Shown: positions 1 through 48,522 of the stretch, piece by piece
Layout of the letters: every line of letters starts with the position of its first letter
Position numbering within the stretch: the stretch's first letter is position 1
The notes under the pieces: model-generated
Database searches by the model: none
What the model was told of the DNA's origin: nothing
The model's input: the letters and a program-made list of their open reading frames with translations, nothing else
Source: a virus
DNA: 48,522 bases
Virus record (IMG/VR): IMGVR_UViG_3300021138_001895
Span: 1-48,522 of that record
Strand: one strand, 5' to 3'
Translations under genes and position numbers: made by a program

Positions 1-1685
1 GTGGGCGATCCAACTCCTCCGCCCGCAGCTCCGCCTGCATCCAAAGCTCCGCCTGCAGCTGTCTCAGATCCGGGTTCAGGAGTGACATTTTCCAGATCAC
101 TAGCCAATCCACCCGGTGTGACCCCAACATTGCGCAAATTGGCCTGTCCTGGACCAGCATCTTCGGCTTTGCCTTTTTCTTCGGCCCACTGCATTTCGTT
201 TTCGCTCATTTCTACTTCGCTCAGACCCAAATAACGTTTCATCAAAAAACGTTTGGAAAAGTAGGGGTACTGTTCCAGTTGTGTAAATGTACCAATTCTT
301 GCACTATCGATATCGGCTTGTCTATAACTAGCAAAGTTCTGCGGGGGATTGAAGCGTAAATCAAAAATTTGTCCGTCAATGTTGATGCCTCTCCAACGCA
401 TAAACATCTTGAACTCTTGATCCAATTTGTCCACAATCATGCTTTGTAAACGTGTGCAGTATTGATTAAAACGCCATTCTTGAATAAGAGCTGTGCCCAC
501 TTTGCCATCACTCATGGTGGTTGTGCCATCATCAGCCCCAGTGGGCAAATAGCTTGAGGGAATACGTAATCCACGGAACAGTTTGTTAGTAAAAAACTTT
601 AAGTCTGTGATCTCACCTAGGTTCTGTCCGCCCTGTAAAATTTCCACGCTAGATCCACGACCATCTGCAGTTTGTGGGAAGAAAAAATCTTCGTTCGTGC
701 TTAGTGGATTGTATGTGGCATCCATCATGTTGACACCGCCGGCACTTTGAGTGGGTATTCGACGTTGAGATATTTCGTTTTTGATACGCTCAATAAATCC
801 CATGGCCATATGCGTTGGCATATTGCCCACATCAATTTTAAATATTCTACGTTCAGGTGCACGTTGCACACGATAGATAATGATGCTATCTTCTAATAAT
901 TCTTTTTGTTTGAACACCTTGAAAATGTTCTCTAACACACTGTTTCCAAAAGGCCAAAACACATCCAGTCCCTCGGTCAGGCTCAAGTGCACAATGTGTT
1001 CGGCATTGACCACTGCTTCGTTTTGTGCATGACTAAATCTACTTCCGCCCGAGTAGGGAGTGCGCGGTTGTGTGTAGCTGCCACTGGGCCCGCCCACTTG
1101 TGGATGATTGGTAAATGTATCGCTGGTGCTGACTGCTGTGACTGTGAGGTTTTGAAAGTTGGGATTGATGTCTTTGACCACATACTGCTCGGGTTTTTTG
1201 CCATCGCTTTCGTTCACAATCACTTTAGTAACTTTGCTCATTTCAACCCAAAACATTTTAAATGTTTCAGGGTCACGAATAAACACTTGGTCACCGTATT
1301 TGATGGTGTTACGCACAATCTTAAAGATACGTTTGTTTAATTCGTTTAACGAGATCCATTGCTGAAGTTGTTCCTTGATGATTTTAACTTCGTTATCAGT
1401 GGGCTTTTCGTGGAAGTGTAGATCAAATGCCGATAAGTTTTCTTCGTTCTTTTGACTGCAAAATTCAGCCAAAATATCCAAGGCTGCATTGACTTCACTG
1501 TCCATGTCCATTTGTTCGTATTGATTGTAGCGTTCAATACGGTTTGGGTGCCCTATATAAACTTCCGGCAATGTGCTTGCCATGTTACGATATGCTGGAT
1601 TTGCCTGAGAATTGCCAGAGCTGCCTATTGGACTTATTTGTCCCTGTATGTTACCGGTTTTGAAATACTTTTTCCAACTAGCCAT
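1..1685 (-). CDS. 20: Portal vertex protein, gp20-like (C-terminus cut by window edge)
   Basis: I translated this minus-strand frame by hand; it is open from an ATG at 1685 to the window edge, about 561 residues. It begins MASWKKYFKTGN and contains T4 gp20 landmarks: a DMDSEVNAALDILAEF segment near the start, then YGDQVFIRDPETF, PERRIFKIDVGNMP and FFFPQTADGRGSSVEILQGG. In T4-like phages gp20 forms the dodecameric portal at the capsid vertex, through which DNA is packaged and to which the neck attaches. The visible C-terminal part becomes Gly/Ala/Pro-rich and disordered, as is common in this family. A late-promoter motif lies just upstream, after the stop of the tape measure gene on the same strand. 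The stop codon is not in the window, so the full length is unknown. The family call is strong; the symbol follows T4 naming. Confidence 0.93.
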   Translation of the reverse strand, partial: MASWKKYFKTGNIQGQISPIGSSGNSQANPAYRNMASTLPEVYIGHPNRIERYNQYEQMDMDSEVNAALDILAEFCSQKNEENLSAFDLHFHEKPTDNEVKIIKEQLQQWISLNELNKRIFKIVRNTIKYGDQVFIRDPETFKMFWVEMSKVTKVIVNESDGKKPEQYVVKDINPNFQNLTVTAVSTSDTFTNHPQVGGPSGSYTQPRTPYSGGSRFSHAQNEAVVNAEHIVHLSLTEGLDVFWPFGNSVLENIFKVFKQKELLEDSIIIYRVQRAPERRIFKIDVGNMPTHMAMGFIERIKNEISQRRIPTQSAGGVNMMDATYNPLSTNEDFFFPQTADGRGSSVEILQGGQNLGEITDLKFFTNKLFRGLRIPSSYLPTGADDGTTTMSDGKVGTALIQEWRFNQYCTRLQSMIVDKLDQEFKMFMRWRGINIDGQIFDLRFNPPQNFASYRQADIDSARIGTFTQLEQYPYFSKRFLMKRYLGLSEVEMSENEMQWAEEKGKAEDAGPGQANLRNVGVTPGGLASDLENVTPEPGSETAAGGALDAGGAAGGGVGSP

Positions 1686-1703
1686 TATGTGTTCCTTGTA
1701 TCT

Positions 1704-1711
1704 TATTTATC
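1704..1711 (-). promoter_or_regulatory. Late promoter motif (GATAAATA) for portal gene
   Basis: On the minus strand this reads GATAAATA, matching the NATAAATA late-promoter consensus of T4-like cyanophages (TATAAATA in T4). It sits between the tape measure stop (1715) and the portal start (1685), about 18 bases upstream of the ATG. A gp55 late sigma factor is encoded in the same window. Confidence 0.6.
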
Positions 1712-1714
1712 GTA

Positions 1715-4597
1715 CTAGGACGAGACATTAAGAAGTTTTTTAGTAGTATCATTTCCGTCTCGGAGATGGCTGATCATTTCGTCAAATTTACTCAAGAGTT
1801 CATTGTGTTTTTCATCATCGTTGCTATCACCGTTCAATAATTTATCAAATGCAGTTTTATTAGCAGCGGTTTGTTTGAGCATATTTTCTTCTTCTTTATC
1901 GTATTGCTTTTTCATTTCGGGATTGTCACGGGCCATTTTCCCAGCAACGTCTACCAGTGCTTGTATGGCATCCAGGGTCTTTTGATTTACATTTGTTTGT
2001 ACAGCGATTGAGTTGTTGCGCCCTGATGCCTCGTCCATTAAAAACTTACTAGTTGATCGCAGTTCAGCATACGATGCCATTTGCGCTTCCATGAACTTTT
2101 TGTCAGTGTCATCTGTAATTGGCATGTTTTTCATTGACGCAATACTTGCTTGTGCAAAAGAAATCAAATTATCTTTGCTATAAGTATTTGATTCCAACAT
2201 ATTTTGCATCGAGGAGTTGGACATATTTTTTACTGAATCAATACTGGATTGTGCCAATGTTGCAATACTGTCCTTGTCATTGGAGTTTAAATCAAACATG
2301 CCCTTTACTGTGGCAATACTGGATTGTGCCAATGTTGCAATACTGTCCTTGTCATTGGAGTTTAAATCAAACATGCCCTTTACTGTGGCAATACTGGATT
2401 GTGCCAATGACATTAGATCGTTTTTGTCAGACGATGTTTTATTGGTACTATTGTCAAAAATGTTTCGCATTGAAACAATACTGGACTCAGACAGTTTTGC
2501 AATGTCTGCTTGAGCATTGGTGATCAATTTCAAACTATTTTCCTGTTCCGATGTGACTTTTTCCAACAGTTTGGCTTGAGCATCATCTTTTTTACTACCC
2601 GAAATATCTTTTAGTGTCACTGGTATTGTTTTACCATCAGGCAACGGCACTGCTGCTTCGGGCCCGTCTTCGGCAAATATACCCGGTGTATTACTGATAC
2701 CGCCTTTACTATGTTGATTTTTTAATAAATTTTCAAAATATTTTCTATCGTTATCCGATAACGGGTGTTCTTTATCGGCTAGTGCTGCTTTGGCATTTTT
2801 CACTTCTTCTGAATCTAGTTGTGCTCGAGATCCTATTTCAGTGTTGCCAGCAGTAGTGGCCTTGGGTTTACTTGGGGCCAAGTCGGCTTTTTTACCACCC
2901 CCTATCAAGTCATCAATTGCTTTGAGACCTTTTGTAAACATTGCCACTGTTTGCTCAGTGGTGTATGAAATCAAACTGGCATATTTGTCAAGATGTTTGC
3001 CAACTTCAGTTTCCATTGCAACTGCTGCTTTTGTAGTAGCCTCAGTCACTCGAGCAAAACCTTGTTCAACACTGCCTGCACTCTTGGCCATGTCCATTTG
3101 TGCTGTTGCTGCCTTTTTAGAATTTTCTGCGGCCTCGGGATCAAGCTGGAACGATTTGAAAGCATTTTGCATTTGTGCCATGCCGCTAACAACTCCGTCC
3201 ACTGCCCCGCCGAACAATGCTGCTTGGTCTGTGGCATTTTCGCCATGATCTTTCATGGCCTTGCCAGCTTCGCCTAAGTTCTTTTGTGTGTTAACCACCA
3301 TGTCAGCATTGCCTTCAGACACTTGCCCGGCAGTTTTACGAATCATGTCCATGATGTCTTTGTTGCCGGCAATGATAGGATCAGTGACCGGCCCGCCCGC
3401 CATCACCTGTGTCAGTGCTTGTTGTAGTTTTGGACCCATCTCTGGCCCCATCGCCATCATTGTGCTGTATGCGTTTTTGTATGCTTCTTGTTGTTTGGAA
3501 TCCAATTTGCCCATCAATGCACCGCGCATGCTTTCCTGACGGGCTTTGTCCATTAACTTTTTGGCATCTTGCCCGGTAATGTCCGATATAACTTTTAGAT
3601 TAACCGCATAGTCCTTCATTTCTCGTTGCAGTTGTTCGGGGGCAATATTTTTCATGTCGCGTCCCGTGGCCTTGACCTGTGCCCCGTAACTGGCCAACAG
3701 TTCAGCTTGATCTTGATAGCTGTAGCCCAGAGCCAATAATTCGTCACGTGCAGAAACTGTGGCACTGCCAAACTTCTTGGTCATTGCGCTCATGCCGTTG
3801 GCTATCATTTTGGCACCATCGCCTTGTGTCAATCCTGCAGCTCTAATATCTTCAGAGCTTTTGGCAGTTGCATCCGACAACATCTTAAGACTGATGCCAG
3901 CATCGTTGGCCACTTGACGCATTTCATTCATACCACCAGCAAAACTTGCACCTTGCTTGGTGTAGCTGGCCAACGCTTCAGTGGACTTTTTAAATTCTTT
4001 TGCAAATACCTCATTGGCAGTTTTTGCCAATTGAGCTGCTAGATCCAGTGCAGCTTTGGCTGCTTTGTCCAGCCCCTCGGCGAATCCGCCAAGATATGGT
4101 ATTGACCCCAGTATTCCGGTACTTAAATCAACTGCGCCTTTAGCAGCAGTGTTTGTTGCATCTATAAATGTGCTGAGTTGTCCGGCTGCGGCTCCAATTG
4201 GATCTTGGGCCATTGCATCGTACTGCGTGGCCATTTGTGTGGCCAGGCTCAGTGCCGTTTTGCCTAGACTGCCAAAAGTGGTGGCCAGTGATGAGCCAAT
4301 GTGTTCCCACATTTCCGTAGATCGTTTGGCAGCAGCTGCTCGTTCGGCCTCGCGTTTTTTTTCTTCTTCAAGTTGTTTCTTTTCAACATCATTCAACTCT
4401 TTATGAGTTTTGTTAAAAAGTTTAAGAGCACGAATCTCGTCTTCTTGTGCCTTTTTCAAGGCAGCATTTTCTGCTGCCTTTTTATCTTTTTCAGACTTGG
4501 TTACTGCTGCCACCAACCTCAGCAATGTTTCTTCTGTGGCGAAATTTTCGGCTTCGATCTCGCCAATATTGGGAACTTTGATTTTTACTTTTGCCAC
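1715..4597 (-). CDS. Tail tape measure protein (gp29 role)
   Basis: This 960-aa protein has tape-measure architecture. A charged Lys/Glu-rich coiled coil covers roughly residues 30-95. A long Ala/Gly-rich helical and weakly hydrophobic body follows to about residue 560. Around residue 640 is the segment KGGISNTPGIFAEDGPEAAV, close to the GG..N.P.iF.E.GPEA.vPL motif seen in many tape measure proteins. After it come Ser/Asp/Asn-rich 25-27-residue repeats. Tape measure proteins set tail length and leave through the tube at injection. At about 1.5 angstrom per residue, 960 residues would suit a tail near 140 nm (inference). The start codon is GTG at 4597, giving MAKVKIKVPN; no strong ribosome binding site is visible. 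A late-promoter motif lies 32 bases upstream. It shares no evident sequence with T4 gp29, so the T4 equivalence is by role only. Confidence 0.85.
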   Translation of the reverse strand: MAKVKIKVPNIGEIEAENFATEETLLRLVAAVTKSEKDKKAAENAALKKAQEDEIRALKLFNKTHKELNDVEKKQLEEEKKREAERAAAAKRSTEMWEHIGSSLATTFGSLGKTALSLATQMATQYDAMAQDPIGAAAGQLSTFIDATNTAAKGAVDLSTGILGSIPYLGGFAEGLDKAAKAALDLAAQLAKTANEVFAKEFKKSTEALASYTKQGASFAGGMNEMRQVANDAGISLKMLSDATAKSSEDIRAAGLTQGDGAKMIANGMSAMTKKFGSATVSARDELLALGYSYQDQAELLASYGAQVKATGRDMKNIAPEQLQREMKDYAVNLKVISDITGQDAKKLMDKARQESMRGALMGKLDSKQQEAYKNAYSTMMAMGPEMGPKLQQALTQVMAGGPVTDPIIAGNKDIMDMIRKTAGQVSEGNADMVVNTQKNLGEAGKAMKDHGENATDQAALFGGAVDGVVSGMAQMQNAFKSFQLDPEAAENSKKAATAQMDMAKSAGSVEQGFARVTEATTKAAVAMETEVGKHLDKYASLISYTTEQTVAMFTKGLKAIDDLIGGGKKADLAPSKPKATTAGNTEIGSRAQLDSEEVKNAKAALADKEHPLSDNDRKYFENLLKNQHSKGGISNTPGIFAEDGPEAAVPLPDGKTIPVTLKDISGSKKDDAQAKLLEKVTSEQENSLKLITNAQADIAKLSESSIVSMRNIFDNSTNKTSSDKNDLMSLAQSSIATVKGMFDLNSNDKDSIATLAQSSIATVKGMFDLNSNDKDSIATLAQSSIDSVKNMSNSSMQNMLESNTYSKDNLISFAQASIASMKNMPITDDTDKKFMEAQMASYAELRSTSKFLMDEASGRNNSIAVQTNVNQKTLDAIQALVDVAGKMARDNPEMKKQYDKEEENMLKQTAANKTAFDKLLNGDSNDDEKHNELLSKFDEMISHLRDGNDTTKKLLNVSS
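2239..2409. repeat. Perfect 75-bp tandem repeat inside tape measure gene
   Basis: The unit beginning CAATACTGGATTGTGCCAAT (plus strand) starts at 2239, 2314 and 2389. The first two copies are identical over all 75 bases; the third matches for about 21 bases and then diverges. In protein it duplicates a 25-residue block containing SIATVKGMFDLNSNDKD. Diverged copies of the same block (QSSIDSVKNM, QASIASMKNM, ESSIVSMRNI) lie on both sides, so the array has grown by in-frame duplication. Confidence 0.95.
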
Positions 4598-4608
4598 TGT
4601 TTTTACCC

Positions 4609-4616
4609 GATAAATA
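4609..4616 (+). promoter_or_regulatory. Late promoter motif (GATAAATA) for gp26-like gene
   Basis: GATAAATA on the plus strand, 32 bases upstream of the preferred ATG at 4649. It lies back-to-back with the minus-strand motif at 4629-4636 that serves the tape measure gene, so one ~30-bp spacer appears to drive late transcription both ways. Confidence 0.55.
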
Positions 4617-4628
4617 ATATATTACATA

Positions 4629-4636
4629 TATTTATG
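4629..4636 (-). promoter_or_regulatory. Late promoter motif (CATAAATA) for tape measure gene
   Basis: On the minus strand this reads CATAAATA, 31 bases upstream of the GTG start at 4597. It matches the NATAAATA consensus and overlaps the leader of the divergent plus-strand gene. Confidence 0.6.
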
Positions 4637-4648
4637 GAGTTCAAAACC

Positions 4649-5497
4649 ATGCAGACTGCATCATCAAACCCGTTATCCAAACATTTTAGACGACCAGCAA
4701 TACACTTGCAATTGCCCAGTGCAGGCAAATTTTGGCCCGATGGAGCGTTGGATTTGCCAGTTACTGGAGCGATTCCGGTTTATCCCATGACAGTCAAGGA
4801 CGAGTTGACATTGAAAACACCCGATGCACTCATGAACGGCAGTGGCATGATGGATGTGGTCAAAAGTTGTTGCCCCAACATTGTTGATCCATGGAGCATG
4901 CCAACGCTAGATGTTGATCCAATTTTTATTGCCATCAGGATTGCCAGTTACGGACATGGCATGGACATTACTGCTGTTTGCCCGCACTGCAACACCAAAA
5001 ACGAGTACAAAATTGATTTGCGTGTGATTACTGACAACATCAAACGTGCAAATTTTGATACACCAGTCACTATTGATGGGTTGGTGTTTAGATTCAAACC
5101 ACAACGTTATCGGGATTTAAATCAAACCAGCATGATCACCTTTGCCGAACAACGCCTGATAGATACTGTGGTGTTGAATGACAGTTTAACCCAAGAAGAA
5201 AAAACCCATCAATTTACAGAAAGTTTTGAGAAACTGAGACAATTGAACATCAAGCTGATATCAACTTCAATCTCGAGCATCACTACAGAGGACGGTACCA
5301 CGGTGGCCGATGCTGATCAAATCAGCGAGTTCTTGGACAGTTGCAGTCGACAGATATACTCGGATATCAAAAAGTCAGTGGACAGACTGGTTGAGGCAAA
5401 CAAAATTGAGCCGTTCGAGGTAATTTGCGAGAATGAAGAGTGTCTTAAAGAATACACCACCTCGTTGACATTCGATCAAGCAAATTTTTTCGAATAA
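4649..5497 (+). CDS. 26: Baseplate hub protein, gp26-like (T4 baseplate family)
   Basis: About 282 residues, beginning MQTASSNPLSK. The body resembles the T4 baseplate family that includes gp26: an N-terminal segment with PVYPMTVKDELTLKTPDALM, then YGHGMDITAVCPHCNTKNEY and a C-terminal CENEECLKEY. The two Cys pairs (CPHC; CENEEC) suggest a zinc ribbon, with the Cys-rich elements flanking a mostly helical middle. In T4, gp26 belongs to the central baseplate hub or its assembly path. The frame is open much further upstream, but that part is antisense to the tape measure gene and unlike a phage protein. GGAG at 4636-4639 lies nine bases before the ATG at 4649, so I prefer that start; an ATG at 4634 is possible. 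The 73-aa gene follows after five bases. The exact gp number is less sure than the baseplate assignment. Confidence 0.65.
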   Translation: MQTASSNPLSKHFRRPAIHLQLPSAGKFWPDGALDLPVTGAIPVYPMTVKDELTLKTPDALMNGSGMMDVVKSCCPNIVDPWSMPTLDVDPIFIAIRIASYGHGMDITAVCPHCNTKNEYKIDLRVITDNIKRANFDTPVTIDGLVFRFKPQRYRDLNQTSMITFAEQRLIDTVVLNDSLTQEEKTHQFTESFEKLRQLNIKLISTSISSITTEDGTTVADADQISEFLDSCSRQIYSDIKKSVDRLVEANKIEPFEVICENEECLKEYTTSLTFDQANFFE

Positions 5498-5502
5498 GGC
5501 TT

Positions 5503-5724
5503 TTGACTCTAAAGACCAATGAGGAAATACTAGAACTAGTAGATCAAATGGATCGAGAGTCAAAAGCCCTAAAAGAAGAAATACTCAGAGCCTGTTGGTA
5601 CATGCGTGGTGGATTAACTTACAACGAGGGAATGGATTTGAGTCACGAAGAACGTGAGATTATTAGTCGAATAATCAAAGACAATATGGAAACAACTAAA
5701 AAATCAGGACTTCCTTTTTTCTAG
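5503..5724 (+). CDS. Small conserved T4-like phage protein, possible tail assembly factor
   Basis: A 73-aa, charged, mostly helical protein starting at TTG (5503), only five bases after the gp26-like stop; AAGG lies just upstream. It carries CWYMRGGLTYNEGMDLS, then an EREIIS helix, and ends ETTKKSGLPFF. The pattern of aromatic-x-RGG, followed by a helix and the terminal KKSGLPF, recalls short proteins encoded next to baseplate hub genes in T4-like cyanophages. I cannot name the family with certainty. The position suggests co-translation with the hub gene and a role as an assembly chaperone or small hub component (inference). The gene ends in TAG, so amber acts as a normal stop here. Confidence 0.6.
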   Translation: MTLKTNEEILELVDQMDRESKALKEEILRACWYMRGGLTYNEGMDLSHEEREIISRIIKDNMETTKKSGLPFF

Positions 5725-6166
5725 TACTGCATCACCAATTCAAGATCTCTAACGAGATCTGTTCTTTCGCTTTTCAGCTCAGAACATTTTTTTATTTCGC
5801 TTTAGCGAAACCAGTTTCATCCAGATAACGCAGTCACTCTTTGCCCGCACAGGGCAAAAAGAAAGCTTCATCCGAGTGTAGCAATCACTAGCGTTACTGC
5901 ATTACAGAGGCGGTTGTCCGGTACCTCGAGCAGCGTTCTTATAACAACGGCAATTTGCACAACATACGCTAACATACTGTACAAACCTGCACTATCACTA
6001 GTGCGTCTTTTTAGCCTTAAATCTTTACTTCAAACAATCAAACCGCGGCAATTAGCGATCTTCGTCCTGTCAAGGATAGTGATTGAGTGCTCTAGTCAGC
6101 ATAGAGTCTTCCGTCCCCGTTATTATCCGGTTGTCGCTGGGCACACGAGTTTGACCTGTGCGAGTC
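5725..6166. other. Gene-free, hairpin-rich convergent intergenic region; candidate structured RNA
   Basis: About 440 bases separate the 3' ends of the 73-aa gene (plus) and the SGNH gene (minus), in a genome where other gaps are nearly all under 120 bases. Perfect or near-perfect stems: 5743-5760 (7 bp, TAAC loop), 5795-5810 (6 bp, TTTA loop), 5840-5858 (7 bp, GCACA loop), 5907-5927 (4+3 bp, TTGT loop), 5989-6004 (6 bp, TCAC loop), 6090-6106 (5 bp, 7-base loop) and 6141-6161 (5 bp, 11-base loop). An imperfect 25-base direct repeat starts at 5814 and 5865 (17 of 25 identical by eye). The weak frames through it (for example 5914-6186, TTG start) look like no known protein. It may hold terminators for both flanking genes, a non-coding RNA, or a decayed element. 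I found no tRNA, tmRNA or group I intron core. Confidence 0.5.
5989..6013 (+). terminator. Candidate intrinsic terminator
   Basis: GCACTA and TAGTGC pair perfectly around a TCAC loop (5989-6004), followed within two bases by a T-rich tract (6006-6011). It is oriented to stop plus-strand transcription coming from the gp26-like operon, although it lies 265 bases past the last stop codon. Confidence 0.5.
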
Positions 6167-6958
6167 TTAGACTGATAATTTTTTAAATGTCGAGGCCAAA
6201 AATTTGCCATAACGTTGATGACTTAATGGGCCAGGGTGTCGTTTGTCGTTTCCATAATCGATCATCATGGAAGCAAAACTTTGATATAGATTGAGCCAAA
6301 GGTTTTGTTGTATAGAGCCAGAGTTTTTGTAATCGTTGTGTATTTTGTTGTATAAGTTTTTTATTTGAGCATCGTCTCTGTGTTCAGAATTTAAAAGTTT
6401 ATTTGTATAGTTTGTTAGATTGGTTGGTATTGGGTCACTCACGGGATCAAAATAATTTTGATCCCATTGGCATAGATTATTTAAAAAATAAATTTTTGTA
6501 TTTTTAGAATCGGCGAGGCCTTTAAGAATATTAATGTACTTTACAAGATCCAATATATCATAATGAGTATTATGTACTAGTAAAAATTTATCTCCAAAAT
6601 CTTTTAAAAATTCTTTACTAAAAGAAATATCATTGCCATTGTGTTCTACTAGATGTGTACTTGTTGGCGAGATACTTCTACGCGATTCGTATTCTTCTAG
6701 TCCGGCCCAAAACACATGTCTTGGATAACTGGTCCAACCCACAAAAGCAAAATCATATTGTTTTTGTACCAGCTCTATACCGGTATCTAAAAAAATACGT
6801 AAATTGGAATTTCCGCCACCGCCTATGTTGTTTATCACTGCTTGATTGGTAAACAATTCTTTTGACAGTACGTTGGCATAGTGCAATTCGTGTGTCTTTT
6901 CATTTACAAGCCCGGTACCAGCAGCAAACGAACAACCTGAAAATAAAATATTAACCAT
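6167..6958 (-). CDS. SGNH/GDSL-like hydrolase
   Basis: A 263-aa protein with the landmarks of SGNH hydrolases: GCSFAAG at the N-terminus (nucleophile Ser10), GGGGNSN (Gly47-Asn50 region) and a C-terminal DKRHPGPLSHQRYG (Asp238, His241). These would supply the Ser, Gly, Asn and His/Asp of the active site. The family includes esterases, lipases and carbohydrate deacetylases; nothing here identifies the substrate. No signal peptide or membrane segment is visible, so it probably acts in the cytoplasm or on a modified polymer after lysis. It is the last gene of the minus-strand operon and overlaps the GIY-YIG gene by 8 bases. Two rows I counted by hand were about 27-30% GC, lower than gp46/gp47, which suggests a separate origin. 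Phage SGNH proteins have been proposed to act on glycans or on modified virion proteins; either is only a guess here. Confidence 0.75.
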   Translation of the reverse strand: MVNILFSGCSFAAGTGLVNEKTHELHYANVLSKELFTNQAVINNIGGGGNSNLRIFLDTGIELVQKQYDFAFVGWTSYPRHVFWAGLEEYESRRSISPTSTHLVEHNGNDISFSKEFLKDFGDKFLLVHNTHYDILDLVKYINILKGLADSKNTKIYFLNNLCQWDQNYFDPVSDPIPTNLTNYTNKLLNSEHRDDAQIKNLYNKIHNDYKNSGSIQQNLWLNLYQSFASMMIDYGNDKRHPGPLSHQRYGKFLASTFKKLSV

Positions 6959-7385
6959 TTAATTTATTTAATATATGCGATCCATGCACACGGACTGAAA
7001 TTTGTCCGTTGTAATATTCTGTACTTTCTAATACTCTATTGGTAAATTGTTCGCGGGCTTCAATATAACTACATTCTGATTTGCTTTGGCAATAATACAG
7101 TATTTCTCTAGTGAAGTTTTCTTTGCCCAATGTTTCAACATCTTTGTTTAATTCAATGTTTGATCCATAATATTCTTGCCAGTCGCTGTCTATTTTTGAT
7201 CTAATTTTCTTTTTCTTCTTGGTGCCGTTCTTTAACTTTACAGTCTTGTAGGTCGTTTTACTAAATTTTGCTAATTTTTTGCCTATGTACTTTTTGCCAG
7301 ATAGATTGTTGGTGATAAGATACACAAATCCCACACAATCTTCGGGTAGATCTTCTACAGGCGAGTTTTGATATATCCATTGCAT
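6951..7385 (-). CDS. GIY-YIG nuclease, SegE-like
   Basis: A 144-aa protein whose N-terminus carries GFVYLITN (residues 19-26) and KKYIGKK (31-37), the GIY and YIG strands of the GIY-YIG nuclease fold. A Lys-rich insertion (NGTKKKKKIRSK) follows, then SDWQEYYGS and a helix with YIEAREQF that could supply the catalytic Glu. It resembles the SegE-type GIY-YIG proteins scattered in T4-like phages, some of which are free-standing homing endonucleases. No DNA-binding extension is seen beyond the compact domain. It starts 18 bases after the radical SAM gene stop and overlaps the SGNH start. A TATAAT hexamer lies 7 bases before the ATG but has no good -35 partner. A homing role would explain transfer of the flanking AT-rich genes (inference). 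Confidence 0.8.
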   Translation of the reverse strand: MQWIYQNSPVEDLPEDCVGFVYLITNNLSGKKYIGKKLAKFSKTTYKTVKLKNGTKKKKKIRSKIDSDWQEYYGSNIELNKDVETLGKENFTREILYYCQSKSECSYIEAREQFTNRVLESTEYYNGQISVRVHGSHILNKLNG

Positions 7386-7403
7386 ACATGTAATTATACC
7401 TTG

Positions 7404-8408
7404 TTACCATGCAGTTGCATATTCTTGATTTACCAAGTTTTTGTTGCATTTTTGTTGACATTCTTGCCATTTGAGTGCCTTAAATTCTGTTTCCCAAAAA
7501 GGGTCGGCAATTACATCTGTTAAGGTCCTACGATGTAAATTGAATCGCTCGGCGATTATTTGCCACTCGCTATTGTGTGTGTATCTGTTAGCAACCCAGC
7601 AACAAGGAAATAGTCTTCCGCTGGCATTAATGTAAACACCTTTGTTTCCTATTTCACACAAGGGTTTTACGTTGTTTTGTACTGTAACTGTGTTATACAG
7701 TTGAATATTGATATTTGAAATTTTGCTTGCTCGATCAGCAAAGTCAGTGACCTCACGTTCAAATCTATGACTACCGCTTACAAATTGCTGATCGGGTTCC
7801 AGTGGATCATTGGCACCGTAACCGGGATAGATACTGCCAAATTTGGTGCTTTTGGTCAATTGAAACATATTCATATCTAATGCTGCAGCATAGTTTTTCA
7901 TTTGTTCTAAATTGTTTTGATTAAAACCAAATGCAATCGCGGCCCATACCAATTGACATTTAGACGCAGATCTCAAAGCAGTTATACCTTGAACTATACT
8001 GCTAAAATCGCTGTTCACACGATACTGGTTGTTGCTAAGTTCATCCCAGCCGTCAATGCTGAAGTGTACACTATCCTTATAGTCCAGTAACTGGCCCAAT
8101 TGGATCCACCAGCTTATTTTCTTATGACTACCATTGGTAACAATAACTATTTCAACCGGTTTGACGCTTTTGATATATTCAATCACTGGAATTAAATCGT
8201 GTGCGTATATGGGATCTCCATCGTCGCCGCAGAAGGTGATCTTTTCTATATTGGACAATATAAATTGGGGTGTAAAATTTCGTTTGAAAAACTCTAGATC
8301 CAGTTCAGTATTGATCAAACTGTTGGGAACTTCCTGTCTAGCACAACGCGGGCATTTTAACGTACACTTGCTGCTAATCTCGATATGAAAATGCCAAGTT
8401 GCCAACAT
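7404..8408 (-). CDS. Radical SAM protein with SPASM/twitch-like C-terminus
   Basis: A 334-aa protein with the radical SAM cluster motif CTLKCPRC (Cys15, Cys19, Cys22), which binds the [4Fe-4S] cluster that cleaves S-adenosylmethionine. FCGDDGDPIYAHD follows in the place of the usual GGEP strand, and the C-terminal Cys set (LCEIGNKG, LFPCCWV, ECQQKCNK) fits a SPASM-type auxiliary cluster. Such enzymes often modify peptides, and some act on sugars or nucleotides. The substrate cannot be deduced. The gene starts on the stop codon of gp46 (TAATG), which indicates translational coupling. It is distinct from the second radical SAM gene at 13984-15375 in size and motif order. The GIY-YIG gene follows after 18 bases. 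Confidence 0.85.
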   Translation of the reverse strand: MLATWHFHIEISSKCTLKCPRCARQEVPNSLINTELDLEFFKRNFTPQFILSNIEKITFCGDDGDPIYAHDLIPVIEYIKSVKPVEIVIVTNGSHKKISWWIQLGQLLDYKDSVHFSIDGWDELSNNQYRVNSDFSSIVQGITALRSASKCQLVWAAIAFGFNQNNLEQMKNYAAALDMNMFQLTKSTKFGSIYPGYGANDPLEPDQQFVSGSHRFEREVTDFADRASKISNINIQLYNTVTVQNNVKPLCEIGNKGVYINASGRLFPCCWVANRYTHNSEWQIIAERFNLHRRTLTDVIADPFWETEFKALKWQECQQKCNKNLVNQEYATAW

Positions 8409-10177
8409 TATGCCATCTCGACGTCGGTGTTGTAACTGGTATAGCCGTTCTCTTTGACCACATGTAATGTGTTATTAACACGACCCGCCAGTTCATCTTT
8501 ATGTGAAACTAACCAAATACTTTTATTACTGTCTCTACTCATTTTCTTAAGTATACTCAGTGCATTTTCCACGCCCGAGCTGTCCATGCCCGAATCCACT
8601 AACTCATCAATGAATAATAAATTAATGGGCTGATATAAACTTTCCCATACATCACGAAACGCCCAACTCAAACTCAATATAAGTCTGTTACGCTCGCCTC
8701 GACTCAAGTTATCAAAGTCTAATTCACGACCCAACTCGCTAATGCTTACAGTCAAATCGTTTTGAAATTTAACAGTATGCGGAAGACCAATACGATCTAG
8801 ATACTGTCCCAGTCTGGCATTTAGATAACTTAGGTTTTGATCAATAATACGTTTGCGGATAAAACTGTCTTTGTTGGTCAATAGTTTGTACAAAAACTCT
8901 TGATGTTGTCGTATTCTATCAAGCTCGTTCATTAAGTCATAATTGACATTCTCAAGAGCCTGCTCGCTCATTTCTTGTATTTGTTCGTAGTAGGGATCTG
9001 CTTCTTGTTGCTTGGCAGTTAATTGTGCAAGTACACTGCCTAAACTGCTGCGATGCTCAAATGCATCCGCTTCGTTGTTATAGTAAACTTGGGCACGCTC
9101 ATCTAGCTCGCCTAATGCGTTCAACGCTTCTGTATTCTCAAGACATTGTGTATGGGCTGCGAGTGCATTGAGAGCAGTGTCACTGATTTGCCGTTGCTTG
9201 TCCGCTAACATTTGCTCATGATTGTCGTCGTGTATGCCTTGACCACAAGCCGGACATTGGTGATTTGTTAAAGCCTCCATCTCGGCCCTAAGACGAGCTA
9301 ACACTTTGTCTTCTCGAGCTTGATCACGTTCGTTTTGTGTAATATAACCTTTAATTCGATCTATCTCTGCTTTCTTTTTGTTGTACACTGAAAGGGTTTG
9401 ATGTGCAACTAACTCGGCCTCGATGTCCAATGCGTTAAGCTCGTCAAATGCCGTCTGCAATTTGGCAATATCTTCGTCGTGTTTCCTTTGCCATAACGTT
9501 TGTCGTCGTCGCAAATTGTCTATTTGTTCTTGTATACGTGTGTTGGCATCAGTGACTGCTTTGATTCTAAACTCTTCTTGAGTAATAGCATCCCGAGTAG
9601 CTTTGGTCTGTTCTTTTAATAATTCAGCTTTTTCGCTTAGTAGTGTAATACCCAACAACTGTTCAATAATAGTGCGTTGATCGTTGGCTTTTAATGCCAG
9701 AAACGGTTCAGTATAGGTGTTCAAGGCCACAATGTGCTTGAACATATCATGTGTCATGCCCAACATACGTTCGATCTCGGCCTGTGTTTCTCGACTATCG
9801 CCTTGTGCCTCGTCGGTGATTTCTCGTTCGGTGTCGTTAACCCAAAACTTCATTGTATTGGGTTTACGCCCGCGTTCGATCCTATAGTTAAAACCGTCCT
9901 TTTCAAAATCAATAGTCACCATCATGCCTTTGACGTTGGTTTTATTGATCAAGTTATCTTTTTTGATATTGGTTAATGCGTTACCATATAGTGCATAACT
10001 CAGTGCATTGATGATTGTGGTCTTGCCGGTGCCGTTTCTTGCACCCGAGTCGTCACCGCCTAGGTCCAAGTTCTCGCCCAACACCAAGGTCAAATCATTG
10101 CGATCAAAACTGACAGCTTGTGTGGTATTGCCCACACTCATGAAATTTTTAACAGTTAAATCTTTTATTTTGAACAT
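8408..10177 (-). CDS. 46: Recombination endonuclease subunit gp46 (Rad50/SbcC-like ATPase)
   Basis: A 589-aa SMC-like ATPase. Walker A is GARNGTGKTT (residues 45-54). The coiled-coil arms meet at a zinc hook, CPACGQGIHDDNH (Cys308 and Cys311). The signature motif LSRGE is at 491-495, Walker B INLLFIDEL follows at about 518-526, and the switch His lies in VSHKDE near 559. With gp47 it forms the Mre11/Rad50-type complex that resects DNA ends for recombination-dependent replication and degrades host DNA. In T4, gp47 and gp46 are close neighbours; here the symporter and ligase-like genes separate them. The gene begins 31 bases after the stop of the ligase-like gene, has its own promoter-like sequence, and shares its stop with the next start (TAATG). 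Rows counted by hand are near 47-52% GC. Confidence 0.95.
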   Translation of the reverse strand: MFKIKDLTVKNFMSVGNTTQAVSFDRNDLTLVLGENLDLGGDDSGARNGTGKTTIINALSYALYGNALTNIKKDNLINKTNVKGMMVTIDFEKDGFNYRIERGRKPNTMKFWVNDTEREITDEAQGDSRETQAEIERMLGMTHDMFKHIVALNTYTEPFLALKANDQRTIIEQLLGITLLSEKAELLKEQTKATRDAITQEEFRIKAVTDANTRIQEQIDNLRRRQTLWQRKHDEDIAKLQTAFDELNALDIEAELVAHQTLSVYNKKKAEIDRIKGYITQNERDQAREDKVLARLRAEMEALTNHQCPACGQGIHDDNHEQMLADKQRQISDTALNALAAHTQCLENTEALNALGELDERAQVYYNNEADAFEHRSSLGSVLAQLTAKQQEADPYYEQIQEMSEQALENVNYDLMNELDRIRQHQEFLYKLLTNKDSFIRKRIIDQNLSYLNARLGQYLDRIGLPHTVKFQNDLTVSISELGRELDFDNLSRGERNRLILSLSWAFRDVWESLYQPINLLFIDELVDSGMDSSGVENALSILKKMSRDSNKSIWLVSHKDELAGRVNNTLHVVKENGYTSYNTDVEMA

Positions 10178-10182
10178 AGTCT

Positions 10183-10212
10183 ATTATATGCTAGTGTACG
10201 GTACAAAGTCAA
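10183..10212 (-). promoter_or_regulatory. Sigma70-type promoter candidate for gp46
   Basis: On the minus strand TTGACT (10212-10207) and TATAAT (10188-10183) are 18 bases apart, close to the bacterial housekeeping consensus. The -10 box ends only 5 bases before the gp46 ATG, so transcription would begin at or next to the start codon. It overlaps the last codon of the upstream ligase-like gene. An internal promoter here would let gp46 be made without the inserted cassette. Confidence 0.45.
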
Positions 10213-11603
10213 TCTAGCAGTTGCCTAAAATGTGCTCGAAGCAACGGCATGGAAACTTTGAATGATGCATTGAACTGATCAAACGGCACTTGATCCAATA
10301 TGCTCACTTGAATTTTTGTTTCGTATGATTTATTCAATTGCTGATTTATTTTTTCCATCACATCTGGCTCAATTGGAGCGTAGACTGCAATGAATATTTT
10401 TTGATATTCTTCGTCAATGACGGTGACATAATCTTGTTTAATAAACAAACTAACCACTTGGTTAATGTCTTCGGGCCTAATAAAAATATCGTTTATTTTG
10501 TAATCCTTGGTTCTACCATAGAAATAATAATTGCCGTCTTTGAGCTCAAATTTATCATTTAATTCTACAGTTTTTTTAAATTCGTTGTTGGTGATCAAAA
10601 CAGACTCGGGCATGATCTGTAGGTCAAAGTAATCATCTAGTAACGGACCGTAATTGGTTACATCAAAAGTTTCTTCCTGTGTGCCTTGATTTATTTCTGG
10701 ACCCAGTATCAAGTTACCAATATCGGATGATCCGTAAACGCCAAGAATACGATTGATATTTTTTTCTTTACAAATTGGAATCCATTCTTTTTGCAATCGA
10801 GTCAACACAAGCAAATCAAACGAGTGATTCATTTTGTGCAACGATTTAATTATTCCGTCCACTGAAGAAAATATCATGACTTTGTTAATTTTTTTATCTC
10901 TCAATTGATCTGATAATTCCAACAACGAATCCTCGTTGTAGTTGAAATTATAATGATATTTGCATGCCATCAATGTAGGTAGTAAAAATAAGTCAAGTAC
11001 ACACCCATGACTCAATTGCCGACAATGCATGATATTGTCTTCTTCAACAAGTGCCAGTCTAGCAATGGCTCTAATAGAACTTGAATACAACCACTCGTGA
11101 CTGTGTGTTGATACTTTGGGCACTCCAGTGGTGCCACTACTGGTAGTGTTGATGGCTACTGTAGTTTTTTTGGCAAAAATTGTGCTTTTGATTTTGTCCC
11201 AGAGCGATGAATCTTGCACCACATACGAAAAGAATATATTCATGTCGTCGACATGTTTGAAACATGTTCTAGCATGTTCGACGGTTTCTGGCCAAATTTC
11301 AAATTGCACAACATCAAACATCGCCAACTTGAGATTTTTATACAGTGATTGTCGATAAACGGATTTTTGTGCAATCACTTGATCAACTACAGACAGTGCA
11401 ACACCCAATTCCAAACAAGCAAACACAAATGACAGATAAAGTGGATCTGTACGAGAAGTAAAAGTACCAACACTGTCGCCGGGACGTAATCCGTACTTTT
11501 CCCACATCAACACTTTCCAAAAATCTATCATGTCACACAACTCGTTGTATGACTTACCGTCATACACCAATTCTTTGTTTAAAATTTCTCTAGTGAGAAT
11601 CAT
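10209..11603 (-). CDS. ANL-superfamily adenylate-forming enzyme (acyl-CoA synthetase/ligase-like)
   Basis: A 464-aa protein with the core motifs of AMP-forming ligases. The ATP loop is TTSSGTTGVPK (residues 153-163; family TSGTTGxPK). The A5 region is GVYGSSDIGN (288-297), with Asp where Glu is usual. The hinge region is FYGRTKDYKIND (361-372), with the conserved Arg364. A C-terminal SFKVSMPLLR puts Lys449 where the A10 catalytic Lys is expected, although the usual Gly before it is replaced by Phe. The family activates carboxylates as acyl-AMP and then passes them to CoA, a carrier protein or another acceptor; which applies here is unknown. It is shorter than acetyl-CoA synthetase (about 650 aa) and nearer to small aryl/acyl ligases. 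Its ATG overlaps the symporter stop (ATGA), so the two are translationally coupled. Sampled GC is about 35%, below gp46 and gp47. Such a gene is not a standard T4-like gene. Confidence 0.85.
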   Translation of the reverse strand: MILTREILNKELVYDGKSYNELCDMIDFWKVLMWEKYGLRPGDSVGTFTSRTDPLYLSFVFACLELGVALSVVDQVIAQKSVYRQSLYKNLKLAMFDVVQFEIWPETVEHARTCFKHVDDMNIFFSYVVQDSSLWDKIKSTIFAKKTTVAINTTSSGTTGVPKVSTHSHEWLYSSSIRAIARLALVEEDNIMHCRQLSHGCVLDLFLLPTLMACKYHYNFNYNEDSLLELSDQLRDKKINKVMIFSSVDGIIKSLHKMNHSFDLLVLTRLQKEWIPICKEKNINRILGVYGSSDIGNLILGPEINQGTQEETFDVTNYGPLLDDYFDLQIMPESVLITNNEFKKTVELNDKFELKDGNYYFYGRTKDYKINDIFIRPEDINQVVSLFIKQDYVTVIDEEYQKIFIAVYAPIEPDVMEKINQQLNKSYETKIQVSILDQVPFDQFNASFKVSMPLLRAHFRQLLD

Positions 11604-12943
11604 TTAATTCTACCTCGAATAAATTGGCTTGCTAGTACAGGAATAGCAGAAACGCCAATAATTATCAAATAGCCGTAAACAGCCCAAACTGGCCCAAGTT
11701 TATTGACTTGACTATAGTAGTTGAATGCTCCGCCAATCGCTAAAGATAATAAAAATGCCAATAAGTAATATCGATCTTTAACATAAATGCCAAATGCCAT
11801 ACAAGCAGTCAACGTCATTGATGCTGTGCGGTACACGCTAAACACCATTAGTGGAAGCAATAGATCAATTTCAAATAGACTCAACAAATAAGCAATGGTA
11901 ATGGGCAAAAACAAAGCCCATTGAAAAGTTTTAATATTATCTCTTTTCAAGATATTTCTACTGATAATCAATGCAGATGCAACTGCTGCCGAATCCATAT
12001 TACTGGTAGCAATAGATATTGCAAACAACGCAAACAACAACTGTATCCATATATCAGAGTTACTGACTAACGAACTTACTGCAAGATCGCGATTGTCAAG
12101 TCCGGGAGCAGCAAACATACCAACCAATCCAACAATCAACAGTGCACACGGAGTAATTATTGATGCTGACCAAAAGGTTTTTTTCACAGATTGGATATCT
12201 TTACAGGCCAACGACCGACTCAATATTTCCTGATTAGCCGATACCCCGCTTGTTAGTATAAACATAAACAACAATCCTGGAAACAACAACAATGATGAAT
12301 CGGCAGGCTTGTTTACATTTGTTATAAAATTTTCAATATTGTAATGAGAAAAGGCATAAATGCCAAAGACAATCAGTGTGGTAGCCATCAATATCAATTG
12401 ATATCCATCGGTCTTGATGCTGGTGAACAACCCACCTCGCCAAATGTACATGATTACACCAATGCACATGATTCCAGTGAATACAGCACTGGCTTCGGGA
12501 CTGAAATCCCAACTTTTTAACACATATTTAATACCCAGTAAATTGACAAATATATGATATATAGGTGCAAGAAATGATTGGATTTTGTAAATATTACCAG
12601 CAGCAGTTCCAATTGATGATTCGGCAATATCAATCAAGGTGACGGATTGGGTGTATTTTTCTTTAAATCGTTGCACCAACTGTGAATAAATTAAAAAACT
12701 CAAACAATAGGCAGACACAAACACAAGCATGGACCAAATGCCAAATTTATATCCAAATCCCCCGGCCTGCAAAAATGCAGGAATTATTAAAAACGCACTG
12801 GAAATACTGAGACTGATTCGCAACCAGTCGAATTGATTTCTAGAAGTGGTCATAAGTTCATAATCGGGCACGGCCTTGGCCCCGACCCAATTATAGTATG
12901 CTAGTAAACATATTAATATTCCAAATATATAAAATTGATTCAT
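11600..12943 (-). CDS. Sodium:solute symporter (SSS)-family transporter
   Basis: A 447-aa, very hydrophobic protein with about 12 candidate membrane helices through its length. Two SSS-family hallmarks are visible. GVSANQEILSRSLACKD matches the loop that reads sQ..vqR.laakd in the family. ATSNMDSAAVASALIISRNI matches the STaDS..l..s segment, whose Ser/Thr residues line the sodium site. RGGLFTSIKTDGYQ also fits the family's GG...tD..Q stretch. Members import acetate, proline, pantothenate, sugars and other solutes with sodium. The substrate is not readable, although acetate-type SSS permeases are classically encoded beside an AMP-forming acetyl-CoA synthetase. It starts on the stop codon of gp47 (TAATG) and its own stop overlaps the ligase-like ATG. 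It would act in the host inner membrane. Sampled rows are 33-42% GC. A complete symporter in a phage is unusual. Confidence 0.87.
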   Translation of the reverse strand: MNQFYIFGILICLLAYYNWVGAKAVPDYELMTTSRNQFDWLRISLSISSAFLIIPAFLQAGGFGYKFGIWSMLVFVSAYCLSFLIYSQLVQRFKEKYTQSVTLIDIAESSIGTAAGNIYKIQSFLAPIYHIFVNLLGIKYVLKSWDFSPEASAVFTGIMCIGVIMYIWRGGLFTSIKTDGYQLILMATTLIVFGIYAFSHYNIENFITNVNKPADSSLLLFPGLLFMFILTSGVSANQEILSRSLACKDIQSVKKTFWSASIITPCALLIVGLVGMFAAPGLDNRDLAVSSLVSNSDIWIQLLFALFAISIATSNMDSAAVASALIISRNILKRDNIKTFQWALFLPITIAYLLSLFEIDLLLPLMVFSVYRTASMTLTACMAFGIYVKDRYYLLAFLLSLAIGGAFNYYSQVNKLGPVWAVYGYLIIIGVSAIPVLASQFIRGRIK

Positions 12944-13959
12944 TACAAATTCCTATAAAGATCCAGCAACAAATTGGGATCATATTGTTTGCTATCTATG
13001 CTGGTGAGTTGACTATACACAATTTGATCCACGCTTTCAAACTCGATATTGCCACGTATCTCTTGATCAGTCATGGCAGTGTCTTTTGCCGGAATAAGAG
13101 TAATTTCTCTCAGCCCATAAGTATTGATAAAAGTTTCCTTGATAAAAGTTGATTCTTCATAACTGATATCCACATCCAAATTGACTCTGACATGCATGCC
13201 GGGACTGAGCATGGCCTCGGTATGATGCAACACATCACTGAGATTGAATACGCGATAACGTGGTTGGTCGGGCCAGGCATAGTACACTGGCTCTTGTGCC
13301 CACTCTAGTATGGTAAGGCCCCTATCATCGTCCCCGGCATCGGCGTAATTGTGTGGAAAGCAATTTCCAATATAAGTGATATTTTTTTGTGTTTGTCTTT
13401 TATGGAAGTGTCCAGTAAACACATGATCAAAATTGCTGAAGTGTTCGCGCCTCACTTCGCCATGCTCGGGCATGGCCACCATGGCGTTCATTAGGTATCC
13501 CGGCAGTTCAAAGTGCCCGAACATGTATCGTCCTTGTAGCCGAGGAATGCGTCGATGGTCATCACCACAGAGCCAAGGAGCGATAACCACATCACCACTG
13601 CTAAACCAATCATTACAAATTTGTACGTTGGGGAGATGCTTTGCCCACTCGACACTTTGCACATCACGCTTATCGCGATAATAGAGATCATGGTTGCCAG
13701 GAATAAAATAAACACGAGAAAAATTAGCATTGAGATGCTCCAAGGCTTGTAGGCTATAGCCCAAAGTAAGTATATTGATACTGGCTCGATTGTTGTGCCA
13801 GTCGCCCAAGAAGAAAGCAGTTTCGCAACCTTCCTCTCGGGCTTTAGCAGTTGCCCATCGAACAAAGTTCAAACAGTCCTCGTTATGTAATGTACTGTTT
13901 GACTTTAGGCCAAAATGTATATCAGTGAATAGTGCAGCTTTACGAAATAGGTTACTCAT
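12943..13959 (-). CDS. 47: Recombination endonuclease subunit gp47 (Mre11/SbcD-like nuclease)
   Basis: A 338-aa calcineurin-like phosphoesterase with all the metal-binding motifs in order: TDIHFG (Asp13, His15), GDWH (52-55), GNHD (88-91), FGHFE near 148 and GHFHKR (183-188). It is the nuclease half of the gp46/gp47 complex, which trims DNA ends for recombination and replication restart. The length matches T4 gp47 (339 aa). It begins 24 bases after the twitch radical SAM stop, and its stop overlaps the symporter ATG. In related phages gp46 follows closely; here 2.7 kb of cassette intervenes. One row counted by hand was 55% GC, in contrast with the following genes. Confidence 0.95.
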   Translation of the reverse strand: MSNLFRKAALFTDIHFGLKSNSTLHNEDCLNFVRWATAKAREEGCETAFFLGDWHNNRASINILTLGYSLQALEHLNANFSRVYFIPGNHDLYYRDKRDVQSVEWAKHLPNVQICNDWFSSGDVVIAPWLCGDDHRRIPRLQGRYMFGHFELPGYLMNAMVAMPEHGEVRREHFSNFDHVFTGHFHKRQTQKNITYIGNCFPHNYADAGDDDRGLTILEWAQEPVYYAWPDQPRYRVFNLSDVLHHTEAMLSPGMHVRVNLDVDISYEESTFIKETFINTYGLREITLIPAKDTAMTDQEIRGNIEFESVDQIVYSQLTSIDSKQYDPNLLLDLYRNL

Positions 13960-13965
13960 ATGTCA

Positions 13966-13994
13966 AGTATACACGATTTTAAATCAGTAATCAA
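13966..13994 (-). promoter_or_regulatory. Sigma70-type promoter candidate for gp47
   Basis: On the minus strand TTGATT (13994-13989) and TATACT (13971-13966) are 17 bases apart. As with gp46, the -10 box ends 6 bases before the ATG, which predicts a leaderless or nearly leaderless mRNA. The -35 overlaps the end of the upstream radical SAM gene. Confidence 0.4.
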
Positions 13995-15375
13995 TAATAT
14001 TGGCAAATTCTGAATGAGTCTCGGCAAAGTTTTGAGCCTGTTCTTGATCTGCTCTACGGATATATGTTTTTGCAACATCTGTGAGGTCTTTGCCGTTTTG
14101 GTTCATGTAGTCAACAATAGACAACAAACGACTGTGCCCTAGCAATTTTTTAGTGACAATTTTTTTTACATTGACCGATAGGTTATTAATTGCAAAATAA
14201 TCTGGGTCACTTAGCATGTTAAACGATGGCGGTTGACTAAAATTTTGAACATCGGCCCAACTCAAAAATTCTGGTAGATAGTAAACATTCAGTAGGCTCA
14301 CTGTGGGATACACATCAGTTTTGAATTTGGCGGAAGTTTTTGCATTGAATCGGGCAATGTTCTCGCATACTGTGTCCCATGACGCACCATTACGTTCCAG
14401 CTCAAATCTTTTGCCAATGTTGTCTATGCTAAAACTCAATTTGACTTCTTTAAAATGTTTCCAATAATCAAAAAACTTATTGGAGTAAACAGTACCGTTT
14501 GTGTTGTAGTCGAGACTGATGTTACCGGCTACTCCTAGATTTATCACAGCCTGTAAAAAATTAAAATGCATCTTGCTCATTAATGGCTCACCGCCGTAAA
14601 GATCTAAGTGAGTCAAGTTTTTGGAGATTGATAATAATTGCTCTTCAAATTGTTCAGAGTCGGCCCAACTAACAGATTCTTTTAGTTTTACAAATTGCTG
14701 ATGAGTTATTCTTTGGTGTGATAGTTGTTGTTCAGCCACTTTTATACTTGAATACCCGTTGCATATTCTGCAAGACAGGTTACAGGTATTGCCCAACTTC
14801 AAATCCAACATGTGAAGATTTTGAACGTTGTCTTGACTGTAGTCAATTTGATAGTAAAGATTTTTTAACTTATACTTGGCCAATTGACGCATGCTAGCCA
14901 CACCGGCTGATTCATTGTTCCAGCACTGGCTACATCCACCGGCATATTTGCCTTGCCTAAACTGCTCTCTAAGAGCAGTCATGGTATTGCCGTTGTAGTA
15001 TGATTCTAACGAAACATATTTGATATTTGCATCACCTCGGCCTTTGTAAAGACAACAGGGACTTAGGTCACCTTGATTCGAAATTGTTGAATTTATCCAT
15101 GGATAAATGCAATGTGACTCTTGTGGCACAAAATCCAATTCAAACAATGGCAAAGTTGTGTGGTGCTCAAAAACCACAAAGAATTCGGGAATATCAACAA
15201 AATCCAACAACTCTTGTACAATTGTCACTGATGACTCGGGGTTATGCACCAAGTAAATTCTATCGCAATCCTCAAAGACATCTTTCTTCAATGACAGAAT
15301 TTTTTTATATAAAACATTTAATTTGGTGTATTCGTGTAAAAAAATTCTGTCAATGACGTTGATATTATTCGTCAT
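13984..15375 (-). CDS. Twitch domain-containing radical SAM protein
   Basis: About 463 residues from the preferred start MTNNINVID. An N-terminal domain with a HNPESSV segment leads to a twitch-type Cys cluster: HCIYPW (Cys89), SPCCLY (107-108) and GGCSQCW (148, 151). Then comes the radical SAM motif CNLSCRIC (Cys198, 202, 205) and LYGGEP (259-264). This order, with the auxiliary cluster before the radical SAM core, fits the N-terminal-twitch radical SAM proteins frequent in marine T4-like phages; their substrate is unknown to me. The frame is open to an ATG at 15444, but the extra 23 residues lie inside gp55 in another frame. The ATG at 15375 overlaps gp55 by only 11 bases and has a purine-rich upstream GGCGGT. 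It belongs to the gp55-gp47 operon. Confidence 0.87.
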   Translation of the reverse strand: MTNNINVIDRIFLHEYTKLNVLYKKILSLKKDVFEDCDRIYLVHNPESSVTIVQELLDFVDIPEFFVVFEHHTTLPLFELDFVPQESHCIYPWINSTISNQGDLSPCCLYKGRGDANIKYVSLESYYNGNTMTALREQFRQGKYAGGCSQCWNNESAGVASMRQLAKYKLKNLYYQIDYSQDNVQNLHMLDLKLGNTCNLSCRICNGYSSIKVAEQQLSHQRITHQQFVKLKESVSWADSEQFEEQLLSISKNLTHLDLYGGEPLMSKMHFNFLQAVINLGVAGNISLDYNTNGTVYSNKFFDYWKHFKEVKLSFSIDNIGKRFELERNGASWDTVCENIARFNAKTSAKFKTDVYPTVSLLNVYYLPEFLSWADVQNFSQPPSFNMLSDPDYFAINNLSVNVKKIVTKKLLGHSRLLSIVDYMNQNGKDLTDVAKTYIRRADQEQAQNFAETHSEFANIIDY

Positions 15376-16246
15376 AACCGCCATCACCGCCACCAGCGTA
15401 GCTACTGCCCATGCCCTGTCTAGTATAACTGGGATTGAGTCCATTCATTTCTAGTATATCGTCACGTATGTTTTGATTGCGTTTTTCAATATTCAAAACT
15501 CGAGTAAAGCTGTTGGTGACTGCTGCAGTATAATAGGCAAATGGGTTGGCACTTTTTGATTCGTCAAATCGTAAGCCAATGTATGTGAGTTGTAACAATG
15601 CCTGCGACCTCATTTCGTCATTGTAGGTGTATCCGCGCCAGTTGCTGCGAGTAGCATAACGTTCACACAGTTTCATAAACATATGAGCTAGTTTTTTGGT
15701 CATGTTGCCGTGCATTTTTTGAAATTCGCCAGTTTCTAAATCACCTTGCCAGTGACTCTTTCCCACTAATACCGGATTGTTGTCGCCATCAACCGTAAAG
15801 TGTTGAAATGGCGGAAAGTTCACTTTGACGTATTTGGTGTGAGTCAAATCCAGTTCGTCATATTCGGTCAGTAACGGATCTTCATCATCCTCAATTTCCA
15901 AAGCTGACATACGAGCTTTTTTGGTTTTTGCATCGTCTACTGGAATATGATCCCAGGTCATTACCCTAAAAACTACATCAGTAGCAGCAACGTCCTTGAG
16001 CTTGATCTCGAACTCGTCCAATTTACGCTTGATTCCCTCGGCAATGCTGGCATCATACGCCACTTTGGCCAAGCGTTCAGCACGTAATCGTCTAGCTTCC
16101 AAAATGTTTTTCTTGTTGATCTTGCCAATATCGGGCAAGATCATGTCGTAATCGGCATATTCGGGCCGGGTAAAACTACAATATGTAGTTTTACTTTTGT
16201 GAATTTCTTTCAGTATATCTTTGTTGTTGAGGTAATTGTGCTTCAC
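15365..16246 (-). CDS. 55: Late-transcription sigma factor gp55
   Basis: A 293-aa protein whose C-terminal half carries the gp55 core: NDEMRSQALLQL, LRFDESKSANPFAYYTAAVT and NSFTRVLNIEKRNQNIRDDI. gp55 binds host RNA polymerase core and recognises the TATAAATA-type late promoters. T4 gp55 is 185 aa; here an N-terminal extension of about 110 residues, rich in Lys/Glu and Asp, precedes the core. The start is GTG at 16246, with AGGA six bases upstream. It heads the nine-gene minus-strand operon and has both a sigma70-type promoter candidate and a late motif upstream, so it may be made early and reinforce itself late (inference). The tail of the protein is a Gly/Ser/Tyr-rich stretch that overlaps the radical SAM start. 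Confidence 0.92.
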   Translation of the reverse strand: MKHNYLNNKDILKEIHKSKTTYCSFTRPEYADYDMILPDIGKINKKNILEARRLRAERLAKVAYDASIAEGIKRKLDEFEIKLKDVAATDVVFRVMTWDHIPVDDAKTKKARMSALEIEDDEDPLLTEYDELDLTHTKYVKVNFPPFQHFTVDGDNNPVLVGKSHWQGDLETGEFQKMHGNMTKKLAHMFMKLCERYATRSNWRGYTYNDEMRSQALLQLTYIGLRFDESKSANPFAYYTAAVTNSFTRVLNIEKRNQNIRDDILEMNGLNPSYTRQGMGSSYAGGGDGGYDE

Positions 16247-16269
16247 CTGTGTTCCTTATCAGTTAGCGT

Positions 16270-16299
16270 ATACTAACATATTTATTGTTAACCTGTCAA
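16270..16299 (-). promoter_or_regulatory. Sigma70-type promoter candidate for the gp55 operon
   Basis: Minus-strand TTGACA (16299-16294) is a perfect -35 box, followed after 18 bases by TAGTAT (16275-16270). It leaves a 23-base leader with AGGA before the GTG start. The late motif at 16279-16286 lies inside the spacer, so the two modes of transcription may exclude each other. Confidence 0.4.
16279..16286 (-). promoter_or_regulatory. Late promoter motif (AATAAATA) upstream of gp55
   Basis: Minus-strand AATAAATA, 32 bases upstream of the gp55 start. It fits NATAAATA and would place gp55 partly under its own control. Confidence 0.45.
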
Positions 16300-16329
16300 C
16301 CTTTTATAATACTAGCAGTTAATTTTTCC

Positions 16330-16337
16330 CATAAATA
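16330..16337 (+). promoter_or_regulatory. Late promoter motif (CATAAATA) for the baseplate operon
   Basis: CATAAATA on the plus strand, 24 bases before the ATG at 16362. It heads the run of genes from the tube-junction protein to gp5. AAGGA follows at 16346-16350 as a ribosome binding site. Confidence 0.65.
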
Positions 16338-16361
16338 CTGTATAAAAGGAAAAATTGACTT

Positions 16362-17237
16362 ATGCCTTTACTAGACTCAGTCGGCCAAAATGGCACATAT
16401 GGAAACTTGGACCCAACGCACAAACCTGGCGGGGTAATAGATACTCTTCTCAACGTTGTTGATCCTGCTGGAATTAGAATGAAAGTTTCAGGATTGTTTG
16501 AGGGCGGTGTCAGTAGTCTGTTCTCAAAAAGTACTGCGCCATCAACCAATGTTGTAAATGCCAAAGATCCTACCAACCCTGAGAAAAAAGATTGGCGAGT
16601 CAAAATTGGCATGCCTCAGGCCAGTAAACTTTTTTACAATGATCAATCAAATGAATTATTACACATACTTGCCCGCACTGGCGGGGTTGTATTTCCCTAC
16701 ACTCCCAGTATCTCAGTAACACACAACGCACGTTATCAAGAACAAGCATTGACACACAGTAATTATAAAAATTATTTCTATGATGGATCAGATGTAGGAC
16801 CCATAACTATCACTGGAGATTTCACAGTACAAAACACTGATGATGGGTTATACTTGTTGGCAGCAATTCAATTTTTTAGAAGTTGCACAAAAATGTTTTT
16901 TGGTCAGGATAGTTTGGCCGGAAACCCGCCTCCTGTGGTTTATCTTGACGGATACGGAGAGTTTTATTTCCCGCATGTGAGTTGTGTTGTAACCAGTTTT
17001 CAACACACCATGCCTGCAGACTGTGACTATTTAGAATTTAAATATATACCATTTTCAAAATACGAAGGCGACGGATCAGTCAGTGCTTCAGCAGCACAAT
17101 CGGCTCGTCTGCCTACCACCAGTCAACTCACAGTCACAGTGCAACCCATATACAGTCGTAAAAACGTACACAACAACATGTCATTGGATGCGTTTAGTAA
17201 AGGTACTTTGTTGAGAAACAATGGAGGATTCTTATAA
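16362..17237 (+). CDS. Baseplate/tail-tube junction protein, gp48/gp54-like
   Basis: A 291-aa protein starting MPLLDSVGQNG behind AAGGA. The core contains GGVVFPYTPSISVTHNARYQ, LTHSNYKNYFYDGSDVG, ITGDFTVQNTDDGLY, FFRSCTKMFFGQDS and NPPPVVYLDGYGEFYFPHVS. These are typical of the T4-like tube initiator and cap proteins (gp54, gp48) that sit on the baseplate hub and seed the tail tube; they share the tube-protein fold. I cannot tell gp48 from gp54 without alignment, and only one of the two is seen in the window. The gene's stop overlaps the start of gp53 (TAATG), matching a baseplate operon. It is the first gene under the late motif at 16330. Confidence 0.8.
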   Translation: MPLLDSVGQNGTYGNLDPTHKPGGVIDTLLNVVDPAGIRMKVSGLFEGGVSSLFSKSTAPSTNVVNAKDPTNPEKKDWRVKIGMPQASKLFYNDQSNELLHILARTGGVVFPYTPSISVTHNARYQEQALTHSNYKNYFYDGSDVGPITITGDFTVQNTDDGLYLLAAIQFFRSCTKMFFGQDSLAGNPPPVVYLDGYGEFYFPHVSCVVTSFQHTMPADCDYLEFKYIPFSKYEGDGSVSASAAQSARLPTTSQLTVTVQPIYSRKNVHNNMSLDAFSKGTLLRNNGGFL

Positions 17238-17554
17238 TGGCAACTACCCAAGTTGTTTATAATAAAAGCAGTCCCTATGCAAAAACCAACACATTTGGTA
17301 ACGGGCAATTTTTAGACTTATTGGTATATCCCACAATCGTCAAACAAGCCGATGATGTACAGTTCACAGTTAACGCAATTTATCAATATCGTCCAGACTT
17401 ATTGGCCAACGACTTGTATGGTGACAGCGCACTATGGTGGGTGTTTCGTGCACGTAATCCTAATATCTTAGACGATCCCATATTTGATTTTCAAGCAGGT
17501 GTAACTATTTTTGTCCCCAAAAAGACCACGCTTGTCACTAACTTGGGTATCTAA
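17237..17554 (+). CDS. 53: Baseplate wedge protein gp53
   Basis: A 105-aa protein with the gp53 signature: YQYRPDLLANDLYGDSALWW, ARNPNILDDPIFDFQAG and a final VTIFVP. The second half looks like a LysM-type fold, as in T4 gp53. In T4 (196 aa) gp53 is the last wedge subunit to be added and lets wedges join around the hub; this one is about half that length and keeps only the core. It starts on the stop codon of the upstream gene and ends two bases before the next ATG, so all three are probably translated together. Confidence 0.85.
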   Translation: MATTQVVYNKSSPYAKTNTFGNGQFLDLLVYPTIVKQADDVQFTVNAIYQYRPDLLANDLYGDSALWWVFRARNPNILDDPIFDFQAGVTIFVPKKTTLVTNLGI

Positions 17555-17556
17555 CA

Positions 17557-20500
17557 ATGGCAGTATTAAGTGTTGGCCAGGCAGAGTCCAATTATCAGAA
17601 AGCAGTATCTGAAGAAAACGCAGCCAACAATGCATACAACAATGCATTGGATCAAAAGAATTCTGCCAGAAAAGCCTGGATAGCCTCCGGAAGCGCCCCG
17701 GACTCAGCGGAATCTGCGGCCTACAAGTCAGCACAGGCCAATTTCAACGCTGCGAGTACGGCTCGAGACGAAGCCGTAGCAAATAAAGAATATGCTGCAC
17801 AAGACCTCGCTGATGCAAAACAAGCCGTAGATAAAGCAAGTAGTCAGACTGCTACCGATGCAGTGGCTGACAAAACCACCAATCCTCCAGCAGAAACCCA
17901 AAATACTGGAACTAGTGTCCCTGCAACTCCAGCAGCAACTCAAAATACTGGAACTATTGCCCCTGCAAACACAACAACATTACCACCCAATGAAAAAGCA
18001 AATGTAGATACAACTAATTCAAATGATGATGTACAAGTAGTCAATGGGCCTTCCTATTCGGGAGCCGGGGGCGGACGAGGATCTTATACTGGGTATAATG
18101 CTGCTGACGAAACTGCGTCGCGAGAAAAAACACAAATTGGCGGGGTAGCACAAGATCGAGTGGTAACTGAAAATCCCCTTAGTGCTTATTCTAGTTACAC
18201 ATATAACATAAATCTTCATGCATTGACCGCAGCCGATTATAAAGTCATGGTAGAAACTCCAGAAAATTTTGTTCCTACTAGAAACATCATCAGCGGTGCC
18301 AATCGCTACAATAGTCCCTACAACGCCGCCAACACCAATACCACAATGCGTGCCACCAACTTTGCTGATGACTTTTATTTCGATGGATTGTCGATGACCA
18401 CGGTGATCGGACTCAACGCAGAAACACGCTCGTCAAATTCTATAGAAATAAAATTCACAATCATTGAGCCATATGGCATGACATTGATGAATAGGCTAGT
18501 GGATCTAAATCGTGACGAATTGAACGGCACAAACTATTTAGATACTCCCTATCTTTTAGAAATAAACTTTTTTGGTGCCGACGATGACGGGATCCTTAAA
18601 GAGATCATAGAACAAAAAAAGTGGATCTGTATCAAATTGATCAACATGAAGATCAAAGCCGGTATCAAAGGTAGCGAATACCAAATTCAAGCAGTGCCAT
18701 ACAACTATCAAGGAAATTTTGCATCAACGCAAGTGCTTAAATCAAATTTTAATGTCACTGCCGGCACAGTGGCAGAATATTTTGATTCTGGAATAGATGC
18801 AGAAGCTGCTGCTCAAATTGACAACAATCGATCTGAATCAGAAGCCTACAAATCTCAGCAGACTTCGTTGGCAGATTTTTACAAAAAGTACCCCACTGAT
18901 GATGAACAGGCTGCGGCAATCAAACGCGGCGAATTGCCAACCGCTGACAAGAAAACAAGTTCGGTACTGGCTCCGCCCAAATCCATAGTTGTAAAAACCA
19001 AAAGCCTAACCGGGGCATATAATCTTTGGAATGCACGAGAATTTGCCAATGGCAACGTAGGAGTTGCTGATCAAATAGCGTTTAATATTCACGATGATAT
19101 CAAAGTTTCTAAAATTGTTGACCCACAAAAAACAACAACCAAAAATTCTCCTTCAGTGGATTCAAAAACCGCTGCCAAAGGCAGCAGCACCAGTAATACC
19201 GGGCCAGCCGCAGTTGGGCCCAATCTAACACAAACAGTGCACAATCTCAATGCTGGCACACAGATACTGGCCATTATTGACATGGTGATGTTGAACAGTG
19301 ATTATATTTTGAATCAGTTGACCGATCCCAGCATACAAAATAAAACCAAAGGCAATCCAGTCAATTCAGCACAACAGGCCAGCGATTTATTAAACGGCAA
19401 ACCGGTCAATTGGTATCGAGTAATACCACAAATTGAATTGCTTGATTACGATACTAAAAAAAATAAATGGGGCAAAAAAGTAACATATCACATTCAACCC
19501 TATACATATCACAACAGTAGGCATCCGGCGGCGGATATATCCCTTCCGCCAAAACCAGTTAAAGAGTATCAATACATGTATACCGGACACAATACAGAAG
19601 TTATCAATTTTGACATTGATTTTAATGCGTTGTTTTTCACGGCAGCACAAGTGAATACCGCAAGTACAACCTCGTTGAATGTATCCAAAGTTGACGAAAA
19701 TAAACTGCCTGGTAACGATAAATCGGGATCAAACAAATTATCAAACACTGGAATACAACCCACTCAAAAAGAAGTTGTCAGTGTTGACAAAAGCACCACT
19801 AGCGGACAGGGCGAAACAAGAAGCGAAGTACAAAATGCCGGTGCCTTTGCCAAGGACCTTTATACCAGTGCCGGCGCAGACATGATCAATTTAAAATTGG
19901 ACATATTGGGCGACCCACAGTTTATCAAACAAGACGACATACTGTATAACCCACTGACTTTGGGTTTAGACTATAAAGGACAATTTGTTCCCAAAGGAAC
20001 TACTGGTAGCCTGGCCATGGACAACAGTGAAATTTTTTGTGTGGTTATTTTTAAAACTCCGGTAGATTTTGATGATGCCACTGGACTATTGCGGCTTGAT
20101 AGTGCATACAGCGTGAGCTATTTCAGTGGCTATTATAAAATTTTAACAGTTGAGAGCGAATTCAAAGGCGGCAAGTTTACACAAAAATTAAACACAGTTA
20201 GATATTCTAACCAACCACAAGAATGGGCAGATGTAAAAGGACAACACACAAATGGCTGGGATGTGGAAAGAAACGCCGACAACGCAATCAGTAACAAATC
20301 TCAAAATCCAGCAATTGCTTCTAATTCTATAGAACTAGAAACAACCAAACCAACCCCACCTCAAGTTGCAACGCCTGTTGCAACAACAATAGATGACAAT
20401 ATACCCGGATACGGAACCGCACCCACCAAACCGCAAGTGTTGCCTGGCGAAGAAGCTCCAAACGAAGACGCAAATTTAAAAGTTGTTGCTGAAAAAGGCG

Positions 20501-20865
20501 AAACTAAAACAATAGATCAAGCCACTAGTGCAGATGCAAATACTGTGCCGGTTCAAAGTACCAATGTTCCCGAGGCAAATCAGCAGGCGTTAAAGGATCA
20601 AGCCCGTACTCAAATTGAACAGTTATCCAACGCCAATGCCGAATTACAAACGCAAAATCGCGGATTACAGGTTCAAAACAGCAATTTAAATCCTGATGAT
20701 CCAGCACAGGCATCACAACTGGCACAAAATCGCGCACAAATCTCACAAAACAAGGCAACCATGGTGGCCAATGGCAACAAAGCAAACGAACTTGATAGCA
20801 AATATAAACTTTACCAGACATCAACAATTACAAGCAACGATGGTACAGTAATTAAACTCGACTAG
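17557..20865 (+). CDS. Large baseplate hub-associated structural protein
   Basis: An 1102-aa protein between gp53 and gp5. Residues 1-100 are an Ala/Gln/Asp-rich helical coiled coil. A Pro/Thr linker follows, with two copies of TQNTGT. The central region (about 200-400) holds NIEIKFTI-like strands, IIEPYGMTLMNRLVDLN, YLDTPYLLEINFFGADDDG and KWICIKLINMKIKAGIKGSE. A later region (about 770-900) contains LKLDILGDPQFIKQDDILYN and YFSGYYKILTVESEFKGGKF. Both regions resemble large structural proteins of T4-like cyanophages and hub-type proteins. The C-terminal 90 residues are again a Gln/Asn-rich coiled coil. The slot beside gp5 suggests it takes part in the central hub, possibly replacing gp27 (inference), since no separate gp27 is seen here. 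The stop is TAG. The structural role is secure; the exact equivalent is not. Confidence 0.7.
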   Translation: MAVLSVGQAESNYQKAVSEENAANNAYNNALDQKNSARKAWIASGSAPDSAESAAYKSAQANFNAASTARDEAVANKEYAAQDLADAKQAVDKASSQTATDAVADKTTNPPAETQNTGTSVPATPAATQNTGTIAPANTTTLPPNEKANVDTTNSNDDVQVVNGPSYSGAGGGRGSYTGYNAADETASREKTQIGGVAQDRVVTENPLSAYSSYTYNINLHALTAADYKVMVETPENFVPTRNIISGANRYNSPYNAANTNTTMRATNFADDFYFDGLSMTTVIGLNAETRSSNSIEIKFTIIEPYGMTLMNRLVDLNRDELNGTNYLDTPYLLEINFFGADDDGILKEIIEQKKWICIKLINMKIKAGIKGSEYQIQAVPYNYQGNFASTQVLKSNFNVTAGTVAEYFDSGIDAEAAAQIDNNRSESEAYKSQQTSLADFYKKYPTDDEQAAAIKRGELPTADKKTSSVLAPPKSIVVKTKSLTGAYNLWNAREFANGNVGVADQIAFNIHDDIKVSKIVDPQKTTTKNSPSVDSKTAAKGSSTSNTGPAAVGPNLTQTVHNLNAGTQILAIIDMVMLNSDYILNQLTDPSIQNKTKGNPVNSAQQASDLLNGKPVNWYRVIPQIELLDYDTKKNKWGKKVTYHIQPYTYHNSRHPAADISLPPKPVKEYQYMYTGHNTEVINFDIDFNALFFTAAQVNTASTTSLNVSKVDENKLPGNDKSGSNKLSNTGIQPTQKEVVSVDKSTTSGQGETRSEVQNAGAFAKDLYTSAGADMINLKLDILGDPQFIKQDDILYNPLTLGLDYKGQFVPKGTTGSLAMDNSEIFCVVIFKTPVDFDDATGLLRLDSAYSVSYFSGYYKILTVESEFKGGKFTQKLNTVRYSNQPQEWADVKGQHTNGWDVERNADNAISNKSQNPAIASNSIELETTKPTPPQVATPVATTIDDNIPGYGTAPTKPQVLPGEEAPNEDANLKVVAEKGETKTIDQATSADANTVPVQSTNVPEANQQALKDQARTQIEQLSNANAELQTQNRGLQVQNSNLNPDDPAQASQLAQNRAQISQNKATMVANGNKANELDSKYKLYQTSTITSNDGTVIKLD

Positions 20866-20879
20866 GATATAATACACAC

Positions 20880-23800
20880 ATGGCATTCTCAGACAATGTA
20901 ATTGGCAAAAAAATACCCCGACACTATGACCGTGATGCAGTGGCCGGAGTCAAGAACGACACTGGTATCTATATTGGCATAGTCAAAGACAACCTTTCGC
21001 CAGCACGTGATGGCAGATTGCGAGTTTGGGTTCCTGATTTTGGCGGAGACGAAAACAACGATCAAAATTGGCGCAAAGTAAACTATGCCAGTCCTTATTT
21101 TGGTAGTACATACCACAAAGATAAAACACAAAACAATAGTTTTAGTGATGTACAGCACACCTACGGCATGTGGATGGTGCCACCAGACCTTGGCAACCAG
21201 GTGCTATGTTGTTTTGTAAACGGACAACCTGATCGTGGTTATTGGTTTGCTTGTACCAGCGAAGGGCTGGGACAATACATGTTACCTGGCATGGCTGCTG
21301 GCAATGTCATTGACAAAAACAACCTAGATCCTGCTATCAAGGCCAGTATATTAACCAGCAATACAGAAACACAATACTTACCAGTTGCTGAATTTAACGA
21401 AAATGATCCCAACAACATCAGCGGTACATTTTATAAAAACCCCAAACCCATACACAGTTTCCAAGCAAATATATTGTTTCAACAGGGACTGGATCGAGAT
21501 AAAACTCGCGGAGCAATCAGTTCCAATAGTCAGCGGGAAACTCCCAGCTATGTGTTTGGGATCAGCACTCCGGGACGGCCGCTAGGCAAAGATCCTGCAG
21601 ACGATCCTGGATATTTAGACAAAGTCAACTCGGGCACGATCCCCGAAGACCAATATGCTATTCCAGTTCGCAAAGGCGGTCATACATTTGTCATGGACGA
21701 TGGAGATGTCAATGGTGTTGATCAATTGATACGTTTGCGTACTGCTGGCGGTCATCAAATACTGATGAACGATGATCAAAGCGTGATGTATGTTGCACAC
21801 AAAAATGGCACCAGCTGGGTTGAAATAGATGATACTGGTATAAAAATATACACCAAAGGCGATTTTAGTGTACGAAGTGAGGGCGATTTTAATTTACACG
21901 CCGACGGTGATATCAACATGCAGGCCCTGGGCAGTATCAACATGGACAGCACCGCTGCCACCACCATGACTAGCGCACAAATTAATATAGGCGGGAGCGA
22001 AAGTACCTTGATATATGGTGCTAAAATGAGCATGGGCGGCGGGGAAATCATTGTCAGCAGTGACGGTAAACTCAGCGTAAGCTCGTCACTAGCAATGAAA
22101 ATAAATGGCAGCACTGTTGACATCAATGGCGGCGGGGGCGGTAGCAGCATACCTAATCCAGTAATACAAAAGAATAAATTGGCTGATACAACATATGATA
22201 GTCAAGTTACCAAATTATGGAATAGCGTACCAGCAAGTGTAGACAGCATTGTCAAAGTGTTGCCTAGTCATGAGCCTTGGACTAGAACACAAACTCCAGT
22301 GGCATTAACTAAAGAAGTTAGTTCAAGCGTATGTGCTCCTAAAAAGGGAACAAACGTAATTGACACCACTCTGCCTCCCCCAAATAGTAATAATTTAGAT
22401 AAAGGCACAGTCAAAGGACAACCTGCTCCTTGGACCACAGACACTGCATTTATATCGGCGGTGCAAACCACCGCCAGCACACTAAATTTAAATTATATTG
22501 ATATGTTGAGTTGTATGCATTTAGAAACTGGTGGAGTAATGGATCCAGCAATTACCAATAGTCTAGGATATACCGGATTGATACAATTTGGCAGCGCTGC
22601 TGCAACTGCAATTGGCACAACCACTGCAACCCTGAGAGATATGGATCGTGCTACTCAGTGCACCTATGTCACCAAATACTTTCAAGTTAATAAATTAAAT
22701 GCCAAAGCGCCAAGTCCGCGATTGGTTGATATTTATTTGACCATACTATGGCCCGCAGCCATTGGCAAGCCCGATGATTACATAATCTGGGATAGTCAAA
22801 ATCCTCAAACCAGTAAACAATATTTTGCCAACCCGGCATTTGATCCAGGAAAAACAGTGGGACATACCACAGTGGCCATGGTGGCTGCACAAATTGCCAC
22901 GCACCAAGCCACAGTCAAACAAGCATTGGCCAATGCTGGGGTTGCAAGTCCAGCGACAAGCGGTACACTGGGAAGTGGCAACGGCAGTACTGTAACTGAT
23001 GGGTTTGGCAATCCAGTCAAAACTGGTACCACAGACACCAGTGGGTCCAATGCAGATCAAGGCATCACAATGGCTGCAGGCGAATCGGTAGCTCTGCCCA
23101 CATGTCCGGCAGAATACCTGGCTAAGACCTCAACATACAATCCCTCTGGAGGAGTAGGCACCACACCCAAACTATCACAACAACAAACAAAAGCAATGAT
23201 GGCTGAATTGGGCTATTACGAGAGCCAATTTAATTATAGTTTGATAAATGTTGATAGAATAGGCAAATACCAAGTTGATGCGCAGTACCTTGCAGATCTA
23301 GGATACATCAAACCTGATGCAATAAAACAATACGGGGCCAGCAACACATTAAATAGAAGCCAGAGTTGGACTGGCAAAGACAGTATCCAAAGCGAAAGCG
23401 ATTTCTTTGCAAGTGAGATTGTACAAGATACCATACAGTTTAACGAATTTACCAACAACTATTCAGCATTGATTGCCAATGGTGGCATATTGTCCACTGA
23501 TGATATTTGTACAGCAGCCGGTATGTTGTTTGTGGCACATCAATTCCGTAGCGCAGATAAAGCATTGGAATGGCGTAAACACGGGGCATTGATTGATGAG
23601 TTGGGAAGAACTGGTGCCGAATACTACAATCAAGGGCGATATGCTATAGATGTTCTGGCTGCTGGTGGTGCTGCAACCAACACCTCTTCGGCACAACAGA
23701 GCAGTGCCAGTGGCCCTGGTGGAAATAACACCAGTGGCATCAATCCTGATGATGTGTTTGTGTTCCAACAATCAGGATCGGGCACACGCAGTAATTTTGA

Positions 23801-24164
23801 CCAATTGAATGGATCATTTAAAACATCGTTGCTACAAATGGCACAGACATTTAAATTGGCAAAAGGCAGCAAAATTACGCTTACAAGTGCATATCGTAGC
23901 CCTGCAGATCAAGATGCTATATATCAGCGTTGGTTGCAAGCAGGTGGTGGACCCAATATGCCCACAGCAGGCGGCATTACTACCCCAGCAAAACCTTTGA
24001 GTCTTGGCGGGAAAGGCAGTCCTCACAATAATGGAGTTGCAATTGATAGCGGTCAATGTCCGCTGATAGCCAGCACAGTCGATCTAGCACAGTATGGATT
24101 ACGCTGGGGAGGTACTTTTACCAAGCCCGACGCAGTACATATACAAGAGGCAAACGCAAGTTAA
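20880..24164 (+). CDS. 5: Baseplate central spike gp5 with two lysozyme-like domains and an M15 peptidase
   Basis: A 1094-aa multidomain protein. (1) An OB-fold hub domain, about residues 25-130: TGIYIGIVKDNLSPARDGRL, MWMVPPDLGNQV, FVNGQPDRGYW. (2) A beta-helix spike near 327-423 with FNLHADGDINMQALGSINMD repeats, as in gp5C. (3) A transglycosylase-like domain with Glu549 in MHLETGG, then GYTGLIQFGSAAA. (4) A second lysozyme-like domain with Glu781 in GYYESQF and RIGKYQVDAQYL. (5) A C-terminal M15 peptidase: SAYRSPADQD, SPHNNGVAID (His1049, Asp1056) and DAVHIQ (Asp1084, His1087), matching the zinc ligands and acid of phage L-Ala-D-Glu peptidases. T4 gp5 is 575 aa with one lysozyme. The spike would pierce the outer envelope and open the wall during injection. 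Gly/Ser/Thr linkers separate the domains. Confidence 0.9.
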   Translation: MAFSDNVIGKKIPRHYDRDAVAGVKNDTGIYIGIVKDNLSPARDGRLRVWVPDFGGDENNDQNWRKVNYASPYFGSTYHKDKTQNNSFSDVQHTYGMWMVPPDLGNQVLCCFVNGQPDRGYWFACTSEGLGQYMLPGMAAGNVIDKNNLDPAIKASILTSNTETQYLPVAEFNENDPNNISGTFYKNPKPIHSFQANILFQQGLDRDKTRGAISSNSQRETPSYVFGISTPGRPLGKDPADDPGYLDKVNSGTIPEDQYAIPVRKGGHTFVMDDGDVNGVDQLIRLRTAGGHQILMNDDQSVMYVAHKNGTSWVEIDDTGIKIYTKGDFSVRSEGDFNLHADGDINMQALGSINMDSTAATTMTSAQINIGGSESTLIYGAKMSMGGGEIIVSSDGKLSVSSSLAMKINGSTVDINGGGGGSSIPNPVIQKNKLADTTYDSQVTKLWNSVPASVDSIVKVLPSHEPWTRTQTPVALTKEVSSSVCAPKKGTNVIDTTLPPPNSNNLDKGTVKGQPAPWTTDTAFISAVQTTASTLNLNYIDMLSCMHLETGGVMDPAITNSLGYTGLIQFGSAAATAIGTTTATLRDMDRATQCTYVTKYFQVNKLNAKAPSPRLVDIYLTILWPAAIGKPDDYIIWDSQNPQTSKQYFANPAFDPGKTVGHTTVAMVAAQIATHQATVKQALANAGVASPATSGTLGSGNGSTVTDGFGNPVKTGTTDTSGSNADQGITMAAGESVALPTCPAEYLAKTSTYNPSGGVGTTPKLSQQQTKAMMAELGYYESQFNYSLINVDRIGKYQVDAQYLADLGYIKPDAIKQYGASNTLNRSQSWTGKDSIQSESDFFASEIVQDTIQFNEFTNNYSALIANGGILSTDDICTAAGMLFVAHQFRSADKALEWRKHGALIDELGRTGAEYYNQGRYAIDVLAAGGAATNTSSAQQSSASGPGGNNTSGINPDDVFVFQQSGSGTRSNFDQLNGSFKTSLLQMAQTFKLAKGSKITLTSAYRSPADQDAIYQRWLQAGGGPNMPTAGGITTPAKPLSLGGKGSPHNNGVAIDSGQCPLIASTVDLAQYGLRWGGTFTKPDAVHIQEANAS

Positions 24165-24170
24165 TAAATA
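24163..24170 (+). promoter_or_regulatory. Possible late promoter motif (AATAAATA) before gp25
   Basis: AATAAATA ends only 7 bases before the gp25 ATG, much closer than the other motifs (17-32 bases). It would give a transcript starting at the ATG, so it may be chance or serve poorly. Confidence 0.3.
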
Positions 24171-24177
24171 ATACACT

Positions 24178-24564
24178 ATGACTACATTTTATCGAGGCTT
24201 CAGCACAGTTAACCGAGCTAAAAAATATCGTACCACGGATATTGATTTGGTCAAACAGGATTTAATCAATCATTTCAATATTCGAAAGGGAGAAAAACTC
24301 ATGCAACCAAACTTTGGTAGCGTGATATGGAGCGTGTTATTTGAGCCTTTAGATGACAATTTGACACGAGTCATTACTGAAGATGTTGAGCGAATTGTTG
24401 GATACGATCCCAGAATCGTGCTTAAAAATATCACTTTAGTCACACAAGATCAAGGGATACAAATAGAATTAGATTTGGTATATGTGCCAACAAATCTCGC
24501 TACCTCACTGAGTCTACAATTCAGTCAAAATTCAAGCACGTTAACTACATCCAAGTTGTATTAA
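24178..24564 (+). CDS. 25: Baseplate wedge protein gp25
   Basis: A 128-aa protein of the GPW/gp25 family. It begins MTTFYRGFSTVNRAKKYRTT and carries DLVKQDLINHFNIRKGEKLM, QPNFGSVIWSVLFEPLDD and RIVGYDPRIVLKNI, which are conserved through contractile injection systems. gp25 forms part of the inner baseplate wedge and helps start sheath assembly. The length equals that of T4 gp25 (132 aa). A candidate terminator and then a late promoter follow, so gp25 appears to close the transcription unit that began with the tube-junction gene. Confidence 0.93.
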   Translation: MTTFYRGFSTVNRAKKYRTTDIDLVKQDLINHFNIRKGEKLMQPNFGSVIWSVLFEPLDDNLTRVITEDVERIVGYDPRIVLKNITLVTQDQGIQIELDLVYVPTNLATSLSLQFSQNSSTLTTSKLY

Positions 24565-24585
24565 TAAACTACATAGTTTATTTTT
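24565..24585 (+). terminator. Intrinsic terminator after gp25
   Basis: TAAACT and AGTTTA pair around an ACAT loop (24565-24580), directly followed by TTTTT (24581-24585). It begins at the base after the gp25 stop. A late-promoter motif starts three bases after the T tract. Confidence 0.65.
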
Positions 24586-24587
24586 GC

Positions 24588-24595
24588 AATAAATA
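24588..24595 (+). promoter_or_regulatory. Late promoter motif (AATAAATA) for gp6 and the 4245-aa gene
   Basis: AATAAATA followed by TAAAATAATG, 21 bases before the gp6 ATG at 24617. It sits straight after a terminator, so gp6 and the giant gene form a separate 16-kb late transcription unit. Confidence 0.65.
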
Positions 24596-24616
24596 TAAAA
24601 TAATGGGTAAACTCGG

Positions 24617-27600
24617 ATGTCTATAACAACACGTCAAACAAATCTTTTGGTAAATCAGAACTGGACCACTCTGTACCAAACCTTTAAACAAGCTGATTTT
24701 CAAAGCTATGACTTTGAGACTTTGCGAAAATCAATGATTGATTATTTGCAAACCTACTACCCTGAAGATTTTAATGACTTTACAGAAAGCAGCGAATATG
24801 TTGCTTTGATTGATTTAATTGCTTTTTTAGGGCAAAGTCTTGCGTTTAGAACCGATCTAAATGCCCGTGAAAACTTTTTTGACACTGCTGAACGTAGAGA
24901 CAGTATACTAAAACTTGCTAGACTAATCAGCTATAATCCCTCTAGAAGTGTCAACGCCAGTGGATATTTGAAAATTGACAGTATAAGCACCACTGAAAGT
25001 GTATTTGACAACAACGGGCTAAATCTTAGCAATCTACTAATCAATTGGAACGACACTGTCAATCCCGACTGGCAAGAACAATTTACTACCATACTAAATG
25101 CTGCACTGATCAGTAATCAATTGATTGGCACTCCGGGAAATACAAATGCCATCAATGGCATTGAAACCAGCGAGTACAGCATCAATTTACCCAGTGGAGT
25201 CGCACCCAAGGTTGGCTTCAACGCCATTGTGGAAAATAGTCAAACACAATTTGAAGCAGTAAGTGCCACTACAATTGGGCAAACCTACGTTTACGAGCCA
25301 GCACCGGTAGCAGCCGGCAAATTTAATATACTTTACCGCAATGACAATTTAGGCAACGGAAGCATCAATACTGGATTTTTTGTTTTCTTCAAACAGGGTT
25401 CATTGGGAACACAAGATTTTAATCTGCAACAAAGTTTACCAAACCGAGTGGTGAATGTAAATTACAACAACATCAACAACAACGATGTTTGGTTATACCA
25501 GCTGGACGTGAACGGCAATCCTACAACTGCTTGGAGTGCGGTTCCCGCAGTAGCTGGAATCAATGTAATATACAATCAAAGTACCAATAGAAATTTATAT
25601 CAAGTCAATAGTCGCAGCAACGATCAAATTGATTTGGTATTTGGAGATGGTAGTTTTGCAAACTTACCACAAGGTATATTCAGACTTTACTACAGAACCA
25701 GCAATGGATTACAATATAAAATAACACCTGATGAAATGCAAGGTGTTACTTTGTCTATTAACTATGTAAGCAGAAATAACAAAGTAGAAACACTCACAGT
25801 CACCGCTAGTCTTCAATACACCGTGGCCAATGCACAAACTCGACAACTGATTGATGATATTCGTGCCAAAGCACCAGCACAATATTATACTCAAAATCGC
25901 ATGATCACTGGCGAAGACTATAATTTATTTCCTTATACAAATTTCAGTAGTATATTAAAAGTAAAAGCAGCCAACCGAGTCAGTAGTGGTATCAGTAGAT
26001 ATTTAGACGTGCTTGATGCCACTGGCACATACTCAAGTACAAATATATTTTGTAGCGATGGTTGGTTGTACCAGCAAGCTCCTTCTAAAAGCATAAAATT
26101 TAGTTTTAATACTGTGAATGATCTGTATGCTGTTCTTTACAACACAGTGGCTCCTTTACTGACCAGTAAAGACATGATGCATTTTTATTATGCAAATTTC
26201 CCACGCTACACTCCAAGTAACACTCAGTGGTATCAACAAACAGTCAGCAGCAATAGCAGTACTGGATACTTTACAAATAGTTCCAATACAATCTATCAAG
26301 TTGGCCTTGGAGTAAGCAGTAACTTAAAGTATATAACAACTGGAAGTTTATTGAGGTTCAATGCCGGGGTTGGCAAATATTTTGATGCACAAAACAACAT
26401 ACAAACTGGCACAGCACAGTATCCAAGTCAAAACACCTATATTTGGGCCAAAGTAGCAACGGCCAATGCTGGACAACCACTGCAACTGAGCCAAAATTTA
26501 CCCAGCGGTGCAATTTTGGATACCATTATTCCAGTATTTAAAACAGCATTGCCTGGCAACACATTTAACTCGGCCATGGTAAACTTGTTGCAGAGTTATC
26601 AAAACATTGGTATGAGCTACAACACATTGACTCAGTCTTGGCAAATTATACACCCACAAGATCTAAATCTTGGCACTTTTAGTTTGACCAACCAAGGTGA
26701 TACCAGTGGTGCAGGACTTGATGCAAGCTGGTTGGTGGCATTTGCCTACAACGGAATAGGTTATAATATAGTTTATCGTGGATTACAATATGTATTTCAG
26801 AGTGCAACTCAAACTCGTTTTTACTTTGATCCAGAAGTAAAAGTTTACGATAGTAAAACTGGACTCACAATTACTGATCAAGTAGTGGTATTAAAAACAA
26901 ATAGTCAGCCAGACAGTGCAACTGCAATTGGCACTGACCAAACTTGGTACATTTACGACAAGGCCATAAACTCTGATGGATATGTGGATAATACACAAGT
27001 GCTGGTGACCTTTCCCAATAGCAACAACGACGGGGTTCCTGACGATCCAGATTTGTTCACAAATATTGTGGCACCATTGGTGAACCCTATAATGAAATAT
27101 GTATTTTTTCAACATGTGTCTGATCAAAATACCAACACTGGTGATTTTTTAACAACATCTCCAGTGGATAATGCAACAATTGTAACTCAGTATGCAACGC
27201 AAAGCGCTATCAATACCAACTTAACTTTATATGTAAGCGGGCAAATATTTTATGCCACTACAGAAAATAAATTCTATCAATTGACAGTTACCACAATTGG
27301 AGGTAACACTTCAAGAACGTTGGCACAACGTACAGATTATGTGGCTGAATTTGGACGGCAATCCCTGCAATTCCAATACAGACACAGCAGCCCCAATGAT
27401 CGTCGAATAGATCCCAGCCCAAATAATATCATGGATCTTTATATTTTAACTGCACAATACAGTCAAGATTTTATTACATACATACAAGATACTACTGGCA
27501 CCGTGACCAAACCTACACCCCCAACCAATGACGAGTTACAATCTGCATACGGATCTGGTAAAAATGGCCTACAAAATTTCAAAGCATTGAGCGACACCAT

Positions 27601-28015
27601 CATCTATAATCCAGGAAAATATAAACCATTGTTTGGCGATAAAGCAGATCCAAGTCTACAAGCAACATTTAAAATTGTCAAAAACCCCAGTGTAAATGTC
27701 AGTGATAATGATATCATCAGCTCAACGCTTGCAGCCATCAATACATTTTTTGATACTGCCAATTGGAACTTTGGTGACACTTTTTATTTTAGCGAACTCA
27801 GTACCTATTTGCACAATCAATTGGCACCCAATGTTGCCAGTATCATTATTGTGCCATCAAATACTGATACCGCATTTGGGGGATTGATGCAAATAAATTC
27901 AAACTTGAACGAAATTATAATCAGTGCAGCCACTGCAAAAAATATACAAATCATCAGCGCGATCACCGCAACACAAATTAATCAAACTCTTGCTGGATTA
28001 GGGATCGTAATTTAA
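24617..28015 (+). CDS. 6: Baseplate wedge protein gp6
   Basis: An 1132-aa protein with a clear gp6 N-terminus: a YDFETLRKSMIDYLQTYYPE segment, DFNDFTESSEYVALIDLIAF, FRTDLNARENFFDTAERRDS and LARLISYNPSRS. The middle has a baseplate-J-like stretch, DLVFGDGSFANLPQGIFRLY followed by YRTSNGLQYK. gp6 dimers form the inner ring that clamps wedges together and carry sheath contraction signals. T4 gp6 is 660 aa; this one has about 470 extra residues, mostly in the second half, with beta-rich Gln/Asn/Thr composition. The giant gene begins one base after its stop (TAA T ATG). Confidence 0.92.
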   Translation: MSITTRQTNLLVNQNWTTLYQTFKQADFQSYDFETLRKSMIDYLQTYYPEDFNDFTESSEYVALIDLIAFLGQSLAFRTDLNARENFFDTAERRDSILKLARLISYNPSRSVNASGYLKIDSISTTESVFDNNGLNLSNLLINWNDTVNPDWQEQFTTILNAALISNQLIGTPGNTNAINGIETSEYSINLPSGVAPKVGFNAIVENSQTQFEAVSATTIGQTYVYEPAPVAAGKFNILYRNDNLGNGSINTGFFVFFKQGSLGTQDFNLQQSLPNRVVNVNYNNINNNDVWLYQLDVNGNPTTAWSAVPAVAGINVIYNQSTNRNLYQVNSRSNDQIDLVFGDGSFANLPQGIFRLYYRTSNGLQYKITPDEMQGVTLSINYVSRNNKVETLTVTASLQYTVANAQTRQLIDDIRAKAPAQYYTQNRMITGEDYNLFPYTNFSSILKVKAANRVSSGISRYLDVLDATGTYSSTNIFCSDGWLYQQAPSKSIKFSFNTVNDLYAVLYNTVAPLLTSKDMMHFYYANFPRYTPSNTQWYQQTVSSNSSTGYFTNSSNTIYQVGLGVSSNLKYITTGSLLRFNAGVGKYFDAQNNIQTGTAQYPSQNTYIWAKVATANAGQPLQLSQNLPSGAILDTIIPVFKTALPGNTFNSAMVNLLQSYQNIGMSYNTLTQSWQIIHPQDLNLGTFSLTNQGDTSGAGLDASWLVAFAYNGIGYNIVYRGLQYVFQSATQTRFYFDPEVKVYDSKTGLTITDQVVVLKTNSQPDSATAIGTDQTWYIYDKAINSDGYVDNTQVLVTFPNSNNDGVPDDPDLFTNIVAPLVNPIMKYVFFQHVSDQNTNTGDFLTTSPVDNATIVTQYATQSAINTNLTLYVSGQIFYATTENKFYQLTVTTIGGNTSRTLAQRTDYVAEFGRQSLQFQYRHSSPNDRRIDPSPNNIMDLYILTAQYSQDFITYIQDTTGTVTKPTPPTNDELQSAYGSGKNGLQNFKALSDTIIYNPGKYKPLFGDKADPSLQATFKIVKNPSVNVSDNDIISSTLAAINTFFDTANWNFGDTFYFSELSTYLHNQLAPNVASIIIVPSNTDTAFGGLMQINSNLNEIIISAATAKNIQIISAITATQINQTLAGLGIVI

Positions 28016-28016
28016 T

Positions 28017-31000
28017 ATGGCACAAATAAAAACTGTTAATCTTTTACCCGAAACTTTTAGAACTCCCGCAAACGAAAAGTTTTTAAATGCCACACTGGAT
28101 CAATTGGTAACACAACCTGATCTTCGAAATATCAATGGCTATGTGGGACGTAAATTTGCGCCCACATTTAAAAGCACCGACAACTATGTTCCAGAACCCA
28201 CTACTGAACGACAAAACTACCAACTTGAACCCAGCGTTGTTGTAAAAAACCCCAAAACCAACTCGGTTGATTTCTTCAGCAGCTATATAGATCTCATTAA
28301 TCAAGTTGGATACAACGGCGGACTCAATAACAATCACAATCGATTGTTTGCCGGAGAATATTACAACTATGACGGATTATTTGATTTTGATAAATTTGTA
28401 AATTTTTCACAATACTATTGGCTAGAAAACGGACCGGATTCGGTACTGGCATATGGTTCACAAGTGCCGGCGCAACAAACTTTTATTGTTACTCGCAATA
28501 CAGCCACTGGCAGCTATAATTTTTCAACCGCATCCGGAATAGAAAACCCAATTATTAAATTGGGATATGGCGGCACATATCAATTTGTAGTTAATCAACC
28601 CGGATATCCTTTTTGGATTCAAACTGACCCCGGTGTCAGCGGAGTTAAATTAAATCAAACCAATTTAACCAGCAGAACAGTATTGGGTGTAACCAACAAC
28701 GGAACAGATGTTGGTACAATTACATTCACAGTGCCACAACCCAACGCTCAAGATTTTTATACACAAATGTCGCTAGCCGGCAATGCAGATCTCAGTACTG
28801 CTCTTCACTATACACAAGTACAAGGCAAAACCCTGAGCAGTATTGTTGCACTACAAGAGAACGGATTTGATGGTATAAGCAACCCGTATCAAATCAATTT
28901 AAAATCTCTAATCTTTGTAAACGGAGATTTAGATGATCAATATTGGACGGTTGAAGGAGTCACAATTCCGGTTGCCAAGCGATTAAATGCTTGGCAAATA
29001 CAATTAAGCAATGATACAGACCCTGTGGTTACACTGAATCCATTGGCGCAAACATTCACAGTTGGCTCTTTGCAAAAAGTATTTGTCAAAAGCGGTGTAA
29101 CCAGAGCTGAATTTATATACTATCTCAATCCTGATTATTTACAATATAATGTATACAATCTAATGCCTGCTATAACTGCGCCATTAACTAGTTTGTATTA
29201 TCAAGATGGAATCGCATCAAATTATGTGGGACAACTAGATCTACTGGTATTATCTAATACCACAATCAATGTTGACAAAGATATTGTTGGAGCAAAAAAT
29301 TATAAAAGTCCCAATGGCGTGACGTTTTCAAATGGATTAAAAATACAATTTGATTCCAGTGCCAGCCCTAGTAACTATGTTGGTAACACATACTATGTAG
29401 AAGGAGTAGGAACCGCAATAAAATTAATAGATGTAACAAAATTTCAAATTCCTGAGTCTTATGCTGCTAACGGTATTGCAACTCCTGATTATATCACAAT
29501 CAATCGCGCCGGACAAGATTTAAATTCTTGGACACGTAGTAATCGTTGGTTCCACATCGACATCATTAATTCTACTGCCAAATATAACAACACTACTGCG
29601 TTATTGGATCAAAATTTACGAGCAAAAAGACCAGTAATTGAATTTGAAGCCGACATACAACTGTATAACTTTGGACGTGTGGCAAAGACTCCTGTAGATT
29701 TGTTGGATTTTACCATCAATGATGCTCGTAATCAAGTTGAATTACAAGCACAAGGATTTGCCATTGGTGGTGTAACATTAACACAAGGCATGCGAGTTGT
29801 TTTTGCCAACGACTTTGATCCTACTATTCGCAATCAAATTTTTGTAGTCAACATTGTTTATATTGCTTCGTTGTATCCAGCGGCCACCAATGTCATAAAC
29901 TTGGTGCCAGCAACAGATTACCAAGTACTTCCAAATAACAATCTAGTGGTATTAAATGGCACCAATAAAGGTGTAGAGTATTGGTATGATGGTACAAACT
30001 GGAACGTGGGGCAACAAAAAGTTGTTGTAAATCAAACACCAATGTTCGATGTAATTGACAGTAACGGGTATAGTTTAGGCGATACTGCAATTTATACAAA
30101 TTCTACATTTGCCACAAACAAGAACAATCTTGGAACAATTACTGGTGGAACACCAATATTTACATACACTGTTGGCACTGGCACTGTTGATACTATACTG
30201 GGATTTCCGTTAAGCTATAGAAATTTTAATCAAATTGGAGACATACAGTTTACTAATAATTTTGATAATGACACAATCAATTATGCATCCAGCACCAAAA
30301 CAAATATTAATACACTTGGTACATTGCAACAAAATACCAGTTTAACCCAGTACAGTCTAAGAAATTCCTGGACCACTAACACCGAACAATCTAAACAATT
30401 TCAAATCATAAACGGAATCTATGATGGCAACAATCCCTATTTTCAAATTGACATTGTTGCAGATGCTGAAGAAACAGTTCCGTATTTTAGAGTTTATCGA
30501 AACTCTCAGCCCATCACTGGATATGTTGTAAAAACCATTGGTGTTGCAAAATATGTACAAATAACAGATACCAATTTGATCTCCGGAGATCAAATTGACA
30601 TTTTGATCTACAATTCTTCCTCGGTGAGTGCACTGGGCTATTATGAAGTTCCTAAAAATTTAGACTATAACAGTGCAAATGCAAATTTTTCAAATTTGAC
30701 TCTTGGGCAATTGCGTAACCACTTGACAACAATGGTTGCAAACAGCAATCAAATTGCTGGACAAGTTCCCGGCAATAGTAATCTCAGAGACAAGCCGGTT
30801 AAATCACAAGGCGGTAGTATCCTGCAACATGCAAGTCCTGTGATGTATAGCGAGATATTTTTAGAAGACAATAATGCTAATTTTCTTAGAGGACTGGATC
30901 TAGCACGCCACGAATACAGTAAATTTAAAAATAAAATACTTGAGTTAAGTGCAAGAACTCCAGGATTAGATTACACCAATATACCAGTATTGTTAGACAC

Positions 31001-34000
31001 GTTGTTAAAAACAATCAATGCAGTAAAAAATAAAACATTTGCTTGGTACTATAGTGACATGGTGCCTTACGGCAACAATTTTTTAAATACACTAAATTAT
31101 ACGGTTTACAACACTCAACTCAATGACTACGAAATTAGCAATATTTTTAGTGACACTACTCTAAGTAATACTTCGGTACTAGTTTATGTAAACGGAGTAC
31201 AACTAATCAAAGGTGAAGATTATGTGTTTGATACCAACCGAGCCGGTTTAACAATCACACGCCCAATGAACATTGGTGATAGTATCATTATCAATGAGTA
31301 TGGTAATACTGACGGCAACTACATACCAGAAACTCCCACCAAATTGGGATTGTATCCCAAATTTACTCCGATAATTTATTTGGACAACACATATTCAACT
31401 CCCACTTATGTAATACAGGGGCATGATGGCAGTATAACTCCTGCGTTTGGGGACTACAGAGATCAGTTGTTATTGGAATTTGAAAAGCGCATTTACAACA
31501 ATATCAAGGTCAATTACGCACAAAATCTATTTGACATTTACAATTTTTTACCCGGCAAGTTTAGAACAACATCTTATTCAAATCGAGAATTTACTCAACT
31601 GTTGACCGATAGCTTTTTAAAATGGGTAGGCAATAATCGAGTAGATTATATCACCAATAATTATTTTGTTGCCGATGACCCGTTTACTTGGAATTACAAT
31701 AGATTTGTTGACAATGTCAACGGCGAATCATTGTTAGGGTATTGGCGTGGAATTTACAAATACTTTTATGACACTGACCGCCCAGACTCAGCTCCATGGG
31801 AAATGTTGGGTTTCACAGAGCAACCTTCTTGGTGGACACAACGATACGGGGCTGCACCCTATACCGGGGGTAACTTGGTATTATGGGAAGACTTGCAAAA
31901 CGGTTATATTTGGAACGGAAGCGAGGCAATGTCCTACACCGATACAAGATTTGCAAGACCTGGACTACTATCTATTATTCCTGTAGATGCAACTGGGGCA
32001 CTACGCCCGCCCAGTGAATTTTTAGTTAAAAGTTTTAACAGTAACCAAGCCAGTGGTAATTATGCCATTGGCGATCAAGGCCCAGTGGAAACAGCCTGGC
32101 GTAGAAGCAGTGATTTTGCATTTGCAATGCAACAGGCAATTGCGTTAAGCGCACCAGCATTCTATTTTGGAACTCTGTTTGATATCGGACGTTACTATAA
32201 GAACCCCAAATTAAATCAATATGTGTTGAATGATACACTTCAACGTATCACTCCTGTTTCTTTCTACATCAATGGAACAACAGTATCAGGTACCGCTAGT
32301 ACGTATCGTGCAGCTGGATATACCAATTGGGTAGCAGAATATTTAAGAAATCAAGGAATTGATCCAGGTACTTACTTGTACAACTATTTGGACAATTTAA
32401 AGATACAATTGGCCTATAAAATGGCAGCTTACACTGATAAAAGTTTTATTGAAGTTATTGCAGAGCAAAGTTCGCCAACAAGCACCAACAATGGTGTGGT
32501 AATACCTAACGAAAGCTACAACATAGAATTACATAAATCTGCACCAATTTCCAATATCACATACAGTGCAGTAACAATAGAAAAAACAGCCACTGGATTT
32601 TCTGTAAGCGGATTTGATTTTAATACTCCTTATTTTACTATTATTCCCAGTCTTGCAAACAACAATGCATACCCAGTGACAGTATTGAATAAAACTGCGG
32701 TGGTGTATCGAGATTATCAAAATTACAAAGTTACAGTTCCATATGGTTTTGAGTTCAGTAACTTGCAACAAGTGGTTGATTTTTTAATTAGCTATCAACG
32801 ATACCTTAAAGGTATTGGTATTCAGTTCACTGATACCGATCCTGATCTTGGAGTTCAACGAGACTTTATATTAAGTGTGAACGAATTTTTGACATGGAGT
32901 CAACAAGGATGGGCTACGGGTAGTGTGATTGTACTAAGCCCGTTGCTGGACAAACTGACTTTGATTACAACAACAGGAGTAGTTGATCAAATAGCAAACC
33001 AGCCTAATCAAAGTAGAATACTAGATACCAATTTTAATTTTATAAAATACAATCAATTGACAGTGTCAAGAACCAATTTGGTTAATGGAAATACTTTTTC
33101 GGTGTCTGCCAACGGGGGCCAAACCATTAGCTTGGTCAAACTAGATTTAGTGGACTACGAGCATGTGATGATATTTGACAACATTGATGTATTTAATGAT
33201 GTAATCTATGTTCCCGAACTTGGCAACAGACAATATCGATTAAAATTAATTGGTAAAAAAACTGGTTCATGGACCGGAGCACTGAACCCGCCTGGATTTA
33301 TCTACAACAATACCTCAGTTGCTGCTTGGCAATCAGGAAAAGACTACGCACTTGGCAGTTTGGTGAGTCATAAAAACAACTATTATACAGCTATTCAAGA
33401 TTTAGTAGCCACCAGTTCTTTTAGTCCTGCGTCCTGGACACAAATAAATCCCGGACAAATAAAAACTGGACTGTTGCCAAACTTTAGTTACAACGCAGAA
33501 AAGTTCAATAGATTCAATGATGTCGACGATCCAGAAACTCTAGGAGACTTTCATTTATACAGTGACAGTACAATTGGATTCCAACCAAGGGATTATTTAA
33601 CCAATTTTGGAATTGATAATGTAACACAGGCCAAATTCTATCAAGGATTTATTCGTGAAAAAGGCACACTAAATGCCATTACAGCATTTACAGCTGCTGG
33701 ATTTAACAGTATCACTAGCGATATTGGCATCTATGAAGAATGGGGGATGCGTGTTGGTGAATACGGAGCATTAAATAACAATCGTTATGTTGAGTTAATT
33801 TTGAACGAGGGTGCGTTTAACAGTGATCCAGTCACATTTACATTGTTACCCAACAATACAACTTCGAGCGCAAACAGCATAATTGGTGTGCAACCAAACC
33901 AGTTATACTTGACCTCGATTGGATATCAGCCCAACATTTACCTAAATAGAAATGCTGGTAGTTTTTACAAAAATGATATTGCAACAGCAGGCTATGTTGA

Positions 34001-37000
34001 CATAAACGATGTCGATACAACAATATTCAATATTGGCAATTACTCACAACTTACTGCCAAAATTGCTGACGTGGGGATAGGTTACACAATTTGGTGCGCC
34101 AAGGATACCACCAGTAACTGGAACGTGTTTAGAGTAACAGAAACTGCGATAAATGTTGTCAAGGTAGCTTATGGCGTGGACAATATAGGCACAGTGACAT
34201 TTAACAAACAACACAAATTTGTTTACGGAGATTTGATAGTAATCAAAGGTTTTGATGTACGTGTTGACGGATTTTACCAAGTCTACAACATAGTGGATAA
34301 TTACAATATCAGCGTGGTGTTTTATGGGCAAAATGCTGATCAAATAAAATCTGCAATGAAAATTTCTGGCCTTGGTCCAGTGTTCCACTTGCAAAGTACA
34401 AGAATAAAACAAAATGTAGATATCAACAGTGTTGCGCCCTTGCAAGGCTGGATTAACCACGACAAGTTATGGGTAGACAATGACTATTTGACCAATGGCT
34501 GGGCAGTTTACAATAAAACAACTCCCTGGACTGGAAACGTAAGTATATTCAATGCAAACATGAAGTTGGCAGGCAATTACATCAGTGGCGTGGGATTTGG
34601 CACTGTTACTGCTATTGATTCGTCTAGTAGATATGCCCTTGCTGGAGTTCCGGGATTAAGCGCGGGCAATGTTATTGCCTTTGTTTCTAACGTCGCAAAT
34701 GGCAATACATTCACTCAGGTGGCAAATATTGGTGCTCGTGCAGGAAATGGCGTAAGTAACTTTGGTGCCAGTTTGGACACAGCCGGCAATTTGATTTATA
34801 TTGGCGATCCCGGCAACGGTGTCAGCGATTACGGGCGTGTTCACATTCATCAATTTAACGGCAACGCCAGTTTTCCATGGACGCAAACTTTGACCAGTCC
34901 CTGGGCCAGTAACACTGGTGATGCTTACGGCACCAGTGTCAGCGCCAGTGCCGATGGTGTTTGGTTGTATGTAGGCGCACCCAATGCAGGTAATGTATAT
35001 GTATATCATGCAAATACCGCAAGTTATTATTCATATGCAAATACAATCAGTATTGGTAGTAGCGCATATCCGCAATTTGGATATCAAGTCAAAACCACAA
35101 GTGATGGTAGACAGGTTGCAATCTCGGCACCGTACCAAAGTGTCAATGGAATCACAGCCGCAGGTAGTGTATACATTTATGATCGCAGTGCAGAAACATT
35201 TATTGCCAATAGTGGTCCGGCATATTTTACCACATACCCCATTACAGCAAGCACTGTCAAAGTTACACTGAACGGAAACACCATAACCAGTGGATTTACA
35301 ACAAATAGCTCGGCAGTCACATTTAGCACAAATCCAGTTATTGGAAGTGTAATCACAGTAGACACAAATAAAATACAATTATTGGAACAATTGAGCTCGC
35401 CCACACCAATCAGCGGTGCTGCTTTTGGATTGGTTTCTTGGATTTCGGGCAATGATGCTGATGTTTATGTGGCCAGTCCCGGGTACAGCATCCCTGGATA
35501 TCACAGTGGTATTGTGTACAGGTTTGTAAATCAAGGAGCCAGTTACGGAACAATCAGCAGCACCAATCTCAGCCCAATCATCAATATTGGTGACAGTTTA
35601 CGCATCAATGGTATTGGTGTAACCATTGGTGGCAATACTGTTGCCACTGTGGCGGCAAATATCAATAGTGCAAATATTCCCGGAGTCACAGCAACTGCAT
35701 ACAGCTATGGCGGACTAACTATATCCAGTAATGTTGCAACTCCTTATCAAAAGTTAATACTAGGCCCAGGGTCAGGCACTCTGTTATCAAATCTTGGATT
35801 GAATGTATTTGCAAATGTACAGTCGTTTATACATCCCGCAAAAGATCAAGCCAATCAATTTGGATCACAAGTAATGTCCAGTCCCGACAGCAATACGCTA
35901 ATTATAGCTGCCAATGAGGGAAGCGTTTATAATTTAATGTCAATTGATGGCGATAAAACATTGTTTGACTACGGAAGCACAAGTTTTGGTGATACAATTA
36001 ATGGTTCAGGCAGTATCTATATATACGGACTAGTAAATTCGTCATTTGCCAACGGAGCAAAAGATCAGTACACACTGGTACAAACATTACAAAACAAGAG
36101 TTTGAGTACTAACGACCAATTTGGATACAGTATTGCAATGAACGCCAACACCATACTGGTGGGCGCCCCTGGTGATAGCAACAACATAACTACTGATCCT
36201 ATTAGTGGACTACCTGTCACTATTAAAAACGGCGGAACTTATTATATCTACAATAATTTTAGTGGCAATATTGGATGGGATATAATTGAACACCAACAAC
36301 CAAAAGTTGACATAGACAGTATCAGTAGATTCTATTTGTACGATCGTGTAAATTCAGTAATTAAAACCAATTTGGATTATATAGATCCTGCAAAAGGTAA
36401 ATTACTAGGCGCAGCACAGGAAGATTTGGATTATATAACTGCCTATGATCCTGCTGTTTATAATGCTGTTGGCGGTGTGGACTCTAGCCCAAATTTGGCC
36501 AATAGCTTGGATTTTTATTGGGGTGAAGAACAAGTTACAAAAACTTGGTGGAATATTGATACAGTGCGTTATCTAGATTACGAGCAAGGGGATTTAAATT
36601 ACCGTGCCAATAATTGGGGACGCACTTTCCCGGGAAGCAAAATACAAGTATGTGAATGGGTAAAGAGCAGTATGCCGCCCAGTGCTTATACTGGATCTGG
36701 AACTCCTTTGTATCCCGACAACAGTGCCTATGTTGTTAAAAGCACAGTCAATCCAGTAACCAATTTGGTTTCCAGCACCTATTATTTTTGGGTCTACGGT
36801 AAAACCAGTTTAGAATTGAACTCTTCACACAAAAACACAGTCAGCACAATACAAGACATCATTGCCAATCCGCAAAGTCAAGGAATACCGTATGCAGCAG
36901 TATTGAGAACAGACACCGTGAGTTTATATGGCATATCAGACATGCTGAGCGGTAATACTGTGTCTGGCAACACCACTGTGTTGCATATGGATTATGACAC

Positions 37001-40000
37001 ACTGAAAAATACAAATATCATACACAGTGAATATCAATTGGTGCAAGAGGGAAATGCAGGAAGTGCTATTCCAACTCGAATTGTCAATAAAATGATAGAC
37101 AGTTTAAGCGGAATAGACATGAATGGATATGCAGTTCCGAGCGCTAATTTAACACCACAAAGCAGTATTGGATTGGGGGTAAATCCCAATCAAACACTGT
37201 TTGTCAATCGATTGACCGCCCTAGAAAACTATATTGAATACGTCAACAGTATACTAGTTCAATATCCTGTGGTTGAAGAATACACCATCACTGCACTTTA
37301 TGATGTTGCACCTTTACCCAACGCCAATAGCTACGATATCACAGTTTCTACTTATAGTGAATTGGCTTATATAGATACAACATCACTAGCTGCAGGCTAT
37401 ACTGTTTTGGTATTGAACGACGAAACATACAATGGATTGTGGACCACTTATGTATGGACCGGATCTGCTTGGCCCACTACACCAACGTTGATACAAAGTT
37501 ATTATACTCCTTTCTATTGGAATTTTGCTGATTGGTACGACAGCACCTACGATGCTACAGTTTTACCAACCTTTGTGGTTAAAACAGTTACTGATATAGC
37601 CACACTCAGTCCAGCACCTGGCAATACCATCAAAGTACTGAATAACGGTAATAACCAATTTGTTATATATCGATTCAACAGTGATGGTACCAGCAGTTTG
37701 GTTGGAATTCAAAATGGAACTATCCAATTTAGTAACACGTTGTATACCACCAACGTGGGTGCTAACGAAATAAGAATAATTTTCAAAGCTATACAAAATA
37801 ATATCTTTATCAACGAACTGGCAATATATTTTAATGATCTATTTTTCTACATGATCAATTATATATTAACTGAGCAACCCTCGGTTGATTGGATATTTAA
37901 ATCAAGTTTTATCAGTGTACTACACAAACTGAGAAAACTCAATCAACCAGCTAACTATATTGCAGACAATCAAACATACTATGAACAGTACATCAACGAG
38001 GTCAAGCCCTATAGGACCAGTATTCGTGAATATCTAATTGATTATCAAGGCAATGACGAGTATTACGGCGATTCCACTGATTTTGATGTTCCTGCAACTT
38101 ATATCAATGGGGCGGGATATCGTAGTCCCAATGGCGACAATTCTCTTGACTCAACATACCTAAGCACATTGCCGCAATACAACCAATGGTATAACAATCA
38201 CTCGTATGGTATCAGCAATGTGATTGTGACAAATTCTGGATTGGGTACAAATGTATTTGTCACCACCCTGACTACAACCAACAATGTGGTAGTAAACTAC
38301 AACGATTATATAACGCAACCATATACTGGCGCAAGTGGCAATGTACAAATTAATACCAACAACTCTTATATCAATTTGGTAAATGTATCTGGTACATTTA
38401 TAAGCAACTACACCACACTATCATTGGGAGTCAATGTATCGCTGATTGCAGGAAACACAATTACCCAATTGTCAACTGGTGCGACTGGCACTGTGTATGC
38501 AAATACTGTGGCCAGCAATGTTGTAGTTCTAATCAACACAAATCGCATAACTTTTACAAATACTGGAAACAGTTATGTGTATGCCGGTACTGCAAATATA
38601 TCAGCAAACGTCACAAATTCAACCATTAACAATCCCTACATTTATGTCAATGGTGCAAATTTATCGGCGGTATCAGCAGTGTCTACAACAACTGCGCTGG
38701 GCGGATATTATTTAACCCCTGTAGTTACAGTGATTGGTGGTGGCGGGTCGGGTGCCAACATTGCAGCTGTAGTAAACTTTTCTACCGGAAATATCAGCGG
38801 GTTTGAAGTTATCAATCCTGGATCGGGGTACACAAGTACACCAACTATATTGATAAACGGAACCGGGGTTGGTGCTGCTGGATATCCAATACTGAGCAAT
38901 GAATATTATATTGATAGTTTACCAACCACAGTTTTAACTACAAATGCAAATGTCACTGTTTACGTGGGCAATATTATAACACAGTCAAACACTGGCGCTG
39001 TTGGGACAGTTTACTCTGCAAGTAAAGGAAACGCAATTACACTGGTGGGAGTTACTGGAACCTTTACCAGTAACCAATACTTATTTAATGATTATGCCAA
39101 CTTATCCACTACAGTGTCTTCAGTGACATCTTACACACAGTTTGTAAATCAAAGTTACAATACAGTAAGAAACTTTAACACCACATTGGTATTTGATAGA
39201 ACCAGCTATTCAAGTAACATCATATTATGGCAACCAAATGTAACAGTACCGCTTAATTCATGGGTCACGTATCAAAATCAAGCATATCAAGCAAATACCA
39301 CTGTATACAACAACACAATTTTAAGCCTAAGCGGTAATATTGCAACCAACATTGGCGATTACATAACACAAGCAAACACCACTGCCAACGCCCGAGTAGT
39401 TGCATTATCTAGTAATTTGAATGTGATCACTGTAGCCAATCTTTCAAGCAACTACACAAGACGTTGGGGAAATATATTGGTAAACGGAGTTGATTCGGGT
39501 ACAACACCATTGGCAATCAATAATGTATTTGATTATTCCAAATATAATTTGATAGATGCAAACAGTTTTACCAATGCAGCAGATCGTATTTTTGCTTACT
39601 ATTATCCAACTGCAGGCATGCCCGGACGAGATTTATCCCAATTAATGACCGGAATCAGTTATCCCGGGGTAGAAGTTACTGGAGTTAAATTTAATGCAAA
39701 TACCTCGGTAATTACAAATGCAAATGTAATTTATGCTTTTGCAAACACAATGTCATTGTACAGTTCTAATGTAAGCGTATTAGATTTTACCACATTAGGT
39801 TATGCCATCGGGGAACCGTTAACGGTAGTAGATAATGCAACCAACACAAGTTATGTAACAAAAATTACAATCATTCAATCTAATCAATTGGGTGTATCGG
39901 GATTGACCGCAAATATGCCAATTGGATCAAATATAAGTTTGCAATATTATGATTTCAATAACCCCACATATCTAGATACTTCAATACAACCCACATACAA

Positions 40001-40754
40001 AAATGTCAGTTCTGACGTGACAATAGATGGTGGATCCTATTACGATACTTACAATAGTCACGCTCCTGAAGAATTGGTACCCGGAGCAACATTTGATAAT
40101 TTAAACATGATGGTGACTACAAAGCTTCAAAACAACACAGCTATAGTCAGTTATTTAATAGAACACAACATGCAGGCCAATGCCAGTTCATCAAATTACA
40201 AGATATATCCAAAATATTACGGTGTAAATTATGATAAAATAACGACTTTGACCGTCAATTTAGGCATCACAGATAGTAACATACATGTTGCCAATGTAGC
40301 GGCACTGACTCTGCCTAATTTAAGTACAGTATCACCAGGTGTTGTTTACATAAACGGTGAAAAAATTACATTTTGGACTGTTGATTACAATAATAACGTG
40401 CTAGGGCAAATTCGCAGAGCAGTAGACGGCACTGGTGCTGCTGCAACTCACACTGCTGGATCAACCGTGATAGATGTGAATATTCCCGAACTCATCCCTA
40501 GTGGAAATCTAACTCACACTTTTGTATCAAGACAAGCCTGGTTAAACAGCCCGGTTGGGGCAAGTTTATTCCTGATTGATGAATTTGGAGAAGAAATTTT
40601 AGCCAACGTATCTGGCACTCAAACTCCATTAGCCACTATTGGCCCTGCAGGAAGCCCAGTAACCGACGGCGCAGGACTAGAAGGGGCGATCTTTAGCAGT
40701 TCACCGTCGCCTCAGGCAGCTTTCCTTCAAACGCTAATTAAACCTTTGAGTTAA
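28017..40754 (+). CDS. Giant baseplate structural protein in the gp7 position (4245 aa)
   Basis: One uninterrupted 12.7-kb frame, a quarter of the window. The N-terminus (ETFRTPANEKFLNATLDQLV, KFAPTFKSTDNYVPEPTTER) resembles the large wedge-type proteins after gp6 in T4-like cyanophages. Residues about 2180-2760 hold some seven FG-GAP-like repeats (FGASLD, YGTSVSAS, FGYQVKTT, FGSQVMSS, FGYSIAMN, with VGAPN or VGAPGD), suggesting a beta-propeller. A segment GDSLRINGIGVTIGGNTVAT, similar to flagellin-hook-type motifs, is inserted near 2525. EVKPYRTSIREYLIDYQGND lies near 3330, and INPGSGYTSTPTILINGTG near 3600. The last 150 residues carry VVYINGEKITFWTVDYNNN and GQIRRAVDGTGAA. T4 gp7 is 1032 aa. 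No separate gp8 or gp10 is seen, so fusion with other wedge or fibre-attachment parts is possible (inference). It is co-transcribed with gp6. Confidence 0.75.
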   Translation: MAQIKTVNLLPETFRTPANEKFLNATLDQLVTQPDLRNINGYVGRKFAPTFKSTDNYVPEPTTERQNYQLEPSVVVKNPKTNSVDFFSSYIDLINQVGYNGGLNNNHNRLFAGEYYNYDGLFDFDKFVNFSQYYWLENGPDSVLAYGSQVPAQQTFIVTRNTATGSYNFSTASGIENPIIKLGYGGTYQFVVNQPGYPFWIQTDPGVSGVKLNQTNLTSRTVLGVTNNGTDVGTITFTVPQPNAQDFYTQMSLAGNADLSTALHYTQVQGKTLSSIVALQENGFDGISNPYQINLKSLIFVNGDLDDQYWTVEGVTIPVAKRLNAWQIQLSNDTDPVVTLNPLAQTFTVGSLQKVFVKSGVTRAEFIYYLNPDYLQYNVYNLMPAITAPLTSLYYQDGIASNYVGQLDLLVLSNTTINVDKDIVGAKNYKSPNGVTFSNGLKIQFDSSASPSNYVGNTYYVEGVGTAIKLIDVTKFQIPESYAANGIATPDYITINRAGQDLNSWTRSNRWFHIDIINSTAKYNNTTALLDQNLRAKRPVIEFEADIQLYNFGRVAKTPVDLLDFTINDARNQVELQAQGFAIGGVTLTQGMRVVFANDFDPTIRNQIFVVNIVYIASLYPAATNVINLVPATDYQVLPNNNLVVLNGTNKGVEYWYDGTNWNVGQQKVVVNQTPMFDVIDSNGYSLGDTAIYTNSTFATNKNNLGTITGGTPIFTYTVGTGTVDTILGFPLSYRNFNQIGDIQFTNNFDNDTINYASSTKTNINTLGTLQQNTSLTQYSLRNSWTTNTEQSKQFQIINGIYDGNNPYFQIDIVADAEETVPYFRVYRNSQPITGYVVKTIGVAKYVQITDTNLISGDQIDILIYNSSSVSALGYYEVPKNLDYNSANANFSNLTLGQLRNHLTTMVANSNQIAGQVPGNSNLRDKPVKSQGGSILQHASPVMYSEIFLEDNNANFLRGLDLARHEYSKFKNKILELSARTPGLDYTNIPVLLDTLLKTINAVKNKTFAWYYSDMVPYGNNFLNTLNYTVYNTQLNDYEISNIFSDTTLSNTSVLVYVNGVQLIKGEDYVFDTNRAGLTITRPMNIGDSIIINEYGNTDGNYIPETPTKLGLYPKFTPIIYLDNTYSTPTYVIQGHDGSITPAFGDYRDQLLLEFEKRIYNNIKVNYAQNLFDIYNFLPGKFRTTSYSNREFTQLLTDSFLKWVGNNRVDYITNNYFVADDPFTWNYNRFVDNVNGESLLGYWRGIYKYFYDTDRPDSAPWEMLGFTEQPSWWTQRYGAAPYTGGNLVLWEDLQNGYIWNGSEAMSYTDTRFARPGLLSIIPVDATGALRPPSEFLVKSFNSNQASGNYAIGDQGPVETAWRRSSDFAFAMQQAIALSAPAFYFGTLFDIGRYYKNPKLNQYVLNDTLQRITPVSFYINGTTVSGTASTYRAAGYTNWVAEYLRNQGIDPGTYLYNYLDNLKIQLAYKMAAYTDKSFIEVIAEQSSPTSTNNGVVIPNESYNIELHKSAPISNITYSAVTIEKTATGFSVSGFDFNTPYFTIIPSLANNNAYPVTVLNKTAVVYRDYQNYKVTVPYGFEFSNLQQVVDFLISYQRYLKGIGIQFTDTDPDLGVQRDFILSVNEFLTWSQQGWATGSVIVLSPLLDKLTLITTTGVVDQIANQPNQSRILDTNFNFIKYNQLTVSRTNLVNGNTFSVSANGGQTISLVKLDLVDYEHVMIFDNIDVFNDVIYVPELGNRQYRLKLIGKKTGSWTGALNPPGFIYNNTSVAAWQSGKDYALGSLVSHKNNYYTAIQDLVATSSFSPASWTQINPGQIKTGLLPNFSYNAEKFNRFNDVDDPETLGDFHLYSDSTIGFQPRDYLTNFGIDNVTQAKFYQGFIREKGTLNAITAFTAAGFNSITSDIGIYEEWGMRVGEYGALNNNRYVELILNEGAFNSDPVTFTLLPNNTTSSANSIIGVQPNQLYLTSIGYQPNIYLNRNAGSFYKNDIATAGYVDINDVDTTIFNIGNYSQLTAKIADVGIGYTIWCAKDTTSNWNVFRVTETAINVVKVAYGVDNIGTVTFNKQHKFVYGDLIVIKGFDVRVDGFYQVYNIVDNYNISVVFYGQNADQIKSAMKISGLGPVFHLQSTRIKQNVDINSVAPLQGWINHDKLWVDNDYLTNGWAVYNKTTPWTGNVSIFNANMKLAGNYISGVGFGTVTAIDSSSRYALAGVPGLSAGNVIAFVSNVANGNTFTQVANIGARAGNGVSNFGASLDTAGNLIYIGDPGNGVSDYGRVHIHQFNGNASFPWTQTLTSPWASNTGDAYGTSVSASADGVWLYVGAPNAGNVYVYHANTASYYSYANTISIGSSAYPQFGYQVKTTSDGRQVAISAPYQSVNGITAAGSVYIYDRSAETFIANSGPAYFTTYPITASTVKVTLNGNTITSGFTTNSSAVTFSTNPVIGSVITVDTNKIQLLEQLSSPTPISGAAFGLVSWISGNDADVYVASPGYSIPGYHSGIVYRFVNQGASYGTISSTNLSPIINIGDSLRINGIGVTIGGNTVATVAANINSANIPGVTATAYSYGGLTISSNVATPYQKLILGPGSGTLLSNLGLNVFANVQSFIHPAKDQANQFGSQVMSSPDSNTLIIAANEGSVYNLMSIDGDKTLFDYGSTSFGDTINGSGSIYIYGLVNSSFANGAKDQYTLVQTLQNKSLSTNDQFGYSIAMNANTILVGAPGDSNNITTDPISGLPVTIKNGGTYYIYNNFSGNIGWDIIEHQQPKVDIDSISRFYLYDRVNSVIKTNLDYIDPAKGKLLGAAQEDLDYITAYDPAVYNAVGGVDSSPNLANSLDFYWGEEQVTKTWWNIDTVRYLDYEQGDLNYRANNWGRTFPGSKIQVCEWVKSSMPPSAYTGSGTPLYPDNSAYVVKSTVNPVTNLVSSTYYFWVYGKTSLELNSSHKNTVSTIQDIIANPQSQGIPYAAVLRTDTVSLYGISDMLSGNTVSGNTTVLHMDYDTLKNTNIIHSEYQLVQEGNAGSAIPTRIVNKMIDSLSGIDMNGYAVPSANLTPQSSIGLGVNPNQTLFVNRLTALENYIEYVNSILVQYPVVEEYTITALYDVAPLPNANSYDITVSTYSELAYIDTTSLAAGYTVLVLNDETYNGLWTTYVWTGSAWPTTPTLIQSYYTPFYWNFADWYDSTYDATVLPTFVVKTVTDIATLSPAPGNTIKVLNNGNNQFVIYRFNSDGTSSLVGIQNGTIQFSNTLYTTNVGANEIRIIFKAIQNNIFINELAIYFNDLFFYMINYILTEQPSVDWIFKSSFISVLHKLRKLNQPANYIADNQTYYEQYINEVKPYRTSIREYLIDYQGNDEYYGDSTDFDVPATYINGAGYRSPNGDNSLDSTYLSTLPQYNQWYNNHSYGISNVIVTNSGLGTNVFVTTLTTTNNVVVNYNDYITQPYTGASGNVQINTNNSYINLVNVSGTFISNYTTLSLGVNVSLIAGNTITQLSTGATGTVYANTVASNVVVLINTNRITFTNTGNSYVYAGTANISANVTNSTINNPYIYVNGANLSAVSAVSTTTALGGYYLTPVVTVIGGGGSGANIAAVVNFSTGNISGFEVINPGSGYTSTPTILINGTGVGAAGYPILSNEYYIDSLPTTVLTTNANVTVYVGNIITQSNTGAVGTVYSASKGNAITLVGVTGTFTSNQYLFNDYANLSTTVSSVTSYTQFVNQSYNTVRNFNTTLVFDRTSYSSNIILWQPNVTVPLNSWVTYQNQAYQANTTVYNNTILSLSGNIATNIGDYITQANTTANARVVALSSNLNVITVANLSSNYTRRWGNILVNGVDSGTTPLAINNVFDYSKYNLIDANSFTNAADRIFAYYYPTAGMPGRDLSQLMTGISYPGVEVTGVKFNANTSVITNANVIYAFANTMSLYSSNVSVLDFTTLGYAIGEPLTVVDNATNTSYVTKITIIQSNQLGVSGLTANMPIGSNISLQYYDFNNPTYLDTSIQPTYKNVSSDVTIDGGSYYDTYNSHAPEELVPGATFDNLNMMVTTKLQNNTAIVSYLIEHNMQANASSSNYKIYPKYYGVNYDKITTLTVNLGITDSNIHVANVAALTLPNLSTVSPGVVYINGEKITFWTVDYNNNVLGQIRRAVDGTGAAATHTAGSTVIDVNIPELIPSGNLTHTFVSRQAWLNSPVGASLFLIDEFGEEILANVSGTQTPLATIGPAGSPVTDGAGLEGAIFSSSPSPQAAFLQTLIKPLS

Positions 40755-40766
40755 CAACAAAAAACA

Positions 40767-40774
40767 AATAAATA
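40767..40774 (+). promoter_or_regulatory. Late promoter motif (AATAAATA) for the first fibre gene
   Basis: AATAAATA then TAG, 21 bases before the ATG at 40796, with AAGGA at 40780-40784 as ribosome binding site. It separates the fibre genes from the giant gene. Confidence 0.65.
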
Positions 40775-40795
40775 TAGAAAAGGATAAAACTTTAA

Positions 40796-41689
40796 ATGGC
40801 AACGTCAATCACAATATCAGGACTAACATTGGCCCCTAGCATTCAGGCTACGGGAAATTTAGTCATTGATCAAAATGCAGGTACTTATCGCACCAGAATC
40901 AGCGATTTAATGACTTATATCAGCAGCCAAAGTTTGTCTTCAATTACAGCTACAAGTGGCACCTTTACATCAATCAGTACTGGCACATTATCGGCCAGCA
41001 ACGATGTAACAATTGCGGGAAATTTAATAGTTGGTGGAAATATTTCTGATCCAAACGGCAATGCTAATATTGGTTCTTTTGGCAATATTGCTGGAACAAT
41101 TACTGCACCAAATCAACCCTATATCACTACATTAAGCAATGTAACTATAGGAAACATTACATCAGTCAGTAATATCACAATAACTGCAAATCTATTCTCA
41201 AAAGGTATTACCACTGTGGGTGGTGCAATATTGCCAACAAGTAACGTTGCTGCAATCAATATTGGCAGTAGCAGTGTTTGGTTCAACAACATTTACGGAA
41301 CTGCGGTACATGCACTATACGCAGACTTGGCAGAAAGATACACCAGCGACGCTGCCTATGGTCCTGGTACCGTAGTAGTATTTGGCACAAGCACAGAAGT
41401 TACAGCAAGCTATCAGCCCAATGATGCCAGAGTAGCCGGGGTAGTCAGTACCAATCCCGCATACACCATGAACGCTGGTATTTCTGGAGTAGATGTTGCA
41501 TTACAAGGACGTGTACCGTGTCAAGTCACAGGAACAGTGGTTCGCGGTGATCTAATGGTCACCAGCACAATTCCTGGAGTGGCAATGACAAATAACAATC
41601 CAGCAGTGGGCACTGTAATTGGGAAAGCTCTAGGAAACCACACTGGATCTAACGTGGGTGTAATTGAAGTTGTGGTTGGTAGAGTTTGA
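40796..41689 (+). CDS. Tail fibre protein with ADLAE-type C-terminal module
   Basis: A 297-aa protein. Residues 1-155 are low-complexity Ser/Thr/Asn/Ile beta repeats (GNLIVGGNISDPNGNANIG) typical of fibre shafts. From Trp162 to the end lies a compact module: NNIYGTAVHALYADLAERY, YGPGTVVVFGTSTEVT, VAGVVSTNPAYTMNAG, ALQGRVPCQVTG and VIEVVVGRV. The same module ends the gene at 46662. This kind of tip is common in cyanophage fibres and recalls intramolecular-chaperone/G2-type tips, but I see no proof of self-cleavage. It likely forms a trimeric fibre attached to the baseplate. It has its own late motif and ribosome binding site, and another late motif follows the gene. Confidence 0.7.
   Translation: MATSITISGLTLAPSIQATGNLVIDQNAGTYRTRISDLMTYISSQSLSSITATSGTFTSISTGTLSASNDVTIAGNLIVGGNISDPNGNANIGSFGNIAGTITAPNQPYITTLSNVTIGNITSVSNITITANLFSKGITTVGGAILPTSNVAAINIGSSSVWFNNIYGTAVHALYADLAERYTSDAAYGPGTVVVFGTSTEVTASYQPNDARVAGVVSTNPAYTMNAGISGVDVALQGRVPCQVTGTVVRGDLMVTSTIPGVAMTNNNPAVGTVIGKALGNHTGSNVGVIEVVVGRV
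41285..41315 (+). repeat. 31-bp identity shared with 47397-47427 (fibre module)
   Basis: Thirty-one bases beginning AACAACATTTACGGAACTGC are identical here and at 47397-47427, encoding NNIYGTAVHA in both fibre genes. The identity marks the start of the shared C-terminal module, while the flanking DNA has diverged. It could serve as a recombination point for swapping fibre tips. Confidence 0.85.
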
Positions 41690-41692
41690 TCT

Positions 41693-41700
41693 AATAAATA
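41693..41700 (+). promoter_or_regulatory. Late promoter motif (AATAAATA) before 41718
   Basis: AATAAATA, 17 bases before the ATG at 41718, directly after the stop of the first fibre gene. Confidence 0.6.
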
Positions 41701-41717
41701 CAAGATAGAGTAAAAAA

Positions 41718-42365
41718 ATGAATAAAGACACACAGAGAAAACCAGATGACGTCGGCGGAATTTACGTTCGAGGACATATCAAAATATCAGATCCAGAGTC
41801 TGGAGAAATCTTTGTCAACAAAAGTAACGCCATACATTACGAAAATATCAGTATTGCGTTGGCTCAGAATCTAGCCAACAAACAACAAAATTTTATTTAC
41901 GAAATGCACTTTGGTAACGGCGGCACCAGCGTTGACAACACTGGCGTAATTGCTTATTTGCCACCAAACACCACAGGACAAAACAGTAATTTATACAACG
42001 CAACTTATAGCAAAGTGGTAGATGATACTAGCTCAAATAACGGCAACCCTACAAAAAATTATATTCAAGTTCGACATATTCCTGGAAATATTTACACTGA
42101 TATTCTTGTTAGTTGTTTGCTAGATTACGGAGAGCCATCAAATCAAAGTGCATTTGATAATAGTCAAACTCTTACAGAAAATTACATATTTGACGAGCTA
42201 GGATTGTTTGCTAGCAGCACCGATGGAACTACAGGATTGATCAGTACTGGGCCTATGTTGACTCATGTCATATTTCACCCAGTGCAAAAAAGTTTGAACA
42301 GACTTATACAAGTTGACTATACGGTGCGTATACAAACCTTAACAAATTTAAGTAGCCAAGGATAA
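41718..42365 (+). CDS. Conserved virion structural protein of T4-like phages
   Basis: A 215-aa protein without low-complexity repeats. Landmarks are GGIYVRGHIKISDPESGEIF, KSNAIHYENISIALAQNLAN, YEMHFGNGGTSVDNTG, YSKVVDDTS, LLDYGEPSNQSAFDN, FDELGLFA and LTHVIFHPVQKSLNRLIQVD. I know this pattern from proteins annotated only as virion structural in marine T4-like phages, usually among baseplate and fibre genes. The globular, strand-rich composition and position suggest a fibre-attachment or wedge-periphery protein (inference). It stands two bases before the next fibre gene, which begins in the same transcript. Confidence 0.65.
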   Translation: MNKDTQRKPDDVGGIYVRGHIKISDPESGEIFVNKSNAIHYENISIALAQNLANKQQNFIYEMHFGNGGTSVDNTGVIAYLPPNTTGQNSNLYNATYSKVVDDTSSNNGNPTKNYIQVRHIPGNIYTDILVSCLLDYGEPSNQSAFDNSQTLTENYIFDELGLFASSTDGTTGLISTGPMLTHVIFHPVQKSLNRLIQVDYTVRIQTLTNLSSQG

Positions 42366-42367
42366 CT

Positions 42368-44374
42368 ATGTCATATCTTTTAAACAAAACTGATGGCACA
42401 CTACTGATAAATCTTGTAGATGGCACTGCCGATGGTCCAGACATCAATCCTGGACAAAACATCAGCGATCTTGATTTGTTTGGTAAAAATTATCCCGTAT
42501 ACGGGCAATGGCTAGATGAAAATTTTATAAGGCTACTGCAAAATTTTGCCAATGTAACTGCCCCAACAAAACCCTTGCAAGGGGAACTTTGGTATGATAC
42601 CAGTACTGGATTTTTAAAAATATATACTGGAACTATTTGGAAGCTGGTGAGTCCAGTTCTAATATCAAGTACAGCACCAACAAGTAATACGTTTGGTAGT
42701 GTGGTGGGCACACAATGGTGGGATAGCGTCAACCTTCAACTCAATACTTGGAACGGCAACAGTTGGACCTTGATTGGTCCAGCATACAAAGCCACAGATG
42801 GGGTGAGTGGTGCCATAGTAGAAGACATATTGGATACTCTTGGGGGATCGCATACAGTAATTAAATTTTATCATAACAACAAGGTAGTTGCAATCAGCAA
42901 TTATGATTCTGTGTTTACTATCAGTCCCGTAAATCCTGTTACGGGATTCAGCACAATTGCACCCGGACTTACTTTGGCTACAGGTATTGCCAACGAAATA
43001 CAATTTATTGGTTCTGCTACCAACGCCAAGATGTTGGGCAATGTTGTTGCTGCTAATTATGCAAGAACTGACATTGTTCCCACATTCTCCGGTAACATCT
43101 TGATATCTAACGGCAATATCTCAATTGACAGTGTCCCAAGTACTGGAGCTGCAAGATACTACAATGCAGTAGTTGGAGGTAATATCAGTTTATGGCCCAA
43201 CGTTGGTGGAATTGCAACTCGAGCTTTTTCAGTATCGGGACTTGATGGAAGTACCAATGTATTAGGAAATTTCAACATACAAAACGGTAACAGTATATCC
43301 ATATATGGTATCACCAGTACAGGTGCAACTGGCACAGGACAGTTGGTGTTCAACACAAATCCGGGATTCAGTGGCGTTGTTTTTGCTGCAAATGTTTCTT
43401 CAGGAATCATACAAAACACCTCGTTAACAGCCGGACGTGTGGTATACAGCACCACAGGTGGAACAGAAACTGATAGCGCCAACTTGACTTTTGATGGGTC
43501 CACTCTAACAACAAACAATCTAGGTGTTTCCAATAACACATCAATAAACGGTATATTGGCAGTGAGCGGTAATGTTATATTGGGAAATTTAAATATACAA
43601 AACGGTAACAGTATATCCATATATGGTATCACCAGTACAGGTGCAACTGGCACAGGACAGTTGGTGTTTAGTGCCAGTCCTACTTTCACTGGAACAGTAT
43701 CCGCAGTAACAGTATCCGCATCAACATTGAAAAATACTTCGTTAACACCTGGACGTGTGGTATACAGCACCACAGGCGGTGCAGAAACAGACAGTGCCAA
43801 CTTGACTTTTGATGGGTCCACTTTAACAGCAAACAATCTAGGTGTTTCCAATAACACATCGATAAACGGTACGTTGGCAGTGAGCGGACATGTTACCCTA
43901 GAAGGACAAACATCAACTGGTGCAACTGGAACCGGACAGTTGGTATTCAGTGCTGGCCCCACAATCACTGGAACATTAACAGCATCCGCAATAGCTTTTA
44001 ATGGCACCTTGACTGCAACACAAAATATAAATGTCAACAGTGGCAAAGTTATAATAGACGCCACAACTGGGGATATTACTGCTTTAGGTAATTTATTAGC
44101 GACCCACTTGACTGTGGAAGGTCGTACCACAGTTGGAGTTACCGGCACTAGCGGTATATTGGTTTTTGATACCAGCCCAACCTTGATTGGAACGCCGCTT
44201 ACTCCCACAGCAAGTGCAAGCACTAGCACCACACAAATTGCATCAACTGAATTTGTGCAAAATGCAATAGCAGCCAGCACCGGTGCACTTTGGCTTGGTA
44301 GTAGCAAAACGGTAAGCACAAATTTACCCGATAACACGCAAGGCAATAACGGAGACTTCTGGTTCCAGATTTAA
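42368..44374 (+). CDS. Tail fibre protein with tandem shaft repeats
   Basis: A 668-aa protein. Residues 1-150 form an N-terminal module with PVYGQWLDENFIRLLQNFAN, PLQGELWYDTSTGFLKIYTG, VGTQWWDS and WTLIGPAYK; the gene at 46662 starts with a diverged copy, so this is probably the attachment end. Residues about 300-560 are shaft repeats with an almost perfect 106-residue duplication (NGNSISIYGITSTGATGTGQ; RVVYSTTGG; NLTFDGSTL; NNLGVSNNTSING). The C-terminal 60 residues (TQIASTEFVQNAIAA, LPDNTQGNNGDFWFQI) resemble the end of many tail fibres. A 395-aa antisense frame across the repeats is an artefact. Thr/Ser/Asn-rich composition is normal for such shafts. Confidence 0.75.
   Translation: MSYLLNKTDGTLLINLVDGTADGPDINPGQNISDLDLFGKNYPVYGQWLDENFIRLLQNFANVTAPTKPLQGELWYDTSTGFLKIYTGTIWKLVSPVLISSTAPTSNTFGSVVGTQWWDSVNLQLNTWNGNSWTLIGPAYKATDGVSGAIVEDILDTLGGSHTVIKFYHNNKVVAISNYDSVFTISPVNPVTGFSTIAPGLTLATGIANEIQFIGSATNAKMLGNVVAANYARTDIVPTFSGNILISNGNISIDSVPSTGAARYYNAVVGGNISLWPNVGGIATRAFSVSGLDGSTNVLGNFNIQNGNSISIYGITSTGATGTGQLVFNTNPGFSGVVFAANVSSGIIQNTSLTAGRVVYSTTGGTETDSANLTFDGSTLTTNNLGVSNNTSINGILAVSGNVILGNLNIQNGNSISIYGITSTGATGTGQLVFSASPTFTGTVSAVTVSASTLKNTSLTPGRVVYSTTGGAETDSANLTFDGSTLTANNLGVSNNTSINGTLAVSGHVTLEGQTSTGATGTGQLVFSAGPTITGTLTASAIAFNGTLTATQNINVNSGKVIIDATTGDITALGNLLATHLTVEGRTTVGVTGTSGILVFDTSPTLIGTPLTPTASASTSTTQIASTEFVQNAIAASTGALWLGSSKTVSTNLPDNTQGNNGDFWFQI
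43271..43906 (+). repeat. 318-bp tandem duplication in fibre shaft
   Basis: Matching segments such as ATACAAAACGGTAACAGTAT (43277 and 43595) and GGACGTGTGGTATACAGCAC (43433 and 43751) are both offset by 318 bases, exactly 106 codons. Long stretches are identical and others differ by scattered changes, so the duplication is in frame and fairly recent. A short third partial copy follows from about 43910. Confidence 0.9.
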
Positions 44375-44378
44375 TTAA

Positions 44379-45650
44379 ATGTCATATTCACAGTACGGGG
44401 TAACTTATGTAAAAAATAGTGGGAGTTACAGTCCGTTAAAAGGCCTTTGGATTAAACAAAATGGCACCTGGGTTGCAGTTAAAACTGCTTGGACCAAGAG
44501 GAGCGACGGAGTATGGGAAAGAGTATATCCGACTCCTGCGGGAATCTTTACTCCTTCCGTATCTTCTTTGTCATTCTCAACATATCAAAATTATCTAAGC
44601 CCAAGTAATGCATTTTTAATAACCAATACTGGGGATTGGCCACTGGTAATTAATAGCGCAGTGGTCAATGACAGTACCGGTAACTATGTTACCGCAGTAT
44701 TTGATTCATCAATTTATCCTGCTACGTTGGCACCTGCCCAATCAATAAAGATTTCAGTCAATGTTTACGGCAACACAGTGGGATCATTTAGCGGAAGCAT
44801 AGCATTCACAAACTACACAGGACCTTTGGGATATGCAAATGTTACGATACCTGTTTCGGTTGGCGTAGTCTCAGACTTTAATGGAATTGCAGTGACGCCA
44901 AATCCCGTTTCGTTATCCTATCCGGTGTTGGATTCTCCACCAAGTGCTACTCTTACTGTCAAGAATAATGGTAACGGCAACAACTTATCAGTTACATCAA
45001 TATCCTCGCAAAACGGCTACGTTAGTATAAGCGGAATAACTACGCCAAAAACAATAAGTGGTACATTCATCACCACTAACTACATAACAAATTTCACCGG
45101 CGGAACAACAAACTTTACAGTAACAGCTGCAAATTTAAACGTAGGTACCTATCGAGATAATATAATAATTAATAGCAACGCCGGGAACTCCCCGACCCTG
45201 GCAATTCCGGTCACGGTCACGGTGACTCGCCCCAATGGATTGTCGGCATTTACTACTCCGGGAACTTACAACTTTGTAGTCCCGACAGGAGTTCATCGAT
45301 TAAATATTGCCACCATTGGTGCTGGTGGTGCAGGCGGCGAGGCAATATACAACGGATATCATAATATTGCTCAAGGAGGGTCAGGTGGTGGCGGGGGGTC
45401 AGGGGCATACGATTTACACTATGTAACAGTTACGCCAGGCGAAACATTGAGTTTAGTTGTTGGCGGAGGCGGAGGCCCTGGCACAAATGGAGGAACCTCC
45501 ACCATCAGCGGTTCTTTTGGCACAATATCAGCAGCAGGTGGTAATTTTGGCGGAACTGCGTATGATGATTATTCATATCCAAGTGATTCTGGTGCTGGTG
45601 GCGGAGGCGATGGCGGTGCTGACGGTGGTGGCGGCGGCGATGGAGATTAG
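44379..45650 (+). CDS. Glycine-rich adhesin, N-terminal part, ending at an in-frame amber codon
   Basis: A 423-aa protein starting MSYSQYGVTYVKNSGSY. The N-terminus has KGLWIKQNGTWVAVKTAW and DGVWERVYP, a short repeat typical of phage adhesins. Two Ig-like domains follow: about residues 55-165 (LSFSTYQNYLSPSNAFLITN) and 168-285 (VTPNPVSLSYPVLDSPPS), of the kind often called choice-of-anchor or ASH-like. From about 290 comes FTTPGTYNFVVPTGVHRLNI, then a polyglycine domain (QGGSGGGGGSGAYD, LVVGGGGGPGTNGGTS). Such domains build glycine-helix sandwiches in receptor-binding tips. The frame stops at TAG (45648-45650) within the glycine-rich part, and the next gene continues it in the same frame. 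Two readings are possible: two subunits, or one adhesin with a nonsense codon or readthrough. It probably recognises the host surface. Confidence 0.75.
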   Translation: MSYSQYGVTYVKNSGSYSPLKGLWIKQNGTWVAVKTAWTKRSDGVWERVYPTPAGIFTPSVSSLSFSTYQNYLSPSNAFLITNTGDWPLVINSAVVNDSTGNYVTAVFDSSIYPATLAPAQSIKISVNVYGNTVGSFSGSIAFTNYTGPLGYANVTIPVSVGVVSDFNGIAVTPNPVSLSYPVLDSPPSATLTVKNNGNGNNLSVTSISSQNGYVSISGITTPKTISGTFITTNYITNFTGGTTNFTVTAANLNVGTYRDNIIINSNAGNSPTLAIPVTVTVTRPNGLSAFTTPGTYNFVVPTGVHRLNIATIGAGGAGGEAIYNGYHNIAQGGSGGGGGSGAYDLHYVTVTPGETLSLVVGGGGGPGTNGGTSTISGSFGTISAAGGNFGGTAYDDYSYPSDSGAGGGGDGGADGGGGGDGD

Positions 45651-45659
45651 GAGAAAAAT

Positions 45660-46625
45660 ATGGCAGGTGGAACAGGTGGAACGGGGGCAAGTCCTAATGG
45701 AGGCGTAGGAGTTGCAGGGCAAACACAAACATATGCATCAACAGTTGCCGTCGGCGGTGGAGCAGGTGGCCAAAACCGACTACAAATAATAGATGGGTCA
45801 AATTCCTACGGGCAATTTGGAGCAGGCGGAGCAGGCGGCTCAGTTAGTGCCGGAATAGATTACTATATAGAATATTTTACAGATGGACAATTAGTCAACA
45901 TAGTTCCTCATTATGTTTTTTCTTCCTCGCCTGCACAATCGGGCAATTCGGGGGCAATAATTCTGTACTGGGGCGGGGGCAATAGCCAACAAGCATATCC
46001 CTACGTTATTCCACTTCCACCACCAATAGTACCCCCCGCACCCCCAAATCCAATTCCAACTAGCGGAGAAAGTAGTACCTGTTTCCCTGCAGGATCCCAA
46101 GTGTTAATGGCCAACTTGACTTGGAAAAACATCGAACTGGTACAAGTTGGCGAACTAATGTACAGCGTCAACGGACCTGCAGAATGCATCAAAGAAGATA
46201 TAACCACACTGGGTAACAGGCATATGATAACATTTGCAGACGAAAGCATATTCTGGAGTGAGGAACATGCGTTCTGGACCAGAGAAAATGACCGTGAATG
46301 GTGGTGGAGTTACAACGCTGATAGATGGCGTCGGGAAGTCGAGACTGGGCTCATTGGTGGATTACTGGACAATAGTTCTATGAGAACTGCCGAAACCACA
46401 CAAGATTATGCACACATCAGCGGTTGGCGCAAACAAAAAAGTCAAATTGCTTCAGGTACATACGACCCAGATTATCCGTTATATTTGCCAATGACCAATG
46501 GTGCACCCATTGTTGTTAACGGCTACTTGGTAGGTGCCGGGGTTAATGAACACGGTTTTGATTACACCAAGATAAAGTGGGATCAAGTGGTCAAGCACTA
46601 CAAGGATGCAACTCAAGACAAATAA
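45660..46625 (+). CDS. Glycine-rich adhesin tail with Hint (Hedgehog/intein-type) domain
   Basis: A 321-aa protein. Residues 1-110 continue the polyglycine fold of the previous gene (MAGGTGGTGASPNGG, YGQFGAGGAGGS) and end in SGAIILYWGGG, the usual last strand of such adhesins. A polyproline linker (PLPPPIVPPAPPNP) follows. From Cys141 there is a Hint domain: TCFPAGSQVLMANLTWKNIE, VGELMYSVNG, and WSEEHAFWT with His203 in block B position. It ends with APIVVNGYLVGAGVNEHG; the usual C-terminal HN with a following Cys/Ser is not evident. This suggests a domain able to cleave at its N-side, or a decayed one, rather than a splicing intein (inference). AGGAG lies right before the ATG and contains the last two bases of the previous amber stop, so reinitiation is plausible. 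Both genes are in the same frame, three codons apart. Confidence 0.75.
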   Translation: MAGGTGGTGASPNGGVGVAGQTQTYASTVAVGGGAGGQNRLQIIDGSNSYGQFGAGGAGGSVSAGIDYYIEYFTDGQLVNIVPHYVFSSSPAQSGNSGAIILYWGGGNSQQAYPYVIPLPPPIVPPAPPNPIPTSGESSTCFPAGSQVLMANLTWKNIELVQVGELMYSVNGPAECIKEDITTLGNRHMITFADESIFWSEEHAFWTRENDREWWWSYNADRWRREVETGLIGGLLDNSSMRTAETTQDYAHISGWRKQKSQIASGTYDPDYPLYLPMTNGAPIVVNGYLVGAGVNEHGFDYTKIKWDQVVKHYKDATQDK

Positions 46626-46628
46626 TTG

Positions 46629-46636
46629 CATAAATA
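46629..46636 (+). promoter_or_regulatory. Late promoter motif (CATAAATA) before 46662
   Basis: CATAAATA, 25 bases before the ATG at 46662 and three bases after the Hint gene stop. A TATAAT hexamer follows at 46642 but has no visible -35 partner. Confidence 0.6.
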
Positions 46637-46661
46637 ACGTATATAATGGAACACGCTCGTA

Positions 46662-47819
46662 ATGTCTTACAGTTTAACACTAACTAACGGATCTGCACTA
46701 AAAGACCCATCTGGTAACCCAGTGGTACTAACCAGCGGGTTTAATACAACTGCAACCAGTATTAGCCTAATAGGCCCAAATGCTCCCAGTTACGGATTAT
46801 TTGTAAACGAAAACTATATCAAAATGTTGGAAAATTTTTCCAACGATGCTGCCCCAAATAACCCTTTAAAGGGACAACTTTGGTTTGATTCATCTGCAGG
46901 AAATGTTGTACTAAAAAATTATAATGGCACTGCTTGGAAACCGCTATCAAGTTCGATTAACAGCAGTTCTGCACCTTCAAATCCGCGTACTGGCGACTAT
47001 TGGTGGAATACCAGTACCAGTCTTCTCAGTGTTTACAGTGGCAGTACTTGGATCGTGATTGGGCCTGCTAATCCCCCCGGAGTAGCAGTCACTGCATACA
47101 CAGTAAATAACACGTATGACAATACATCTGTGATTCGAGTAGTTGCAAACTTAATGGTAAACAACAAGTTGACTGGAGTTATTAGTAGCGAATCCTCATC
47201 GTTTGTACCACAAACCACAATCACTGGTATTCCAACTGTTTATCCAGGATTAAACTTAGCAAGCGGACTAGCAGTAAGCGGAAATGTGATATTTACTGGT
47301 AATGTCAGTTTGCCGATTACTAGTGCTGCTACTTTTGGCAATGTTGTCCCAGCAGCAAATTTGACATATAATTTGGGTTCAACTACAGCTTGGTGGAACA
47401 ACATTTACGGAACTGCGGTACATGCACAATACGCTGACTTGGCCGAACGCTTTGAAGCCGACTCAGAGTACGCTCCGGGCACTGTGGTGGAAATTGGCGG
47501 ACCAGCAGAAATCACGCAAGTTGGCGCAGATTTAAGCGAAGATGTGTTCGGAGTCATAAGTACTAATGCAGCCTACTTGATGAATTCCGGTGCCGGAAAC
47601 AATAGCACACACCCCCCGATTGCAGTACAAGGACGAGTTCCAGTTAGAGTGACTGGCATAATACGTAAAGGTGATCGACTAGTCAGTGCCGGAAATGGTA
47701 TTGCACGCTCGGGCAATAAAACAGAAATTAACGCTTGGAATGTGATAGGCAGAGCATTGGAAAATAAAACATCACTCGGCGAGGGCATAATTGAGGCCGT
47801 AGTTAAATTAAATTCGTAA
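46662..47819 (+). CDS. Mosaic tail fibre protein
   Basis: A 385-aa protein built from two modules seen elsewhere in the window. Residues 1-150 (SYGLFVNENYIKMLENFSND, PLKGQLWFDSSAGNVVLKNY, TGDYWWNTS, WIVIGPANP) parallel the N-terminus of the fibre at 42368. Residues from about Trp245 on (NNIYGTAVHAQYADLAERF, YAPGTVVEIGG, FGVISTNAAYLMNSG, AVQGRVPVRVTG, GIIEAVVKL) parallel the C-terminus of the fibre at 40796, with 31 identical bases at the junction. The short middle has few shaft repeats. It is therefore probably a short fibre with the same attachment site and tip type. It is followed after 11 bases by another structural gene. Confidence 0.72.
   Translation: MSYSLTLTNGSALKDPSGNPVVLTSGFNTTATSISLIGPNAPSYGLFVNENYIKMLENFSNDAAPNNPLKGQLWFDSSAGNVVLKNYNGTAWKPLSSSINSSSAPSNPRTGDYWWNTSTSLLSVYSGSTWIVIGPANPPGVAVTAYTVNNTYDNTSVIRVVANLMVNNKLTGVISSESSSFVPQTTITGIPTVYPGLNLASGLAVSGNVIFTGNVSLPITSAATFGNVVPAANLTYNLGSTTAWWNNIYGTAVHAQYADLAERFEADSEYAPGTVVEIGGPAEITQVGADLSEDVFGVISTNAAYLMNSGAGNNSTHPPIAVQGRVPVRVTGIIRKGDRLVSAGNGIARSGNKTEINAWNVIGRALENKTSLGEGIIEAVVKLNS
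47397..47427 (+). repeat. Second copy of the 31-bp fibre-module identity
   Basis: Identical to 41285-41315 and in the same reading-frame context (NNIYGTAVHA). It starts the shared tip module in this gene. Confidence 0.85.
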
Positions 47820-47830
47820 GGAAATAGAAA

Positions 47831-48522
47831 ATGGCATATTCGCAAGGCGGACTAATAGCAGCAAGTGATTACAACGGTTTTGTAGGAACTAGTCCTGGTA
47901 GTGGATCCAATCAACTCAATACTATTTGGGCAGTGGGTAACGGACAATACGGATATGGACAATCGGCATTGTCCCAAGTATCTAGTGCTGGATTGGTGAC
48001 TGCCACTCAGTGGGCCAGTGCAATCAATACTTTAAACAGTATCAAAACACACCAAACTGGCACAGGCACAGGTATTAGCGCAGTAACATCTGGATCGTTG
48101 ATTGCATATCTCAGCACATTTAGTTCAAGTTTGACTACTGCTTATTCAAGTGCGTCAACGTTTAACTCACAAGGTACTACCACAACAGGATCAACATTTA
48201 GTCCCAATTTTACAGTGGCTGCAACCACTGCGGCACAAACTTGGACGTTTACACGTACCTGTACATTTGCCAGCGCCGATCAAGCACGTTACTTTTTCAA
48301 TGCCGGCGGACAATTGAATTTTGTAACAATCAGTGCCGCAAACAATGACGGCACTAACCGATCTGGTGATTGGGTAACATTAATCAGCACCAACTTGGGC
48401 AGTGTCAGTGCCATACGCGGAACCACAAACGGCGGCCGCAGCGGCTCGGGCGGCACATCAAACACCAACAACACCTCAATTGGCTATTGGAATGCCAGCA
48501 CTGGTACAACTATACAAAAAAT
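47831..48522 (+). CDS. Virion structural protein, probable fibre component (C-terminus beyond window)
   Basis: I translated this frame by hand; it is open from ATG 47831 (11 bases after the previous stop, with AAGGAAATAG just upstream) to the window edge, 230 complete codons. It begins MAYSQGGLIAASDYNGFVGT, continues GYGQSALSQVSSAGLVTATQ and later has a Ser/Thr-rich beta stretch with SADQARYFFNAGGQLNFVTI. This MAYSQGG...DYN and GYGQ...VTA.QW pattern is familiar from structural proteins of marine T4-like phages. Its neighbours are fibres, so it is likely another fibre or adhesin part. The stop is not visible, so length and tip domain are unknown. Confidence 0.7.
   Translation, partial: MAYSQGGLIAASDYNGFVGTSPGSGSNQLNTIWAVGNGQYGYGQSALSQVSSAGLVTATQWASAINTLNSIKTHQTGTGTGISAVTSGSLIAYLSTFSSSLTTAYSSASTFNSQGTTTTGSTFSPNFTVAATTAAQTWTFTRTCTFASADQARYFFNAGGQLNFVTISAANNDGTNRSGDWVTLISTNLGSVSAIRGTTNGGRSGSGGTSNTNNTSIGYWNASTGTTIQK

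Follow-up and report, generated by a model that had tools for sequence, protein, structure and literature searches.

Candidate genes for carboxylate capture and adenylation in a cargo site between the recombination genes of a PA5oct-like jumbo phage

What use could a phage make of a membrane carrier and an adenylate-forming enzyme encoded between the two subunits of its recombination nuclease? The question is raised by a virus record of 48,522 bases (the whole of it called the window here), which is best explained as DNA of a PA5oct-like freshwater jumbo myovirus with near relatives including contigs of 354 and 329 kb. All window genes discussed are on the minus strand, where gp55 is followed by a twitch-domain radical SAM gene as cargo of the gp55-gp47 junction (13984..15444; NF033640, E = 1.6e-91), the gp47/SbcD-like subunit forming the upstream flank (12943..13959; PHROG_100, E = 5.4e-59; 48% identity to the PA5oct homologue), an SSS-like membrane carrier of 447 aa (11600..12943), an ANL (AMP-binding) adenylate-forming enzyme of 464 aa (10209..11603) and the gp46/SbcC-like subunit as downstream flank (8408..10177; PHROG_77, E = 5.6e-103; 50% identity to PA5oct). 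Further downstream are a radical SAM/SPASM gene (7404..8408; PF04055, E = 8.1e-7), which is cargo of the neighboring gp46-segE junction and variable among relatives, a SegE-like GIY-YIG endonuclease gene (6951..7385; PF19835, E = 1.6e-33) and an SGNH-like gene (6167-6958), the latter labeled from its sequence and matching no family.

Two complete open reading frames with exact joints had been claimed for the interval between gp47 and gp46, and both statements hold: TAATG is common to the gp47 stop and the carrier start, and ATGA to the carrier stop and the start of the ANL gene. Both cassette starts are preceded by a Shine-Dalgarno-like sequence, AGGA for the carrier and GAGG for the ANL enzyme. 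At the downstream end of the cassette, a gap of 31 bp separates the ANL gene from the gp46 start, and a sigma70-like promoter (TTGACT-18-TATAAT, 11/12; 10183..10212, minus strand) is placed to serve gp46. Such a site often adjoins gp46 in related phages, with matches of at least 10/12 in 32 of 118 junctions versus about 3% in shuffles. A T4-type late promoter, TATAAATA, was also considered and rejected, as it is absent from the window.

That the two genes form an inserted cassette is borne out by comparison with related viral contigs. Among 112 distinct gp47-gp46 junctions, 43 are empty, with not more than 60 bp between the genes, while the others bear changing cargo, which marks this junction as a hotspot for cargo in PA5oct-like jumbo phages. 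The 109 non-redundant cargo proteins obtained from contigs selected by gp46 or gp47 alone include 25 radical SAM, 11 DUF6071, 6 AMP-binding, 4 sulfotransferase and 2 TctC proteins. Strongly hydrophobic cargo other than the window carrier was not found in the surveyed junctions. A SegE-like endonuclease gene is conserved downstream of gp46 (139 of 168 loci), and its product could possibly promote the exchange of flanking cargo. Composition, on the other hand, does not contribute to the cassette reading. The sequence-only reading had derived a recent acquisition from a GC contrast, with 47-55% estimated by hand for gp46 and gp47, whereas the computed values are 41.5 and 43.6%, respectively, compared to 36.9% for the carrier gene, 36.2% for the ANL gene and 40.5% for the window. 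Codon usage of the cassette is ordinary (z of 2.3 and 1.8 versus 5.4 for gp46 and 6.4 for gp47) and nearer to the pool of structural genes than that of gp46 and gp47. With these figures, composition is ruled out as a sign of recent transfer.

The assignment of the first cassette gene to the SSS symporters can be retained only as remote homology. No match to Pfam, NCBIfam or PDB sequences was obtained for the carrier, and even a search of the single genome with PF00474 gave none at E ≤ 1, with positive controls. However, PHROG_20720 matches nearly the full length of the protein (residues 35-440, E = 4.3e-5), and this profile was found to be positive in nine of ten control genomes that are positive for the SSS Pfam model. 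In addition, hhalign scores of 39-40 were reached against PutP, ActP, PanF and one further SSS protein, compared to a background of at most 25.8 in 100 block shuffles and at most 20.1 in four control proteins. Identity to SSS proteins is about 15-18%, and a transmembrane scan gives 11 hydrophobic segments, against the ten or more helices of a LeuT-type fold. At the Na2 site, in a weak alignment, the Ser is kept, the Thr is replaced by Asn, Asp55 of PutP by Phe, and other positions are changed as well; a single-sequence structure model (pLDDT 41) was discarded. The carrier is regarded as a very divergent SSS protein and putative transporter. Close relatives were found neither in viral and genome collections nor in annotated phages; plasmids gave weak partial matches only, including one annotated SSS protein, and a scan with a degenerate SSS motif retrieved only one contig, which is unrelated. 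In the scans made, the SSS-ANL pair is a singleton.

The family of the second protein is confirmed both by a Pfam AMP-binding match above the curated cut-off (PF00501, E = 7.8e-10; 38.5 versus 29.9 bits) and by an ANL-fold model built from 13 phage sequences (pLDDT 81.6). Among PDB structures, this model matches MenE (2.7e-20), the anthranilate-CoA ligase AuaEII (1.7e-19) and many other aryl- and acyl-activating enzymes, with about 15% identity in the best matches. Reading a substrate from these ranks was rejected as unspecific, since they differ little among ANL enzymes. An alignment to the E. coli enzymes EntE, MenE and Acs shows that the P-loop SSGTTGVPK, the A7 Asp, the A8 Arg and the A10 Lys are kept in the window enzyme. 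The two deviations pointed out earlier are both correct: A5 has Asp for Glu, and the A10 Lys is preceded by Phe. The first of them is a conservative replacement of the canonical Mg2+ ligand, for which relatives associated with TctC (see below) have Thr, Ser or His. Moreover, the A8 Gly lining the pantetheine tunnel, a residue important for CoA transfer in Acs, is Asp at the aligned position and variable in relatives, which makes CoA transfer by the window enzyme doubtful. In some relatives (L003 and L093; locus numbers refer to related phages) the P-loop Lys is lost.

The window enzyme is homologous to ANL proteins of other phages bearing the module described below (tblastn E = 8e-60 with L082), and the closest viral structural match is BFVD A0A6J5L571 (E = 1.6e-38, 23% identity). 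In the ANL tree, it is found on a long branch outside the TctC-associated clade, with 31% identity at best, and as this branch has no settled place, shared ancestry within the clade is not claimed. For searching, an alignment of 17 rows proved too diverse as query, and a 7-row subset was used instead. Annotated phages gave no match covering most of the window enzyme, a pattern scan of cellular genomes gave none, and one partial match in an unannotated faecal phage record was all that was obtained among phage records with the ANL protein of a relative; the same outcome was seen with a relative's TctC. The protein represents a divergent new ANL branch whose catalytic motifs are altered; both its adenylation activity and the acceptor are predictions.

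Additional hints at a function come from the neighbors of ANL relatives, which recur in the gp47-gp46 junction of other phages, mostly adjoining a TctC/Bug periplasmic carboxylate-binding protein. Altogether, 12 TctC-ANL pairs were found, in the order ANL-TctC (L082, L083, L084, L189), TctC-ANL (L086, L088, L183, L192) or ANL-TctC-ANL (L017, where TctC matches PF03401 at E = 3.6e-30), as ANL-TctC outside the junction (L179, L207) and together with an oxygenase (L186). The TctC proteins of the junction have a signal-peptide-like start. In the eight distinct loci added by a TctC search (at least 33% identity, complete open reading frame), ANL is adjacent in five, while unselected junctions have it in about 4 of 105, the search having been seeded with TctC proteins already beside ANL genes and the eight loci not being independent lineages. 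Genes for the alpha and beta subunits of a Rieske oxygenase accompany TctC in three loci, L180, L182 and L186; in the last, on a 337-kb contig, ANL, TctC, alpha and beta are all situated between gp47 and gp46. The oxygenase alpha subunit, with intact Rieske and iron ligand motifs, matches the model of the anthranilate dioxygenase AndAc at E = 3.8e-112, although without reaching its equivalog cut-off. Its identity to plasmid-encoded NagG-type salicylate 5-hydroxylase subunits amounts to about 56%. In still other loci, TctC adjoins SGGxDS PP-loop proteins (L108, in the gp47-gp46 junction, as well as L194, L196, L198 and L199), most of which match no Pfam model. PP-loop ATP pyrophosphatases are in principle another AMP-forming class. 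The window has neither TctC nor oxygenase and encodes the SSS-like carrier instead.

ANL enzymes adenylate carboxylates. The ligands of TctC-family proteins are mostly carboxylates, and for many of these proteins, termed orphans, no membrane partner is encoded nearby (PMC5812351); TphC adjoins terephthalate dioxygenase genes away from those of its membrane partner (PMC8556258). That a protein for carboxylate capture is repeatedly found together with an AMP-forming enzyme supports a module for uptake and subsequent activation. This had been proposed for the window pair from the example of acetate permease and acetyl-CoA synthetase. The general idea gains from the TctC neighbors of ANL relatives and the Rieske oxygenases next to TctC, while the link to acetate (ActP-Acs) is analogy only. 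Plasmids of Cupriavidus, Variovorax and Acidovorax frequently encode relatives of the TctC and oxygenase proteins of the phages, which makes a betaproteobacterial source plausible. A description of the module was not found in the open-access subset of the literature.

In related phages, ANL and TctC are under purifying selection, with dN/dS values of 0.09-0.13 and 0.03-0.09, respectively; the window pair itself has no relative close enough for such an estimate. Between L019 and L093 the ANL proteins are 92% identical, compared to 61% for gp47 and 63% for gp46, and between L088 and L183 ANL and TctC reach 82 and 87%, respectively, compared to 69% for gp47. As identity of the cargo exceeds that of the flanks, the cassettes move between phages at the gp47-gp46 site.

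We consider the chances about even that the window pair is one version of a recurring module in this cargo site that captures and then adenylates carboxylates. A small and perhaps aromatic carboxylate would enter the infected cell through its inner membrane by way of the SSS-like carrier, and the ANL enzyme would convert it with ATP to the acyl-adenylate. The latter would probably be transformed to a CoA ester or another acyl conjugate, by which the substrate may be drawn into host metabolism. The translational overlaps TAATG and ATGA would allow co-expression of the pair with gp47, and gp46 would keep its own promoter. In general, a carboxylate-capture component, either TctC/Bug or, as here, a complete SSS carrier, would be combined with an AMP-forming component, ANL or elsewhere PP-loop, and sometimes with a Rieske oxygenase. 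Transport by the SSS-like carrier, the class of its substrate and a benefit for the phage are all predictions from sequence comparison. The substrate class suggested for the window pair is borrowed from the neighbors of its relatives which, if anywhere, point towards aromatic carboxylates. More tentatively, and at somewhat less than an even chance, jumbo phages may possess an interchangeable system of TctC or SSS capture, ANL or PP-loop activation and an optional Rieske oxygenase for adenylating environmental carboxylates, probably including aromatic ones, which is exchanged at recombination-gene junctions, perhaps with the help of SegE-type endonucleases.

Other roles of the pair have to be weighed against this module. 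The ANL enzyme might form an acyl- or aminoacyl-adenylate for an acceptor other than CoA in building or modifying a surface polymer, a tail or a small molecule, with the SSS-like carrier only feeding the precursor and SGNH/DUF6071, radical SAM, sulfotransferase and sugar-nucleotide enzymes of the same cargo sites acting together with it. The loss of the A8 Gly would fit such a role, as would the dominance of radical SAM proteins, DUF6071 and sulfotransferases in the cargo counts given above, the DUF6071-like genes directly preceding ANL in L082-L084 and the SGNH-like gene near the cassette. However, no carrier protein, acyltransferase or polymerase was found beside ANL; the neighbor that recurs in related phages is the uptake protein TctC, which in turn adjoins a degradative-type Rieske oxygenase in three loci. 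We consider building or modification rather unlikely.

A joint function would be lacking altogether if the junction had picked up SSS and ANL separately as passengers. Turnover of the cargo is indeed high, with 31 families among 126 open reading frames, ANL stands alone in L003/L019, L093, L129 and L167, and SSS is found in the window locus only. In contrast, the pairing of TctC and ANL, which occurs in either order and across several lineages of phages, the translational overlap of the SSS and ANL genes and the purifying selection on related ANL genes all speak for cooperation, making mere passengers unlikely. Finally, the pair could serve in host control rather than nutrition by removing or capturing an inhibitory or signaling carboxylate, for example, of the salicylate or anthranilate type. 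The AndAc/NagG-like oxygenases in the relatives' version of the module and the presence of AuaEII among the best fold matches of the ANL enzyme are compatible with this. Yet no specificity can be read from fold ranks differing so little, and the window lacks an oxygenase; this role appears very unlikely.

Known metabolic genes of phages are mostly those for photosynthesis, nucleotides and phosphate, plus a few single enzymes. If the capture-then-adenylate reading is true, large freshwater phages would reshape the carbon sources taken up by infected cells. The repeated swapping of similar capture-and-activate pairs by related viruses suggests that organic acids may be fed on or chemically used during infection. 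A defined site is named where phages trade metabolic cassettes, and the recurrence of an organic-acid uptake and activation cassette, accompanied in some phages by aromatic-acid oxygenases, provides a testable substrate prediction.

Among known systems, phage ANL proteins are already present in databases, as illustrated by BFVD A0A6J5L571, annotated as AMP-dependent synthetase/ligase from an uncultured Caudovirales phage; a function or a transporter pairing was not found described for proteins of this type. With the MenE/aryl-CoA ligase branch, the window enzyme has the fold and most catalytic motifs in common, but it does not keep the A5 Glu and the A8 Gly, and Phe or Arg instead of Gly precedes the C-terminal Lys. 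The tph operon of Comamonas resembles L180, L182 and L186 in that a binding protein, TphC, is encoded beside catabolic oxygenase genes without membrane partners (PMC8556258). In contrast to this operon, a complete SSS-like carrier takes the place of TctC in the window, many of the phage loci encode ANL, and where the oxygenase is present, it is represented only by its two subunits. In the acetate scavenging locus ActP-YjcH-Acs of E. coli, an SSS carrier is likewise encoded beside an ANL enzyme, with uptake followed by AMP-forming activation. Compared to it, the phage pair is very divergent, lacks YjcH, is altered in A5 and A8, and its ANL fold is nearer to MenE and aryl-acid enzymes.

In all three junctions of related phages (gp55-gp47, gp47-gp46 and gp46-segE), the cargo most often consists of radical SAM/SPASM and twitch-domain proteins, with window members at 7404-8408 and 13984-15444; a substrate or precursor gene was not evident. 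Candidate amidinotransferase/deiminase-like proteins of about 370-393 aa are encoded on other viral contigs (loci L038, L039, L187 and L092), close to the adenylate-forming (ANL) enzyme or the periplasmic carboxylate-binding protein TctC, or within the same junction; their sole match is a weak one to ADI in L092. Also phage-encoded in relatives are AndAc/NagG-like Rieske ring-hydroxylating oxygenases (alpha and beta; L180 6942-8679, L182 3852-5589 and L186 6942-8680), whose metal ligands are intact.

Both in the window (10183-10212, minus strand) and in related loci, the gp46 start codon often lies 5-8 nt downstream from the end of a near-consensus -10 hexamer. This spacing, together with the lack of an evident SD at window gp46, suggests a transcript that would be leaderless or nearly so. 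The SegE-like GIY-YIG endonuclease at 6951-7385 matches PHROG_447, whose label 'NAD synthetase' is probably a mis-annotation. In another phage group (L095-L099), a SegE-like gene is followed by two head-to-tail ANL-like ORFs of 427 and about 320 aa, possibly representing a split or duplicated enzyme.

Uncharacterised SGGxDS PP-loop proteins adjoin TctC genes in L194, L196, L198, L199 and L108, and L194 and L199 each have three PP-loop genes surrounding one or two TctC genes. Moreover, L196 encodes an NAD synthetase (2899-3711; PF02540, 3.7e-48) about 2.3 kb upstream of its phage TctC. As Bug27 and Bug69 bind nicotinate or quinolinate, this arrangement may reflect a link to NAD precursors.
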